Source: Methanothermobacter sp. (GTDB taxonomy: Archaea; Methanobacteriota; Methanobacteria; Methanobacteriales; DSM-23052). Taken from it: a DNA stretch of 64,000 bases. The translations under genes were made by a program, and so were the position numbers. Positions 1-64,000 of the stretch are shown piece by piece. The stretch lies in NCBI GenBank assembly GCA_030055615.1, contig JASFYN010000001.1, positions 389,267-453,266 on the forward strand, given 5' to 3'. The notes beneath the pieces were generated by a model. The model worked only from the letters and a program-made list of their open reading frames with translations, had not been told where the DNA came from and searched no databases. Each line of letters starts with the position of its first letter. The first letter of the stretch is position 1.

Positions 1-458
1 TGGAAGAAATGGAAGAACTGATCAAATGGGCTGACATCGTCGTAACCGCAAGTGGAGACCCCACACTAAACGAAAAAGTAGCATCCCTTGCATCAGGGAA
101 ACTCTTAAACAGAGCCGACAAACCCCAAGATGGGAATTTGATCGTTCCAATCACATTCTCAACTGATGACGTGGAGATAGCAATATCAACTCATGGTAAA
201 AGTCCAATAATGGCCCGAGTCATACGAGACAAGATAAAAAACGTGATAACAGGAGATGACATCTTCCAGATAAAATTACAAGATTATGCACGTCGCAAAC
301 TTAAAAAGATCATCCCAGATCAAAAGAAAAGGCGTAGAATACTCTATAGTTTGTTCAAAGACGATAAAATCCAAGCCCACTTAAAGGATAAGGACCTAGA
401 AGGGGCCAAAAAATATGTAGACTCCCTCCTAGAACATGTTAGGGGGTATCTTAGCTGA
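1..458 (+). CDS. Siroheme synthase / precorrin-2 dehydrogenase, 3' part (partial)
   Basis: C-terminal part of a Met8/CysG-N-type precorrin-2 dehydrogenase, which oxidises precorrin-2 to sirohydrochlorin with NAD and may insert the metal. The frame is open to the window edge, so the true start lies upstream and only about 150 of roughly 200 residues are visible. The end of the NAD domain (ADIVVTASGDP, then NRADKP and NLIVPITF) and the helical C-terminal domain with STHGKSPIMAR are recognisable. The stop overlaps the proposed hemA start by two bases, which fits a tetrapyrrole operon feeding siroheme, cobamides and F430. Confidence 0.85.
   Translation, partial: EEMEELIKWADIVVTASGDPTLNEKVASLASGKLLNRADKPQDGNLIVPITFSTDDVEIAISTHGKSPIMARVIRDKIKNVITGDDIFQIKLQDYARRKLKKIIPDQKKRRRILYSLFKDDKIQAHLKDKDLEGAKKYVDSLLEHVRGYLS
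441..446 (+). promoter_or_regulatory. Ribosome binding site fixing the hemA CTG start
   Basis: AGGGGG lies eight bases before CTG at 455 and inside the end of the upstream gene. It supports a non-ATG start for hemA. The first ATG in the frame, at 626, would delete the conserved N-terminus. Confidence 0.6.
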
Positions 459-1633
459 TACTGAATATTAGAGTAGATCACAAAATAGCAGACATTGAAG
501 GGATAGAAAAGGCAGACAAAATACTCAATGAAATATTAGATGAACTAAAAGAGGATATAAAAGAACATATCCCCATCAAAACATGTAACAGGATAGAACA
601 CTACCTAATAGTCAGGAAAACCACCTTGGATATAAATCACCCTAACATCATCATAGAAGAAGGCCAAAATGCACTTAAACACCTCCTAAGACTAGCAGCA
701 GGACTAGAATCCATGATAATAGGTGAAGATCAAATATTGGGCCAGATAAAAGAAGCACGGATATCCGCATTAAAAAGCGGATCCTGCGGCCCCATCCTTG
801 ACATGATCTTCAACAAGGCCGTGCACGTGGGTCAAATAATCCGTAACAGAACTAAAATAAACAAAGGATCGATTTCTATAGGCTCCGCCGCGGTAGAACT
901 TGCAGAATCAGTCCAAGGAGACTTAAGATGTAAAAAAGTCCTCGTAATCGGAGCAGGGGAAATGGGCGCACTAGTTGCCAAGGCCTTGGCAGAAAAACAA
1001 TTGAAGGCTATAGTAGTCGCTAACAGAACGTATGATAGAGCAGTTAAACTCGCAGAAGAACTTGGAGGGTATGCAATCCAATTCGACAAATTAGACGAAG
1101 CACTATCAGATACTGATGTAGTTATAAGTGCAACAGCAGCCCCCCATTACATATTAACCCGTGAAAGAGTGAAAAAGGCCATACCAGTAGAACGACGTGA
1201 TAATGTTACGATGATAGACATAGCGAACCCAAGGGACATAGAAGAAAAGGTCAAAGAATTGGGGATAAAATTATTCAATATAGACGATTTGAGAGGTATA
1301 GCGGAAAAAAATCGCAGAAAGCGTGAAAAAGAAGCGCAAAAAGCAGAGCAGATCATAGAAAAAGAGCTAGAATTATTAGTCAATTCACTTAAGTATAAGA
1401 AAATAGAACCGCTCATTTCAAAAATACGTAAAAAAATGGAAGAAATCAGGGTAAGGGAAACAAAAAAGGCAATAAAAAAACTAGACAAAATAGAAGGTGA
1501 AGAAAAGATAATAGAGGATCTTACAAGATCCATAGTAAATAAGATATTCCATGACATAGTATCGAGGTTACGTGAAGCCGCCGAAAAAGATGACGAGAAA
1601 CTTATAAAAGCTTGTGAAAAATTATTTAAGTGA
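455..1633 (+). CDS. hemA: Glutamyl-tRNA reductase
   Basis: Reduces glutamyl-tRNA(Glu) to glutamate-1-semialdehyde with NADPH, the first step of C5 tetrapyrrole synthesis. The conserved catalytic region KTCNRIEHY sits near residue 45, LAAGLESMIIGEDQILGQIKEA follows (given here in two halves, LAAGLESMI and IGEDQILGQ), then the NADPH domain GAGEMGALVAKAL and a long charged C-terminal dimerisation helix. In frame, the sequence reads back to a stop at 452, so the start is CTG 455 (or CTG 461), giving about 392 residues, the normal family length. The start overlaps the upstream stop as CTGA, suggesting translational coupling. Confidence 0.93.
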   Translation: MILNIRVDHKIADIEGIEKADKILNEILDELKEDIKEHIPIKTCNRIEHYLIVRKTTLDINHPNIIIEEGQNALKHLLRLAAGLESMIIGEDQILGQIKEARISALKSGSCGPILDMIFNKAVHVGQIIRNRTKINKGSISIGSAAVELAESVQGDLRCKKVLVIGAGEMGALVAKALAEKQLKAIVVANRTYDRAVKLAEELGGYAIQFDKLDEALSDTDVVISATAAPHYILTRERVKKAIPVERRDNVTMIDIANPRDIEEKVKELGIKLFNIDDLRGIAEKNRRKREKEAQKAEQIIEKELELLVNSLKYKKIEPLISKIRKKMEEIRVRETKKAIKKLDKIEGEEKIIEDLTRSIVNKIFHDIVSRLREAAEKDDEKLIKACEKLFK

Positions 1634-1714
1634 TATACTTGTCCCAATTTGTTAATAGTGAGTACTGCACCCTTCCTAAAAAAAGAAACCTAACATAAAA
1701 AATAGTAGAAGGGA

Positions 1715-2836
1715 TTATGCGAACATGTGCTTTGGTTCTTTGATGTTTTTATTGTTATCTTTGAATACATTTTCTATATGTTTCTCTGTTATGGTATCTG
1801 AGTCTTCGGCTATGGCCTGGTGAAGAGCATTCTTTAATATCTTCTCTTTTATGTCTCTCCCTGACATGCCCTTTGTTAATTTCACTAATTTCTCGATGGG
1901 GTATTCTATCTTGAGTGGCATGGTCTCCATGTATCTTTTTATCATTTCCCTTCTTTCATCCTCTGTTGGGAGTGTGAACTCTATTTCATCCTCAAAACGG
2001 CTTCTAAGAGCTTTATCGAGTAGAGATGGGTTATTGGTGGCTCCTATTGTGACTACTCCATAATTTTCGTTTATACCATCCATTTCTGTGAGGAGGGCGT
2101 TCACTATCTCTGATACGTCACCCCTTATAGATTGGTATTTTCTATCTAATCCTATAGCGTCTATTTCATCTATGAAAATGACTGATGGGGCTGTCTTTGA
2201 AGCGAGCTCATATAATTCATGGATTTGACGGGCACCATCCCCTACATGGTCTCCTATGAGACTTGTTGCCTTTATAAGGTATAATGGGACGTCTAATTCA
2301 TTAGCTAGGGATTTTGCCAGCATTGTTTTACCAGTCCCAGGGGTGCCATAAAATAACACATTCCTCGGAGCCCATTCCTTGAAGTTTTCCGGATCTTCAA
2401 GATACTTCATTATAATCTTACACTTCATCTTTGCTTGCTCTTGTCCTATAACATCATCCATTCTAATGTTGCTGCGGACTTCGTGGAAATCCTCGATGTT
2501 CTTTGTTTCTATTAGTACAATAGATGTGTTTTTGTTAATCTTTGAATTATCTGGGTAGGCTCTTATAATCTTGAATGCATAATCTGGTAATAGCCTCTGG
2601 TCAAATAAGTATGAGCCCTCGGTTACCAGAAACCCTTCCCATTGTTCTCTCGCGTATAATTCAAAAAGTTCATTATTGATAACTTCTATTTTAGGCGTTT
2701 CAATAAGATTACAAACGAAAGGATACCCCACTGGTTTCAATACTACTAGTTTCGCTTTTTTCTCTGGTTTCACTATTCTTGTGGGGGTTTTTTTATCTTT
2801 AGCCTGTGAGTCATGGACAATATTACTAAATTTCAC
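1715..2836 (-). CDS. AAA family ATPase, proteasome-regulatory-subunit-like
   Basis: Single-domain AAA+ ATPase of 373 residues. Walker A is GTPGTGKT (164-171), Walker B is VIFIDEID (219-226), and [18 protein letters not shown] forms the sensor and arginine-finger region. The N-terminal 120 residues are not a coiled coil like that of PAN, so a role as proteasomal unfoldase is not supported by sequence. It resembles the archaeal proteins annotated as 26S proteasome regulatory subunit homologues. The start is GTG 2836. It faces hemA convergently and lies downstream of the endonuclease IV-like gene with a 56-base gap. The substrate is unknown. Confidence 0.85.
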
Positions 2837-2892
2837 CTCATCACCGAGAATGAACTTTTTCCCTATACTATGGTAAGAAAACTACTAGTATA

Positions 2893-3738
2893 TTATATTT
2901 TCCCATCTGATATATCCATTAAGATTTCCTTAATTTTGAGGGCGTCAAGATCTCTATAAGGCGTCTCACAAATTATCGTATAATCCCAACCTTTTTCGAT
3001 GAGAGCATAAAGTATGGGTTTTAATGGAGGTCCATAGTCTTTCTCATCTAGGCTGTGATGTTTCTTCTCTCCCTTATCTGTATATTCTATTCTAGTGTAA
3101 TGACAATGTAAATGCTTGATATCTAGATTATCCTCTAATAGGTCGAGTATTTCCATATAATCTTCAATTTCCTTGGGTGCTCCCCTCCTTCTGGCATATA
3201 TGTGGGCGAAGTCGATGGTTGGTTCGAAATTATCAAATGATTGGCAAATTTCGATGATCTCGGACAAACTTCCAAGCTGGGATCTTCTACCAGTAGTCTC
3301 CGGGGCGAAACAGAAATCTTGGATCTCAGATGCCTCGATTTCTTCTAGAAGCAGACCTACAGATTCTTCACAAACTTTAAGGGCCTTCTCTTTATTTTGA
3401 CCAGAATAAAAGCCAGGGTGAAATACTATCCTGTAAGCTCCCATCCATTCTCCGGCTCTTGCAGCTTGGATTAGTCGTTCAATGGATCTTTCACGCACGT
3501 CATCTTTGGGAGAGGAAAGATTAATATAATAGGGTGCATGGATTGACACCATAATGTCATTGTTGCTGGAATCTTCCTTGATCCCCCTGGCGATCCTTTC
3601 ACTTACCCGGACACCATAGGTGGCTTGGTACTCATAAGCGTCAAGGTTCATAGCTCGTATATAACTGCAGACTTTACTGGATTCTCCTTTATAATTAACT
3701 GGGTTACCTGCTGGGCCTAGCCTTATCATGTTAATCAT
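2893..3738 (-). CDS. nfo: Endonuclease IV-like AP endonuclease (TIM barrel)
   Basis: Member of the AP endonuclease 2 / xylose-isomerase-like TIM-barrel family, 281 residues, the usual length for endonuclease IV. Metal-binding signatures are visible in order: SIHAPYYINL, VFHPGFY, FAPETTGR, TIDFAHIYAR, HLHCHYTRIEY and ICETPYR. These supply the His/Glu/Asp ligands of the trinuclear zinc site in this family. It probably cleaves DNA 5' to abasic sites in base-excision repair, which matters in a thermophile. It is encoded 10 bases downstream of gap, so is probably co-transcribed with it. Confidence 0.85.
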   Translation of the reverse strand: MINMIRLGPAGNPVNYKGESSKVCSYIRAMNLDAYEYQATYGVRVSERIARGIKEDSSNNDIMVSIHAPYYINLSSPKDDVRERSIERLIQAARAGEWMGAYRIVFHPGFYSGQNKEKALKVCEESVGLLLEEIEASEIQDFCFAPETTGRRSQLGSLSEIIEICQSFDNFEPTIDFAHIYARRRGAPKEIEDYMEILDLLEDNLDIKHLHCHYTRIEYTDKGEKKHHSLDEKDYGPPLKPILYALIEKGWDYTIICETPYRDLDALKIKEILMDISDGKI

Positions 3739-3748
3739 CGGGGGTTCT

Positions 3749-4762
3749 TTAGAGGATCCCCATAGCCTTATTCGTCTTCTCTATAGACTTTTTATTATCT
3801 TCTTCAAGTTCTAATAGGGCCCTTATCGCATCTACACTCTCTGGTACTGCATCAGCTTCCTGATGCACGGCCTGCATATAATATAATTCGCCATCCACTA
3901 TATTAAGGGATTCTTCCCATACAGGAATTTCATAGAGGTCGTTGCGTGGACGGCCTAACTCCCTTGCATATTCCATTATCTCTGCTGTGGATGCAAGACC
4001 TTCACTTGCTTTTACGAGCATAACCCTAGATGTTTTGTCAAGTTCTTCTTTTATTTCTTCTATATCAACTGGGTTTTCAAGTTCCACCATAATATTGTGT
4101 TGGTGCATTAGGGTTGTGGGGACTAGCAAAGCTACTGTATTGATGTTAATACCGTACATGACTGTTTTAAGGTCTGGGCCGTGGTGTGATGGTACTGTTG
4201 GAGGGTTGGGCACGATAGCGTTAACCGGACCCTTTTTAACCTGGGCTGGGTCTGCTGCTCTTCTCACCATAACGGCTCTAACCTTTTTTATACCACAGAG
4301 GTCATCTATGGGTTTTAGAGTGCGGCAAAGGCCTGTGGTGTTACATGATACTACCCTTGTATAGTCTGCTCCAAGGGAGTCATCATAGTTTGTGAAAGAG
4401 TTGAAGGACAATCCTATGTCCTCGTGTTTTTCTCCCCCCTGAAATATTGCTTTTATACCCTTTTCCTTGTACATTTTAAGGTTTTTAGCACCTATGCCCT
4501 CTGGTGTCGCGTCCACAATTATATCTGCTTCCTCTATCATGTCTTCAACTGTCCCGCTGATTTCGATCCCAGCTTCCCGAAAGAGTTTTTCTCTTTCAGG
4601 TATGCTTATATAGAGGTCATATCCTTTCTTTAAGGCTATTCTAGCCTCGAAGTCAGGCTTCGTCTTGCTCACACCTACTATCTTCATGTCCTTTTGGGCG
4701 GCTACAGCGTCAGCCACCCTTTTACCTATGGTCCCATATCCGTTTATAGCTACAGATACCAT
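3749..4762 (-). CDS. gap: Glyceraldehyde-3-phosphate dehydrogenase, archaeal type
   Basis: Archaeal phosphorylating GAPDH, NAD(P)-dependent, acting mostly in gluconeogenesis in a methanogen. The N-terminal [13 protein letters not shown] is the Rossmann fold and the catalytic cysteine is in VVSCNTTG (Cys140). TTLMHQHN and [11 protein letters not shown] are characteristic. I place the start at ATG 4762, giving 337 residues. An upstream in-frame ATG at 4780 is itself part of the strong Shine-Dalgarno GGGGGAGG, so it is unlikely to be used. A TATA-like element lies about 70 bases upstream. Confidence 0.95.
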
Positions 4763-4828
4763 CTTTATAACCTCCCCCATCTTTGTTGAGTTAGGGATGA
4801 CATTGTGAAGTTTCTATTTTTTTGATTT

Positions 4829-4845
4829 AGATATAATCTTTTCTT
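4829..4845 (-). promoter_or_regulatory. Candidate gap promoter (BRE/TATA)
   Basis: On the minus strand AAAAGATTATATC lies in the 105-base gap upstream of gap. It matches the archaeal BRE plus TATA pattern. Initiation about 25 bases downstream would leave a leader of roughly 45 bases containing the GGGGGAGG site. Confidence 0.45.
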
Positions 4846-4867
4846 CTGGATTCCAAGAGTAAATTAT

Positions 4868-5929
4868 TTAGGTTTCTATTTCATCCAATTTTTCTGGGAG
4901 GTATGTGTCAACAACATACTCAAGGCCATATTTGGAGAATGATTGTTGTTCGGCCTTTTTACCTATCTTTAACATTTTCTTGATTTCTCTTTTCCAGAAA
5001 TCGTCCTTGTAACGTGGATCGCGTAAGAGTTCTTTGAGTCTTAGAATGTCAATATCCTTTAGGGGGTCTGTTGGCAGGTCATAATTTATTATATCGGTTG
5101 CTGTCACTCCAAGGAACTTTGCGTCTGGTGTGGCTAATTCATGGTTTACATGGGCTAGTTTAGCGCTTCCTGATATTATGACCATGGCTATGTGGAATCC
5201 CCATGGGTCTCCGTCATTGCAAATATATATTGGGAGGTTTAATTCTTCGTTAACTCTTTTGAGGAATCTTCTTGTTGCCCTTGCAGCCTGGCCTTTTAAT
5301 CCTACAATGAGTGAATCGAATTTTTTATAGGCCTTTTCTTGGACTAGACGATGGTACATACCCATGGTTTCGACTGCTATAACCCTTTCAACATCGTGGT
5401 CGACGAATTCTACTTCGTCAATGGTGGGTGGTATAGTATAACCTGATTTACCAGCCTTCAAAGCGTTTATTTCAATGTCGCCTTCTCTTACTGTTAATTC
5501 TCCGTATACTGCTGCGCCGTCTTCTTCTGGTAATAATCCGAGGTCTTCTCGGGTCATTCCTAGGGTGACTTCAAGGTCTTCGCCTATGATGTTAGATTCT
5601 TGTTGGTCTGCGAAGTCAACATCCCAACCTTCTGAGACATAATATAGTTCCCTTAGGGTTGCTGTTTTGTTTCTTTTGACAAGATCTTTGCAGAAGTTGG
5701 CTATGTATAGCATTTGGGCTATCTTTTTTATCTGTTTAACGTTTCCCATGGATCTGATACCATATTTTTCGCCGAGGATGTAGTGGCGCTTTTTATCATC
5801 ATATATGATATTGGATGTGCTCCTTGATGGTACTTTTATTCTTGGCACTCTGTCCTGGGTGACATCTTCTATTATCATTTCACCTAAGCCTTTGAGCTTT
5901 TTTAATGCTATTTCTCTTCTATTCATCAT
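4868..5929 (-). CDS. top6A: DNA topoisomerase VI subunit A
   Basis: Catalytic Spo11-like subunit of type IIB topoisomerase, which makes and reseals double-strand breaks to decatenate and relax DNA. The winged-helix active-site tyrosine is in [11 protein letters not shown] (near residue 97). The Toprim domain carries E at AVETMGMY and the acidic triad in [11 protein letters not shown]. Two ATGs (5929, 5926) follow AGGTGA at a good distance; a GTG at 5938 overlaps that site and is less likely. The gene lies just after top6B, and its ribosome binding site is inside the end of top6B. Confidence 0.95.
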
Positions 5930-7490
5930 CTGATTCACCTGAGAATTCTGTCCTCGCTCTTCTTGTCACTTTTTTAAGTAGAGGTTTATAATCAGGTTCT
6001 TTTTTTTCTGCTAGGAGTGCTGCTTCCCTCATTATAATGGGGATGTATGTTTCGAAGACTTTGGCCCGTTTGGCTTCTTCTTTAGCCGCTTTTTTAGCCC
6101 TTATATGTTTTTGGAGTTTTCGGGCTACTTGCATTGTGGCCTGTCTAACTTCTTGTAATATTTCGGGTTCTGGGGCTATGCTTTGTTTTCCTGTTGAAAG
6201 GTATGGTACATTGGTTGATACTATGTTTATGAAGATTGTGAGGGGTGCATTTTCGAAGTCTCTTATACCGTATCTCTTCCAGTCAAGACTTCTAACTCCC
6301 TCGGTTAGTGCGCAGCTTCCTTGGTCGAATGTGAGTGGTACGCGGTTCGCGAACCTCATTATTTCGGTTTTTCGTTGTTCACCGACGAGTCTGCCTGCTT
6401 TACCACCATATGCTACAGCTGCTTCTATTATGAATGGCACACCACCCCTGTAAGTTTGGGGTCTTCTTGTGGTGGCTGCTACGAATTCTGGGTTTAGTAT
6501 TTCTGCCATGCCTTTTTCTATCTGGTCTTTCCCTATTGGTATGAGTCCTTTGGTTGGTGGGGCCATGAAGTCCATTTTTTTGAAGGCTTCTACTATTTCT
6601 TCGGCTTCTTCCCATGTCATGTCTTTGGGTCTTTTGTTGAAGTCTATGTTTGTTAGTTTTTCAAGTTCTTTGACTTTTTTTGTGGACATTCTAGAAAGTG
6701 AGCTTGTGAGTAGGCTTCTGAAGCGTCTTTTATCTGTGTGTTTTGCCATGAATATTAGGTCGTCTGCTGTGACACCTTTTGGGTGGGGTAATATTTCTTT
6801 TGGTAGTGGGGGTATGACATTTGAGGCTCTTTTAAATATGTATTTTTTTCCTGTGGGGTCTGTGAATGTGATCTGGGCGTGTGGGTTTCCTATCATGGTC
6901 CTTCTGATATATTCGTAGGCTCCTTGTTCTGAAAGTGAATATGAAACTTCTTTGAAATGGAGTTTTACGCATACTCCCGTCCCATTGGGGTTGAACTCTT
7001 CTTTTTCGAGAATTAATCCTTTGTTCTTTTTCACATCCATTTTTAGGGACATTTTAACTCCTTTGAGTTCGCCGTCTTCTTTGTATGCTGAAGTGATAGT
7101 GGCTGGTTTTCCGGTGGTCATCTGGGAAAGTAGTACGCAGCCGCTGCATCCGAGGCCTTGTTGTCCTCTTGATTGGATGTTTCTGAATTTTGAACCTGCG
7201 AACATTGTGCAGAAAACTTTGGGGATGTAGTCTTCTGGTATACCGGGACCATTGTCCTCATGTTCTAGGATGTAATGGTCTTTGCCGATTCTTTTCAAGT
7301 TTATTTTTATGTTGGGGAGTATGCCCGCCTCTTCGGCGGCGTCAAGGCTATTTGTTATTAGTTCGTGGAATACCATGGTAAGGGATCTTATTTTACCTGA
7401 GAAACCTAACATTTGCCTGTTTTTGCGGAAGAATTCTGATGCAGTAAGTTCTTGGAATTCTTCGAATAGTTCTCCTGCTTGTCTTTCCAA
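5919..7490 (-). CDS. top6B: DNA topoisomerase VI subunit B
   Basis: ATPase subunit of topoisomerase VI. The GHKL fold is clear: [16 protein letters not shown] (N box), [11 protein letters not shown] (G1), and [11 protein letters not shown] (G2). The transducer domain with the switch lysine in [12 protein letters not shown] follows. I choose TTG 7490 because GGGAGG sits seven bases upstream; a TTG at 7508 would put that site inside the coding region. That gives 523 residues. The end overlaps the top6A start region, so both subunits are probably translated together. Confidence 0.95.
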
Positions 7491-7550
7491 AAAGTAGCCT
7501 CCCTTCAACTTTTTAGAATTATTCCCTTATATTATATTATAGTTTGTCCC

Positions 7551-7560
7551 ATATATATCG
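7551..7560 (-). promoter_or_regulatory. Candidate top6BA promoter (TATA)
   Basis: CGATATATAT on the minus strand lies about 60 bases upstream of the top6B start, in the AT-rich 150-base gap after the KH gene. Position and composition fit an archaeal TATA box. Confidence 0.4.
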
Positions 7561-7645
7561 AGCGATTATAAAATAGGATTTTCATTAATATTTTTTGAAT
7601 ATTTTAAAGAAACCTTTTATTAAAAGGGTAGATTTCTTGTTGGTT

Positions 7646-8212
7646 TTATCTTATATTAACCCGCTCTTCGAACTCTTTCATTTCTAGTTCTTGTTTCTTT
7701 TTTTCGAGGAAGGAGTATACAGACTTGTGTCTGGCCCCCCTAAGAAGCATTTCAATGGCTTCTCTTGCAACCATAAGATTTTCGAACTCACCTATTAGTG
7801 CAACAGTCTTACCATAAACTGAAATGTCAACACCTGTCATTTCATGGATTATTTGACGTGTTATACCACCACGTCCTATTATCCTGCCTTTTTGTCTTGC
7901 TATGGCCTTCTTGGATTTGCCCACATAATCTGGTATGTTTATAATATCGAGGGTTATATTGTCATGTATAAGACGCATTGCAATCTCTGGATTGAAACCT
8001 CTACCTATAGCCTTGACAATATTCCGCGCTTTCCAAGGGGAAAGGGGATCATCAAGCTTTTCATCAGGTATTATAGTCACAGCACCCGTTTCACTATCAA
8101 TATTAAGCCTAGTCTGTGTTAACTTCTCTATACGCTCTTTAACTTCCCCCTTTTTCCCGATGAGAACCCCTATCCTCTCTTTTGGGATTTTCAAGTATTC
8201 TTCTACCGCCAC
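7646..8212 (-). CDS. Archaeal Pno1/Dim2-like KH-domain RNA-binding protein
   Basis: Two KH domains: [21 protein letters not shown] near the N-terminus (GKKG loop) and a second with [13 protein letters not shown] around residue 125. This is the archaeal counterpart of Pno1/Dim2, which binds the 3' end of small-subunit rRNA precursors. GTG 8212 is preferred, since GAGGTG lies seven bases before it; GTG 8227 overlaps that site. It follows the rio1 gene by about 25 bases, and aIF1A is upstream, so the three genes form a late 30S maturation and initiation cluster. Confidence 0.88.
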
Positions 8213-8237
8213 TTGAACACACCTCACAGGTGTAGTA

Positions 8238-9029
8238 TTAACCTATTATTTTCTCCCTGATCTCTTGGGGAGTTGATGAAACACCAAAACGTTTAAAATC
8301 CCTACTGATATTCCTAATATCCCTTTCAAGTAATTCTCCTGCAATTGGATGATCAACCACAACAGCCTGTGAAATATCAATGATAACAGGCTCCTCATCA
8401 AAATTGAGAATATTAAACGCTGAAAGATCCCCATGAACTAGCCTAGCCTCCCTATATAATAACCTCATATAATATATTATCTTCTCGAACATTTCTTGAG
8501 GATCTAGGGGCGGGGCCTCCCTTAATGTTGGTGCAGGGTTACCTTCCATGTCACCTATAAACTCCATTATTAGGACATTCTCCCTTGAAACAAATGGCCT
8601 TGGAACCCTAACACCACTCTCATATGCCCTCTTAAGGTTCCTGAATTCCTTGCTCACCCAAGTGTGGACTATCTGCCTCTTGTTGCTCATTTTAACCTTG
8701 AAACGTGGATCGCCTTGAATATAATATTGCATTTTCTTAAAATCAGAAGTTGCAATACGATAAATTTTAACAGCTACGAAGTTATCATTATCATCTAGGC
8801 CTTTAAAAACGTTAGCCTCTTTACCGGTGCTTATAACACCATCAAGAATGGCGAGATAACCAGTATTTGACAGCTTATAGAGAACCTCTAAGGTTCTTTT
8901 ATCGAAAACTTCACTTGCAACACGCCTATCCTCCACGCCTTTAAGGCGCTTCTTGGATTTCAACCTTTCCAGTGCAGAATCGACTTCTTGGAAAGTTTTA
9001 TCCTTCTTATCAGCGGACAATTCAATCAT
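8238..9029 (-). CDS. rio1: Rio1-type serine protein kinase/ATPase
   Basis: Atypical kinase of the RIO1 family, 263 residues. The family signature STGKEANV is at 67-74 with Lys88 in VAVKIY, the catalytic loop is [12 protein letters not shown] (Asp201) and the metal-binding motif is IIDISQAV (Asp218). Rio1 acts as an ATPase switch in final small-subunit rRNA maturation. It sits five bases downstream of aIF1A and upstream of the KH gene, so its partners in 30S assembly are encoded beside it. Confidence 0.93.
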
Positions 9030-9034
9030 CTACT

Positions 9035-9331
9035 CTATAAATTCAAATAACCTCTTCTCTCAAGCCAATTAGCCTCGGTACGCGTATACCTCCATACTAT
9101 ATCAGCCCTTTCATCACTTTGAAACTCCCATGGCTTCACAAGTACAACATCACCTTCCCTGATCCATATCCTCTTTTTCATCTTACCAGGTATGCGCCCA
9201 AGGCGGGTTTTACCATCACTACATATAACCTTCAACTTTCCATGGCCTAGTATCTGCTCAACAATCCCAGGTATTTCACCCTTTTTAGGTATCCTAACTC
9301 TTCTAATCTCCTCGGTATTACCTTTACCCAA
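9035..9331 (-). CDS. eif1a: Translation initiation factor aIF1A
   Basis: 98-residue OB-fold factor homologous to eIF1A and IF1. The conserved core includes GEIPGIVEQILGHGKLKV, GKTRLGRIPGKMKKRIWI and the aromatic-rich C-terminus with DIVWRYT (each shorter than a full domain). It binds the 30S A site during initiation. The start is TTG 9331, supported by GGGAGGAG about six to ten bases upstream. First gene of a probable aIF1A-rio1-KH unit transcribed away from moeA. Confidence 0.93.
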   Translation of the reverse strand: MGKGNTEEIRRVRIPKKGEIPGIVEQILGHGKLKVICSDGKTRLGRIPGKMKKRIWIREGDVVLVKPWEFQSDERADIVWRYTRTEANWLERRGYLNL

Positions 9332-9494
9332 ATAATCTCCTCCCTCTACAATTTTAATTATAATCTAATCTAGAAAAAGACAATATAATATCTCTATAAC
9401 ATACTATAAAATAATTATTGTTACTAAATTATAGAAGAAAGCAAACACCCAGGAGATAATAAAAATCTATAGAGATCTTGGAGGGATCTATGAA
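9332..9494. promoter_or_regulatory. Divergent promoter region aIF1A / moeA
   Basis: 163 AT-rich bases separate the divergent starts. AT-rich stretches suitable for TATA boxes occur on both strands (for example AAAATAATTATTG near 9409). I see no clear operator. Confidence 0.4.
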
Positions 9495-10730
9495 ATGGGC
9501 CGTGAATTCTTAGACCTCGTAGATATATCAGAGGCTCATAGTATAATCCGCAGCCTTTTCAAGGAAATTTATCATCCACCAAAGGTGGAAAAAGTAAACC
9601 TAAAATATGCATATGGTAGAGTCCTAGCCCGTGATGTGAAAAGTCCAATTGACTTGCCACCGTTTGATCGTGCTTCAAGGGACGGATACGCTTTGAGAGC
9701 GGAGGACACATTTCACGCTTCTGAGGATAATCCAAGCACTTTAAAGTGTATTGAAGTGATAGAAGCCGGTGCGATCCCACAAAAAAAAGTCAGGAGAGGG
9801 TATTGTTCACGTATAAGCACAGGAGCCCCAATACCCAAGGGTGCTGATGCCATAGTCATGGTTGAATATACAGAAGAAGAGGATGATAATATCCTAATTT
9901 ATAAAAGTGCATATCCTGGTCAACATATCGCTTCAAGGGCGTCAGACATATCAAAAAATGAAATCATAGTCAAGAAAAATTCGATATTATCACCAGAAAA
10001 GATCGGGGCGATAAGCGCAGCTGGCATTTCTAAGGTGCCTGTTATAGCCAAACCAAAGATAGGTATACTCTCAACCGGGAACGAATTAATAGAACCTTTA
10101 AATCATTGGATTCCTGGCAAAATCTTCGATTCAAACTCTCATAGTATCGCAGCTGCAGTTAAAAATTGCGGATGCGAACCAAGAATCTTAGGTATTGTGA
10201 AAGACGATTACACAGAACTTTATAAAGCCATCCAAGAAAACATCCAAGAATGTGACATCCTCATAACCTCTGGTGGAACTTCAGCCGGCGCCGGTGACAT
10301 GCTCAGAGAAGTGATTGAAGACATTGGTGAGGTGATAATCCATGGAATTTCCATAAAGCCAGGGAAACCTACCATCATAGGTAAGGTAGATGATAAACTT
10401 GTATTTGGCCTCCCTGGCTTCCCTGTTTCTGCTCTGATAATCTTCGATGTTTTTCTACGCCCTTACCTAATGGAACTTTCAGGCAAAACACAAAGGGAAT
10501 ATCGCAGAATAGAACTACCACTCGCACGCAGATTACATTCCTCAAAGGGTAGAATACAGTATGCCCTCGTAAAAATCGAAAATAATAAAGTATACCCTAT
10601 ATTGAAAGATTCAGGTGCCATAACCTCACTTGCAGATGCAGATGGTTACATTAAGATCCCTAAAAACGTGGAAATACTCGAAGAAGGCTCTAATGTTAAA
10701 GTTTCACCACTTTCCCACTATGAATGCTAG
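9495..10730 (+). CDS. moeA: Molybdopterin molybdenumtransferase MoeA
   Basis: Inserts molybdate or tungstate into adenylylated molybdopterin; in methanogens the cofactor serves formylmethanofuran dehydrogenase. Motifs include PPFDRASRDGYALRAED, ISTGAPIPKGADAIV, GILSTGNEL and the MogA-like ITSGGTSAGAGD, followed by LPGFPVSA. 411 residues, normal length. GGAGGG precedes ATG 9495. The last 27 bases overlap the end of the convergent cobK gene. Confidence 0.94.
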   Translation: MGREFLDLVDISEAHSIIRSLFKEIYHPPKVEKVNLKYAYGRVLARDVKSPIDLPPFDRASRDGYALRAEDTFHASEDNPSTLKCIEVIEAGAIPQKKVRRGYCSRISTGAPIPKGADAIVMVEYTEEEDDNILIYKSAYPGQHIASRASDISKNEIIVKKNSILSPEKIGAISAAGISKVPVIAKPKIGILSTGNELIEPLNHWIPGKIFDSNSHSIAAAVKNCGCEPRILGIVKDDYTELYKAIQENIQECDILITSGGTSAGAGDMLREVIEDIGEVIIHGISIKPGKPTIIGKVDDKLVFGLPGFPVSALIIFDVFLRPYLMELSGKTQREYRRIELPLARRLHSSKGRIQYALVKIENNKVYPILKDSGAITSLADADGYIKIPKNVEILEEGSNVKVSPLSHYEC

Positions 10731-11483
10731 AAGTTCATCAATATCATCAAATACAAGTTTACCCTCTAATTTTTCAATGAATGGCCTGTTCACGAGTATA
10801 ACAGGGATTTTAAGATCCTCAGCGGCCTTCACCTTCTCTATTAACCCTCCAGTTTCTCCACTTTCCTTTGTGATCACGGCAATTGCATTATATTCCTTCA
10901 TAATTTCCCTGTTAAGGGCCCTTGAGAATGTTCCTTGCATTGCTATTATTCGCTCCCCTGGTATGCCCATCCTATAACATGCTTCTATAGAACGTGGATG
11001 GGGTAAAACTCGGACCACTATCTTCTCAGTCCCAATCTGATCAATCACATCCTTAAGTGTTGAAACACCAGCTAAATGGAGGATATTACCCTCTCTTTCT
11101 TCCAAGATCTTGGCCGCTGCCCGTCCAGCCTTCTTAAAGGAATCAACCTTCAATATATGCCCATTTAATTTTGGGGTTGGTCTTTCGAATCGGATATAAT
11201 ATGTTAAGTTCTCCTCAGAAGCTTTGATCGCGTTTTCTGTGGCTTTCACGGCGAATGGGTGGGTTGCATCTATTATAATATCGACATTTTCAATCTCGAG
11301 AACTTGGGCTAAACTCGCCTTATTAAGGGCCTTTGTGATTATCTTATCTGCCCCTGCAGCCTTGGCTAGTTTACCACCATAGTCTGTTGTGGTGGTGGCT
11401 ATTATCCTATGATTTGTGGACTTTTTAAGTTTTTTTATTATTTCTACTGCATCGTGTGTTCCTGCCATTACGAGAATGTTCAT
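10704..11483 (-). CDS. cobK: Precorrin-6A reductase CobK/CbiJ
   Basis: 259-residue reductase of the corrin pathway (precorrin-6A to dihydro form, NADPH-dependent). The N-terminal MNILVMAGTHDA, central IIDATHPFAVKATENA, RFERP and LPHPRSIEACYRMGIP (split here) match the CobK/CbiJ family. Cobamides are needed for the Mtr methyltransferase. It overlaps the upstream P-type ATPase by ATGA (11480-11483) and the convergent moeA end by 27 bases. Confidence 0.92.
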   Translation of the reverse strand: MNILVMAGTHDAVEIIKKLKKSTNHRIIATTTTDYGGKLAKAAGADKIITKALNKASLAQVLEIENVDIIIDATHPFAVKATENAIKASEENLTYYIRFERPTPKLNGHILKVDSFKKAGRAAAKILEEREGNILHLAGVSTLKDVIDQIGTEKIVVRVLPHPRSIEACYRMGIPGERIIAMQGTFSRALNREIMKEYNAIAVITKESGETGGLIEKVKAAEDLKIPVILVNRPFIEKLEGKLVFDDIDELLAFIVGKW

Positions 11484-13984
11484 AATTTTCTCCTTTTATC
11501 GATCTGCCTAATTATCGCTTCATGTATTAGTATTAGTGAAGCTACCAATAATATGAGTATCCAATCCATGAGTGAAAGTGGTTTAGTCCTGAATATACCT
11601 TGTAATGGTGGTAGGTAAATGACAAATAATTGTAGTATGAATGAAGTTGCTATGGCAAAAAAGAGTAGTTTATTTGAAAATCCGCTCTGTGATTTGCAAT
11701 TAAACACGTTGAGGATCTGGAACATTACAAATGTTGTGAATGCTATTGTAGTTGCTTTGTCATCCCCGGAATATAACTTGTATGTGTAGATGGCTAGTGT
11801 GCCTATTGCCATTATAATACCTGCTAATACTATACGTAGTAAGTTCCTTTGGGGTAGTATCTCCTCTTTTTCCGGTTTTCTTAACATTATATCTTTTTCT
11901 GGGGGTTCAACTCCTAGTGATTGTGCTGGGGGTCCGTCCATGATAATGTTTATCCAGAGGATTTGAATGGGATTGAATGGGAGTGGCATATTCATCACAG
12001 AGGATGATACTATGGTGAGGATGGCTCCGACGTTCGTTGAAAGCTGGAATTTAACAAAACGTCTTATATTATCAAATATTGTACGCCCCTCTTTCACTGC
12101 TTTTACTATGGTGGCGAAATTGTCATCCTGGAGCACCATGTCAGAAGCTTCTTTAGCAACATCTGTACCACTGCCCATTGCAACGCCAATAGCAGCTCTT
12201 TTAAGCGCCGGGGCGTCATTAACACCATCTCCTGTCATTGCAACTACATGACCGCGACGTTGGAGCGTTTCGACAATTCGAACCTTCTGTTGTGGGAAGA
12301 CCCGTGCATAGACCTTTATATTTTCTACCATGGACTCGAATTCTTCATCACTAAGCTTGTCCAATTCTTCACCGGTAATGGCTTCACCCTCTTCCATTAA
12401 ATTCAATTCTTTGGCAATTGCAACTGCAGTATCCTTATGATCCCCGGTTATCATCACAACTTTTATACCCGCTTTTTTACAAGTTTCTATGGCCTCCGCA
12501 GCCTCTTTCCTAGGGGGATCCATCATACCAACAAGACCGACAAAAATAAGATCCTTTTCAAGGTCCTCCCCATTATCTAAATCAGCAAGTGGCTTATATG
12601 CTAGTCCGAGCACTCTAAGAGCCTGAGATGTCATCTCATCCAATTTCTTCTTCCAATATTCTAAATCAGCATCCTTGAATTTTCTTATCTTCCCTTCTTC
12701 CTCTATATAACTTGTTCTCTCCAAAATTATCTCCGGCGCTCCTTTAATAAACAAGTAATATCCTGAAGTGGAAGAATGTATAGTGCTCATTCTTTTACGT
12801 TCGCTGTCAAGTGGTATTTCCTTTATCCGGGGATATTCTTCTTCAAGTTCATCTCTTATGTAACCGTTATCCTTTGCAAAGAGAAGTAATGCAGCATCTG
12901 TAGGATCCCCTATAACTTTGTCATTGGAAAAACTTGCATTATTACAGAGCGCACAAACCTCCAAGGCTCTGTCCTTTGAAGTTAATAATGGTTTTCTCAC
13001 TCTCATTTTGTTAAGGGTTAGGGTGCCTGTCTTGTCGGTGCAAATGAAGGTGCAGGATCCTAGGGTTTCTACTGCAAGGAGTTTCCTTATAATGGCATTG
13101 TTTCTTGCCATTTTTTGCATACCAAGTGCAAGGGTCAATGTTAAAATTGCGGGTAGACCTTCTGGTACAGAGGCCACTGCAAGGGAGACAGCGGTCATGA
13201 ATGTTTCAACAATGTTGATACCCTTTAAGAACTGAAGGATGAAAACTATGAAACATACAATAACTGCTATGATCCCTAGGCTCTTCCCCAGACGTGATAT
13301 TTTTTCCTGGAGTGGCGTTTTACCCTCTTCTTCTTGTATCATGCCCGCGATTTTACCTATGGCTGTTTCCATCCCAACGGCTATTACAAAACCTTTACCC
13401 CGGCCCGAGACCACATTTGAGTCCATGTAGGCGATATTATCCCCTTTTTCGCTCAACTCATGGGTTTTATGGACTGGTATTGATTCGCCAGTGATTATCG
13501 ACTCATCTATCCTAAGTTCGGAGGTTTCTATAAGTCTAAGATCTGCTGGTACATTGTCGCCTTCCTCTATCACTACCAGGTCGCCTATGGTTAATTCACG
13601 CGCGGGTATTTTTTTCGTTTCTCCATCCCGTATTACAATAGCTTCGGTGGCGATGAGACTTTTAAGTTTTTCCATGGCCTTCTCGGCGCGATATTCTTGC
13701 ATAAAGCCTATGATGGCATTTACGACAACAACAAATAATATTACTGTAGAGTCTAGTAAATCACCTATAAAATAGGAGACTAAAGCAGCTACAATTAATA
13801 GTATTATTAGAACATCCATGAACTGGTTTAAGAATAATCTGAGTGGTCCTTCCTTTTTTTCTTCGACTAATTCATTTTCACCATACTTCAAGAGGCGTTT
13901 CTTGGCCTCTTCTGAACTTAGACCATCCTTGGATGTGGATAATTCCTTCAGGACTTCTTCGATTTCCATTTGCTCCCATTTCAC
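11480..13984 (-). CDS. Cation-transporting P-type ATPase, Ca2+ (SERCA/SPCA-like) type
   Basis: 834-residue type II P-ATPase. TGES is at 165-168, the M4 ion-binding motif VASVPEGLPAIL around 270-281, and the phosphorylated Asp317 in CTDKTGTLT. TGDGVNDAPALK and the M6 segment with NIIMDGPPA resemble PMR1/SPCA pumps more than MgtA. It probably exports Ca2+ or Mn2+; specificity is inferred. The N-terminus is the usual cation-ATPase N domain. Coupled by ATGA to cobK downstream and to UPF0146 upstream. Confidence 0.9.
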   Translation of the reverse strand: MKWEQMEIEEVLKELSTSKDGLSSEEAKKRLLKYGENELVEEKKEGPLRLFLNQFMDVLIILLIVAALVSYFIGDLLDSTVILFVVVVNAIIGFMQEYRAEKAMEKLKSLIATEAIVIRDGETKKIPARELTIGDLVVIEEGDNVPADLRLIETSELRIDESIITGESIPVHKTHELSEKGDNIAYMDSNVVSGRGKGFVIAVGMETAIGKIAGMIQEEEGKTPLQEKISRLGKSLGIIAVIVCFIVFILQFLKGINIVETFMTAVSLAVASVPEGLPAILTLTLALGMQKMARNNAIIRKLLAVETLGSCTFICTDKTGTLTLNKMRVRKPLLTSKDRALEVCALCNNASFSNDKVIGDPTDAALLLFAKDNGYIRDELEEEYPRIKEIPLDSERKRMSTIHSSTSGYYLFIKGAPEIILERTSYIEEEGKIRKFKDADLEYWKKKLDEMTSQALRVLGLAYKPLADLDNGEDLEKDLIFVGLVGMMDPPRKEAAEAIETCKKAGIKVVMITGDHKDTAVAIAKELNLMEEGEAITGEELDKLSDEEFESMVENIKVYARVFPQQKVRIVETLQRRGHVVAMTGDGVNDAPALKRAAIGVAMGSGTDVAKEASDMVLQDDNFATIVKAVKEGRTIFDNIRRFVKFQLSTNVGAILTIVSSSVMNMPLPFNPIQILWINIIMDGPPAQSLGVEPPEKDIMLRKPEKEEILPQRNLLRIVLAGIIMAIGTLAIYTYKLYSGDDKATTIAFTTFVMFQILNVFNCKSQSGFSNKLLFFAIATSFILQLFVIYLPPLQGIFRTKPLSLMDWILILLVASLILIHEAIIRQIDKRRKL

Positions 13985-14385
13985 TCTAGATATCTCCTTT
14001 GGTTGGGTTGATATTCATAAAAGAAACTTCTTTTATAGTTTATGAGTTTCATGTTCTCTATTGTAGGATGTTCTGTGGATAGTGGTCTTATTAAAAGTTT
14101 GGCTTTTACATTTTCTGCTACTTTTATAAGGTGTTTGTGTAATTCTAGTGGGGGTCTTATCGAGTATATTAACCGCGCCCCTTTATATATTTCTAATCTT
14201 GGATTTGTGATATCATCCTCTATTACATGGGGGTGGGAAGGTTTAATATCTGTTAAGATCAGATCAATCATTGAATGTTCTTGGAGGTACTCTGCAACTT
14301 TGAAAAATCTTCCGACGCCTACTTCCACAACTTTATCATTTGGGTTGCATTCTTGTATTATATAGGATGCAATATCTTCCCACAT
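13981..14385 (-). CDS. UPF0146 family protein
   Basis: Small archaeal protein of 134 residues with a reduced methyltransferase-like fold: VVEVGVGRFFKVAEYL resembles a SAM-binding motif I and LILTDIKP motif II. No function is known to me. I take ATG 14385; GTG 14394 is an alternative. The ATGA overlap with the P-type ATPase (13981-13984) indicates one transcript. Its start is only 19 bases from the divergent rimI start, leaving no room for a separate promoter without overlapping the neighbouring coding region. Confidence 0.8.
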   Translation of the reverse strand: MWEDIASYIIQECNPNDKVVEVGVGRFFKVAEYLQEHSMIDLILTDIKPSHPHVIEDDITNPRLEIYKGARLIYSIRPPLELHKHLIKVAENVKAKLLIRPLSTEHPTIENMKLINYKRSFFYEYQPNQRRYLE

Positions 14386-14404
14386 ACATATCACGGAGAC
14401 AAGG

Positions 14405-14839
14405 ATGATGATAGTGAGGGAATTTAAGCCACAAGATCTTAAGAGGGTTATTGAAATCGAGAACATGTCCTTTGATGAGCCTTATCCTCCACAGCTTATA
14501 CGTTACCTTTATGATATAGGGGCTGGTTTTCTCGTTGCCCAAGAAGATAATATGGTTGTAGGGTATATTATATTTTGGATAAGATTTGAAAATGAAGGAC
14601 ATATAATATCACTAGCGGTTGATAGAAAATATCGTCGCAGGAAATTCGGAACAAGACTTGTAAAAGCAGCTATAAAGATTTTTGAAAAATTTGGAGTTAA
14701 TATTGTTAAATTGGAAGTTAGGGCGAAAAATAAAGGGGCTATAAAATTTTATAAGAGCTTAGGATTTAAAGAAGAAAATAGGATACCACAATATTATGAG
14801 AACGGTGACGACGCCGTGGTGATGAAAAAAGAAATATGA
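14405..14839 (+). CDS. rimI: GNAT N-acetyltransferase, RimI-like
   Basis: 144-residue GNAT enzyme likely to acetylate protein N-termini. The acetyl-CoA site is ISLAVDRKYRRRKFGTRLV around residues 63-80 (R/Q-x-x-G-x-G/A variant), followed by LEVRAKNKGAIKFYKSLGF, typical of archaeal RimI/Ard1. ATG 14405 is preceded by GGAGA and another ATG follows directly. Nearest plus-strand neighbour is carA, 12 bases downstream. Confidence 0.88.
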   Translation: MMIVREFKPQDLKRVIEIENMSFDEPYPPQLIRYLYDIGAGFLVAQEDNMVVGYIIFWIRFENEGHIISLAVDRKYRRRKFGTRLVKAAIKIFEKFGVNIVKLEVRAKNKGAIKFYKSLGFKEENRIPQYYENGDDAVVMKKEI

Positions 14840-14851
14840 ATTGGTGATTTA

Positions 14852-15934
14852 ATGGTTAGGGAAGCTAAACTTGCCCTAGAAGATGGAACTTTACTCAAGG
14901 GTGAAGGTTTCGGTTTTGAAACAGTTAAGAGTGGAGAAGTCGTATTTGCAACTGGTATGACAGGTTACGTTGAAGCACTCACCGACCCATCATATAAAGG
15001 CCAAATTTTAATGTTAACGTATCCACTCCAAGGAAATTATGGTATATCCAGTAAATGGTATCAATCAGACGGTATAAAAGCAGAAGGACTTATTGTAAGG
15101 GAACAATGTAAAAGACCATCACATCACTTAGCAGAAAAGACACTCTCAGATTTCCTAGAAGAATATGAGATTCCAGGTATAAGTGGTGTTGATACAAGGG
15201 CCTTGACAATAAAAATAAGAAAGAAAGGGACTATGAAGGGTGCTCTAGCGACCGAGGAGATTGATGATGATGAACTTATAAAATTGGCCGTTGAACAACC
15301 GGACATACGCGAATTAGACCTTGTGGATAAAGTTTCTGTGAAAGAACCTAAGATTTTGCATGAAGAATACAATGACAGGATCGCTATAATAGATTGCGGA
15401 ATAAAAAACAATATCATAAAAGCTTTTCTGGAAAGGGAGGTTAGCGTGGCCCTTTTACCATATAATACAAGCCCTGATGTGATACTAGAATATGAACCTG
15501 ATGCCATACTACTATCAAACGGTCCTGGAGATCCAACAAGGGTTAAAGAAGCTATAGAAACAGTTAAAAAATTATCAGAGAAGCTTCCAATATTTGGGAT
15601 CTGTCTTGGTCAACAGATAATAGCACTAGCATTCGATGCGAAAATATACAAGATGAAATTTGGACACAGAGGAGCCAATCAACCAGTCAAAAACCTAGAA
15701 ACAGGAGAAGTCGCTATAACATCACAAAATCACGGATTCGCAGTAGACCCAATGTCAATAAACGAAAAAGAGATCAAAATAACCCACATAAACCTTAATG
15801 ATGGGACAGTTGAAGGAATACAACATAGAGAATTGCCTATCATGAGCGTACAATACCATCCAGAAGCAGGACCAGGACCACACGATACATACAACATCTT
15901 CGACAAATTCGTGAAGATAATGAGGGAATATTAA
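14852..15934 (+). CDS. carA: Carbamoyl-phosphate synthase small subunit
   Basis: Glutaminase subunit delivering ammonia to CarB for arginine and pyrimidine synthesis. The class I amidotransferase domain has the nucleophile in GICLGQQ and the His-Glu pair in [10 protein letters not shown]. The N-terminal CPSase domain includes [18 protein letters not shown]. 360 residues, normal length. GGTGAT lies four bases before ATG 14852. carB follows after 13 bases. Confidence 0.96.
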
Positions 15935-15947
15935 AGGGGATCACAAG

Positions 15948-19124
<3,177 letters not shown>

Positions 19125-19220
19125 TTGGAAAATTTTATATTAATAGAAGTTGGGAAATCCTTCGGTGGAAGGTATTTTAGAAGCTTATAAGGGTCTTATA
19201 GGATCTCTTAGGGATTTGAA

Positions 19221-20375
19221 ATGCTTGTTATTGAAAACGGTATTGTATTAGGGGGCATGAATTTAAACCCTATGAGGGTGAATATTGCAATAGAAGATGG
19301 CAGGATAGCAGAGATAACCAAGGAAAAAATCCCCTCTGATCATAGAATAGACGCTAAAGGTTGTATCGTAGCCCCAGGATTTATAAATGCGCATGTACAC
19401 ACTGCTGACAGCATCCTAAAGGATTTAGGTGATGGTAAAAGCCTAGATGAGATAGTGAAACCCCCAATGGGATTGAAACATAGGATTTTAGAGAATACAA
19501 AAGACAAGGATATCATAGAGGCTAGTAGGGCTTCCATCATGGAAATGATATCAGCTGGCACTACAACCTTCATAGATTATAGAGAAGGTGGAATAAAAGG
19601 CATAAAATTGCTTAAAAAGGCGCTAAAAGACTTGCCTATAAATTCCATCATACTAGGAAGGGATCCGATCTTCCTAGAAGAAGACCCGAACACCACAAAA
19701 TTGAAAAATAGGATAAAAAAACTCCTAAAATTCGCTGATGGGATAGGACCTAGTGGATTCGGTGAAATAACCGATGAAACAGCCCACAAAATCGTGGAAG
19801 AATGTGAAAAATGGGATAAAATAGCCTCGATCCATGTAGCCGAAAGCATTGAAGCTCAAAAACTTTCAATAGAGAAGACAGGTAAAAGTGAAGTGGAAAG
19901 GGCCATAGATGCGGGCTTCCATTTACTCGTACATTTTACTAATCCATTCCCAAAAGACTTCAGGCTAGTTTCAGAAAATAAAGCTACAATTGTTGCATGT
20001 CCAAGATCAAATGGCATGCTCTCAACAGGAATACCACCAATAGCAAAAATACATGACAAGAATATTAATTTGCTCCTGGGAACTGACAACATAATGTTTA
20101 ACGCCCCAGACATGTTCAGAGAAATGGAATACACCTTGAAGGTTACAAGAGCTTTTAAAAGAGGCTATTTCAACCCAAGGGATGTTTTGAAGATGGTGAC
20201 AACAAACATTCATAAATTTCTTGGCGAAAAAATAGGATGCATAGCTGAAGGTTTTCGAGCAGATCTTATAATAGTTGAATCCTTATCTGAGAATCCTTAT
20301 CTTTCACTTATTAATAGAAGCCAATCGAAAAATATAAGATATGTTATAATAAAAGGTAGAATAGTTAAGAGGTGA
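19221..20375 (+). CDS. Amidohydrolase / chlorohydrolase-like deaminase
   Basis: 384-residue metal-dependent amidohydrolase of the TrzA/SsnA/MtaD group. Metal ligands appear as His58 and His60 ([10 protein letters not shown]), a third His in ASIHVAES, a His in HLLVHFTNP and the Asp in LLLGTDNIM. The C-terminus returns to the small beta domain ([10 protein letters not shown]). Likely a deaminase of a purine-like or thioadenosine-type nucleoside, but the substrate cannot be read from sequence. UspA follows after four bases, so co-transcription is likely. Confidence 0.82.
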
Positions 20376-20379
20376 ATTT

Positions 20380-20811
20380 ATGTACAAAAAAATTCTCCTA
20401 CCCACTGACGGCTCTGAATATGCTAACAGGGCAGCCGAACATGCCATATGGATAGCGAAGGAGAGTGGTGCGGAGATAGTGGCATTAACAGTCATGGAAA
20501 CATCCACTTTCATAGGATTGCCAGCCGACGACCTCATAATACGCATCAAGGAAATCCTTGAAGAAGAAGCTTCAAATTCCTTAGATAAGATAAAAAAGCT
20601 CGTCGAAGAATCAGGTCATGATATCAAACTCACATTAAAGACAGATGAGGGTTCCCCTGCGGATTCCATCCTAAATACGATAGAAAAGGAGGGCATAGAT
20701 CTCGTGGTAATGGGGACGTCAGGTAAACATGGCCTTGATAGGTTCCTTCTTGGGAGTGTGACAGAAAAGGTTGTAAGATCTGCAAAGTGCCCAGTATTAG
20801 TAGTTCATTGA
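20380..20811 (+). CDS. Universal stress protein (UspA family)
   Basis: 143-residue Usp-fold protein. [18 protein letters not shown] opens the domain and the ATP-binding motif [20 protein letters not shown] (20 residues) with final CPVLVVH closes it, the ATP-binding class. Its role in methanogens is not defined. It is followed by a CBS-domain gene, a common pairing of nucleotide-sensing modules. Confidence 0.92.
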
Positions 20812-20851
20812 CCCCTTTCAAAAAGACCTTTTTTTAGATAAGGTGTTAATA

Positions 20852-21697
20852 ATGTTAGCAAAGGATATAATGTCAAAAGAAATATACTATGTGAAAGTTC
20901 CAGGAAACCGCGCCCAAGCATTGGATATAATGAGGAAAAAGAATGTTTCAGGGTTACCAGTTGTTAAAGAGGGCTCCGATAAGCTCGTTGGTATCATAAC
21001 ACGTTCAGATATCATAGAAAATCCGGACGAGGAACAGATAGCCCTTATAATGACAAGGGATCCTATTGTAGCTTCCCCAGAGGATCCTGTAAGTTTAGTG
21101 GCTTCTAAGATGGTGAAAAATAATATAAGGAGGATTCCCATAGTCAAAAACGATAAATTGGTAGGTATAATCACAGCCTATGACATTGTATCCCGTGCAC
21201 TCGCAGAAATGGACATAGACTCCCCAGTGGAAGATTACATGATTCTAAACATACCCACAACATGGGACAGAACACCTCTTAACATAGCATTTGAGATCAT
21301 GAGATACTTCAAATTGAAGGTTCTGCTAACAATTAACAATGAAGCTAGACTATCAGGGATACTCACTGAGACAGATTTTCTAAACGAAAGCGAGGTAGTT
21401 TCTGAGAGAACAGTCCATAATACTTCAGTAGGTACTGAAGGGGACAGATGGACATGGGATAGTAGAAATGTTCTCTATGTTATAAAAAACCAACTCAAAT
21501 TTTCAGATAAGGAAGTGAGAGATGTTGCCACAACAGAACTAGTTACAGTGACAAAAACGACAAGTGTCAGTGACTGCGCAAAGAAGATGAGAAAATCCAA
21601 GATCGAACAAATCCCTGTAATAGACTTTGAAGGCGAACTTGTAGGACTGTTAAGAGCCCAGGACCTTATAAAGGCCCTAGTTGATTCAGATGAGTAG
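20852..21697 (+). CDS. Protein with four CBS domains
   Basis: About 281 residues made of two Bateman modules: CBS repeats begin near ISKEIYYV-type strands ([15 protein letters not shown]), [24 protein letters not shown] and [13 protein letters not shown]. Such proteins bind adenosyl ligands and regulate partners. ATG 20852 is chosen because AGGTG lies six bases before it; GTG 20843 overlaps that site. The stop overlaps the next gene's start by eight bases. Confidence 0.9.
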
Positions 21698-22109
21698 CGA
21701 ATCCACTCTACGTATAAAAGCCTCAAAGGGTGTTTTAACCTTCGCCGCGAAAAATGGGGGAAAAGTATCTATCAGTGACCTTCAGTTAAAGGTTTTATGG
21801 GGATATTGCTGGTGGCATGGACTACCATATATTGAAACATTCCTTGCGGTGATGGAATCGTTACTCAAGAGAATAGTAAGTGATGTTATAGAACATGAAG
21901 ATCTTAACATAGAGTATCGCATTATAGCCAATGATACGCTAGATGAAGCGAATCAAATACAAATAATATTCAATAATATAAGAGCAGACGATGTTGAGTT
22001 CCACGTTTTGGGGGACATCATATTCCACGGGGAGGACAATAGAGGCTTCATCCGTAAAATAACCAGTTTTAGAAGGAGTATAGATGAGGATATACAAACT
22101 GTACTCTAG
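21690..22109 (+). CDS. Conserved archaeal protein of unknown function
   Basis: 139-residue soluble protein I do not firmly recognise; it may belong to the DUF2209 group of methanogen proteins. The visible pattern is an N-terminal [15 protein letters not shown] region, [13 protein letters not shown] with unusual aromatic density, and an acidic C-terminal half with alternating strands. ATG 21690 overlaps the end of the CBS gene by eight bases, so the two are probably translated together. Its last four bases overlap the convergent larE-like gene. Confidence 0.7.
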
Positions 22110-23122
22110 TTCTCCCGTCGCTTTATAGAGGATAGTACCTCTGATAGTATCCTTTCGGCTTTTTTTCTATCCTCAACCTCCTCAATGATTATCTTACCAT
22201 CCTCTGAGATCTTAACTATACTATCCTCTATTTCCAACCTTAGAATATCTTCTCGGCGATCCTTGAACCTTAAGCGCGTTTTTTCCAAATCAATGGGATA
22301 AGGGAGTTTTAATTCAAATATTATCTTATCATCTTCTTGGGAGCCTATGAGCTCCCCCCTATTTTTGCGGTAGCCTTCTATATCCACATGGACGCCTTTG
22401 AAACCTGCTGATTTAAATTTTTCCACGATATATCCCAGAAGTTGCATGTTCAGTATTTTACTTGTATCATCTACCTGGATTACCGCGATCCCATCGAAGT
22501 CCCTGACTCTGACTAATTCGAGGCCTGTAAGATCCTTTATGAGGTTCTCAGCATATGATATCATATTGAGTTTCTTGGTGGTTATCGGCCCTTTTATTCT
22601 AGTCGCTAGACAGGTAGTATTCGGTGTATAGTTTATGTTTTCTTTTTTTAGGTATTCTATAACATCTTCTTCTGTTATTTTCGCTTCTAATAGTGGACTT
22701 CTTATTTTTCTTTTGTAATTTGCTATGATTCCTGGTCGATCTTCGAGCATGTCTGTTATGTTAGTCCCATCTACTATGATATCAAATCCTTTTTTTTCTG
22801 CTATAGATTCTAGAATGGCATACATACGATCCTTGCAATAGAAACATCTTTGAGTGGTGTTTTTCTTGAAATTTTCATGTTCGAGGAAATTTTCTTTTAT
22901 GATCTTATGTGAGATTCCCAGTTTTGAAGCTGTATATTTCGCATTTCGCACGGTCTCCACTGGTAGTACCCCATTATCTATAGTTATTGCAATAGCTTCC
23001 CTTGAAATCTTTGATGCTATTTTGGCGATTAGTGTACTGTCTGATCCGCCCGAGAATGCTATTATAACCTTTTTATCCTTTAGGATGTTTTCAACTTGTT
23101 TAATCTTTGCCTGGAGTTCCAT
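22106..23122 (-). CDS. LarE-like PP-loop sulfur transferase
   Basis: 338-residue ATP-pyrophosphatase of the LarE family, whose founder donates sulfur to the nickel-pincer cofactor precursor. The PP-loop is SGGSDS (24-29), DGTN and EDRPG follow, and RSPLLEAKIT is typical. Cys93 and Cys96 in RCFYCKD plus Cys171 in TTCLATRI make a three-cysteine set; such versions are thought to hold an Fe-S cluster rather than act as single-cysteine sacrificial donors. It extends about 60 residues beyond the usual family length. It overlaps tfuA by 23 bases and lies downstream of ycaO, suggesting a link to McrA thioamidation. Confidence 0.85.
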   Translation of the reverse strand: MELQAKIKQVENILKDKKVIIAFSGGSDSTLIAKIASKISREAIAITIDNGVLPVETVRNAKYTASKLGISHKIIKENFLEHENFKKNTTQRCFYCKDRMYAILESIAEKKGFDIIVDGTNITDMLEDRPGIIANYKRKIRSPLLEAKITEEDVIEYLKKENINYTPNTTCLATRIKGPITTKKLNMISYAENLIKDLTGLELVRVRDFDGIAVIQVDDTSKILNMQLLGYIVEKFKSAGFKGVHVDIEGYRKNRGELIGSQEDDKIIFELKLPYPIDLEKTRLRFKDRREDILRLEIEDSIVKISEDGKIIIEEVEDRKKAERILSEVLSSIKRREN

Positions 23123-23771
23123 TGGAGTGCCGCCTCAATATTTTGTCCCTTACATATTCTAGGACTTTGATTGCATCCTCCCTTTTTATGTCAACACCCT
23201 CTTCTTTTATAAATTCCTTTAATCTTCGAAGAATCGCCGGGTTTATATTACACTCTTTATAGATCCTATCATAAGTCCTTTTGGGATAAAATATTGACTT
23301 GGCAATCCTGATAAGGTATTCTAGTTCATCCCTTGATATTATACCATGCATATATGCTTTTTTAAAGTTGTATTCAATACTTACAAGGGAATCTGATAAT
23401 GGTTGTAGGGTCTTGGGGTCAAAAGCAACTGCAACATCATCATCAGATTCTATGCTTCCATCCTTGTATTTATGATATACATAACCTATACCTATCATCC
23501 CAAGACCGTCAAGTTCTGATGCTCGGAGAGCCCCCATACTAGCCCCTCCAACCACTTTCACACCCATTTTAAGCGCTTCTATTATCTCCTTGTGGGCGAC
23601 TGCAGGTTCATGATGGAATACCCCATCTATGATCACGATAATATCAACAGGCCCTTTAATAGCTTTTAGGATATCACCTCTCCTTACTGGGGGATGATAT
23701 TCGGCATCTAATACCTTCCTAGCTTCTCTAGGATGTAGGGATGGACCTGTGAATACGACTATCCGCTTCAT
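23100..23771 (-). CDS. tfuA: TfuA-like protein, McrA thioamidation partner
   Basis: 223-residue TfuA-domain protein. [15 protein letters not shown] and [21 protein letters not shown] (central motif, slightly shortened: [13 protein letters not shown]) are diagnostic. In methanogens TfuA works with YcaO to convert a glycine of methyl-coenzyme M reductase subunit alpha to thioglycine. The start lies 44 bases inside the end of ycaO and the end overlaps the larE-like gene by 23 bases, so all three are probably translated as a coupled set. Confidence 0.9.
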
Positions 23772-24954
23772 ACTTGATCCTATCCCCTATACGGGTGTTG
23801 TCAACAGCAAATACCTCCAATCCAGGCACTATAACCCTCACCACTGGCACCTTAACTTCACGTGTAAGATCCACAAAAAACACATCAGAAAACCCGCACC
23901 TTTTCAACTCTCTAAGAGTGACTTTAATATCCTCTCGGAAGGTTCTTTTTGACCTATTTTTCAATTTATCCAATCCTATTACAGTTTCAGGTTCTCCGAA
24001 CCAATGCTTATTGATTCTTTTCATCCGCTCATACCCTGCTTTCCTCATGAAAATTGCCCTAACAGTATCTTCCCTGGTTCCGTGTATTTGTGTGGCTCTA
24101 CTCTGGGCCACTTCTGTGAGAGCCCTTATAACTGCTACTTCAGGGTCTAGGTGTGTTCCCACACCTATGCTTAGTAGTGCAGGGTCTTTTAGGAGGATGT
24201 CATCTGCTACTGCGGCGATTGTTGGTATTCTGATATCGTTTGTAAGGTCTATGAGGGTTATGTCGATCTTCGCATCCTCGAATTTGTGGAGTAGATCCTC
24301 TATGATCTTATTCTCGGCGTCCTGACAATCTATCTCCCTTTTTGGACCTCTTTTCGCCTCGAAGATGCTCCAAGCGTCCCTTTCTATTAGTTCCATGAGT
24401 CCGTGGAATACTGCTTCCTCGATAGCATTCCCTGAGGCGAGTCCATTAGTATTTGACCTGAAAAGACTTACACAATCCTCAGGTGGATTATAAGGATGGT
24501 AAACTGCATTTGCGGGTATGTAAACCTCTTTTTCATTTTTTAAGTTTGTGGCTTTCACCCATTCAATTTTCCCATCCACTTTACTATCATGGGGGAGTAT
24601 GAGACTTTTAGGGTCTACATATTCTATTATATTATCTAATGGTGCTTTAATGGACTTTTCGGCATCTTCATTTTTTTTCTCTGCTGAGTATCTCTCGAAT
24701 GCTTCCATCATGGCTGATGCTTTAGCCTGCGACCGTGTAGCCCCTTTACCAGCGTATATGCTCACAGCACCCTCTTCTGCAGTTGGTCTTATGGCAGAAT
24801 ATACTGGTATACCTATCCTGTCGAGGTGTGTTATTTCTGTTATCCTTGTGACACCTATATTTTGCAGTTTCTTTTTAATCCATTTTATAGTCTCTGAAGG
24901 TTTTCTGGCTCTGTGCGTGCAACCAATATATTTCACGGGTACATTGGAGAACAT
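23728..24954 (-). CDS. ycaO: YcaO-domain thioamidation enzyme (methanogenesis marker 1)
   Basis: 408-residue YcaO enzyme that phosphorylates a backbone amide with ATP and, with a sulfur source, forms thioglycine in McrA. Motifs include [22 protein letters not shown] (the core, abbreviated [19 protein letters not shown]), [12 protein letters not shown], and [15 protein letters not shown], typical ATP/Mg-binding YcaO segments. ATG 24954 with a GTGAT site four bases upstream is preferred; GTG 24963 overlaps the stop of the M50 gene. Central member of the M50-ycaO-tfuA-larE string. Confidence 0.93.
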
Positions 24955-24962
24955 AATTATCA

Positions 24963-25544
24963 CTATAGGGTGAATATGCTTTTAAATGTGATTGCAAGGG
25001 CTATTAAAATGGCGAGGAGCCATGTTATCGGATTCCAGCGTATAATCTTAGCCCCGTCCAATACGCTGAAGGGTAGGAGGTTAAAGAATGCTATGAAACT
25101 ATTAACGGCATATCCTAATGTTGCTATACTGGCTAGTATGCCTGTTGAAAATGATGCTATGAACATAAAAGATAATGCTAGTAGTATGTTTGTGGCAGGT
25201 CCTGCTAGTGCTATTTTACCATTTTCTTCTCTGCTAATGTATGCTCCATGTATGTATACTGCTCCCGGTGCTGCGAATACAAAACCAAAATATGCTGTTA
25301 TAATGGCAAGTAGTATGCCACCTACCCATAGTCTGTATTCAGCCCAGAAACCGTATCTTATTGCCATGAATTTGTGGGCTATTTCATGGAATACGAAACC
25401 CACGCCCACGCCTATGATACTCGCTGGTAAGAGTGAAACTGCTATGTTAAGTTGCTTATTCGAAAAAACATATGAGAAAACAGCCGCTATTACGAACATT
25501 GATATTATGATATCTCTTATTTCCCTAGTCGTGAAGTTCACCAT
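24963..25544 (-). CDS. M50-family (site-2 protease-like) membrane metalloprotease
   Basis: 193-residue polytopic protein with about five membrane segments. The zinc motif HEIAH is near residue 53, inside [11 protein letters not shown], and the second motif [12 protein letters not shown] near residue 155 supplies the Asp ligand, so the active site looks complete. No PDZ or CBS domain is attached. Such enzymes cleave membrane-bound regulators or process membrane peptides. The stop touches the ycaO start region. A 37-base gap separates it from the kinase gene upstream. Confidence 0.87.
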
Positions 25545-25581
25545 ATTAATTTATAATTTCTCTATGTTCATATAATAGTTT

Positions 25582-26637
25582 CTATCCTTTGAATATTATT
25601 TTAAAGCAACTACCATCATGACTTTCAACGGACATTTTACCCTTTAATTGTCCTACAAGGATATTAACAAGTTTCAAGCCTAATGACTTGTTTTCTTGAA
25701 GTTTACCTACTGGAAATCCTATACCATCATCTTTCACTTTCAATTCAAGGTTGTCCTCCACTCTCTTAAAACTAATGTATATTGTCCCTTGTGTCCTGCC
25801 ATTGAATGCATACTTCAGGGCGTTTGTTACAAGTTCGTTGATGATCAAGCCAAGGGGTATTATAGTGTCGATGTTAAGGTGTAAATCTTCAACATCCAAT
25901 TTTATATTTATGGATTTTCCCGTAGAATATGAATAGACAAGATTCCTTGTAAGCTTTTCCACATACTTTCTGAAGTTTATCCTTGAAAGATCCTCAGATT
26001 GGTATAATTGTTCATGTATAAGCGCCATGGACCTTATCCTATCTTGTGTTTCTTTGAATGTACCATTCTTGCATTGGTTTATTGATTGTAGGCTGAGTAA
26101 GCTTGAGATTATTTGCAGATTATTTTTCACTCGGTGATGGATTTCCTTTAATAGGAGTTTTTTCTCTTCGAGGGATCTTTTAAGCTTGTCCTCCAATTCT
26201 TTACGTTTTCTTATATCCCTGGCTACGATAACAGCATAATCATTTTCATTAAACTTAACAGTATCTAAGTTCATTTCAGTTAGGATGAGATTTCCATCCT
26301 TTTTGATGAGGGGTGCTTCTATGGACATTTTCTCTTTCCTTGAAAGGATTTTCTTGAACTTTTCATGGTATCCTTTGGGGATTATATTGAAAATGGAGTT
26401 TATCTCATCCTTTGAATATTCTAGATTGATAAGGCTTGATTTATTAATATCTATTATTTTTCCATCGGTATCAATTAGGAATATGAAGTCTCTTGTATGG
26501 TCAAGTAAAGTTTTAAATCTTTGAAGTTTGTGGAGTGTATCCTTTAATTGGGGATAATAACTCTTTCTCACAGATTTTCCGCTGAAGCCCATAATAGCTT
26601 TTCTAAGATTTTGCCAATCCTTATTTGTTGATGGCAT
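25582..26637 (-). CDS. PAS-domain histidine kinase (HisKA_2 type)
   Basis: Soluble sensor kinase, about 351 residues. A PAS domain lies around 40-150 (LLDHTRDFIFLIDTDGKI), followed by the HisKA_2 H-box EIHHRVKNNLQIISSLL (His near 168) and the HATPase domain with INELVTNALKYAF and KDDGIGFP. No receiver or response regulator is beside it, which is common in Methanobacteriales. ATG 26637 has GGGGAT eight bases upstream; TTG 26643 is less likely. It overlaps the end of the Fe-alcohol dehydrogenase gene and precedes the M50 gene. Confidence 0.88.
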   Translation of the reverse strand: MPSTNKDWQNLRKAIMGFSGKSVRKSYYPQLKDTLHKLQRFKTLLDHTRDFIFLIDTDGKIIDINKSSLINLEYSKDEINSIFNIIPKGYHEKFKKILSRKEKMSIEAPLIKKDGNLILTEMNLDTVKFNENDYAVIVARDIRKRKELEDKLKRSLEEKKLLLKEIHHRVKNNLQIISSLLSLQSINQCKNGTFKETQDRIRSMALIHEQLYQSEDLSRINFRKYVEKLTRNLVYSYSTGKSINIKLDVEDLHLNIDTIIPLGLIINELVTNALKYAFNGRTQGTIYISFKRVEDNLELKVKDDGIGFPVGKLQENKSLGLKLVNILVGQLKGKMSVESHDGSCFKIIFKG

Positions 26638-27775
26638 TCTCAAATATCCCCTTTATATCGTCTATTCTTGGCTTGCGCGGATTTGTAACAATACAAGGGT
26701 CATTAAATGCTAATTCTGCGAGTTCATCTATCTTATCTTCTAGGATACCATAATCTTCCAGGCTCATGTCAATTCCAAGTTCCTTCTTAAAATCTTTTAA
26801 CTTGGATATAAGAGCATCTTTCACCCCTTTTGTCTCTGACTTTAAGCCTAGGGCTTCTGCTATTCTCTTGTACTTTTGCGGGTTTGCAGGGAAATTGAAT
26901 TCTATAACATCTTCTATTAGTATGGCGTTAGCCACTCCATGGGGAATGTCCAATCTACCGCCTAAGCTGTGTGCCATTGCATGTAGAAGACCTAGACTTG
27001 CATTGGAGAAGGCCAATCCTGCTTCCAGGCTTGCGAGCATCATATTGGTACGTAGGTCAAGATTTTTGGGGTCTTTGATGGTTTTGTGCAAATTTTCACT
27101 TATTAGTTTTATAGCGTCAAGTGCATTTATATCTGTTAAATGTGAGCTTGCGGTGGATACATAGGCTTCTATTGCATGTGCGAGGGCGTCCATACCAGTG
27201 GATGCTGTGAGTAGTTTGTCCATGGTTAGGGTTGTATATGGGTCTATGAGTGAAACATCTGGGATGAGGGTTCTGCTTATTATGGCAATTTTGGTTTTTC
27301 TCTTGGTGTCTTTTATTATTGCAAATTGTGAAATGTCTGCTGATGTTCCGGCTGTGGTTGGTATGCAAATAATTGGGGGGCCAGGTACTGTTATTTGGTC
27401 AACGCCTTCAAATTTGAGGATATTATCTTTGTTGGAGGTTACTATACCTATGCCCTTTGCACAGTCTATTGGACTTCCACCCCCAAGGGCTATTATAAAA
27501 TTGCACTCTTCGGCCTCAAAAACCCTGGCACCTTCCATAACCTCATAATCGCGTGGATTTGGCGTAACATCATTGTAGATTACATATTCTAGTCCATTCT
27601 CAGTTAGTAGGGATTCTATCTCATCTACATGGCCGGCCTTTTCTATACCATGATCAGTTACAAGGAGTATTTTCTCTGCTCCAAGGTTTATCGCATATTG
27701 TGGGGTTAGTAATCTTGCACCTTCTCCGAATACTAGTTCACCTGTAACAAATTTTCTAAGATTAAATTCGTCCAT
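26621..27775 (-). CDS. Iron-containing alcohol dehydrogenase
   Basis: 384-residue group III alcohol dehydrogenase. The nucleotide motif is ALGGGSPIDCAKGI, and the metal-binding region runs from TGMDALAHAIEAYVS through LLHAMAHSLGG to DIPHGVANAI, supplying the Asp and three His ligands. Substrate unknown. ATG 27775 is preceded by GGTGAT. First gene of the possible minus-strand unit that continues into the kinase, M50, ycaO, tfuA and larE-like genes. Confidence 0.9.
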   Translation of the reverse strand: MDEFNLRKFVTGELVFGEGARLLTPQYAINLGAEKILLVTDHGIEKAGHVDEIESLLTENGLEYVIYNDVTPNPRDYEVMEGARVFEAEECNFIIALGGGSPIDCAKGIGIVTSNKDNILKFEGVDQITVPGPPIICIPTTAGTSADISQFAIIKDTKRKTKIAIISRTLIPDVSLIDPYTTLTMDKLLTASTGMDALAHAIEAYVSTASSHLTDINALDAIKLISENLHKTIKDPKNLDLRTNMMLASLEAGLAFSNASLGLLHAMAHSLGGRLDIPHGVANAILIEDVIEFNFPANPQKYKRIAEALGLKSETKGVKDALISKLKDFKKELGIDMSLEDYGILEDKIDELAELAFNDPCIVTNPRKPRIDDIKGIFENAINK

Positions 27776-27824
27776 AACATCACCAGAAGGTGGGATACAA
27801 TATTTAATAAACTTTTCACTAATT

Positions 27825-27912
27825 GATATTTTTTCATGTGAAAATTTTCTCCAAATTTTTCCAGGAGGGTTGCGCGGAAGTAAATTATAATGTTATTATG
27901 TGAAAAAATATC
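27825..27912. promoter_or_regulatory. 12-bp inverted repeat in divergent promoter
   Basis: GATATTTTTTCA (27825-27836) and its exact reverse complement TGAAAAAATATC (27901-27912) flank the centre of the 171-base region between the Fe-alcohol dehydrogenase and M24 peptidase genes. One arm lies between the putative TATA (AAATTATAATG, about 27881) and the start of the peptidase gene. Spacing of 64 bases suits a looping or dual-site regulator. AT-rich composition weakens the case. Confidence 0.4.
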
Positions 27913-27946
27913 ATGACAGCAAAAATTTACATTATAGGTGATTTTA

Positions 27947-28948
27947 ATGGATAGACTGAAGGCCGCGCTTGAAAAAGTGATGGAAAAAAGCTGTGACATG
28001 GCTGTGATATCCAAAAGTGAAAATATCTTCTATTTGACTGGTTTTAGACCGTCTACTCGTGCATTTTTGATCTTGACTGATGAACCATTTTTGATGGTTA
28101 CTAGTATGGATATTGAGGAAGCCGAAAATTCATCAACAATTGATGTTTTTGAATTTAAGAAATCAGAGGATGTGAAAGAAAAAATTGGAAGTTTATCCCC
28201 CATGACTGTTATCTTTGAACCTTCACTTCCAATTAGTACATTCAGTAAGTTAAGAGATTCTTTTAAATGTATCATTGAGGACATTATAGGCGATCTCAGG
28301 ATGATAAAAGAGAAAGTTGAAATAGAATATATCAGAAAGGCTTTAAGGATAGCGGAGGAATCTTTCACGGAAATAGAAGTTCAGGGTGTTGAAGCTATGA
28401 TAGCAGCCGATCTTGAATATCATATGAAAATTAGGGGGTCTATGAAGCCTGCATTTGATACTATTGTAGCATCTGGTGTAAGGTCGAGTAATCCGCACGC
28501 TGAAGTTTCATTCAGTAAAATACAGACCCCTGTGGTCATTGATTGGGGTGCTACTTGGAAATATTATTATTCCGACACCACAAGAACCATTGCTAGGAGG
28601 GAAGAAGAGGAGGAGATACTTGACATTTTGTTGGATGCCCAAAGGGAAGGAGTGAAAACAGCCAAACCTGGAGTGAAAGCTTCATATATAGACAAGGTTG
28701 TGAGGGGTGTTATATCTGAATATGGGTATGAAGACAACTTCATACATTCCACTGGCCATGGTATAGGATTGGAAGTCCATGAACCGCCATCTTTATCGGC
28801 TAATGAGGATATTAAACTCGAAAAGAACATGATAGTAACAATAGAGCCTGGAATTTACATTAGGGGAAAATTTGGCATGAGAACTGAGGACATGATTCTC
28901 ATCAAAAAAAATCCTAAAATATTAAATACACTCCCATCTAAAATATAA
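27947..28948 (+). CDS. M24 family Xaa-Pro aminopeptidase-like protein
   Basis: 333-residue creatinase/prolidase-fold protein. The C-terminal pita-bread domain carries the metal ligands in VIDWGATWKYYYSDTTR (two Asp), HSTGHGIGLEVHE (His), VTIEPGIY (Glu) and RTEDM (Glu), so a dinuclear peptidase is expected. The N-terminal 120 residues are the usual creatinase-N domain. ATG 27947 follows AGGTGAT at four bases; GTG 27938 overlaps that site. Cytosolic peptide turnover is the likely role. Confidence 0.9.
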   Translation: MDRLKAALEKVMEKSCDMAVISKSENIFYLTGFRPSTRAFLILTDEPFLMVTSMDIEEAENSSTIDVFEFKKSEDVKEKIGSLSPMTVIFEPSLPISTFSKLRDSFKCIIEDIIGDLRMIKEKVEIEYIRKALRIAEESFTEIEVQGVEAMIAADLEYHMKIRGSMKPAFDTIVASGVRSSNPHAEVSFSKIQTPVVIDWGATWKYYYSDTTRTIARREEEEEILDILLDAQREGVKTAKPGVKASYIDKVVRGVISEYGYEDNFIHSTGHGIGLEVHEPPSLSANEDIKLEKNMIVTIEPGIYIRGKFGMRTEDMILIKKNPKILNTLPSKI

Positions 28949-28973
28949 TTTAACAGTTTGGAAGTGATTTAGT

Positions 28974-29915
28974 ATGGTGCTTCTCCCAGAATTTTTATCC
29001 CCTATTGTCCATGTAGTTGAAAAAGCGATCCCTAGAAACTTCCTTATAAGAATACAGGAGAACCTTGTTAGAACAGGGATTTATGTAAAAGCCGCTGAAA
29101 TTGTAACATTAATCCTATTTACAAGCATATTCTTCGGATTAATTGGGATTATAATAGCCATGATCTTGGGCATGGGCCTTTTAATCCCATTTATCGCAGG
29201 TTTTTCTCTTCCCCCTATAATATTTGCCGCTTATATTTTTATAATGATGGAGCGGAGAATCGATACAATAGAACAGGGAACTCCAGATTTTCTAAGGCAG
29301 ATAGCATCACTTTTACGTGCAGGAGTCGGTCTTGAAACAGCCCTTGAAGACATATCAAAACAGGGAAAGGGCCCATTATATGATGAATTGAGGAGGGCGG
29401 TTATCGAGATAAAGATAGGGAGAACATTTGATGATGCTCTATTGTCAATGGGTAATAGACTGAAATCTGACACTCTTGACAGGACCTTCAGGATGATAAT
29501 AGAGGGTAAAAGGGCTGGTGGAAGCCTTGCGGATGTCATAGAAGCTGTTGCAGAGGATACGCGTGCAGTTTTAGCCCTTAAAAGGGAGCGGAAGGCTAAT
29601 GTGATGATGTCTGTCATGTTCCTTGTGGTGGCCGCTATAATCGCAGCGCCATTCGCACTTGGAATGATCATGGTATACTCAGCATTCATAGAATCCCTCG
29701 GAAAAACCAATCCAATCCTCGGAACTGCAAAGATCGCTGCTGGAGGTTATATAGTAATCCATTCTATAATAGCAGGGTTACTTATAGGCATAATCATGTT
29801 TGGAAGTGCTAGAAAGGGTATCAAATATGCCATTCCATTGGCTGTTTTAGCATTTGGCATATTCTATGTTATTGACAAGTTTGGCTTTGTAATCGTGGGC
29901 TCCATGGCACCATAA
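28974..29915 (+). CDS. TadC/FlaJ-like type II/IV secretion membrane protein
   Basis: 313-residue platform protein with one T2SSF domain: [19 protein letters not shown] and [18 protein letters not shown] are the cytoplasmic signatures, flanked by hydrophobic segments at about 35-95, 205-240 and 260-310. These proteins seat pilus assembly ATPases. No GspE-like ATPase is adjacent. The next gene, seven to twenty bases on, encodes a class III signal-peptide pilin, so the pair probably belongs to an archaeal adhesive pilus. Confidence 0.85.
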
Positions 29916-29936
29916 TAAATTATGGAGGCAAAATCA

Positions 29937-30128
29937 ATGGATATAAGAGATGATGAAACAGCACAAGGCTCTGCTGAAATGATACTATTATTTGGTGGGG
30001 TTATCGTCATAGTGATTTTCGCAGCACTATGGTATAAAAACTATCTAATATCCGCAGGTAAAGAGATAAACCAGACTGATGTGCAAAGTGTTACAAATTC
30101 AATCCAAAGCCTTAAAAGTAAATTCTGA
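29937..30128 (+). CDS. Class III signal-peptide pilin-like protein
   Basis: 63-residue preprotein. The motif [13 protein letters not shown] (Gln10, Glu14) is the class III signal peptide, Q-x-S-x-E followed by a hydrophobic helix, cut by the EppA-type prepilin peptidase just before Gln10. The mature peptide has a hydrophobic N-terminal helix and an acidic, Asn/Gln/Ser-rich tail. ATG 29937 has GGAGG eight bases upstream; ATG 29922 overlaps that site. Pairs with the TadC-like gene. Confidence 0.83.
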
Positions 30129-30139
30129 GGGGTCTTCTA

Positions 30140-31549
30140 ATGAAAATGTTAATCAATGGAAGACTCAAGGGCGAGGAGAAGATCGAAATACGCAATCCCT
30201 ATACCAATGAGATCATAGACAAAGTACCCGCAGCTTCAAAGGAAGATACAAGAGAAGCTATTTCAGCGGCTAAAAAAGCCAAAGATAAGATGATTTCATT
30301 AACAGCGCACAGAATTTCAGAGGCACTTTATGATACAAGTCAGGAACTCAAAAAAAGATCTAAAGAATTTTCACATTTACTAGCCCTCGATTCTGGGAAG
30401 CCTATAAAAGCAGCCCAAGACGAGGTCAAAAGATCCATCGAAACACTGAAATTATCCGCTGAAGAATCCAAGAGAATATATGGAGAGACAATCCCAATGG
30501 ACGCTGGTATAGGAGGTAAGAACTTCATAGGCTTCACCATAAAACTACCACTAGGAGTTATAGCAGCCATAACACCATTCAACTATCCACTTAACCTAGC
30601 CATCCACAAAGTTGGCCCGGCACTTGCATCAAAAAATAGTGTAATATTAAAACCATCACTTAAAGCACCATTATCAGCACTAAAAATAGGCGAAATATTA
30701 GATGAATACTTCCCGCCAGGTGCAATAAATGTTCTGACAGGTAGAGCTTCCATTATAGGGGACGAACTTTTAAAAAGCGAGGATATTGACAAAATATCAT
30801 TCACAGGAGGCTTTAAAACAGGTAAAATGATAGCGGAAAAGAGTGGGATGAAAAAAATCACCCTAGAATTAGGGGGTAACGACCCACTCATAGTACTCAA
30901 AGACGCTAACATAGAAAAAGCTGTTAAAGGTACTATAAGGGGCTCATACCTCTACTCAGGCCAGATATGTATAGCAGTAAAGAGGATAATTGTCGATGAG
31001 AAAATAGCAGATGAATTTGCGCAAAAATTGGTCAAAGAAACTTCAAAGTTGAGAATAGGCGATCCACTCGACCCAAAAACTGATATAGGCCCCCTTATAA
31101 ATGAAAAGGCCGCCATAAACATTGAAAAGTTGGTTTCGGAGGCGATAGATGAAGGCGCGGAGCTTTTATATGGTGGGGGGAGGGATGGAAACCTCTTCGA
31201 ACCTACTGTATTAGATAATGTTAGACCTTCAATGAGACTTGTTAGGGAGGAAACATTTGGCCCAGTATCACCTATAATAAGAGTTAAAGATGCTGATGAA
31301 GCCTTGAAGGTCGCTAATAGCACTTGTTATGCTCTCCAGGCAGGGGTTTTCACAGAGAACATACATGAGGCTTTAAGATTCGCTTCGGAATTAGAGGCGG
31401 GAGCAGTACTTATAAATAAACAATCGACTTACAGGGTCGATCACATGCCATTCGGAGGCTTTGACTGCAGTGGAATGGGTAAAGAGGGCGTTAAATATGC
31501 TATAGAGGACATGACAAGAACTAAACTTATTATATTCAACAAAAAATGA
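30140..31549 (+). CDS. cofA: Aldehyde dehydrogenase, lactaldehyde dehydrogenase CofA-like
   Basis: 469-residue NAD-dependent aldehyde dehydrogenase. NAD-binding [20 protein letters not shown] and [10 protein letters not shown], the catalytic Glu in LELGGNDP and the nucleophile in [11 protein letters not shown] are present. Its similarity to the methanogen enzyme that oxidises lactaldehyde to lactate for coenzyme F420 side-chain synthesis suggests that role; other aldehyde substrates cannot be excluded. Starts 11 bases after the pilin gene. Confidence 0.85.
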
Positions 31550-31556
31550 CTATTAT

Positions 31557-32495
31557 ATGATGGATTTTAAAAATTGTAAACTTTGTGAGTGGCGATGCGG
31601 TGTAAACCGTCTTGAAGGAGAAACTGGCATTTGCAATGTAGGATTACCAGAGGTAGCATATACAAGTTTAGCTTATATTCTGAAAAGTTATTCCATAACT
31701 TTCCTTGGCTGCTCATTCAAATGCTTATATTGTAACGCCTATCGGATTTCACAATATCCGGATACAGGATGGATTTATAGAGGCTATATTGAACCTGAGA
31801 AGATGGCCAGGGAGACCTTAGAACATCTTGAAAGTCCACTCGCGAGGAATATAGGAGCATATAGGCTTAGTTTCACTGGAGGGGAACCCACAATACACAC
31901 ACCATATCTTGAAGAGCTTGTAGGGAAAATAAGAAGATTTAGCCCTTCAATTGAAGTGGGCATCGCCACGAATGGTTTCCCAACAATGAAAACCTTTAAG
32001 AGGATTTTGAGGATTGCGGATTTCATAAATTTTGAAATCAAAGCATTTAATGATGAGGTCCACAGAAACCTTACAGGGGCGCCATCAGAGCCGGTATTAA
32101 GGAATGCTGCCTATCTTGCGGAAAAAGCCCCTGAAAAGGTTAGAACTTTCAGGACAGTTGTGATACCAAGGATAACCGATAAAGAAGTTCCTAGGATAGC
32201 GGAGTTTCTAGCAGAAATAAACGAAGAAATCCCTTATAGACTTGTCGGATTCAGGCCCAACTTCGTATTATATTATCATAGTGGGCCATCCAAGGGTTTG
32301 ATGGAAGATCTTGTAAAAGAGTGTGAAAAGAAGGGTTTAAAGAATGTTGATTATTCTGGATATTATCCATTAAAGGCGAAAGATCCAGATTATTATCTTA
32401 AAAAACTTGGATGTCCATTACCACGAAATTGTGGAGAATGCAGATTTAAAGATGAATGTAAGAGTATATTAATGGAACCATGGCTTTTTAAATGA
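31557..32495 (+). CDS. Radical SAM protein with extra cysteine motifs
   Basis: 312 residues. The radical SAM cluster motif is CSFKCLYC (Cys52, 56, 59), then SFTGGEPTIH. The N-terminus holds CKLCEWRCGVNR and GICNVG, similar to the zinc- or Fe-S-binding start of PflA-related enzymes. The C-terminus has CPLPRNCGECRFKDEC, a possible auxiliary cluster. It is related to pyruvate-formate-lyase activating enzyme-like proteins; the substrate is unknown. No good ribosome binding site; start 31557 or 31560. Seven bases after cofA. Confidence 0.82.
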   Translation: MMDFKNCKLCEWRCGVNRLEGETGICNVGLPEVAYTSLAYILKSYSITFLGCSFKCLYCNAYRISQYPDTGWIYRGYIEPEKMARETLEHLESPLARNIGAYRLSFTGGEPTIHTPYLEELVGKIRRFSPSIEVGIATNGFPTMKTFKRILRIADFINFEIKAFNDEVHRNLTGAPSEPVLRNAAYLAEKAPEKVRTFRTVVIPRITDKEVPRIAEFLAEINEEIPYRLVGFRPNFVLYYHSGPSKGLMEDLVKECEKKGLKNVDYSGYYPLKAKDPDYYLKKLGCPLPRNCGECRFKDECKSILMEPWLFK

Positions 32496-32537
32496 TTTAA
32501 AATTTTATTTGGGCACCCCATGGAGAGAATTCTAATA

Positions 32538-33266
32538 TTATTTTCCTTCTATGAACTTTTCTACTATTTTCCTCGCCTCATTAAGAGATTCTAGGGGTAT
32601 TTTTTTTGGAAGACAACCTATTTCGCCTTCAACATTCCTTAGGACGCCCTCTGTGCCCAGGAACATTCCTTCACTTGTTATTCCCATGAAATTTTGTGGT
32701 GGTAATAATGCGACTGCAACATGATCTCCCATTTTAACCTTCAGATCATTTGTCACAACCTTAATGGATCTATCACCAATGTTGACATTGCATATTTGGA
32801 GCCTAGTGGCTCGTGGGTGCTTAGTGGAACTCATAACTTCCCCTACTATTATGTCGACGCCTATAATTGGGTCGAGGATTTTACCCAACATTATACGCTC
32901 TTTAAGTTTGAGTATTGTATTAAGGAAAAATTTTATCCTAGCAATATTTTCTTCTGTTTTCTCTTTATCTTTTGCCTCTTTAAGGAACAATTCAGCCCAT
33001 TTTTCACCTCCGAGAGCTTCTATTATATTTTCTCCCTTTTCTTTAATCAACTGCATTTCTGGTGAATATGTAAGTTCTTTTGGTTCAAGATAGGAATAAA
33101 TAAGGCTTTGGAGGATCTTTTTAATTTCATCGGCCATTTGAACGGCTAATTTTTTATTCCATTGCCCGTGGAGGCTACCTGATTCAACGGCTTTCATGAA
33201 TAGGCTTATAGATTTATCAGCAACTTTAAATCTATAATCTTGGCTTGTATCCCACACTGAATCCAC
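32538..33266 (-). CDS. tRNA-binding (EMAP/CsaA-like) domain protein
   Basis: 242 residues. The C-terminal 110 residues form the OB-fold tRNA-binding domain (DIIVGEVMSSTKHPRATRLQ, VVTNDLKV, SEGMFLGTEGVL), like MetRS C-terminal or Trbp111. The N-terminal 130 residues are helical and charged and I do not recognise them, though they resemble the anticodon-binding bundle of class I synthetases. It may act as a trans-acting tRNA chaperone for a synthetase. Convergent with the radical SAM gene. Confidence 0.8.
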   Translation of the reverse strand: MDSVWDTSQDYRFKVADKSISLFMKAVESGSLHGQWNKKLAVQMADEIKKILQSLIYSYLEPKELTYSPEMQLIKEKGENIIEALGGEKWAELFLKEAKDKEKTEENIARIKFFLNTILKLKERIMLGKILDPIIGVDIIVGEVMSSTKHPRATRLQICNVNIGDRSIKVVTNDLKVKMGDHVAVALLPPQNFMGITSEGMFLGTEGVLRNVEGEIGCLPKKIPLESLNEARKIVEKFIEGK

Positions 33267-33805
33267 ACTCCTATTATTCTTGGATTTCTTGTAACACTGA
33301 TTTTACAATAAAAAATTATTTAAAACTGCTGTTTTGGGTTTGTCCATTGAACAAGAAAATTGCAGATACGAAGGTTCAATAATTTTCAAATTCCCTTAAA
33401 TTTGGGAATGCTGATTTCATTAGAGCCACTTGGACTTATTGATTGGGTGGGTTCCACTCTCCTAATATAGGGTTAATTTTAATCTCATATGCTACTTTAT
33501 CACTCAGGATATGGAGGGGCACATAACTGACCAAGTGAGCTAGATTTTGGAGGTATTTTGCAAATTATATGATGATAGAGAAACCAATATCACATAAAAG
33601 ATATCCATATTTTCAGCAAAAATTTGCAAGATGGGGGGTGAATTCTTCCTTGATGCCATTACAGAAGGTATATAGTCTTTCTAATACAATTCCTTTATAT
33701 CATGGCCAATACGTTATAAGATCACTTCAAGGCAGAAATTTTTCCGAACCTTAAATCAAAGATTGTACATGTGTACATTAAATAACAAATTAAGGTGGAT
33801 TACCT
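33267..33805. other. 539-base region without a convincing gene
   Basis: A long gap for this compact genome, lying between the tRNA-binding protein (minus) and photolyase (plus) starts. It holds promoters for both genes, a GGAGGT-like site at about 33550 not followed by a good frame, and a 61-codon frame at 33569-33754 that I reject as a gene. No repeats or transposase traces were seen. It may be decayed sequence. Confidence 0.5.
33764..33777 (+). promoter_or_regulatory. Paired TGTACA sites upstream of photolyase
   Basis: TGTACA-TG-TGTACA lies 28 bases before the photolyase start. TGTACA is self-complementary, so two half-sites sit side by side close to the expected initiation region. A third TGTACA occurs at 35252 beyond the gene. 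Candidate operator; no regulator is known. Confidence 0.35.
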
Positions 33806-35164
33806 ATGATACATAAAGAAAGAATTAAAAACTTGAACGAATTTAGATCCATGGATGCCCACCGTGGAGATTATATTCTATATTGGATGCAAGCATCTGT
33901 AAGAACTCACTGGAATCATGCCCTTGAATACGCTATAGAAACCGCTAACAAAATGCAAAAGCCCCTCTTAACAGTCTTTGGACTCACTTCAGATTTCCCA
34001 GAAGCCAATTCACGCCATTACAGGTTTTTAATTGAAGGACTCCGTCATGTTAAGAATGAACTAGAAGATATGGGGGTGATATTTTCAATACAACTTAATG
34101 ATCCCCCTTCTGCGGTTTTAAAATACTCAGATGATGCTTCACTTGTTATAACAGATAGAGGTTACCTTGAAATCCAGAAAAAGTGGTATGATGAACTCAA
34201 AGCATCTATTGACTGCCCACTAATCCAAGTAGAGAACAATGTTATTGTACCCGTTGAAACAGCCTCTAATAAGGAAGAATATTCCGCTGGGACATTCAGG
34301 CCTAAAATAACCCGTAAATTAAAATATTTTATGAAGCCGGTGCATCCAAAGACTCTTAAAGTGAATTCACTTGACATTGACATTGAATCAGTGGATCCTG
34401 ATCTTGACAAACTCCTGAAAAAATTGGGCTTGAAGGATGAAATGACACCATCAATATTCCAAGGCGGCACAAAAGAAGCAATTAAAATCTTTGAAAAATT
34501 CTTATCGGAAAAACTTGAATGCTTCGAAAAGTTCAGAAATGACCCCGTAAGAAACTGTTTATCAAATATGAGTCCATACTTGCATTTTGGGCATATATCA
34601 CCTTTATACTTAGCATACAAGGCCTCGAAAGCGGGGAAATGTCCAAATTTTCTGGAAGAGCTCATTGTAAGAAGAGAACTTAGCATAAACTTTGTCCATT
34701 ACAATGATAACTATTACACAATTAAGTCTTTACCAGGATGGGCCTACAATACATTAATGGAACACGCATCCGACCCAAGAGAATACGAATACGAGTTAAA
34801 AGAATTTGAAAACGCCGAAACCCATGACAAATATTGGAACGCAGCCCAGAAAGAGATGGTAATCACTGGGAAAATGCACGGCTACATGAGAATGTACTGG
34901 GGTAAAAAGATCCTAGAATGGACTGAACACCCTGAAAAAGCATATAAGATCGCACTTCATCTCAATAATAAATATGAAATAGATGGTCGTGATCCTAACG
35001 GGTTTGCAGGAGTTGCTTGGTGTTTTGGGAAACACGATCGTGCTTGGGGCGAAAGAAAGATATTTGGGAAGGTCAGGTACATGAACGACCGTGGACTTAA
35101 AAGAAAGTTCAAAATCCAAGAATATGTGAATAGGATCGAAGCAATCGAAGAACAGCACCCTTGA
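33806..35164 (+). CDS. phr: Class II CPD photolyase
   Basis: 452-residue flavoprotein that splits cyclobutane pyrimidine dimers with blue light. The N-terminal antenna domain starts at [18 protein letters not shown], and the FAD domain includes [35 protein letters not shown] and a C-terminal [10 protein letters not shown] and [17 protein letters not shown] typical of class II enzymes. The ribosome binding site AAGGTGGAT precedes ATG 33806. Flanked on both sides by long non-coding DNA, so it may be an acquired or relocated gene. Confidence 0.95.
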
Positions 35165-35256
35165 AAAAACTTTTCTACATTCTTTACAAAATCTAGCCTA
35201 TTTAGTCAACCGAACAGTCTACCATCTAGTTATTAGAAAAATCTGTTATATTGTAC

Positions 35257-35388
35257 ATGAATCGCCAATTTAAAGTTTTCATGGAAAATAATGGACCAAC
35301 AGCCAAGTTTATTGATGATCTCTGCTTTTATCCCAAATTGGATCCACTCCAGAAAATTCATCATTCTTATAAACTATTTAAATTATAA
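35257..35388 (+). CDS. Doubtful 43-residue small open frame
   Basis: ATG 35257 opens a 43-codon frame ending TAA 35388 in the 284-base gap after the photolyase gene. The peptide has a plausible composition (KFIDDLCFYPKLDPLQKI) but no family I recognise and no ribosome binding site. It could be a remnant of a larger gene. Reported only so that the gap is described. Confidence 0.2.
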   Translation: MNRQFKVFMENNGPTAKFIDDLCFYPKLDPLQKIHHSYKLFKL

Positions 35389-35448
35389 AATGAAATAGAC
35401 TTTCATATAAAAAAATATACCCAAAAAGAGGGTAGGAGTGTAGAAATT

Positions 35449-35787
35449 ATGGTGGAATTATCCAACCTTTATGGCCTTGACATATACACTTCCACTGGTA
35501 AATATGTTGGCAGGGTTCAGGATGTTGTCCTTAACATAAAGAAAGGCCGAGTGTCAAAACTTAAAGCAAAGGCAATGAGCCCTGAGAAAAGAGATTTAGG
35601 GCTAAAAGATGTCTTGAAGACCAGCATACGTATAGTCCCAGAATCCGATGAAATTAGACCACTAAAAGAAGAAGGTATGATAGACATCCCATATGAAAGA
35701 GTTAAAGCCGTGGGTGACATACTTATAATATCCCCAGAGGTTAAAACACACGAAGTCAAAAAATCCTATGAAAGCCCAATAAGATAA
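35449..35787 (+). CDS. PRC-barrel domain protein
   Basis: 112 residues, a single PRC barrel with additional C-terminal strands: [20 protein letters not shown] opens the fold and [19 protein letters not shown] closes it. Archaeal proteins of this type bind RNA-processing or cytoskeletal partners; no function is fixed. It begins 10 bases before nadX and probably shares its transcript. Confidence 0.85.
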
Positions 35788-35797
35788 GGGTAAGATC

Positions 35798-36562
35798 ATG
35801 ATAGTAGGGATAGTGGGTTGCGGAGCCATAGCTAACATAATCACAAGCTACATTTTGGAAGAAGATTCTAACATCAAACTTAGATTCTTCTATGATAGGG
35901 ATCTTGAAAAGGCTGAGAACCTATCATCTATGGTAGATGGGATAGCAGTTTTAAAAGTAGAGGACATGTTAGACAAAGTCGATCTCATAATAGAAGCCGC
36001 ATCCCCCGAGGCCGTGGCCGAAATCGTCCCCGATATCCTCAAAGCAGGAAAAGACGTTCTTATAATGAGTGTAGGGGCTTTAATGGACAAAGGGCTTCGT
36101 TCAAAAATCGAAGCTTTAGCCTCGAAGAATAATGCGAATGTTTACATCCCTTCAGGTGCTATAGTAGGCTTAGATGGTATAAAAGCAGCCTCTATAGGTG
36201 AGATCACCTCTGTTAAATTAACCACGAGGAAGCCCCCACGTTCACTAGGCATAACCACCGATGAAAAAAAAGTACTATATAAGGGTAATGCTTCAGAAGC
36301 TGTTAAAAAATTCCCCCTTAACATAAATGTAGCAGCCACACTCAGCATAGTATGTGACATGGATGTTGAAGTCGAGATTATAGTGGATCCTCAAGTAGAT
36401 AGGAATGTGCATGAAATCACCGTTAAAGGAGACTTTGGAGAATTAAAAACAATCGCAAAGAATATTAGATGCGCACTCAACCCCAAAACGAGTGTATTAG
36501 CAGCTTATTCCGCTATCAAACTCCTTAAAAGTTTAAGTGAGAACTTCAAGGTCGGCACATGA
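35798..36562 (+). CDS. nadX: L-aspartate dehydrogenase NadX
   Basis: 254-residue NAD(P)-dependent aspartate dehydrogenase producing iminoaspartate, the NadB-independent entry to NAD synthesis in archaea and Thermotoga. The Rossmann motif is [13 protein letters not shown], then [26 protein letters not shown] and [10 protein letters not shown]. NadA is not adjacent. ATGA overlap with the Thg1-like gene (36559-36562). Confidence 0.92.
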
Positions 36563-37296
36563 AAGAATGCGAAATCTACTCTAACATTAGACCACCATGT
36601 GGCTGCAAAGTAGTTGCAAGGCTCGATGGCAGAGGGTTCCATAGACTAACCAGAGAATTGGACTTCAAAAGACCATATGATCCCTTTTTTGCAGATTGCA
36701 TGGTTGAAACTTCAATTAACCTCATGAAGGAGTTTAGTCCGATTTTCATTTACACATTCTCTGATGAGATCAACATACTATTTGGAGAGTTACCATTCAA
36801 CGGTCGCATCGAAAAACTCGATTCTGTACTCGCAAGTTTCACAGGAACATCATTCATCCTATGCCTCCTCAAAAAATTCAAAAAGGATAATATTAAAAAG
36901 CCCGTATCATTTGATAGTCGCATCATCCCCTTAGGTGACCATCTACTAGTAGAATATTTCAAGGCAAGGCAGGATGAGGCATGGCGAAACTGTCTTAACA
37001 GTTATGCTTATTGGACCTTGAGAGAAACCATGGATAGGAAAACCGTCACAGAAAAACTTAAAGGTTTAAAAGCAGGTGACATCCACGAACTCCTCTTTGA
37101 GAGGGGTGTGAACCTTGCGAAGGTACCCACTTGGCATAGGAGAGGTATTGGAATATACAAGAGAATTGTTACTATAAGGGGCTATGATCCCAGATACAAA
37201 AAAGAGGTGAAATCAAAGAGAAAAAGGATCATAGTCGACAAGAAACTCCCAATTTTTGATGAAGAATTTTTCAAGACAATAGAAGGGATAAAATAA
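36559..37296 (+). CDS. thg1: Thg1-like tRNA(His) guanylyltransferase / 3'-5' polymerase
   Basis: 245-residue Thg1-family enzyme. Metal-binding residues lie in [12 protein letters not shown] (Asp23) and [10 protein letters not shown] (Asp69, Glu70), as in the palm domain of canonical polymerases. Archaeal members add nucleotides 3'-5' in a template-dependent way, completing or repairing tRNA(His) 5' ends. Coupled by ATGA to nadX and by TAATG to the JAMM gene. Confidence 0.9.
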
Positions 37297-37727
37297 TGGG
37301 GATTATAAGTTATCTTCTGGAAAAAGTATTTGGGATTAAGAAAATCAAAAGGGTGCAAGTTGATCTGAAGGTTATAGATAATATAATAGAAACTGCGCGG
37401 AATGTTCATCCCAGGGAATTCGCAGCCTTTCTTGAGGGTAAAATAGAGAATGAGAGCCTCCATGTCACTGGATTAATTTTTCTACCAGGGGAATTTTCAA
37501 ATGAAGGTGCTGTAATGCGGACTTTCATGTTACCACCATTCACTTCCCCCATTGGATCAGTTCATTCTCATCCAACACCCAACAATAACCCTTCAAAGGA
37601 AGATCTTTACTTTTTCGCAAAGAATGGTTTCTTCCATATTATAATAGCATATCCCTATCAAGAGGAAAGCATAGCATCCTATGACAGGTTTGGTAATAGG
37701 ATAGAATTCGAAATTTTAATGAGATAA
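37296..37727 (+). CDS. JAMM/MPN metalloprotease-like protein
   Basis: 143-residue JAB1/MPN domain. The zinc motif is complete: Glu47 (FAAFLEG) and [14 protein letters not shown] with His90, His92, Ser100 and Asp103. Archaeal JAMM enzymes remove ubiquitin-like SAMP modifiers or act in sulfur carrier processing. The start overlaps the thg1 stop (TAATG). The final 12 bases overlap the convergent serA end. Confidence 0.88.
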
Positions 37728-39293
37728 TTCAATTGCGACAATATCATATACATTCTCTAGTTCTTTTATCTCATCTAGGACTGTGGGAGGCACTTCTTGG
37801 TCTACTTTAAGGACCATTACAGCTTCGCCTCCGATTTCTTTCCTACCAACTTGCATGATAGCTATGTTAATGTTATGCTCTCCAAGTTTTGTCCCTATGG
37901 CACCGATGGTCCCTGGAAGATCCTTATACTTCGCTATTAACATTATACCCTCAGGTTTTATATCCACCTTATAGTCATTTATTTTCACTATCTTAGGCTC
38001 CCTGATATAGGTTCCCTCAACACTAAACTCTCCCTTATCAGATTTAACATTTAACACTATAAGTGACTTATAATCCCCAGATTCTGACCTTTTACCCTCT
38101 GTAACTATCATACCCCTTTTCTCCGCGATCATAGGCGCATTAACTAGGTTTACAGGCTCTGTGAGTATTGGATTTAATATGCTTTGTAGTATGGTTCTTG
38201 TGAGGATGTCCTGCTGTGGTATTTCAGCTAGTTCACCACAGTATGTAACTTCCAAGTTTTCTATTTTTCCAGGTGTTGCTTGCACAACGAGACTGCCTAG
38301 TTTCTCGGCTAATACAATATATGGTTTCAGGAACTTGAAAGTTTCAGGGTCTAGCACTGGCATGTTAAGCACATTCTGGGGGGTTCCACCTTCAAAAACT
38401 TTCTTGATTTCATTTGCAACGATTATAGCCGCGTCTCGCTGAGCCTCAACTGTTGAGGCTCCTATGTGTGGAGTTAAAACCACATTATCCAATTCTAAGA
38501 GTGGACTGTCTTTTGGGGGTTCTTCCTCGAATACATCAAGGGCAGCTCCTCCTATCCTACCTTCATTTAATGCATTGTACAATGCTTTCTCGTCCACTAT
38601 ACCTCCACGGGCACAATTTATTATGAAAGCTGTATCCTTCATCATATCCAATTCACGATCTGATATAAGATATCGTGTCTCTGGGGTTAATGGGACATGT
38701 ATAGTTATAATATCAGATTTTTTGAGTAGTGTTTCAAGGTCAACTATTTCCACGCCCATTTCATCAGCCGTTTCTCTACTAATATATGGATCATGGACAA
38801 GCACATTCATCCCAAAGGATTTTGCACGTTTAACCACCTGTGACCCAATCCTACCCATCCCTATAACACCAAGGGTTTTGTTGTTGAGTTCTATACCCAT
38901 GAATTTGCTCTTATCCCATCTACCTTCCTTCACGGACTTATCAGCTAAGTGTATTTTCCTTGCAAGTGCTAAAATTAAACCCATGGTATGTTCTGCGACT
39001 GTGATAGAAGTGGATTCAGGGGCATTTATAACCATGATACCCTTTTCAGTGGCGGCTTTAACATCGATATTATCCACGCCCACACCCGCTCTTGCGATGA
39101 TCTTCAATCTTGGAGCAGCCTCTATAACTTCCCTTGTGACTTTCGTCCTACTTCTTACAATAATAGCATCAAAATCTTTTATAGTCTCTAGGAGTTCTTC
39201 AGGTGTTATATCGGTGTCAACTACAACCTCGGCCACCTTTTCAAGTTCAGCTATCCCCTTTTCATTGATTGAATCTGCAACAAGTACTCTCAT
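37716..39293 (-). CDS. serA: D-3-phosphoglycerate dehydrogenase
   Basis: 525-residue enzyme of the phosphorylated serine pathway. The N-terminal catalytic domain carries GVGVDNIDV, the Rossmann domain [12 protein letters not shown], and the catalytic pair is in the [13 protein letters not shown] and [12 protein letters not shown] region. A long ASB domain (about 310-440) and C-terminal ACT domain ([18 protein letters not shown]) follow, the full-length form subject to serine feedback. ATG 39293 has AGGTG six bases upstream; GTG 39302 overlaps that site. Confidence 0.95.
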
Positions 39294-39376
39294 ATTTTCC
39301 ACCTGCTAAAACTCTGATGATTGTAAAGATTAGAAAGTAAAATATAATTTTATTCTCGGAAACCTAATATATTTTA

Positions 39377-39392
39377 CACTATATATATAGTG
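39377..39392. promoter_or_regulatory. Perfect 16-bp palindrome containing a TATA box
   Basis: CACTATATATATAGTG is identical to its own reverse complement and sits in the 113-base gap between divergent serA and the unknown gene at 39407. It can place a TATA box for either strand. For the plus gene, initiation 25 bases downstream would fall at the start codon, implying a leaderless transcript. Confidence 0.5.
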
Positions 39393-39406
39393 AGTGGGTT
39401 AGGAAT

Positions 39407-40156
39407 ATGTTTGAGGGATCCATTAAAATCGAGGATAAAAGTATACCATGTACTTCACTGGGGACAGCACCATTTGCAGGTTTAACGTATTTTGGTCATA
39501 GATCCCGCCTATACCAGATAGACCTTTATAATAACCCGGATAACATAGAGAGGATCATTAGGAGATCCTATAATTTGGGGGTTAGGGCAATACAACTCAT
39601 ACCCGAACCTCCAGTTATCAAGGCATTAACTGGGGCTGTTGAATCGGGTTTAGATTTCACTATCATCGGCACTATAAGGGCTGGAAGATTCCAAGAGGAT
39701 CTTAAGCTCCTTTTAGATTTAGGCGCTGATGCCATTTTATTAGATGAAGAATACACTGATAAATTAGATACATGGGAATTGGCGGATCTTTTAGATTCTA
39801 TAAATGAGTTAGATGTAATATGCGGCCTTATAACTGCTTTTCCACGGAATACTACAATGAAACTTCTCGATTCTGATATATTAGATCTTTTTGACATTTA
39901 CATGATACCGTTAAATAAGCTTGGATATATGATGGATTTTCCCAGTTTTTTAGAAGATGAGAGGAGAGAACTGAAAGAGATGATATTGGACACTGGTAAG
40001 TTTATCATGGCACATAAAGTATTAGCTGCGGGGATATTAAAACCTGATGAGGCTTTTAAATTCTTGGAGAGCGTGGATTATATTGATATGGTTAGTATAG
40101 GTGTTGCATCCATTGAAGAAGCTGAAGAGACGTTCACTTTGCTATTTGAGTATTAA
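39407..40156 (+). CDS. Uncharacterised methanogen protein, TIM-barrel-like
   Basis: 249 residues that I cannot assign. The pattern of strands and helices, with SLGTAPFAGLTYFG at the start and LAAGILKPDEAFKFLE and IGVASIEEAEET near the end, resembles an aldo-keto-reductase-like barrel. The catalytic tetrad is not obvious. A weak GGGTTAGGA lies before ATG 39407, and the TATA palindrome lies 14 bases upstream. The end overlaps the convergent XRE regulator gene by four bases. Confidence 0.75.
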   Translation: MFEGSIKIEDKSIPCTSLGTAPFAGLTYFGHRSRLYQIDLYNNPDNIERIIRRSYNLGVRAIQLIPEPPVIKALTGAVESGLDFTIIGTIRAGRFQEDLKLLLDLGADAILLDEEYTDKLDTWELADLLDSINELDVICGLITAFPRNTTMKLLDSDILDLFDIYMIPLNKLGYMMDFPSFLEDERRELKEMILDTGKFIMAHKVLAAGILKPDEAFKFLESVDYIDMVSIGVASIEEAEETFTLLFEY

Positions 40157-41091
40157 TTGTATTGTTTTCTCTCGGCTATTATCTTCAAGAATTCCTTTGA
40201 GCTTTCTATTTCATCTATCTCCCAATCTTTGATTACTGGTATGCCCTCAAGGGATTCTTTAATTTTAGGATTTTTCAATATGAAAACAGCATCGGATCCC
40301 GTGATCAATGATATGTCCTTTAATGGTACGGCCATCCTCTTAAGGGTTCGGGTATCTCTATTCTTTTCAAGATCTGTGATGACTGTATCCTCGAATTTCA
40401 TATCCTTGGCAAGCGCGTCAAATGGCGCTTTCTGTGTTTGGACCACGCCAAAGCCTAATTCAACAAGTTTTTCAGCCCGTTTATCAGGTCTATTCTCTAT
40501 GATGTCCCTCTCAGGCTCGGGTGCTTTGAAAAGGTCAATTGAGAGTATTATCTTTATGTTTAGTATCTCTTCAAGTATCATTGCAGTCTCGGGGGAGGCT
40601 CTTACAAGGCCGTTCTCATACTTGTAAATGGTCTCCCTTGATACGTGGGCTAAATCTGCGAGATCCTTGAGTGACATATTATATTCTTCTCTGACCTCCC
40701 TTAAGGTGTCACCGTCTATCTGCACATAATATCCACCTCTGTCAGCGAAAACTTCTGGGCGATGGCCTTCTATGATCATGTTCTTCAATGTTTTGAGGGC
40801 TATGACTGGTATGCCATGTCTTTCGTATACTACATCTTCTTCAAGGTAATCTGTCTTGGATCTTAGGCCTATGATGAGAGGTGCTGCTAAGAAGGTGTAG
40901 GCAACCTTTTTTATTTCATGAGCTTGTAAACTATTAATAGAATCTATATTAACGAGTACTTTTAGTAGGAGAAGTAAGAGTTTCTTCCTTGCTAGGAGGT
41001 CAAAGCAACTTCTCTCATAGATATGGGACACTTTAAACCCGTGTGTTGCAAGTATATTGTATAGTTCCTGGAGTATTTCTTCCCTTTTCAT
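40153..41091 (-). CDS. XRE-type HTH transcriptional regulator (archaeal large form)
   Basis: 312 residues with a central Cro/CI helix-turn-helix (LREVREEYNMSLKDLADLAH, VSRETIYKYENG) around 125-165. The N-terminal 110 residues look like a restriction-endonuclease-like or Holliday-junction-resolvase-like fold, as in the archaeal MTH967-type regulators. The C-terminus is a separate mixed domain. ATG 41091 is preferred to the TTG at 41100. Only 37 bases separate it from divergent tiaS, so autoregulation and control of tiaS are plausible. Confidence 0.82.
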   Translation of the reverse strand: MKREEILQELYNILATHGFKVSHIYERSCFDLLARKKLLLLLLKVLVNIDSINSLQAHEIKKVAYTFLAAPLIIGLRSKTDYLEEDVVYERHGIPVIALKTLKNMIIEGHRPEVFADRGGYYVQIDGDTLREVREEYNMSLKDLADLAHVSRETIYKYENGLVRASPETAMILEEILNIKIILSIDLFKAPEPERDIIENRPDKRAEKLVELGFGVVQTQKAPFDALAKDMKFEDTVITDLEKNRDTRTLKRMAVPLKDISLITGSDAVFILKNPKIKESLEGIPVIKDWEIDEIESSKEFLKIIAERKQYN

Positions 41092-41128
41092 GATGTTCAA
41101 TTAAACCACCAGAGGGAGCGTGAAAAGC

Positions 41129-42388
41129 ATGTTACACGTAGGTATCGATGATACAGATTCTCCTAGTGGAATGTGCACTACTTATATTTCATGTTTAATA
41201 ATCGAGAAACTTAAGGTTTGCGGTTATGCTATAAAGGGTTATCCTAGATTGATAAGACTCAACCCCTTCGCCCCGCATAAGACGAGGGGTAATGGAGCGG
41301 TTTCATTTAAATTGGAGGTCCAAGGGGAGGATGAAATTGAAAAAGTGAAGGATTTGGTGTTATCTTTTGTATCGAAGTTTTCGGAGCTTGAAAATGATGA
41401 TACAAACCCTGGGGTGGTATTTTATAAAGGTGAAATTCATGATAGTTTGAAAAAATTCGCACTCGATGCTATAAGGCGAATATTAACAATAGAAGATGCT
41501 AAGAGACTAGCCGATAAAATTGGAGCTGAAGTTTATGAATACAAAAAAGGCAGAGGTATTATAGGCGCATTAGCGGCTATAGGATGTCCTTTACCAGATA
41601 AGACCTATGAGCTCATAGCTTATCGTTCACCTGAAAATTATGGTAAAAAGAGAAAAATCGACAAGGAATCTGTTAAGAGGATGGATGAGGAGACTTATCC
41701 CGAAACATTTGACAATATTGACGATGATTATATAGCTATAGAACCTCACACTCCTTGCCCAATCCTCTATGGTATAAGGGGCGAATCCCCTGAAGTTCTT
41801 ATAAGAGCTAATCGGATGATAAAAGTTGGAGAAAAAATCGAAAGATATTGTATCTTTGAAACCAACCAACATACTGATCAGCACATCCAAAAAGTTGACA
41901 GCATATCCCAGATGAAACAATTCAGCTGTTATCTTGTTTCAGGCGAAGTTAAAGATATGCCCAGGGTAATTGAAGGAGGACATGTATTCTTCACATTAAA
42001 GGATAATACCGGTGAGATAGAATGTGCAGCTTATGAACCTACCAAAGATTTCCGAAAAATAATAATGAAATTAAGACCAGGAGATAAAGTGAAAGTATTT
42101 GGGGGTATAGGAGTCCATGGAACCCTAAATATCGAAAAAATTAAAATAGAACATGTAAAACCCCAGATAGAATATGAGAACCCTATCTGTTCTTGTGGTA
42201 AAAGGATGAAATCAGCAGGAAAAAATAAAGGATTTAAATGTCCAAATTGTGGCAGAAAATTAAATGGTCAGAAAATCCCGAAGAGAATCCCAAGATCATT
42301 AAAAGAAGGATATTATGAAGTTCCAACTTGTGCAAGACGCCACCTTTCAAAACAACTCATAAGGATGGGAATAAAAGGATGCTTATAA
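41129..42388 (+). CDS. tiaS: tRNA(Ile2) 2-agmatinylcytidine synthetase TiaS
   Basis: 419-residue enzyme making agmatidine at C34 of tRNA(Ile2) so that it reads AUA. The N-terminal ATP-binding domain begins with GIDDTDSPSGMCTTY. FAPHKTRGNGAVSF and KGRGIIGALAAIG follow, then an OB fold (MPRVIEGGHVFFTLKDN) and a zinc ribbon with CSCGKRMKS and CPNCGRKL. Archaea-specific and essential. ATG 41129 follows GGGAG at 11 bases. Confidence 0.93.
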   Translation: MLHVGIDDTDSPSGMCTTYISCLIIEKLKVCGYAIKGYPRLIRLNPFAPHKTRGNGAVSFKLEVQGEDEIEKVKDLVLSFVSKFSELENDDTNPGVVFYKGEIHDSLKKFALDAIRRILTIEDAKRLADKIGAEVYEYKKGRGIIGALAAIGCPLPDKTYELIAYRSPENYGKKRKIDKESVKRMDEETYPETFDNIDDDYIAIEPHTPCPILYGIRGESPEVLIRANRMIKVGEKIERYCIFETNQHTDQHIQKVDSISQMKQFSCYLVSGEVKDMPRVIEGGHVFFTLKDNTGEIECAAYEPTKDFRKIIMKLRPGDKVKVFGGIGVHGTLNIEKIKIEHVKPQIEYENPICSCGKRMKSAGKNKGFKCPNCGRKLNGQKIPKRIPRSLKEGYYEVPTCARRHLSKQLIRMGIKGCL

Positions 42389-42504
42389 TCCCCATAATTG
42401 GAAAATCCACTTAGATTGATTATCAATCCCACCACGAAAATAGCCCCTTATCAAGGCAATACTTATATCATAATTTTCTATCAACATAATATGGGTGTGT
42501 AATT

Positions 42505-43953
42505 ATGATTCCGAGGTGTATGAGTACGCAGCATCCTGATAATGTAAATCCACCATTCTTCGCGTCAAGTCCGCTTCTTAGCGGAGAAGATGAGATAAAA
42601 GAAGCATATTATGTGTTTTCTCATCTTGGATGTGATGAGCAAATGTGGGATTGTGAAGGTAAAGAAGTTGATAACTACGTTGTGAAAAAACTCCTTGCGA
42701 ATTATAAATCATTCTTCCAAGAAAATATACTAGGAAAAGATTATAGATTAACCTTGAGGGTTCCTAATCCTACAGTAGAACGTGAAGAGGCGAAGATACT
42801 CCTCGAAACACTTGAGAGCATACCCCGTTCATATGATACAGCTACATTATTTTATGGCATGGAAGTAGCCCCAGTCTTTGAGGTTATATTACCCATGACT
42901 TCATCCAGCGCCTCGCTTAATCGCATCTACAATTACTATAAAAAGTTTGTCGTCGAAAAACAGAATTTCTCACTTGGGGACGTGACCATAAAAGAATGGA
43001 TAGGAGAATTCAAACCCCAAAGCATAAATGTAATACCCCTTTTTGAAGATTATAACGGGATGCTCTCAGCATCTACTATAACCAAAGAATATTTAGATGG
43101 GAAGGACATCCACCATCAAAGGGTTTTCTTAGCACGTTCAGACCCGGCTATGAACTATGGGATGATATCCGCTGTAATACTCAATAAGATAGCCCTTCAA
43201 GATTTTGAAGAAATAGAAAAAGAAACAGGTATAAGAATGTATCCTATAATAGGGATGGGCTCGGCACCCTTCCGGGGAAACCTAGAACCATCCAATGTGG
43301 ATAATGTTATGAAAGAATACCCAAGCACTTACACATTCACATTACAATCATCCTTCAAATATGACCACCCTCCACGAGAAGTTATCAAGGCCGTTGACAG
43401 ACTAAAATCGAAGAAACCAAGCAAAGCACAGGAGATAGACGTCGAAATCGCGCTTGAAATCATGGAAAAATATTGTAGGGAATATCGTCGCCAAGTATTG
43501 AAACTCGCAGATATTATAAACCGGATAGCTAAATATGTTCCCAAGAGGAGGAAAAGGAAACTCCACATAGGACTTTTCGGCTATTCAAGAAGCATTGGAA
43601 AAGTTTCCCTACCAAGAGCCATAACTTTCACGGCGGCCCTCTATTCTATTGGAGTGCCACCTGAAATCCTAGGCTTTAACGCACTCTCTGATAAAGACAT
43701 TGAAAACCTCCATGAAATTTACATAAACTTTGAAAAAGACATGCTCGATGCTCTCAGATACATGAACCCTCATTCACCATATTTGGAAGATGAACTTCAT
43801 TGGAAGATCAAAGAACATTTCCCTGATATAGAATATGACAGAAAACACAAAAAACTAGTTGATGATATAAACAAGAGCCTATCACTCGGTCAGATAAGGG
43901 TGATCCAAACAAGGATTCTCGAAGCGGCAAGTCTAAGAAAATTTCTTGGATAA
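42505..43953 (+). CDS. ppcA: Phosphoenolpyruvate carboxylase, archaeal type
   Basis: 482-residue archaeal PEPC, shorter than the bacterial 900-residue form and largely free of allosteric regions. RCMSTQHPDNVNPP opens the protein; VFLARSDPAMNYGM, GSAPFRGNL and IGLFGYSRSIGKVSLPRAI carry the conserved active-site residues. It makes oxaloacetate for the incomplete reductive TCA pathway and for aspartate. It has a free-standing position with 116 bases upstream. Confidence 0.94.
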   Translation: MIPRCMSTQHPDNVNPPFFASSPLLSGEDEIKEAYYVFSHLGCDEQMWDCEGKEVDNYVVKKLLANYKSFFQENILGKDYRLTLRVPNPTVEREEAKILLETLESIPRSYDTATLFYGMEVAPVFEVILPMTSSSASLNRIYNYYKKFVVEKQNFSLGDVTIKEWIGEFKPQSINVIPLFEDYNGMLSASTITKEYLDGKDIHHQRVFLARSDPAMNYGMISAVILNKIALQDFEEIEKETGIRMYPIIGMGSAPFRGNLEPSNVDNVMKEYPSTYTFTLQSSFKYDHPPREVIKAVDRLKSKKPSKAQEIDVEIALEIMEKYCREYRRQVLKLADIINRIAKYVPKRRKRKLHIGLFGYSRSIGKVSLPRAITFTAALYSIGVPPEILGFNALSDKDIENLHEIYINFEKDMLDALRYMNPHSPYLEDELHWKIKEHFPDIEYDRKHKKLVDDINKSLSLGQIRVIQTRILEAASLRKFLG

Positions 43954-44189
43954 AGAAAATGTCAGTGGCTTGTATAGCGGCTTACAGTGGCTAATCTTTT
44001 TAATGACTCTTTATTTTTAAATTCCTTTTGCAAGGACGAAAGAAGTACAACCAAGAAAGCTTTTATCTTTTTTTGGGGGTAACTCCCTTTTGAGGGGATA
44101 GAAAAGGTAAATGTCGAAAAATTTAAATATCTCCAATTTTTAAATATTTTGTTAGGATGGTCCCATATAGTGTGTTCGAAACTCGAATT
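43954..44189. other. Intergenic region after ppcA
   Basis: 236 AT-rich bases without a convincing gene. Poly-T runs at about 43997-44020 and 44069-44075 on the plus strand are probable ppcA termination signals. GGGGGTAACTCCC near 44076 can form a short hairpin. Confidence 0.4.
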
Positions 44190-44202
44190 TGGATATAAAA
44201 CC
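44190..44202 (+). promoter_or_regulatory. Candidate promoter for the RNA/tRNA-Gln locus
   Basis: TGGATATAAAACC is a good TATA-like element about 25 bases before a GC-rich stretch that begins GGCGGGGG. No TATA box is seen directly upstream of either tRNA-Gln, so this may drive the whole locus. Confidence 0.45.
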
Positions 44203-44215
44203 ATGCATTATATAA

Positions 44216-44340
44216 TGGCGGGGGATGGCGGAGCCGCGGATCCCGCAAACCAGCACATGAAAGTGGAGCTTGGAGCACCAGCTAAACCTTGGAAGCCCCT
44301 ATCATGGGGGTAATTGGCAGTTGGAAGTGGCTTTAATCTT
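44216..44340 (+). ncRNA. Candidate GC-rich structured RNA upstream of tRNA-Gln
   Basis: About 110 bases rich in G and C within AT-rich flanks, a common mark of structured RNA in thermophiles. Visible stems: GCGGG paired with CCCGC (44217-44245), AGCT-T-GG with CC-AGCT (44267-44283), and CCCC with GGGG around 44297-44310. A plus-strand 18-codon frame (ATG 44257 to TAA) also exists. A sequence with the same two motifs occurs at 60501-60523. No known RNA family is recognised. Confidence 0.4.
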
Positions 44341-44344
44341 TTAT

Positions 44345-44416
44345 AGTCCCGTGGGGTAGTGGCAATCCTGATGGGCTCTGGACCCATCGACAGCGGTTCG
44401 ACTCCGCTCGGGACTA
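44345..44416 (+). tRNA. tRNA-Gln (anticodon CTG)
   Basis: Seven-pair acceptor stem AGTCCCG/CGGGACT, T-arm AGCGG-TTCGACT-CCGCT, and anticodon loop CTCTGGA on an ATGGG/CCCAT stem, giving anticodon CTG. Discriminator A; CCA is not encoded. Followed 30 bases later by a second tRNA-Gln. In archaea it is charged with glutamate and amidated by GatDE. Confidence 0.95.
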
Positions 44417-44446
44417 TCCTATTATTCATTTTAGACAAGTGCTTAT

Positions 44447-44518
44447 AGTCCCGTGGGGTAGTGGTAATCCTACCGGGCTTTGGACCCGGTGACAGCGGTT
44501 CGACTCCGCTCGGGACTA
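44447..44518 (+). tRNA. tRNA-Gln (anticodon TTG)
   Basis: Same acceptor and T-arm as its neighbour. The anticodon loop is CTTTGGA on a CCGGG/CCCGG stem, giving anticodon TTG. CCA is not encoded. Most differences from the first copy lie in the anticodon stem and D arm, so the two arose by tandem duplication and now read both glutamine codons. Confidence 0.95.
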
Positions 44519-44552
44519 TCATCCCCAATATTACTTTTTTGAAGGTTTTAAA

Positions 44553-45671
44553 ATGGAGAGACTCCTTATAGTAGGTGTGAATACAAGGCCTGTTGCAGAG
44601 GCAGCATATGATCTTGGATTCGAGGTTTATTCTGTAAGCTATTACTGTCCAAGAGATTTTTATTCTTATCATGAAAGAAGGTGCATACTAGAACAGGAGC
44701 CCTTAAAATCTTCGGGGAGGTTCCATGAGAAATTCAAACCATCACATCTTAAAATTTTAGCTGAAGATTTTCTGGATGAGGTTGACAAGATTATAGTTTT
44801 AAGTGGAGGTTTCCCCGAGGATTTCCCTTCCCGGAAAATCCTTGGTAACAAGAAGACGCGGAAAATAGAAGACAAATACAGTTTATATAAGAAGTTGCGT
44901 GGGAAATTCAAAGTCCCAGAAACTTACAAGTTGGACGATATAAAAGAAGCATGGGAGATACAAGAACAGGAACCAGGAAAAAGATTCCTAATAAAACCTT
45001 TAATGGGGTCTGGGGGTTTTGGAGTTTCCCCCATATCAGGTTACAAGAGAAAGTTTGAGGGTCCTTTTATCTTACAAGAATTTATTGAAGGGTTGCATTT
45101 AAGTGCTTCTGTACTCTCCACTGGCAAGGATGTTATGACAATATTAACAAGCAGGCAGTTGATAGACACAAATATTAGAGGATGGGAGGATAATCTCATA
45201 TATTCGGGGAATATAGTGCCCGCACCTTACCCTGAGATTAAAAAGATAGGGGAGGATGTGATTAAGGGCTTGTCTCTTCTAGGATCAAATGGTGTTGACA
45301 TGGTTTTATCCCCTAATGGTTTATATGTGATTGAAGTTAATCCTCGCATACAAGGCACTTTTGAATGTGCCCAGCTTTCCCTTGGAATTAACATGTTATT
45401 TGCCCATATCCGGGCTTGTGAAGGAGAACTTGTAAACAGACCTTCGAGTAAAAGGTATACTGTAAAGAGGATAGTCTATGCCCCTTTCAGATGTCAAGTT
45501 GGCGATCTTAACCTTCCAGGGGTTTATGATATACCTTGTAGTGGTTCTATAATAGAAGCAGGTGAACCTCTGGTGACTTTGCTCAATTCTCATGAAAATC
45601 TCAATACTGTCTTGAGGAATATTAAAGTGAGTTTTGAACAAGTCATGGGGAGATTAAACGTTGTAGACTAG
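44553..45671 (+). CDS. ATP-grasp carboligase-like protein
   Basis: 372-residue ATP-grasp enzyme of the predicted ATP-dependent carboligase group. GVNTRPVAEAAYDLGFEVYS starts the preATP domain; FLIKPLMGSGGFGVSPISG is the nucleotide-binding loop, and VIEVNPRIQGTFECAQ is the metal-binding strand. It should join a carboxylate to an amine through an acyl phosphate. The methanogen tyramine-glutamate ligase MfnD is one ATP-grasp precedent, but I cannot claim identity. Four-base convergent overlap with the small membrane protein gene. Confidence 0.82.
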   Translation: MERLLIVGVNTRPVAEAAYDLGFEVYSVSYYCPRDFYSYHERRCILEQEPLKSSGRFHEKFKPSHLKILAEDFLDEVDKIIVLSGGFPEDFPSRKILGNKKTRKIEDKYSLYKKLRGKFKVPETYKLDDIKEAWEIQEQEPGKRFLIKPLMGSGGFGVSPISGYKRKFEGPFILQEFIEGLHLSASVLSTGKDVMTILTSRQLIDTNIRGWEDNLIYSGNIVPAPYPEIKKIGEDVIKGLSLLGSNGVDMVLSPNGLYVIEVNPRIQGTFECAQLSLGINMLFAHIRACEGELVNRPSSKRYTVKRIVYAPFRCQVGDLNLPGVYDIPCSGSIIEAGEPLVTLLNSHENLNTVLRNIKVSFEQVMGRLNVVD

Positions 45672-45829
45672 ACAGGCACCTTTATTATACCTAGGAGTAT
45701 TAATATGAATATGATGAGTCCTATTGCTATTAGTATCCTTGTGAGTATCATACCCCATGTTATTATGAGGAATATTTTAGCTCTCCTATCAGGGTCTTTG
45801 AGGTACTCTTCAATGGGGTCCTTGCTCAT
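45668..45829 (-). CDS. Small membrane protein, 53 residues
   Basis: Reads ATG 45829 to TAG 45668. The first 18 residues are charged (MSKDPIEEYLKDPDRRAK) and the rest is a nearly continuous hydrophobic stretch that could form one long or two short membrane helices, ending KVPV. GGGGGA lies nine bases upstream and the start overlaps the UPF0216 stop as ATGA, so it is very likely translated together with UPF0216. The stop overlaps the convergent ATP-grasp gene end by four bases. Family unknown. Confidence 0.75.
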   Translation of the reverse strand: MSKDPIEEYLKDPDRRAKIFLIITWGMILTRILIAIGLIIFILILLGIIKVPV

Positions 45830-46263
45830 TGGATGTCCCCCAGGTTGTTTACGAGGAAAATATATTGGGTTGTGGTTGGAAGTTCTCTTCTTAGAATCTT
45901 AATTTCGGGATTATAAATGTGTATTTCCTCTGGTATGTTATATTCGTCTACTTCCCTTCCTATAATCTTTGAGACTATTTTAACTTCTAGTTTACCCTTT
46001 ATCCTTGCACCGGAGATCGTTGCATCTATTTCTATGTATATAGGTAGCCTGAGACGTTTTTGTTCATCTTCGGGAAGTAACGAGGCTATAAATTCGAGTT
46101 CGTCTGCTTTGAACCTGTGTCTGCTCCCATCCGCCCCAATAACATGGGGTTTTTCTTCTCCTAAAAGTTCCTTGAGGGTTTTCCTCTTCCTTGGCACGTG
46201 CCTATTAAGGATGATAATTTGTTTCTTTATAATCCTTTCAGTTCTATCCATCTCATCTTTCAT
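45826..46263 (-). CDS. UPF0216 (DUF61) family protein
   Basis: 145-residue archaeal protein of unknown function. Conserved features are LNRHVPRKRKTLKELLGEE, ADGSRHRFKADELEFIASLLP and LPIYIEID. No catalytic motif is evident. ATG 46263, or the internal ATG 46251, is the start. It is coupled by ATGA to the 53-residue membrane protein downstream, which hints that UPF0216 works at the membrane. Confidence 0.8.
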   Translation of the reverse strand: MKDEMDRTERIIKKQIIILNRHVPRKRKTLKELLGEEKPHVIGADGSRHRFKADELEFIASLLPEDEQKRLRLPIYIEIDATISGARIKGKLEVKIVSKIIGREVDEYNIPEEIHIYNPEIKILRRELPTTTQYIFLVNNLGDIQ

Positions 46264-46317
46264 CACAAATATATTAATATTTTATAAAATATCAAAATAT
46301 GTATGGGGGGTGTTAAA

Positions 46318-46650
46318 GTGGATGTTGACATTGAACAATGTAGAGAAAATGATAAAATAAAAGAACTTATAAGTACAAGCGGACTCCCGATAAAGTATAT
46401 CAAGATCCTCTTGCGCTTGGCAGATGCTATATACCTTAATGCGATAAACTACAATGTCAAAATAGAGGATGGGGGGGTTTCAATCATCCTTGTTTCATCC
46501 AAAGGTGAGAATAATTTTGGAAAATTCACTACAAGTGCACTTACAAATGTATTCTACCGTATCCGAGAATTGGAGAAGGAACACGAAGACATAAACACAA
46601 AATGTATAATACATGATGACATCCTGGAAATCCAATTTAAATTTGCATAG
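46318..46650 (+). CDS. Small conserved protein of unknown function
   Basis: 110 residues starting at GTG 46318 (MDVDIEQCRENDK); the GGGGGGTG just upstream is its ribosome binding site, so ATG 46303 is not the start. Mixed alpha-beta composition with LPIKYIKILLRLADAIYL near the front and EDINTKCIIHDDILEIQF near the end. Not recognised. It begins the plus-strand pair with the next gene and diverges from UPF0216. Confidence 0.65.
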   Translation: MDVDIEQCRENDKIKELISTSGLPIKYIKILLRLADAIYLNAINYNVKIEDGGVSIILVSSKGENNFGKFTTSALTNVFYRIRELEKEHEDINTKCIIHDDILEIQFKFA

Positions 46651-46661
46651 GCTAGATAAAA

Positions 46662-47105
46662 ATGAGGTTAGATTATTATCACCAGGTAATAAAAGAGGTT
46701 GAAGACTTGGAAATTGACACTTCCACGCCTTCAAAGTTCAGAAAAACATTAATGAAGTTGAAAAGGAAAAAGAGGATCCTTAGAAGGTTAAAAAAGAAGT
46801 TGATGGACGATATAAGGGATATTGAAGTGGATTATCTTATAAAGAGAATGGCCATCCGCCGGGAAATAGAAGATTATGAAGCGAATCCATCAATATTCAA
46901 AAGATTATTGGGAAAAGACTCCAGCACTTTAAGACTAAAGGCATTGAAGAGGATTGAAAAGGATCGAGAAGTCAAGATAAAACCTTACAATGAAATTAGA
47001 GAACAAATAAATAAGCTACTTGATGATATTGATGAGATCATAATGGAACATGCCAGCCCAGATAGCAGAATAAAAAAAGAATTCAATCCACCAGAATTTA
47101 GATAG
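46662..47105 (+). CDS. Basic coiled-coil protein of unknown function
   Basis: 147 residues, highly charged and almost all helix-forming. LKRKKRILRRLKKKLMDDI is a strongly basic stretch around 28-46, and later heptads (IREQINKLLDDIDEIIME) suggest a second coil. Possibly nucleic-acid-binding. Lies 11 bases after the previous small gene. A GGGGG/CCCCC hairpin follows the stop. Confidence 0.65.
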   Translation: MRLDYYHQVIKEVEDLEIDTSTPSKFRKTLMKLKRKKRILRRLKKKLMDDIRDIEVDYLIKRMAIRREIEDYEANPSIFKRLLGKDSSTLRLKALKRIEKDREVKIKPYNEIREQINKLLDDIDEIIMEHASPDSRIKKEFNPPEFR

Positions 47106-47124
47106 TGGGGGAGATCAACCCCCA
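47106..47124. terminator. Hairpin between convergent genes
   Basis: TGGGGG and CCCCCA flank a seven-base loop directly after the stop of the coiled-coil gene and before the end of the ATP-synthase-linked gene on the other strand. It could end transcription from both sides, though no T-run directly follows. Confidence 0.45.
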
Positions 47125-47137
47125 TCAAATTGGATAT

Positions 47138-47527
47138 TTAGTGGGTTAACTCTACGGGTAAAAGTATGAGGACACCTAGAAGGTCATTCTTTTTTATCTC
47201 CCCACTTAAAGCCGCTACAAAAGTTGCATGGTCTGCGCTTCTCTCCATGCTAATAGGTAGAGGCACCTCTTCCCCAGTTGCAATTACATGGCCTAATCCA
47301 TGGGTTGCATAAGCACACAGATAGACTATATGATTGCTGGGTATCTTGATCCTCTTTATCTTGATTGGTTTTATTTCCCCTGCTTTTACCTTCACATCTT
47401 CAGCTGCAAGTATAGCCCTAAGGTGACCATAAATTTCAGCATCTATTAATCTGAAATCAACTAGTTCTTTCGCGTATTTTTCAGTTGCCCTTCTAACTTC
47501 GCCTAGTCTTGTTAATATCCTGACCAT
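47138..47527 (-). CDS. Uncharacterised protein after atpD (DUF22-like)
   Basis: 129-residue protein with a basic KPIKIKRIKIPSN segment, then AYATHGLGHVIATGEEVPLPI and a C-terminal LLGVLILLPVEL. It looks like the archaeal DUF22 group, but I am not certain. It shares its first base with the last base of atpD, so it is probably the last gene of the ATP synthase operon. A role in complex assembly is only inferred. Confidence 0.68.
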   Translation of the reverse strand: MVRILTRLGEVRRATEKYAKELVDFRLIDAEIYGHLRAILAAEDVKVKAGEIKPIKIKRIKIPSNHIVYLCAYATHGLGHVIATGEEVPLPISMERSADHATFVAALSGEIKKNDLLGVLILLPVELTH

Positions 47528-48168
47528 TACTCCATCTCCATGGATTCTTTAATCATCTTCAATCTTACAAAGTTCTCTCTTTCCATCTCCTCTAATCGCA
47601 TTTCAATGTAGCTGACTGTATTCTGCAATCTTGGTATAATTATGTTTTCAAGGGCGTTAACCCTCCTTTTTGTGGATTCTATCTCCCCCGCGAGTAACCT
47701 TACACTTTTCTCTATCTCCCCCAATTCTACTATGAGGGCTACTGATTCCTCAAATTTCTTAGCAGCCTCGTCAAGTTTAACTGAAGTGTCTGCTAGACCA
47801 TATCCTCGCTCAACCATGGATCTCTCAGTTGATTCTATCTCCACTACTGGGACAACAACACCCATTATATTCCTGGAATCTATTTCAACCTTGATAAACT
47901 CTTTAACCGCCATAGCGGCCTTGTTAACGGCCATGTCACCCATCATTATCTGTGCTTCCGTTAAATCCTCAAATGCCTCCTTCAATTTCTCTTCAACTCT
48001 TTCACGAGCTCCTCTAACCCTCTCTAGTATGTTGAAGAATTCCATGATAAGGGCGTTCCTCTTTTCCTTTAATAAGTCATATCCTTTGATAGCGAGCTTT
48101 TCTCTCTGTTTAAGTTTCAGAAGTTCCATCCTAGTAGGGTTGATCCCTTCAATTATCTCTTGCGCCAA
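47527..48168 (-). CDS. atpD: A-type ATP synthase subunit D
   Basis: 213-residue central rotor subunit. The N-terminal [32 protein letters not shown] (begins [14 protein letters not shown]) is typical, followed by a long antiparallel coiled coil ending with [19 protein letters not shown]. It couples catalysis in A3B3 to ring rotation. It lies 42 bases after atpB, the widest gap in the latter half of the operon, with a short GGGG/CCCC hairpin there. Confidence 0.95.
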
Positions 48169-48210
48169 AATTCATCCCCCCAATAAAAGGGTAAAAATGT
48201 TTTTTTGGGG

Positions 48211-49602
48211 TTATTCCCCTTTTGGTAAGTATTTGTCGATGTGTTCTTCGGCAACTCTCTTGAGCTCTGCACGTGGTAATATGCTTAGAAGCTCCCAGCC
48301 AAGGTTGAGAGTCTCCTCTATTGACCTGTCTTCGTCACGTCCTTGGTTTATAAACCTTTTTTCGAATTCATCAGCAAATTGTAAGTATTTACGGTCTCTG
48401 TCAGTTAATGCTTCTTCACCCACCACGGCGACTAGGTCGCGGAGGTCTCGGCCTTCTGCATATGCAGAATATAGTTGGTCTGATACTCCACTATGGTCCT
48501 CTCTGGTTCTTCCCTCTCCTATGCCGCCGCTCATGAGTCTTGATAATGATGGTAGAACATCTACTGGGGGGTATATACCTTTACGGTGTAGTTCGCGGCT
48601 GAGCACTACTTGGCCCTCTGTAATGTAACCTGTGAGGTCTGGTATTGGATGTGTGATATCGTCTTGTGGCATGACTAGAATTGGCATCTGGGTTATTGAT
48701 CCTTTCTTGCCGATTATACGCCCTGCTCTTTCATAGATGCTTGCGAGGTCGGTATACATGTATCCTGGGTATCCTCTCCTACCAGGGACTTCTTCCCTTG
48801 CGGCTGATATCTCCCTTAAAGCTTCACAGTAGTTTGTCATGTCTGTTAGTATGACTAGTACGTGCATATCATGTTCAAATGCAAAGTATTCGGCTGTTGT
48901 GAGGGCCATTCTTGGTGTGATTATACGTTCGATGGCTGGGTCGTCTGCAAGGTTCATGAATACTGTTACGCGTTCGAGGGCGCCGGTTTGTTCAAAATCT
49001 CTCATGAAGTAATTGGCCTCTTCGTGTGTTATGCCCATGGCTGTGAATATGACTGCGAATTCACTCTCTTCTGTGAGAACTTTTGCTTGTCTTGCGATTT
49101 GTGCTGCCAGTTCATTGTGTGGCAATCCTGAGCCTGAAAAGATGGGTAGTTTCTGTCCTCTGACTAGTGTGTTCATTCCATCGATTGTTGATATACCTGT
49201 TTGGATGAACTCTGCGGGGAATGCTCTTGCTGATGGGTTTATTGGGTAACCGTTAATGTCAAGTTCTTTTTCTGGGATGATCTCTGGGCCGCCGTCTATG
49301 GGTTTTCCCGTACCGTCGAATATGCGGCCTAGCATGTCCATTGAAACGCCTATTTTTGCTGTTTCTCCTGTGAAGCGTATTTTGGTTGTTTCGGTGTTAA
49401 GGTCGCTTGTACCTTCAAATACTTGTACGACGGCGATGTCTTCTCGCACTTCAAGTACTTGGCCTCTTCTTTTCTCACCAGTGGGTGTTTCGATTTCGAC
49501 GATTTCACCATATGCTGCTCCTTCGACTCCTTCCACTATCATTAGGGGCCCTGACACTTCACTTACTGTGGTGTATTCTCGGGTTTTAATATCTACTTTC
49601 AT
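48211..49602 (-). CDS. atpB: A-type ATP synthase subunit B
   Basis: 463-residue non-catalytic nucleotide-binding subunit. It lacks a Walker A lysine: [17 protein letters not shown] replaces the P-loop, as normal for subunit [20 protein letters not shown] and [19 protein letters not shown] follow. Four-base overlap with atpA. Confidence 0.97.
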
Positions 49603-51359
49603 TTTAACACCTCATTACATTGTTGGACTATTTTTTCTTCGATTTCTTTGATTCTTTCATCGAATTCGTCTTCGGGTATGTATTTCATACGTCCGATTTC
49701 TTCTTTTACTGGTAAGTTTACTAGTTCTGCTGCGGGTGCTCCTCTTTCTAGTGCTTCTGTGGCATGTTCGTGGAATTTCATTATAGTTTTGAGCATTTTT
49801 AATTGTTTTTTTGGTGAGCAGTAGGTATCGACTTCGTGGTAGGCGTTTTGTTGGAGGAAGTCTTCACGTATCATTCTCGTGGTTTCTAGGGTTATTCTTT
49901 CTCTATCTGGTAGTGCGTCGGGTCCTACGAGTTGTACTACTTCTTGGAGTTCGGCTTCTTTTTGGAGTAGTGCCATTGCGTTGTCTCTTGTGGTTCTCCA
50001 TTCTGGGTCGACGTTTTTAGCCCACCATTTTTCTATGCTGTCGATGTATAGTGAATAGCTTTGGAGCCAGTCTATGGCTGGGAAGTGTCTTTTGTCTGCA
50101 AGTGAAGCGTCAAGTGCCCAGAAAACTTTACATATTCTTAGGGTGTTCTGTGTGACGGGTTCTGAGAAGTCTCCTCCTGGTGGGGATACTGCGCCTACTA
50201 TTGATACTGATGCTATTTTGTCTTCTGTTCCGGCTGTTATGACTCTGCCGGCTCTTTCATAGAATTGGGCGAGTCTTGATGCGAGGTATGCTGGGTATCC
50301 TTCTTCCCCTGGCATTTCTTCGAGTCGGCCTGAGATTTCTCTCATTGCCTCTGCCCATCTTGACGTTGAGTCTGCCATGAGGGCTACATCATATCCCATG
50401 TCCCTGAAGTATTCGGCGATGGTTATACCGGTGTATACGCAGGCTTCCCTTGCGGCTACTGGCATGTTTGAGGTGTTTGCGATGAGCACTGTCCTGTCCA
50501 TGAGGGGTTTTCCTGTTTTTGGGTCTTCGAGTTCTGGGAAGTCCTTTAGTACTTCTGTCATTTCGTTACCTCTTTCTCCACATCCAACATAAACTATGAT
50601 GTCGGCGTCTGCCCATTTGGCTAACTGTTGTTGGGTTACGGTTTTCCCGGATCCGAATGGTCCTGGTATTGTTGCTGTTCCACCTTTTGCCACTGGGAAG
50701 AAGGTATCCTGTGCTCTTTGACCGGTTATGAGTGGTACGTCAGGGTCTAGTTTTTTCTTGTATGGTCTTGGTCTTCTGACTGGCCATTTTTGCATCATCT
50801 GGATTTCTTCGGTGCCGGTTTCTGTTTCTACTTCTGCTATGGTGTCTAGTACTGTGTATTCTCCTTGTGGTTCTATGCTTTTCAACGTCCCTGAAATGTT
50901 CGGTGGTATCATTATTTTGTGTGTGACTGCTGAGGTTTCTTGGACTTCTCCGATAATGTCTCCGCCCTGTATTTTTTGTCCAGGTTCTGCTAGTGGTTTG
51001 AATTCCCATTTTTTGTCCTTTGGGAGTGGGGGTACGTCAACGCCTCTTTGTATGTAGTCTCCTGTGAGTATTTTGATGTTTTCTAGTGGTCTTTGTATAC
51101 CATCAAAGATGGAACCGATGATCCCTGGGCCTAGTTCTACTGAGAGGGGGCCTCCTGTGCTTTCCACTGTTTCTCCTGGTTTGATCCCGGTTGTTTCTTC
51201 GTAAACTTGAACGGTGGCTGTGTCACCTTCAAGTTCGATGATTTCTCCTATTAGTTTTTCTTCACCTACTTTTACCATTTCATACATTTGGGTTCCTCTC
51301 ATTCCTTCCGCGATGATAACGGGACCTGCGACTTTAATAATTTTTCCTTTCTTTATCAT
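49599..51359 (-). CDS. atpA: A-type ATP synthase subunit A (catalytic)
   Basis: 586-residue catalytic subunit. Walker A is [15 protein letters not shown] near residue 234, preceded by the A-type non-homologous insertion (about 110-200, [15 protein letters not shown] onward). [14 protein letters not shown] and [20 protein letters not shown] are conserved. No intein interrupts the P-loop. ATGA overlaps join it to atpF and atpB. Confidence 0.98.
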
Positions 51360-51676
51360 TTTACCAACTCTATTCCAATTACTCTTTTGATAAGCTCTCT
51401 TAGGGGTTCTACTCTTTCTTCAGAGGGACCGTATTTATCGGGTATTTCTATTATGATGGGTAGTGCGCGTGATCCGCTGGTTTCATCAATAAATTCTCTT
51501 AATTCGTCACCAATTTTTTCTGTGATTATTATAATAGAAACCTCCTTTTTTATAAGGTCTCTGATGATCTTTTCAGCTTCTTCTGGGGTTTCAACAGCAT
51601 GTCCTTCTTTTATACCTGCTAACCTGAAACCTGTTACGGTGTCTGCATCTGCGACTACTGCTATTTGAGTGCTCAT
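51356..51676 (-). CDS. atpF: A-type ATP synthase subunit F
   Basis: 106-residue central-stalk subunit with a CheY-like fold: [19 protein letters not shown], then [11 protein letters not shown], and a C-terminal helix ([14 protein letters not shown]). ATGA overlaps with atpC upstream and atpA downstream. Confidence 0.95.
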
Positions 51677-52800
51677 ATTAACATCTCCTTAAGTATGGGT
51701 TCTGGGAAGGCTACTTCTCTTTTACTGCGCGCGATTACTTTGAGGTTTTTGATTTCGGCCTCTTTTCGACTGAGGAATGTTATTATTGGACCTACACCGA
51801 GGGGTCTTTTTAATGCGAAGGTTCTTGCGGTTTCATTGATGTATTTTTCCAATGCTCTCTCGAATGTGGCTAGTGATCCTGTTTCTTCATATTTTGGGAA
51901 CGCTTCTGCGAGTACTGGGCCATAATCTGTGCCTTCTAATTCGCTTATCATGCCTTTTATGTTTTCTGCTTCCATGAGGTATTCTAGTTTCCATTCGGGT
52001 AATTGATAACTTTCTGGTATTATATAGGGGCTTATGTCCTCGTATTTGAGGTTGTCGGCCTTTGCACGGAGTATTATTTTGAGGTTTGTAGCGTCTATTT
52101 GCGCGCCAAAGTATGTGCGCAGTATCTCGATGTCTTCTTTTGGGATTGATATTTCCTCTAGGACTTCTAGGAGGCTTTCCATGTAGTACTTATCGAGGGC
52201 GGCTTCAAAGGGTAAGAGCATCCCTGTTTTTTCATAATCTGGGAAGGCTGATTCTAATATTGGACCATATTCTGTGTCTTCAAGGGCTGCTATTATATCC
52301 TCGACCGTTTTGAGGTCTGTTAACTTTTTTAGCTTGTCTTTTAATTCGCCGAAAGGTATTAGGAGGTCCATTGTCTCTTCTGGACTTAGACCAGTATCTT
52401 TGGCTGTTAGGAGACTTTTTATGTTTTTGATATCCCATTTTTTAGATTGTATCTCGAATACTCTCTTCAGTCTTTTTGGTGCTATTTCTGTGATTAGTTG
52501 GTAGATTTCTGCGAGTTGGCTTTCAAGGGCTTTTTCGATAGGGTACTCATCTATGTATTTTGCGTAATCTGGGAAGCCCCTCAAGTAATTTTTGAACTCT
52601 TTAAGGTTTTCAGTCTCTATGATTTCTGTGAATTGTCTGTCTGTGAATAGACGCCCCATTCTTGCTCTCACTCTTGCTGTGGGATATGCGAATGGTACAA
52701 CGTCTCTGAGAAACCTTATTGTAGGTACTATTATGATGATGGCTCCTGCAGCTGCCACTATACTTATCAGCGCCTTTAACATGGTGGGGCTGTCAATCAT
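51673..52800 (-). CDS. atpC: A-type ATP synthase subunit C
   Basis: 375-residue funnel-shaped subunit linking the central stalk to the rotor ring. FLRDVVPFAYPTARVRARMG starts the conserved domain and there are three repeated helical units with RGFPDYAKYIDEYPIEKAL-like signatures. The first 30 residues are hydrophobic (LISIVAAAGAIIIIVPTI), a predicted membrane anchor absent from most soluble C/d subunits. As I recall it also occurs in M. thermautotrophicus. Confidence 0.95.
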   Translation of the reverse strand: MIDSPTMLKALISIVAAAGAIIIIVPTIRFLRDVVPFAYPTARVRARMGRLFTDRQFTEIIETENLKEFKNYLRGFPDYAKYIDEYPIEKALESQLAEIYQLITEIAPKRLKRVFEIQSKKWDIKNIKSLLTAKDTGLSPEETMDLLIPFGELKDKLKKLTDLKTVEDIIAALEDTEYGPILESAFPDYEKTGMLLPFEAALDKYYMESLLEVLEEISIPKEDIEILRTYFGAQIDATNLKIILRAKADNLKYEDISPYIIPESYQLPEWKLEYLMEAENIKGMISELEGTDYGPVLAEAFPKYEETGSLATFERALEKYINETARTFALKRPLGVGPIITFLSRKEAEIKNLKVIARSKREVAFPEPILKEMLI

Positions 52801-52818
52801 GTATGATCTCTCCCTTTT

Positions 52819-53439
52819 TTAATCAAAGAGGATTTTTGCCACCTCTGAACGCAGAAACTTTTCGAACCTTGAAAGTCTCGCTTCAATTGTATTATTGACC
52901 TCTATTCTCCCATCTTTGGTCTTTACTATGGCTCCTCCAATGGTCTGTATGGCTTCGCCAAGTTCAAGGCTAGTATCTTTGCCAGTGGCTGATTTAACAT
53001 CCTCTGCAATGGAATCCAAGTCCCTTATCTTTTCTTTATCATCCTCCTTGACGTGGACTATCAGTTCTCCTCCCCCAATTTCGGTGGCGGCTTCTTTTAT
53101 AATATTCTTTAATGATTGGATGTATCTTTCATCTTTACTAGATGTGATTTTTTGTAATTCTTCTTCAGCCCTCTTGAATGCTTCTGTAATTACTTCTTCC
53201 CTCGCCTCTAATTCTGCCCTTCGGGCCTTCATTTTAGCCTCTGATATTAGCTGGTGGTATTGCATCCGGGCTTGTTTCCTAGCATTTTCTAGTATCTTTT
53301 CCTTTTCGATGGCTGCTCTTTTTTCACCATCTTCTATTATAGATTCTGCTTTCTTTTCGGCTTCACTGATTATTTTGTTAGCATTTTCTTGGGCCTCGGA
53401 GATTATGCTGGAGACAATTTTGTCCACTCCAGGGTCCAT
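52819..53439 (-). CDS. atpE: A-type ATP synthase subunit E
   Basis: 206-residue peripheral-stalk subunit. Long N-terminal helix rich in Ala/Glu/Lys (IISEAQENANKIISEAEKKA) that pairs with subunit H, then a globular head with GGGELIVHVKE and EVNNTIEARLSRFEKFL. Four bases after atpK. Confidence 0.95.
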   Translation of the reverse strand: MDPGVDKIVSSIISEAQENANKIISEAEKKAESIIEDGEKRAAIEKEKILENARKQARMQYHQLISEAKMKARRAELEAREEVITEAFKRAEEELQKITSSKDERYIQSLKNIIKEAATEIGGGELIVHVKEDDKEKIRDLDSIAEDVKSATGKDTSLELGEAIQTIGGAIVKTKDGRIEVNNTIEARLSRFEKFLRSEVAKILFD

Positions 53440-53443
53440 CTAT

Positions 53444-53932
53444 TTAGCCTCCTCCCATAACGCCACCAACGAGCAAGAGTATTGCTATGAGGAATCCGTA
53501 GATAGCCTGTGTTTCTGGCAGGGCTGTGAATATAATGCCCCTCGCGAACATCTCGGGGTTTTCTGTGACTGCACCTACGCTGCCTGCTGCTACGTTTCCC
53601 TGGGCTATAGCTGATCCGAAACCTGCAACTCCTATGGCTAAACCTGCGCTTAGGGCTATGATACCTCCTGTTGTACCAAGTGCTTTACCGCCGCCTAGGA
53701 TTCCTGAGAATACTATAACTAATATTCCTATGAGGAATCCGTAGATAGCCTGTGTTTCTGGCAGGGCTGTGAATATAATGCCCCTCGCGAACATTTCAGG
53801 TTTTTCTGCAACTGCACCTACACTTGCAGCTGCTACGTTTCCCTGGGCTATAGCTGATCCGAAACCTGCGAATGCTATAGCTATTCCAGCTCCTACAGCT
53901 GCCAAGGCTGTTCCTAATGTAATTTCAACCAT
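53444..53932 (-). CDS. atpK: A-type ATP synthase rotor subunit K, duplicated two-hairpin form
   Basis: 162-residue proteolipid of two fused hairpins. Each half has the loop AGFGSAIAQGNVAA and the ion-binding region ALPETQAIYGFLI with a conserved Glu, so both hairpins keep a carboxylate, as in other Methanothermobacter-like rotors. ATG 53932 has GAGGTGA upstream; GTG 53941 overlaps it. The two halves share long identical DNA stretches 243 bases apart. Confidence 0.96.
   Translation of the reverse strand: MVEITLGTALAAVGAGIAIAFAGFGSAIAQGNVAAASVGAVAEKPEMFARGIIFTALPETQAIYGFLIGILVIVFSGILGGGKALGTTGGIIALSAGLAIGVAGFGSAIAQGNVAAGSVGAVTENPEMFARGIIFTALPETQAIYGFLIAILLLVGGVMGGG
53485..53869. repeat. Internal direct repeat within atpK
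   Basis: Bases 53485-53551 and 53728-53794 are identical over 67 bases, and 53586-53626 and 53829-53869 over 41 bases, each at an offset of exactly 243 bases (81 codons). Identity at silent sites suggests recent gene conversion between the hairpins rather than protein-level constraint alone. Confidence 0.9.
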
Positions 53933-53937
53933 TCTTT

Positions 53938-55929
53938 TCACCTCTCTATTTTGGTAAGTTTTCTTTCAGCACTAAATGGTGTGAATTTTCTTTTTCCTCC
54001 CATGAAGAATTGGGAGAAGAACTCCACATAATGTAGACGGAGTGAGTGGATGAACGCTCCTAGACTCTGGAATGTGTCATTGGCAATATGGCCAAATACG
54101 AATATTATGGGCGCTATGGCCACTCCAATTACTGGTATGAGGTTAGCACATATTTCTGTGACAATGTTAACTGTCATAGCCATGCCCCCTGTGGATAAAC
54201 AGAGGGCTAAAAGTCTTGAATATGATAGTATGGTTCCTAGGAATCCTGAAGCGTCGATGAGTCCGAAGAGTCCATTGTAATAGACCAATAGTATGATTCC
54301 TAGTATGGCTGTGCTACCCCCAACTATTAGTAATGGGAATATGTTGAATAGCCAGCCTAGGGCAAGTAGGAGTATGCCTGCTTCGAGTATGAGCCATACT
54401 ATCTGTGATCCCATGGCCTCGCGCATGTTACCCATTTTTATATTGTTTCTTGCACCAACTATAAGTCCGAAGTTTATATGTAGCACGCCCGTAACTAGAG
54501 CCATTAAGAGGACGTTTTGCGGTTCTTTAAACGCGTCTATTAATGGTATTACTGTTGGGAGGTTTATGTGGAAGAATCGTGGGAAGAAGTCGCCTAGGAA
54601 TCCGTTTGTAACCATTCCTAGGATGAATGCCCATAGGCCGCATGCCATGAATATTATGCCAAAGCTTCTCATAAACTTGTTAACTTTGCCAGGGCCACGG
54701 TATAATATGAATCCGACTAGGGCATCTATTATCCCATAAAATGCGTCTGTAAGACAGAAACCAAAGAAGAATGGGAGTACTATTGCCATGAATATTGTGG
54801 GGTCATATTCGTTATATTTTGGGGGTGAGTACATTTTTATGAATGTTTCGAAGGGTTTTGCGAATCTTGGGTTTTCAAGAAGTATTGGCACTTCATCGTC
54901 AGGGTTTGGTTTTTCACGTTCAATAACGCAGTGGTCTTCACTGGACTCTTTAATTATCTTTTCGGCTTTCTCACAATCTTTGAGGGGAACCCATGCTTCT
55001 AGCATTACGGTGTTTTCTGTTTCGCCGAAGGCTGCGTATATTTCGTTTCTTTCTTTTTCGATTGTAAGTTGTTCTTTGAGTATGAGGAGTTCTTCTTCCC
55101 ATTCATTTTTTATTTTTTCCACTTCTTCAATTGTGGTTTTTCTTTCTTCTTGGATTTCTTTGAGTCTTTCTCTGGATTTTTGGATCACTTCTGAGGGTTT
55201 GCCTTTGAGACCTGCTATTTCAAATCTTTCGAAATCCATTCGCCTTAGTAGGGCTGCTATAACGTCTTCATGTTCTTTTAAAGTTATTAGGAATATTTTT
55301 CTTTCGGTTGGGGGTTCTGTTTCCACGTCAAAGATCGCAAATTCGTCTGTTATCTCTTTTATCTTCTCAGGCGCCCTTTTGAACTTTTCGATAGGCATTT
55401 TCCCTACTAGGGCTGTTATGTACTTAGATTCTTCTATATCGGTAAAATCAATATCAAAGTCGATTAGTTTCTCCCAGAGACTAATAGTAGATTCTAAATC
55501 TCCTTTTTCCGCGTCTAATTGGTTTAACTTACTTTCTAAGGATTTTATCCTCGTTTCGACCTTTGATAATTCCTCTTCTGCTTTCTTTATTAATGTTTCT
55601 GAATCTAATTCTTCTACTTTCTTCTTTTTTGGGATTGGTGGATTAAGAAATTCTTTTATAACCTCTTTCATCTTCTTTTTCTTGGTTATTAATGTGTTCA
55701 TGAAATCTATTATGCCAGTTGTTCTCATTAGGAGAGATGCTATCCTAGTAGTTTGAGGTGTGGGTTTTGAAGGTTTTAATAGTTGGGCCCATTGTGGGTC
55801 TTCTTGTATACGCTCTGATATGTTGTCTATTTGTGTTATTCCTTCTTCGTGCAAGGATCGGATCACAGGGTCGGTATATTTTTCGAAGGTTATAATTTTA
55901 AGTTTGCGCATCCTTGCTGGTAGAAACAT
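53938..55929 (-). CDS. atpI: A-type ATP synthase subunit I (a)
   Basis: 663-residue stator membrane subunit. The N-terminal 370 residues are cytoplasmic with long coiled coils, and the C-terminal half has about seven or eight membrane segments. The functional arginine helix is near SYSRLLALCLSTGGMAM, followed by GHIANDTFQSLGAFIHSLRLHYVEFF (begins GHIANDTFQSLG). ATG 55929 (MFLPARMRKLK) is preferred to TTG 55938. It ends inside the atpK ribosome binding site. Confidence 0.95.
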   Translation of the reverse strand: MFLPARMRKLKIITFEKYTDPVIRSLHEEGITQIDNISERIQEDPQWAQLLKPSKPTPQTTRIASLLMRTTGIIDFMNTLITKKKKMKEVIKEFLNPPIPKKKKVEELDSETLIKKAEEELSKVETRIKSLESKLNQLDAEKGDLESTISLWEKLIDFDIDFTDIEESKYITALVGKMPIEKFKRAPEKIKEITDEFAIFDVETEPPTERKIFLITLKEHEDVIAALLRRMDFERFEIAGLKGKPSEVIQKSRERLKEIQEERKTTIEEVEKIKNEWEEELLILKEQLTIEKERNEIYAAFGETENTVMLEAWVPLKDCEKAEKIIKESSEDHCVIEREKPNPDDEVPILLENPRFAKPFETFIKMYSPPKYNEYDPTIFMAIVLPFFFGFCLTDAFYGIIDALVGFILYRGPGKVNKFMRSFGIIFMACGLWAFILGMVTNGFLGDFFPRFFHINLPTVIPLIDAFKEPQNVLLMALVTGVLHINFGLIVGARNNIKMGNMREAMGSQIVWLILEAGILLLALGWLFNIFPLLIVGGSTAILGIILLVYYNGLFGLIDASGFLGTILSYSRLLALCLSTGGMAMTVNIVTEICANLIPVIGVAIAPIIFVFGHIANDTFQSLGAFIHSLRLHYVEFFSQFFMGGKRKFTPFSAERKLTKIER

Positions 55930-55940
55930 TTTACTCAACT

Positions 55941-56255
55941 CTAAATTATTGTTTTTAAAATAAGTTCTGCTGCTTCATCAATTTTATCCATGGCCTTGGA
56001 TTTTAAGATCTCTGTTTTTCTTTTAGCTTCACTTGAAATTTCTGTCGCTTCTTCTCTAGCTCTTGCCCTTGATTCATATATCATGGCCTCTGCTTCGTCT
56101 TCAGCCTCTCTTTTGGCATTTTCTATGATCTCCAGAGCTTTAACCCTAGCGTCTTCAATCATCTGGGATGATTTATCCTTTGACTCTTGTATTAGCCTGT
56201 TAGCATCATTTTCAGCCTTTTTTATCACCATGATAGCTTCTGCGATTGTTGCCAT
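55941..56255 (-). CDS. atpH: A-type ATP synthase subunit H
   Basis: 104-residue, almost entirely helical peripheral-stalk subunit, rich in Ala, Glu, Lys and Arg (ENDANRLIQESKDKSSQMIE), that forms a right-handed coil with subunit E. First gene of the operon; GGGTGG precedes ATG 56255. Confidence 0.93.
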   Translation of the reverse strand: MATIAEAIMVIKKAENDANRLIQESKDKSSQMIEDARVKALEIIENAKREAEDEAEAMIYESRARAREEATEISSEAKRKTEILKSKAMDKIDEAAELILKTII

Positions 56256-56292
56256 TTAAACCACCCTTTGTATAGTGAAAGGTCTATTTTAT

Positions 56293-56311
56293 GAGTATAT
56301 TTATCTTTTAC
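56293..56311 (-). promoter_or_regulatory. Candidate ATP synthase operon promoter
   Basis: On the minus strand AAAAGATAAATATACTC lies about 40 bases upstream of atpH, matching BRE plus TATA. It is in the 115-base gap after the citrate-synthase-like gene and is the only promoter-like element before the nine-gene operon. Confidence 0.5.
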
Positions 56312-56370
56312 TATTTCCTTCCTCTTCAATAACAATTTCATAAATTTTATGAGTAATCACTAAAGGAATT

Positions 56371-57180
56371 TCATCCTTTCATTATCCTATCTGGTTTTCT
56401 TCCATGATATTCTATGTCCCCAAGGTTCAAGGTTTTTCTGAAAGGTTTCTCTTCCGCCCTTTCCTCATCTATATGGGCTATTAACCCTGGTAATCTCCCT
56501 ATCATGAATATGCCTGTCCCAATTTCCCAATGGAATCCCAAATCTGACAATATTGCCGCGTTAGCACCATCAATATTCATATTAATATTCTTCAACCGAT
56601 TTAAAAGCTTTTCTATTTCCAATGCTAACTGTACATGTTTCCCTATGCATTTATATTCTTTCGCTAACTCCAATATCCTAGCAGCCCTGGGATCTCTGCT
56701 ATGGTACCTATGGCCAAAACCAGGTATCTTCTCATCCTTTTCTAAATAATCATAGACGATTTCCCTTGCAAGTTGAGAAACTTCACCATCATCTTTTATA
56801 GTTTCTTGGAGGAGTTTCATACATTCTTGGATAGCCCCGGCATGTTCCTTCCCAAAGGCTAAAAGTCCAGCTGCTGCAGATGCATGTAAAGGAGAACCTG
56901 TGGATGCTGCTAGACGAGCAATCTGCGTGCTAGGGGGGGTAACACCATGATCACAGAAAGATACGAGTATGGCGTCAAGCATCTTGGATTCATCCTTGGA
57001 AGGTAAATTACCCCTCAATAATAAGAAGACAATATCAGCAAATGAAACATTACCAATCAAATCTTCCTGGAAATATCCGCGCGTAACTATGAAATTCTCT
57101 TCAATCCAACTAATACTGGTCTTCCAGCGAGAGACATTAATATCAAATATTTTTTCAAGCGATTTTTTCTCTATTGCCAT
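56371..57180 (-). CDS. Short citrate-synthase-like protein
   Basis: 269 residues versus about 380 for citrate synthase, matching the short citryl-CoA lyase / CS-like C-terminal form. FGKEHAGAIQ and PGFGHRYHSRDPRA carry the two conserved histidines, and VQLALEIEKLL and GANAAILSDLGFHWEIGTG (two helices) follow; IAHIDEERAE may hold the catalytic acid. ATG 57180 has GAGGTG six bases upstream. Last gene of the four-gene operon with the fumarase-like, U32-like and PrpD-like genes. It may make or cleave a citrate analogue. Confidence 0.8.
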   Translation of the reverse strand: MAIEKKSLEKIFDINVSRWKTSISWIEENFIVTRGYFQEDLIGNVSFADIVFLLLRGNLPSKDESKMLDAILVSFCDHGVTPPSTQIARLAASTGSPLHASAAAGLLAFGKEHAGAIQECMKLLQETIKDDGEVSQLAREIVYDYLEKDEKIPGFGHRYHSRDPRAARILELAKEYKCIGKHVQLALEIEKLLNRLKNINMNIDGANAAILSDLGFHWEIGTGIFMIGRLPGLIAHIDEERAEEKPFRKTLNLGDIEYHGRKPDRIMKG

Positions 57181-57190
57181 TGGTAACACC

Positions 57191-58033
57191 TCATAATGTT
57201 ATGGTCGCCCTTCTTGGCTCTGCACAGCAAGAGAGCCTCATAGAAACTATCCTAACTCCACTGGCTCTTTGGGGTCCGATTTTAACAAAAGATCCCAAGG
57301 CTGTTACGGATCCTCCGAGTCCTAGACTACCCACACCAGTTCTATTAAGAGCTTCTGTTAAATATTCTTCGATTTTTGATTGTTTGTCAAGGTTCCCATT
57401 GGCCATAGCCTTAAGCATGAGAGAAGTGGCCTCAAAATGAGTTCTTCCAATGCCAATAGTTGGGATGCAAGGGGTGCATCCTAACATTGGAGTCTCTGTT
57501 TTCATCCATGTTAGAACTTCTTCAAATAGTTTTCTGTTATCATGACGATGGAAAACTCTATATGTACGGGCGCGTATTTCAGGCCCTCCACCTAACATTA
57601 GAATATGGATTTTTATGGTGTCCTCGTTTATTGTGTCTATTATAAAAGATGGAGGTATTACCATTGAAGGATCTTCATATAGGCCTTTGCTCTGCTCTAT
57701 ACGTTGAATTTCATCTCCTTTCGCTGCCATGGGCCTTCCGGGCAATTCTTTTAATCCTTCTTTTATCCCTTTTTTGATTTGGACTAAGAGTTCATTGGGT
57801 GGTGTGATTTTTTCTCCTATTTCGAGGATAACATGTGGGATTCCGGTGTCGTCACAGAGTGGTCTTTTTTCTTTTCTTGCTATTTTTTCATTTTCTAGGA
57901 TTAGTTTGAGCACCCAAGCTGCATTTTCATCTTCTTCTATTCTAAGGGCTCTTTTGTATGCTCTTCTGATGTCACTTGTATAACTTGTACTGGCTTTTAT
58001 GAGGGCTTTCTTCACTCTTGTGACAAGGTTCAT
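57191..58033 (-). CDS. Fumarase / tartrate dehydratase alpha-domain protein, divergent
   Basis: 280-residue homologue of the class I fumarase N-terminal (Fe-S) domain. RPLCDDTGIPHV provides the first cluster cysteine (Cys60) and LGCTPCIPTIGIGRTHFEA two more near 188-191. The canonical GGGSEN loop is changed to LGGGPEIRARTYR, so the substrate is probably not fumarate. No beta-subunit gene is adjacent. ATGA overlap with the upstream U32-like gene; ten bases to the citrate-synthase-like start. Confidence 0.8.
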   Translation of the reverse strand: MNLVTRVKKALIKASTSYTSDIRRAYKRALRIEEDENAAWVLKLILENEKIARKEKRPLCDDTGIPHVILEIGEKITPPNELLVQIKKGIKEGLKELPGRPMAAKGDEIQRIEQSKGLYEDPSMVIPPSFIIDTINEDTIKIHILMLGGGPEIRARTYRVFHRHDNRKLFEEVLTWMKTETPMLGCTPCIPTIGIGRTHFEATSLMLKAMANGNLDKQSKIEEYLTEALNRTGVGSLGLGGSVTALGSFVKIGPQRASGVRIVSMRLSCCAEPRRATITL

Positions 58034-58935
58034 TTAATCACCGGTATTGCGAGGTCTGCACTGCCCTTTGGGGAGGCTTGTGCCTCTGGGTAATATTTTT
58101 CTATCATTGATTGTACGAGTTTTACTTGTCTTATTCTTTCTTTTGCTTCTGTTTTTGTGGTGTCCCACCCATGTTTTTTCGCGATTGAGCCTCCTGTTTT
58201 GAGGTAGACTGGGGCGGCATAACGTATCATATCTGGCACTTCATAGTGTCTTATAAAACCACCGGAGGATTCTGGATTCTCTGTATGTAAATCTATCGGT
58301 ATTTTTATGGTGTTTCTGATGGAAGCTAGCATGGGTATTTGGAGGTCTCTCACGGGGTTGAATGAGTCTGCTCCAATCTTTTCTAATAGTAGGGCGGATG
58401 CTGGGTTGCCATGTCCGCAATGTGCCGAAACTTTAAAGTGAAGATCCGTGGGGAGGTGGCCTGATTTTCTCATTTTGTTGAGCACCCATAGCATCCCTTC
58501 GTCATATACTACTATGCCTTTTACTCCTAGGCTGGTGGCTCTCTTAACATCTTCTAGGGCGTATAATAGGTTTTCGTAGCCCCGAAGACGATATCCTATC
58601 CTCGAACCTTCCTTTGTTTTCGCGGTTGCACTTGTATCATAGGTTGCCCTGGGTCCTACGCTTAAGAATAGTTCTAGTTTGGCATCTGCTGCGATTTCGA
58701 CCATTTCTTGGATTTCTTGGTCTGTGAGTAACATTATACCCTTTGTTTGGGTTACTCTGTGGATTGTTATGTCATATTCTTCAAGGGCGTTTATGAGGGC
58801 TCTGAGGGCTGAAGGATTTTGTATTCCTGGGACTTCGAAGCGGTATTGTGAACCGTCGTTAAATGTTTTTTCTGATTCCTTGAGGGGGTAACCGCTCTTT
58901 ATGCCGAGATTTTCTAGGAATTTTCTATTATTCAT
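58030..58935 (-). CDS. U32-peptidase-like TIM-barrel protein
   Basis: 301 residues resembling the N-terminal barrel of the U32 family but without the classic U32 cysteine signature. Visible features are LFLSVGPRATYD, VKGIVVYDEGMLWVLN, FKVSAHCGHGNPASALLLE, GADSFNPVRDLQIPML and IDLHTENPESSGG. The His/Cys-rich HCGHGN and the acidic HTEN could bind a metal and a carboxylate substrate. ATGA overlaps on both sides place it in the prpD operon. Confidence 0.75.
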   Translation of the reverse strand: MNNRKFLENLGIKSGYPLKESEKTFNDGSQYRFEVPGIQNPSALRALINALEEYDITIHRVTQTKGIMLLTDQEIQEMVEIAADAKLELFLSVGPRATYDTSATAKTKEGSRIGYRLRGYENLLYALEDVKRATSLGVKGIVVYDEGMLWVLNKMRKSGHLPTDLHFKVSAHCGHGNPASALLLEKIGADSFNPVRDLQIPMLASIRNTIKIPIDLHTENPESSGGFIRHYEVPDMIRYAAPVYLKTGGSIAKKHGWDTTKTEAKERIRQVKLVQSMIEKYYPEAQASPKGSADLAIPVIK

Positions 58936-60257
58936 GACGGTTTCCTCCTTAGGCCTAAGTTGTTCATTAAGTCGTTTATGGTGGTTGATTCCATTTCATC
59001 TATGATCTTTAATTTTTTGGTTTCGTATCTACTGTTAAGGATTTTAAACTTTTTCAGGATATCTTCTCTTGTAAAAGGGTGTTCTGGCTCTCCTTGGGCT
59101 AATATACTTGAAGATTCTAAATTCTTATTTTTCAATTTTAAAATGACCTTTGAGGGTCTTTTTTCCGGATAAAGAGAGTCCATTTTCCTGTCCGTTTCTA
59201 TTTTGATTTTCTGGGCGAGTTTTCGGGCGTTTTTGGATCTTTTCATGTTCTCTAATCGCAGATCCCCGTTTAATAGGAATAGTGCAAGTGAGAATGGTAA
59301 ACTCTGTCTTATAGATTCTATGTTCTCTGGTTTGTAATTGTCATGTTCTGCTGCTATCTTATATGTTTTGACGATTATTTCATCCACAATATCTTCATCG
59401 AGGGATTTTATTTTTAGAGAATGGAGTATCTTTGCAGCTGAATCTATGGTGGAATGGAGATGCCTGCAAATAGGATATTTCTTCATATAAACTTGTTGGA
59501 TATGGAACTTGCCCAGTTCCAATTTAGTATCATGTTTTGGGCTCATGGCGTTCAGGAGGCCCTCATCACCTTCTATTATGGTATCTGCTCCAGTGAATCC
59601 TTCGCATGCGAGCAGGGCGGAAATTATGCCAGATTGGGCCGCTCTACCTGCATGTAAATGTTTTCCCATGCTACCTTTATGATCAGATTCAAGAAGCCCT
59701 GCAGCTTGAGTACCTGCCAATCCTATACAATTCAATGTTTGCTTTTTATCTAAATTGAGGATCTTTGCACTAGCTGCGGCTGCTCCGATTGTTCCACATG
59801 TACCTGTGGAATGGAATCCTCTGTTACGATGATATGGGTTTATCATGACCCCTAGAGCTATACATATCTCATAGCCGATTATAATAGCTGTGAGAAATTT
59901 GTCCCCTGTGGCGTTTTTTTCTTCTGCTAATGCGAGTGCTGCTGGTATAACAGATGCTCCGGGGTGTAGATGGGCTGCCCTGTGGCCATCGTCCAAGTCG
60001 AGGCTATGAGCAAATATGCCATTAATTAGGCTAGCGTTTAATGGGTCCCCACAACCATGACCTATAATAGTCGCTTTACCATGGGATATAAAGGGTTCTA
60101 GGGCTTTCAATGCTAAAAGTCCGCTTTTTTCTTTTGATCCTCTTAATGAAACTCCGAGAAAGTCTAGAAAACATAATCTGGCCTTTTCTATAACTTCTAG
60201 GGGTATGTCATCATATTCTATCGATACTATAAAATCAGCGATTTCCCTTGTTATCAT
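58932..60257 (-). CDS. MmgE/PrpD family protein
   Basis: 441-residue member of the 2-methylcitrate dehydratase / cis-aconitate decarboxylase family. Typical segments are ALKALEPFISHGKATIIG, HSLDLDDGHRAAHLHPGASVIPAAL (begins FAHSLDLDDGH), GCGDPLNASLINGI and KYPICRHLHSTIDS. No Fe-S cluster is expected. First gene of the operon; no ribosome binding site, and a TATA box about 25-45 bases upstream suggests a leaderless mRNA. Substrate unknown. Confidence 0.87.
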   Translation of the reverse strand: MITREIADFIVSIEYDDIPLEVIEKARLCFLDFLGVSLRGSKEKSGLLALKALEPFISHGKATIIGHGCGDPLNASLINGIFAHSLDLDDGHRAAHLHPGASVIPAALALAEEKNATGDKFLTAIIIGYEICIALGVMINPYHRNRGFHSTGTCGTIGAAAASAKILNLDKKQTLNCIGLAGTQAAGLLESDHKGSMGKHLHAGRAAQSGIISALLACEGFTGADTIIEGDEGLLNAMSPKHDTKLELGKFHIQQVYMKKYPICRHLHSTIDSAAKILHSLKIKSLDEDIVDEIIVKTYKIAAEHDNYKPENIESIRQSLPFSLALFLLNGDLRLENMKRSKNARKLAQKIKIETDRKMDSLYPEKRPSKVILKLKNKNLESSSILAQGEPEHPFTREDILKKFKILNSRYETKKLKIIDEMESTTINDLMNNLGLRRKPS

Positions 60258-60282
60258 TAAAAGGATGATATTCCAACCAGAC

Positions 60283-60304
60283 CCATATAAATATTATATA
60301 ATAT
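60283..60304 (-). promoter_or_regulatory. Candidate promoter of the prpD-like operon
   Basis: ATTATATAATATTTATATGG on the minus strand lies 26 bases upstream of the start. Initiation would fall close to the ATG at 60257, which lacks a Shine-Dalgarno, so the message is probably leaderless. Confidence 0.5.
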
Positions 60305-60399
60305 CCAAAGACGGGCTTTTCTGATTTATTCTTTTTCCAGGAGGAGACATTTTTTTGAAGGGTAGGGAAAAACTTATTTACAGTCCTCTAATTATCCTT

Positions 60400-60545
60400 T
60401 TGTGAGGGGATCCCATGGGGGGCAGATTATGATCTGAATAATATCTGGCAATTTATGAACTGTAAGGAGATGGGAGTTGCTAGGCAGTGGATGAGGTTGA
60501 GAAAGTGAAGTGAACCTTGGAAGTCTTTTGCTGTCATTTGAGTCG
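60400..60545 (+). ncRNA. Possible small RNA between prpD operon and MTH938-like gene
   Basis: The 293-base gap 60258-60550 holds no clear gene. On the plus strand a TATA-like AACTTATTTAC (60370) precedes a G-rich stretch, then a hairpin CAGAT-TATG-ATCTG (60425-60438) and GAAAGTGAAG plus AACCTTGGAAG (60501-60523), the same two motifs as in the candidate RNA at 44216. Low confidence. Confidence 0.25.
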
Positions 60546-60550
60546 AGTGG

Positions 60551-60895
60551 TTAACATGTCACATGTACTATGGCAGCTACTTTTTTTCCTTCTTCTCTTA
60601 ACTGGTTATATTTTTCTACAGCTTTACATGTTGGCAATACTCTGACATCAATTTCTATGCTAATTTCACCCAATTCTAGGGCACCATGGACTCCTGACCC
60701 GACAATTATAACCTCTGGTTTTTCATCGAGTAAAGGTTCAATTTCTTCTTGGGCTAGGATATGTGAAGTGCCATATTTTTTCCTTGAAATTTCCTTTTTT
60801 CTTGGTGTTACACTCCCATCTACATGCACTATGATGTCATGATTGTATTCTTTTTCATCATAATTTACCATGCCAAATTTACAATCCTGGAACAT
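60551..60895 (-). CDS. MTH938-like (AAMDC/DUF498) protein
   Basis: 114 residues matching the MTH938 family: FGMVNYDEKEYNHDIIVH, VDGSVTPRKKEISRKKYGTSH (abbreviated VTPRKKEISRKKYGTSH), IIVGSGVHGALEL and VRVLPTCKAVEKYNQLR. Conserved fold of unknown catalytic role. ATG 60895 is the likely start; GTG 60904 overlaps the upstream stop as GTGA. Co-transcribed with the TIGR04076-like gene. Confidence 0.88.
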   Translation of the reverse strand: MFQDCKFGMVNYDEKEYNHDIIVHVDGSVTPRKKEISRKKYGTSHILAQEEIEPLLDEKPEVIIVGSGVHGALELGEISIEIDVRVLPTCKAVEKYNQLREEGKKVAAIVHVTC

Positions 60896-60900
60896 TTTAA

Positions 60901-61194
60901 TCACTTTTTCCTTCTACATTTGAATATTACGGTGCCACCGTTTGTATAGGGCTTTCCAGGGTCTACACATTGCATATATGCATTTTCAGGGTCATCTTCT
61001 CTGGTAAGTCCAAGTTCAACTGGGCACCAATCCCTTTCAAGTATAGTGGTATAATGTAGTATGGTGGATAGTGCATGGGTGCAAAGTGCATCTGTCTCAT
61101 CTAGGAGTATTTGGGGATCATCTACAACAATCTTATCACCTTCTTTATAAACTGGACATTCCCCTTTTATTTTATGAACTATTATCTCTAACAC
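60901..61194 (-). CDS. TIGR04076-family protein
   Basis: 97-residue protein: HKIKGECPVYKEGDKIVV opens it, LCTHALSTILHYTTILERDW is the centre and DPENAYMQCVDPGKPYTNGGTVIFKC the end (short forms AYMQCVDPG and GGTVIFKC). Four conserved cysteines suggest a metal or disulfide. Function unknown. GTG 61194 has GGGGG about five bases upstream. GTGA overlap with the MTH938-like gene. Confidence 0.8.
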   Translation of the reverse strand: MLEIIVHKIKGECPVYKEGDKIVVDDPQILLDETDALCTHALSTILHYTTILERDWCPVELGLTREDDPENAYMQCVDPGKPYTNGGTVIFKCRRKK

Positions 61195-61243
61195 CTAACC
61201 CCCCCGGTCTCCATGGAATCCTAGTATATTCACAGACTAAAAT

Positions 61244-62011
61244 TTATTTCTTTTTTAGCATTTTTATAATTTCACTGTTATATTCTTCAATCCTTTCAAG
61301 TCTTTTTTTGAAATTCTCCGATCTTTTCCTCAAACTTCTTTAACTGTATCTTCTCTCTTCTATGATCTTATCTTGCTCTTCTCTAAATTTTTCGATGAGT
61401 GTGGAGGTTGCTGATACTGTTATAAGACTTGTAGCTACAATTGCACTTAACATTATCATGGCACCTATAAGGCGGTCGAGAACAGTTACTGGTATGATGT
61501 CACCGTATCCAACTGTTGTAAGGGTTTGGAGTACATACCATAGGGAATCTTCATATGTATTAACACCTGGGTTAATAGGAAATTCTTCTATAAAAAATAG
61601 GATTGTGAATACTAATATGAACAGCCTCAGACCATAAGCTAATCGGCTCTTTTTAACAAATTCATTAACAGAAGCGGCGAGCTCTTTTACGGCGAAAAAT
61701 AATCCGAAAACCTTTAATAGATTCAATAACTTTAGGATAAAAGAAGTGGGTTCAAAGCCTAGAATATATACGCCAATAAAATGGTATGGGGACAATGAAG
61801 GCGTTCCAATTGATGATTTTATGTTTCAAACGGGACAGGTAATCGATTGCTAATACTATGCTTGTCACAAGGTCAAATATGATTATATTAGAGAATGTCA
61901 CATGTTTCAATGGCAAGAATATGCTTATTAGGATGAGGAATCCATCAAGGATTATTAGGACGAGTATTATTACTGTGGGAGCAAGCTAAGCTTTTCTTGG
62001 ATTTTATCCAT
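61244..62011 (-). pseudogene. Frameshifted voltage-gated-like potassium channel
   Basis: The longest intact piece, TTG 61795 to TAA 61340 (151 residues), holds S4-S6 with the selectivity filter TLTTVGYGD. Upstream, ATG 62011 starts MDKIQEKLSLL in the same frame, but it stops near 61970. From 61979 to about 61754 another frame is open for over 70 codons and encodes two or three membrane helices (ILVLIILDGFLILIS, FDLVTSIVLAIDYLSRL, INWNAFIVPIPF) that fit S1-S3. The joint falls near 61770. Past 61340, Lys/Glu-rich helical sequence continues in other frames to 61244. Either a decayed six-helix channel or several sequencing errors. Confidence 0.75.
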
Positions 62012-62028
62012 CACATACAACTCCCAAG

Positions 62029-62088
62029 AAGAAAAATCCCAATATGGGGGGTAATACAGAATTAATGTATGTCTTATTCCCCCCATAT
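62029..62088 (-). terminator. Strong hairpin terminator after the DUF1284-THUMP gene
   Basis: Exact 10-base arms ATATGGGGGG (62042-62051) and CCCCCCATAT (62079-62088), extended by four pairs after a bulge, enclose an 18-base loop. The element begins eight bases after the stop and is followed on the minus strand by GGGATTTTTC. It is the clearest stem-loop terminator in the window. Confidence 0.65.
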
Positions 62089-62095
62089 GAAACAT

Positions 62096-63118
62096 CTATG
62101 CTTTTTTGAGAACTTCATCAGGTTTTAAAATGCTAATGCCAGTGTTTTCCCCAACTACCTCTATTTGCACTATCCACTCTGGATTGTTCTCATCCCTTTT
62201 AAGGGTTAGTCTATCAATTAAAAGCTCTGAAAGATCCTCGATTATCTCTTGCGGGGTTTTTATGTACCTTCTGCCCCTGAGGTCGCATATGACTTTGAAT
62301 GAATCTCCAGGTTTGGTTTTTTCCTTTGCAAGTGCAAGTGCCTTCTCTAGGATGCTATCTTTTCTTGTTCTGACCACGAGTTCAATGGGCACTACCTTTG
62401 ATATTACTGTCGTAGGCGAATTTTCAAGAATCTTCACAGCCTCTTTTGGATCCATTGCAAGATCGATTAAAATTACATTAGGAAACTCACAATCTTTAAT
62501 GTTAAGTGGAGATTCATAATCTTGAAGTGCAAGTTCGAGCTCTTCCATCCCTATAAGCTCCTCACCCCCAATTCCGCCTTTCTGGCCACATACAGTTACA
62601 AGAAGGTTAAAATATTCTGGAATTTTCATTACTTCACCCCCTACAAGTAAAAGGATGAAATTCACCCTTTTATCTTTTTCACAAAAATTATTGGTGCATA
62701 CTAGGTATAATCCTTTTTTTCGGGTGTAAAATTTGCATTTGTTAACCCATTGGCAATTAGCACAAATTTCTTCTAAGGTTTTGAAGTCTATCTTTTTGAT
62801 TAGCGAACGCAGTTCATGGTAGTCTCTGGTTTCGTTAACATCAAGGTTTAAGTGTTTGAGTAGTCTCTCATCTTTGGCTTTTAGGTTCTCATCCCCTTCA
62901 CATTTATCTTTATTTGGGCACATCCTACAGATTTCATCAACCTCATTTACTACTGTAACTTGGATGCTGGGATCTTCTTTTAGGATTTTTATGATACCCC
63001 TAAGGTTTTCTGTGAATATTCTATTGTATCCATACCCTTGGAAGCCCTCTATACATAGAAGGTGGTGTGCCCTGATCTGAAATCCAGGGCAACTATTTGA
63101 CGTCAACCTCTTCACCAT
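62096..63118 (-). CDS. DUF1284 protein fused by read-through to THUMP-like protein
   Basis: A 340-codon frame. Residues 15-145 are a DUF1284 protein: FQIRAHHLLCIEGFQGYGYN, then cysteine pairs in ICRMCPNKDKCEG and ICANCQWVNKCKF, plus VCTNNFC, likely metal-binding. Residues 164-340 form a separate THUMP-like domain (VKILENSPTTVISKVVPIELVV) expected to bind tRNA. The joining residues RVNFILLLVGGEV look like a translated spacer and contain a full ribosome binding site before ATG 62629, so two ancestral genes have lost the stop between them. The first start lies within bioY by 26 bases. Confidence 0.78.
   Translation of the reverse strand: MVKRLTSNSCPGFQIRAHHLLCIEGFQGYGYNRIFTENLRGIIKILKEDPSIQVTVVNEVDEICRMCPNKDKCEGDENLKAKDERLLKHLNLDVNETRDYHELRSLIKKIDFKTLEEICANCQWVNKCKFYTRKKGLYLVCTNNFCEKDKRVNFILLLVGGEVMKIPEYFNLLVTVCGQKGGIGGEELIGMEELELALQDYESPLNIKDCEFPNVILIDLAMDPKEAVKILENSPTTVISKVVPIELVVRTRKDSILEKALALAKEKTKPGDSFKVICDLRGRRYIKTPQEIIEDLSELLIDRLTLKRDENNPEWIVQIEVVGENTGISILKPDEVLKKA
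62629..62641 (-). promoter_or_regulatory. Internal ribosome binding site and start for the THUMP part
   Basis: GGGGGTGA (62634-62641) is followed after four bases by ATG 62629 (MKIPEYFNLLVTV). It would produce a free 177-residue THUMP protein from within the fused frame, so both long and short products may be made. Confidence 0.65.
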
Positions 63119-63725
63119 AGGCTTCCTTGGGGGTTATGGCCTTTGTAAGTGCGGATGCACCTGTTATCTTGATAAAGTCTCCTATGATGAATGGTAAAAG
63201 GCCCATAACGAGGAGATCCCATAGGGATGGGATGTACCCCTTTGTTGTGTAAACCCAGAAACCCAAGACAAGGAGTCCAGGCACATAAATGAGTACGAAG
63301 TTTGCAAAAAGCATCAGACCAAACATGGGCATGAAATTCCTCGAACTTACATATTTATCGACGAAGTGGCCCAGGAAGAGTGCTGCTATTATGAAGCCTA
63401 TTAAGTATCCTCCAGTGGCTCCTAGGATGATAGTATAACCACCTTTCATGCCAGCGAACCATGGTATCCCAGCCACGCCAAGTATTACATAGATTAGTTG
63501 ACTGAACCCACCCCAATATCTCCCTAGGAGTATCCCTGAAATTAAAACTGCGAATGTTTGGGCAGTTACAGGTACTGGTGTCCATGGTAGTGGGATTACG
63601 ATCTGGGCCATTAAGCCAGTTAAACAAGCCATGAAGAATGCCATAATAGATTTGTTAACGAAAGATTGGTTGCTTCTCCATTTGAATAACATGTAACGTT
63701 TCTTGTAATAGCTTTCCAGGTTCAC
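63093..63725 (-). CDS. bioY: BioY family transporter substrate-binding subunit
   Basis: 210-residue S component of an ECF-type biotin transporter, with six predicted membrane helices. LTGLMAQIVIPLPWTPVPVT and AVLISGILLGRYWGG, then GGYTIILGATGGYLIGF, are family hallmarks. No EcfA or EcfT gene is visible nearby. GTG 63725 follows GGAGG at seven or eight bases. It overlaps the DUF1284 start. Biotin serves pyruvate carboxylase in this lineage. Confidence 0.92.
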   Translation of the reverse strand: MNLESYYKKRYMLFKWRSNQSFVNKSIMAFFMACLTGLMAQIVIPLPWTPVPVTAQTFAVLISGILLGRYWGGFSQLIYVILGVAGIPWFAGMKGGYTIILGATGGYLIGFIIAALFLGHFVDKYVSSRNFMPMFGLMLFANFVLIYVPGLLVLGFWVYTTKGYIPSLWDLLVMGLLPFIIGDFIKITGASALTKAITPKEAYGEEVDVK

Positions 63726-63747
63726 ATTAAATCCTCCATTGGGGCTG

Positions 63748-63790
63748 GTTGATCAACTATCTGTTTTATGATCAGCTTTTTATAAAAATT
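63748..63790 (-). promoter_or_regulatory. bioY promoter with paired TGATCA operator-like sites
   Basis: A TATA-like TTTTTATAAAAAG (about 63777-63789) is followed on the minus strand by TGATCA at 63769-63774 and by the perfect 10-base palindrome GTTGATCAAC at 63748-63757, 19 bases centre to centre. Sites placed between the TATA box and the start suit a repressor, plausibly responsive to biotin. Confidence 0.45.
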
Positions 63791-63857
63791 TTACCATAGG
63801 CTTCAATAATTTTGGTATTATAGAATATGAAAAAATTCTTATGAATATTTTGGGGGG

Positions 63858-64000
63858 CTATTTTAAGTAGGTTAGTAATTTTTTTATGAGGTTTAGTATT
63901 TTCTCATCTGCTAATCTATAATGTATCCATACGCCCTCTTTTCTCCATTTAAGGATCCCAGCATTCTTAAGTATGTTCAGATGATGAGATATTGTTGGTT
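63858..64000 (-). CDS. ArsR-type HTH regulator, C-terminal part (partial)
   Basis: The frame is open from the window end to TAG 63858 and encodes 46 residues: [20 protein letters not shown] is the recognition helix and start of the wing, and [14 protein letters not shown] the beta-wing of an ArsR-family regulator. The N-terminus lies outside the window. It is upstream of bioY on the same strand with about 130 bases between, so it may regulate itself or a neighbour. Confidence 0.85.

Follow-up and report, generated by a model that had tools for sequence, protein, structure and literature searches.

Four linked genes of Methanobacteria and a partner gene beside mfnA appear to constitute a conserved pathway, so far undescribed, to an unusual molecule with several acid groups. 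Its most likely product is the end piece of methanofuran, the cofactor that serves as first C1 carrier when methanogens reduce CO2. To our knowledge, no genes have been assigned to this end of the cofactor. The set provides five named candidates for methanofuran's tetracarboxylic end, along with a clear loss pattern in Methanosphaera and a group of precursors that can be tested. A further outcome is an uncharacterised family of U32-like enzymes, common to methanogens and gut or anaerobic Clostridia and often encoded in surface-glycan clusters.

The operon lies in a 64,000-nucleotide stretch of DNA, the window, from Methanothermobacter sp. The four open reading frames reported by an earlier note were recovered in their place on the minus strand, in the order PrpD-U32-FUM-CS:

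58932..60257, minus strand: PrpD gene, the first of the operon; 441 aa, MmgE/PrpD family
58030..58935, minus strand: U32-like gene; 301 aa, TIM-barrel protein
57191..58033, minus strand: fumarase-alpha-like gene (FUM); 280 aa, class I fumarase-type alpha subunit
56371..57189, minus strand: CS-like gene; 272 aa, short protein of citryl-CoA-lyase type, start possibly the ATG at 57180
60258..60310, minus strand: candidate promoter, with a TATA-like TTTATAT ~25-30 nt before the PrpD ATG

ATGA overlaps, previously described as joining all of these genes, occur at the PrpD/U32 and U32/FUM junctions but not at FUM/CS. The gap there measures 1 nt with a GTG start or ~10 nt with the ATG at 57180, which is conserved and has GAGGTG in front of it.

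We surveyed 20 genera of Methanobacteria, with 91 high-quality genomes among their members. The U32-like and PrpD genes were detected in 19 of the 20 genera, mostly in one cluster, and the genus taken as Methanothermobacter (g19) carries the operon. Conserved linkage, which the earlier note had set as its own test, was found in four families of Methanobacteria: all four keep the PrpD-U32-FUM-CS order, while the flanks on the TiaS and A-ATPase sides vary. The U32-like and PrpD genes occur in 78 of the 91 high-quality genomes, and the remaining 13 match the 13 high-quality members of a single genus, g13. All four operon genes are missing from this genus (20 genomes). Searches of g13 genomes for the CS-like gene returned none; for the operonic alpha they returned only a canonical alpha (26-32%), and for the divergent beta described below only a canonical beta (~33%), even though that gene is unlinked to the operon. 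The genus also lacks the molybdopterin gene moaC. Because Methanosphaera cannot use formylmethanofuran dehydrogenase, molybdopterin being lacking (PMC10658910, PMC9723798), the absence of MoaC makes g13 fit Methanosphaera. A loss of the operon through loss of methanofuran itself was rejected, since g13 retains MfnB and FTR; under the methanofuran reading proposed below, a different tail must be assumed there, which tells against that reading.

These patterns bear on whether the four genes are functionally unrelated and merely kept together by a stable chromosome region around the A-ATPase. The outer neighbours, TiaS and A-ATPase, are indeed also conserved in several genera. However, the A-ATPase flank is gone in Methanothermus and the TiaS flank in the window's genus, and the four genes stay linked in both. 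In addition, Methanosphaera has lost all four along with a beta gene that is unlinked to them, and homologues of three of the four recluster in bacteria, so that an unrelated set is highly improbable.

The CS-like protein matches the citrate synthase C-terminal domain in Pfam (9e-48) and belongs to the citryl-CoA lyase/PRK06224 subfamily (NF004866, 377.8 bits versus a cut-off of 245). By alignment, it has the citrate synthase His/His/Asp positions (HAGA, GHR, NxDG). Its closest solved relative is the citryl-CoA lyase of Hydrogenobacter (6hxp, 9e-65 over ~247 residues), an enzyme that cleaves citryl-CoA as part of the reductive TCA cycle. The CS-like gene differs in its setting, sharing an operon with the PrpD, U32 and fumarase-like genes; a second, orphan copy occurs in some genera.

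The FUM protein was assigned to the class I fumarase alpha subunits by its fold (PF05681, Fumerase, 2e-54, 185 bits versus a cut-off of 25) and by three retained Fe-S cysteines, C60, C185 and a C-terminal Cys, which align with the canonical ligands. Its altered loop, GGGPEI, is present as first noted and invariant in the methanogen family. The supposed absence of a beta partner proved wrong: a divergent Fumerase_C gene is encoded away from the operon and outside the window, where it overlaps the 3' terminus of mfnA. Of the 30 loci inspected, 20, belonging to three families, have it immediately after mfnA; in Methanobrevibacter (g10) loci it is not adjacent to mfnA. Co-distribution with the operon identifies it as the matching class I beta subunit, and the motifs of the two proteins pair, GGGPEI in alpha with PT[ST]SNK in beta, as against canonical GGGSEN with GPTTS[GT]RM. 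An alpha subunit acting without beta was rejected on this evidence. The pair falls outside true fumarate hydratases (PRK06246, 124.5 for alpha versus a cut-off of 276; loops GGGPEI and PTSSNK).

In the PrpD-family protein, both the N-terminal (PF03972, 6e-75, 252 bits) and the C-terminal domain (PF19305, 2e-26, 93 bits) exceed the cut-off of 32 bits for MmgE/PrpD membership. The closest solved relatives are B. subtilis IRG1, iminodisuccinate epimerase and cis-aconitate decarboxylase; the match to iminodisuccinate epimerase (6e-34) is far stronger than that to true PrpD (3e-5). We predict a dehydratase- or epimerase-type enzyme.

The U32-like protein scores 14.1 bits against PF01136, under the 22.4 cut-off for peptidase U32, and a PDB sequence search with its profile returned no relative. 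Its AlphaFold model (pLDDT 86) retrieved generic TIM-barrel lyases and aldolases in Foldseek (TM ~0.45), with Mk0906 among the matches. The protein thus shares a TIM barrel and a weak sequence match with the U32 family (peptidase U32, Mk0906, UbiU/V, RlhA), but differs in lying under the Pfam cut-off and in its conservation: Arg, Lys, Asp, Glu and His account for many invariant positions, Cys for none. A new active site is plausible on the basis of this barrel and residue set. Of the two motifs already singled out as a possible active site, both present, HTEN is invariant in the methanogen family and HCGHGN is mostly retained with a variable Cys.

On paper, the operon resembles the methylcitrate cycle (PrpC, PrpD, aconitase, PrpB), with citrate-synthase-family, PrpD-family, Fe-S (de)hydratase and TIM-barrel roles, and methylcitrate-type chemistry had been suggested for it. 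In the strict sense this failed, as the models for 2-methylcitrate synthase (TIGR01800, 111 bits versus 421) and PrpD (PRK09425, 35.9 versus 575; PrpD_hiGCgrampos, 38.9 versus 950) were, like that for fumarase, all far under cut-off, and a methylcitrate cycle was rejected on these values. None of the four proteins gave a Pfam match to the ICL/PEPM family of methylisocitrate lyase, and in Foldseek that family was matched just at the level of a generic barrel (TM ~0.45). In contrast to the cycle, the operon has a short CS-like protein of the citryl-CoA-lyase type, a PrpD protein whose nearest relatives are IRG1 and iminodisuccinate epimerase, a hydratase built like class I fumarases, and a U32-like barrel rather than one of the isocitrate-lyase family.

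Bacterial relatives provide clues to the chemistry. Clostridia have U32-like homologues of 62-66% identity, and a module of U32-like, PrpD and altered FumAB proteins recurs there with a different citrate-type C-C lyase (PF15617 or CitDEF); in the bacterial clusters, a search for the CS-like gene found only ordinary citrate synthases. The clostridial partners are 2-hydroxyacid dehydrogenases or Ppd plus AKR, and the settings are either glycan clusters with 2-oxo/2-hydroxyacid enzymes or CitDEF with a 2-hydroxyacid dehydrogenase. Tissierella and Eubacterium ruminantium are among the bacteria with the module in a glycan cluster. These lyases and partners imply a 2-oxo acid end, and the module thus probably interconverts acyl-CoA plus a 2-oxoacid with a 2-oxo polycarboxylate. 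In clusters L199 and L200, an FumAB-type Fe-S hydratase is paired with a CitDEF-type lyase, as in the citramalate/mesaconate branch of glutamate fermentation; relative to that branch, the module adds PrpD, the U32-like barrel and 2-oxo/2-hydroxyacid enzymes, and the alpha and beta substrate loops are altered.

Many bacterial homologues lie within polysaccharide clusters (flippases, glycosyltransferases, DegT, RmlA/RmlB or NeuABC-type genes), as expected if the module made an unusual acid for a surface glycan or envelope component in Methanobacteria as well, methanofuran being uninvolved. We consider this unlikely: none of the five methanogen genes is near glycan genes, their neighbours being TiaS, A-ATPase and mfnA, and Methanosphaera, though it lost the module, has kept the type of envelope common to its order.

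The link to mfnA points instead to methanofuran. MfnA and MfnD assemble its glutamyl-tyramine part, and the APMF-Glu core is the product of MfnA-F (PMC11365854). None of MfnA-F makes the tricarboxyheptanoyl end piece; the module is connected to this known pathway through the beta gene adjoining mfnA. Methanothermobacter methanofuran bears a 4,5,7-tricarboxyheptanoyl group (PMC13397495), for which the C10 compound hexane-1,3,4,6-tetracarboxylic acid (HTCA) would be the source. Our favoured, if tentative, reading is that in Methanobacteria the operon and the beta gene beside mfnA build a polycarboxylic acid, most likely HTCA. The earlier proposal of a tricarboxylate-type pathway that might serve a cofactor is still the best reading of the operon, with mfnA now naming the cofactor. 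White reportedly carried out labelling work on HTCA, and the methanofuran of Methanobrevibacter smithii is a 2-hydroxy variant. Literature searches retrieved no open paper on biosynthesis of the HTCA moiety and nothing relevant that joined U32, PrpD, fumarase and citrate lyase.

In the proposed route, the CS-like enzyme would join acetyl-CoA and a 2-oxoacid, in methanogens 2-oxoglutarate, to a citrate-type tertiary alcohol. In a mesaconase-like reaction, the Fe-S enzyme made of the altered FumA-like and FumB-like subunits would dehydrate this to a 2-substituted fumarate of the homoaconitate type. The U32-like TIM barrel may then add a pyruvate-derived enolate, giving a 2-oxo tetracarboxylate, and the PrpD-family enzyme could dehydrate or epimerise a centre. 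Enzymes from outside the operon would subsequently reduce the 2-oxo group, and the acid would be ligated to the glutamyl chain. With these presumed precursors, acetyl-CoA, 2-oxoglutarate and pyruvate add up to exactly 10 carbons and four carboxylates.

Several points temper the assignment to methanofuran. Methanogens make homocitrate and homoaconitate for coenzyme B via AksA/AksDE, so the first two steps would duplicate an existing route. Beta-alanine may be a further product that MfnA supplies, which counts against reading its linkage in terms of methanofuran, and in the Methanobrevibacter loci beta and mfnA are apart. Methanofuran is not expected in the Clostridia carrying the module in glycan clusters, so the acid cannot be methanofuran-specific. 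The fuller five-gene scheme, in which the U32-like protein represents a new TIM-barrel class that couples a pyruvate enolate to a 2-substituted fumarate through a C-C bond, and in which Clostridia took over the module to make acids for surface glycans and, with CitDEF, to degrade them, is possible but doubtful.

Since class I fumarases can have mesaconase activity and citramalyl-CoA could arise from citryl-CoA-lyase-type enzymes, the module might serve amino-acid synthesis, for example from citramalate/mesaconate to 2-oxobutyrate and isoleucine. M. stadtmanae requires isoleucine (PMC10658910), as would follow if Methanosphaera had lost the module because it takes up this amino acid. Such a pathway has no role for PrpD or the U32-like enzyme, and it matches neither the glycan or CitDEF clusters of the bacterial homologues nor the beta gene adjoining mfnA. 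As methanogens already possess the CimA/LeuBCD route, we regard it as very unlikely.

For the U32-like step, we propose a 2-oxoacid (pyruvate)-dependent C-C lyase or synthase, although we know of no close precedent for its Michael-type reaction. The protein might otherwise be a C-N or C-O lyase that, with PrpD as an epimerase, acts in the synthesis or breakdown of a polycarboxylate with an amino or ether linkage. The model would be iminodisuccinate metabolism, in which an epimerase is followed by a fumarate-releasing lyase; it accords with the affinity of PrpD for iminodisuccinate epimerase over true PrpD and with a sister U32 group whose neighbours, malic enzyme and canonical FumAB, suggest that fumarate is released. 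Distant U32 homologues, however, stand beside sugar-acid dehydratases and lactonases, occupying the position that a keto-deoxy-acid aldolase would take, and we know of no N- or O-linked polycarboxylate in methanogens. This alternative is accordingly quite unlikely, and C-C chemistry is preferred.

An Rfam scan of the operon region gave no match, and sigma-70 promoter and terminator scans remained at chance level. The TTTATAT-like element before PrpD also occurs in the same-genus loci L005-L007, a recurrence that makes a leaderless or short-leader promoter plausible from sequence.

The operon lies on the minus strand of the window (60257-56371), in a genome of 1.49 Mb that is 99% complete. Its four ORFs were found as the earlier note had described and encode an MmgE/PrpD protein, a U32-like TIM barrel, a fumarase-alpha-like protein (alpha) with the loop GGGPEI and a citrate-synthase-like (CS-like) protein. 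The ATGA overlaps said to join them occur at two junctions; at the third, the genes are separated by 1-10 nt. Pfam families were clear for MmgE/PrpD, Fumerase alpha and the citrate synthase C-terminal domain, and the U32-like protein scored below the Pfam U32 cut-off. In NCBIfam, the CS-like protein was assigned above cut-off to a citryl-CoA lyase subfamily, while the PrpD-like and fumarase-like proteins each fell outside their equivalogs. The methylcitrate cycle hinted at previously was not borne out by the family cut-offs and was dropped.

As a comparison set, we used the phylum set of the window's genome, read as class Methanobacteria (152 genomes, four families, 20 genera). The order PrpD-U32-FUM-CS recurs in loci of all four families (f1-f4), which confirms the conserved linkage proposed as a check. 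The U32-like and PrpD genes were each present in 78 of the 91 high-quality genomes and in 19 of the 20 genera. In several genera, a TiaS-like gene flanks the cluster on one side and A-ATPase genes on the other; the four genes still keep together in the window's own genus, where the TiaS flank is lost, and in a Methanothermus-like genome (G001), where the A-ATPase flank is lost. Some Methanobacteriaceae genera have extra ORFs between PrpD and U32 (loci L040, L041, L042 and L045), two of which in L041 resemble DNA cytosine methyltransferases. A second, orphan CS-like gene (G000:C2:368219-369025, locus L002; L003:7220-8086), 66% identical to the operon copy, adjoins phosphate-transport genes, and two CS-like copies also occur in genera g16, g17 and g19.

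The beta partner, previously thought to be absent, is encoded elsewhere: Fumerase_C genes occur twice in the window's genome, and the divergent copy lies beside mfnA.

L059:8734-9228, divergent beta gene, overlapping the mfnA 3' end

A class-wide search gave a strong beta match (48-100% identity) in almost all genomes outside genus g13, fragmentary MAGs excepted. Of the 30 loci listed, 20 (families f1, f2 and f3) have beta immediately 3' of mfnA and in the same orientation; in the Methanobrevibacter (g10) loci, beta is not downstream-adjacent to mfnA. In methanogens and bacterial homologues, alpha with GGGPEI or a close variant pairs with beta carrying (A/G)PT[ST]SNK, the canonical pairing being G[GF]GSEN with GPTTS[GT]RM. 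Alpha retains all three Fe-S cysteines. Operon alpha and mfnA-linked beta therefore very probably form one enzyme with altered substrate specificity. A canonical fumarase alpha (GFGSEN) and beta (GPTTSTRM), at L003:1196-2032 and L057, are separate from the altered pair. We are confident that the five genes constitute one pathway; the earlier interpretation was partly right, in that a conserved, previously undescribed tricarboxylate-type pathway stands.

The U32-like alignment, run against 84,980 species genomes, yielded 486 related loci, the best 80 of which included Methanobacteria and also Clostridia at 62-66% identity; an evenly drawn sample of 393 genomes from one clostridial class contained 11 with a clear homologue. 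Type (a) loci belong to glycan clusters, alongside flippase, glycosyltransferases, sugar aminotransferases or NeuABC-type genes, and comprise PrpD, the U32-like protein, an altered FumA/FumB pair, a PF15617 C-C lyase and, in some cases, an ATP-grasp ligase. To these is added a 2-hydroxyacid dehydrogenase (of the Ldh_2 or the D-2-hydroxyacid type) or, alternatively, an aldo/keto reductase together with an enzyme of the phosphonopyruvate decarboxylase family. The decarboxylase-family enzyme replaces the dehydrogenase in clostridial glycan clusters L197, L196, L124, L131 and L140, most with the aldo/keto reductase; no PEP mutase was noticed among their listed ORFs. Type (b) (L199/L200) combines the citrate lyase genes CitDEF, U32-like, altered FumAB, PrpD, a GlcD-type FAD oxidase, ETF and Fe-ADH. 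Type (c) has a more distant U32 (~50%) with canonical-motif FumAB, malic enzyme, PrpD and tricarboxylate-type transporters. In the U32 tree, methanogen sequences form a single clade (support 100), sister to (a) plus (b) (support 94), with (b) nested within (a) and (c) outside. No CS-like protein turned up in the bacterial genomes searched, whose only citrate synthases were ordinary ones; PF15617 or CitDEF stands in its place.

Each of these three alternative C-C lyases comes from a family that makes citrate-type acids from, or cleaves them to, acyl-CoA or acyl-ACP and a 2-oxoacid. From families and context, altered FumAB resembles mesaconase and would convert, in either direction, between a 2-substituted fumarate and an alcohol of the citrate or citramalate type. 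A 2-oxo acid at the other end of the pathway is implied by the repeated presence of a 2-hydroxyacid dehydrogenase, or of a decarboxylase with a reductase, and the ETF-linked 2-hydroxyacid oxidase with CitDEF suggests that type (b) clusters run the same route backwards. The U32-like protein is predicted to fold as a TIM barrel (pLDDT 86, with low confidence in three loops) matching generic metal or aldolase-type barrels; its invariant residues (many basic ones, K168, K246 and strand-end acidic residues), as would be expected of a polycarboxylate-binding C-C lyase, point to an enzyme that would add or remove a pyruvate-type enolate. The five-gene product is probably an unusual polycarboxylic acid.

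The leading candidate is the methanofuran tail. The APMF-Glu core is the product of MfnA-F, and side chains of five kinds are known (PMC11365854); a 2011 inventory found methanofuran genes mostly missing (PMC3087415). The Methanothermobacter end group, N-4,5,7-tricarboxyheptanoyl (PMC13397495, naming the ligand of PDB 5T61), corresponds to a C10 tetracarboxylic acid, and acetyl-CoA, 2-oxoglutarate and pyruvate would together supply 10 carbons and four carboxylates. Genus g13 lacks U32-like and PrpD (0/20 genomes, G112-G131); neither the CS-like gene nor the divergent beta was found there, only canonical alpha (26-32% identity) and canonical Fumerase_C (~33%). Alone among the 20 genera, g13 lacks MoaC genus-wide, as expected of Methanosphaera, with which we infer it to be identical; Methanosphaera has no molybdopterin synthesis and hence cannot use formylmethanofuran dehydrogenase (PMC10658910; PMC9723798). 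Both this joint loss and the position of beta beside mfnA favour methanofuran. However, g13 retains MfnB and FTR, so its methanofuran must bear another tail if the module makes the tail, and bacteria employ the module in a different context; we regard the tail assignment as tentative, at slightly under even chances. The g13 genomes have two FTR genes apiece, despite lacking moaC. Methanobrevibacter smithii has a 2-hydroxy variant of the tail acid, of which a 2-oxo intermediate could be the source.

Remote U32-like homologues on plasmids of Thermomicrobium roseum (L206) and Streptomyces nigrescens (L208), at 39-42% identity, adjoin enolase-superfamily dehydratases and sugar ABC transporters, with an SMP-30 lactonase in L208. 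They occupy the spot expected of a keto-deoxy-acid aldolase, which suggests that they are sugar-acid aldolases. A further homologue (34%) on an Enterobacter chuandaensis plasmid (L207, 7874-17942) is surrounded by an aminotransferase, a nucleotidyltransferase and iron-containing redox enzymes, resembling a small-molecule biosynthesis cluster.
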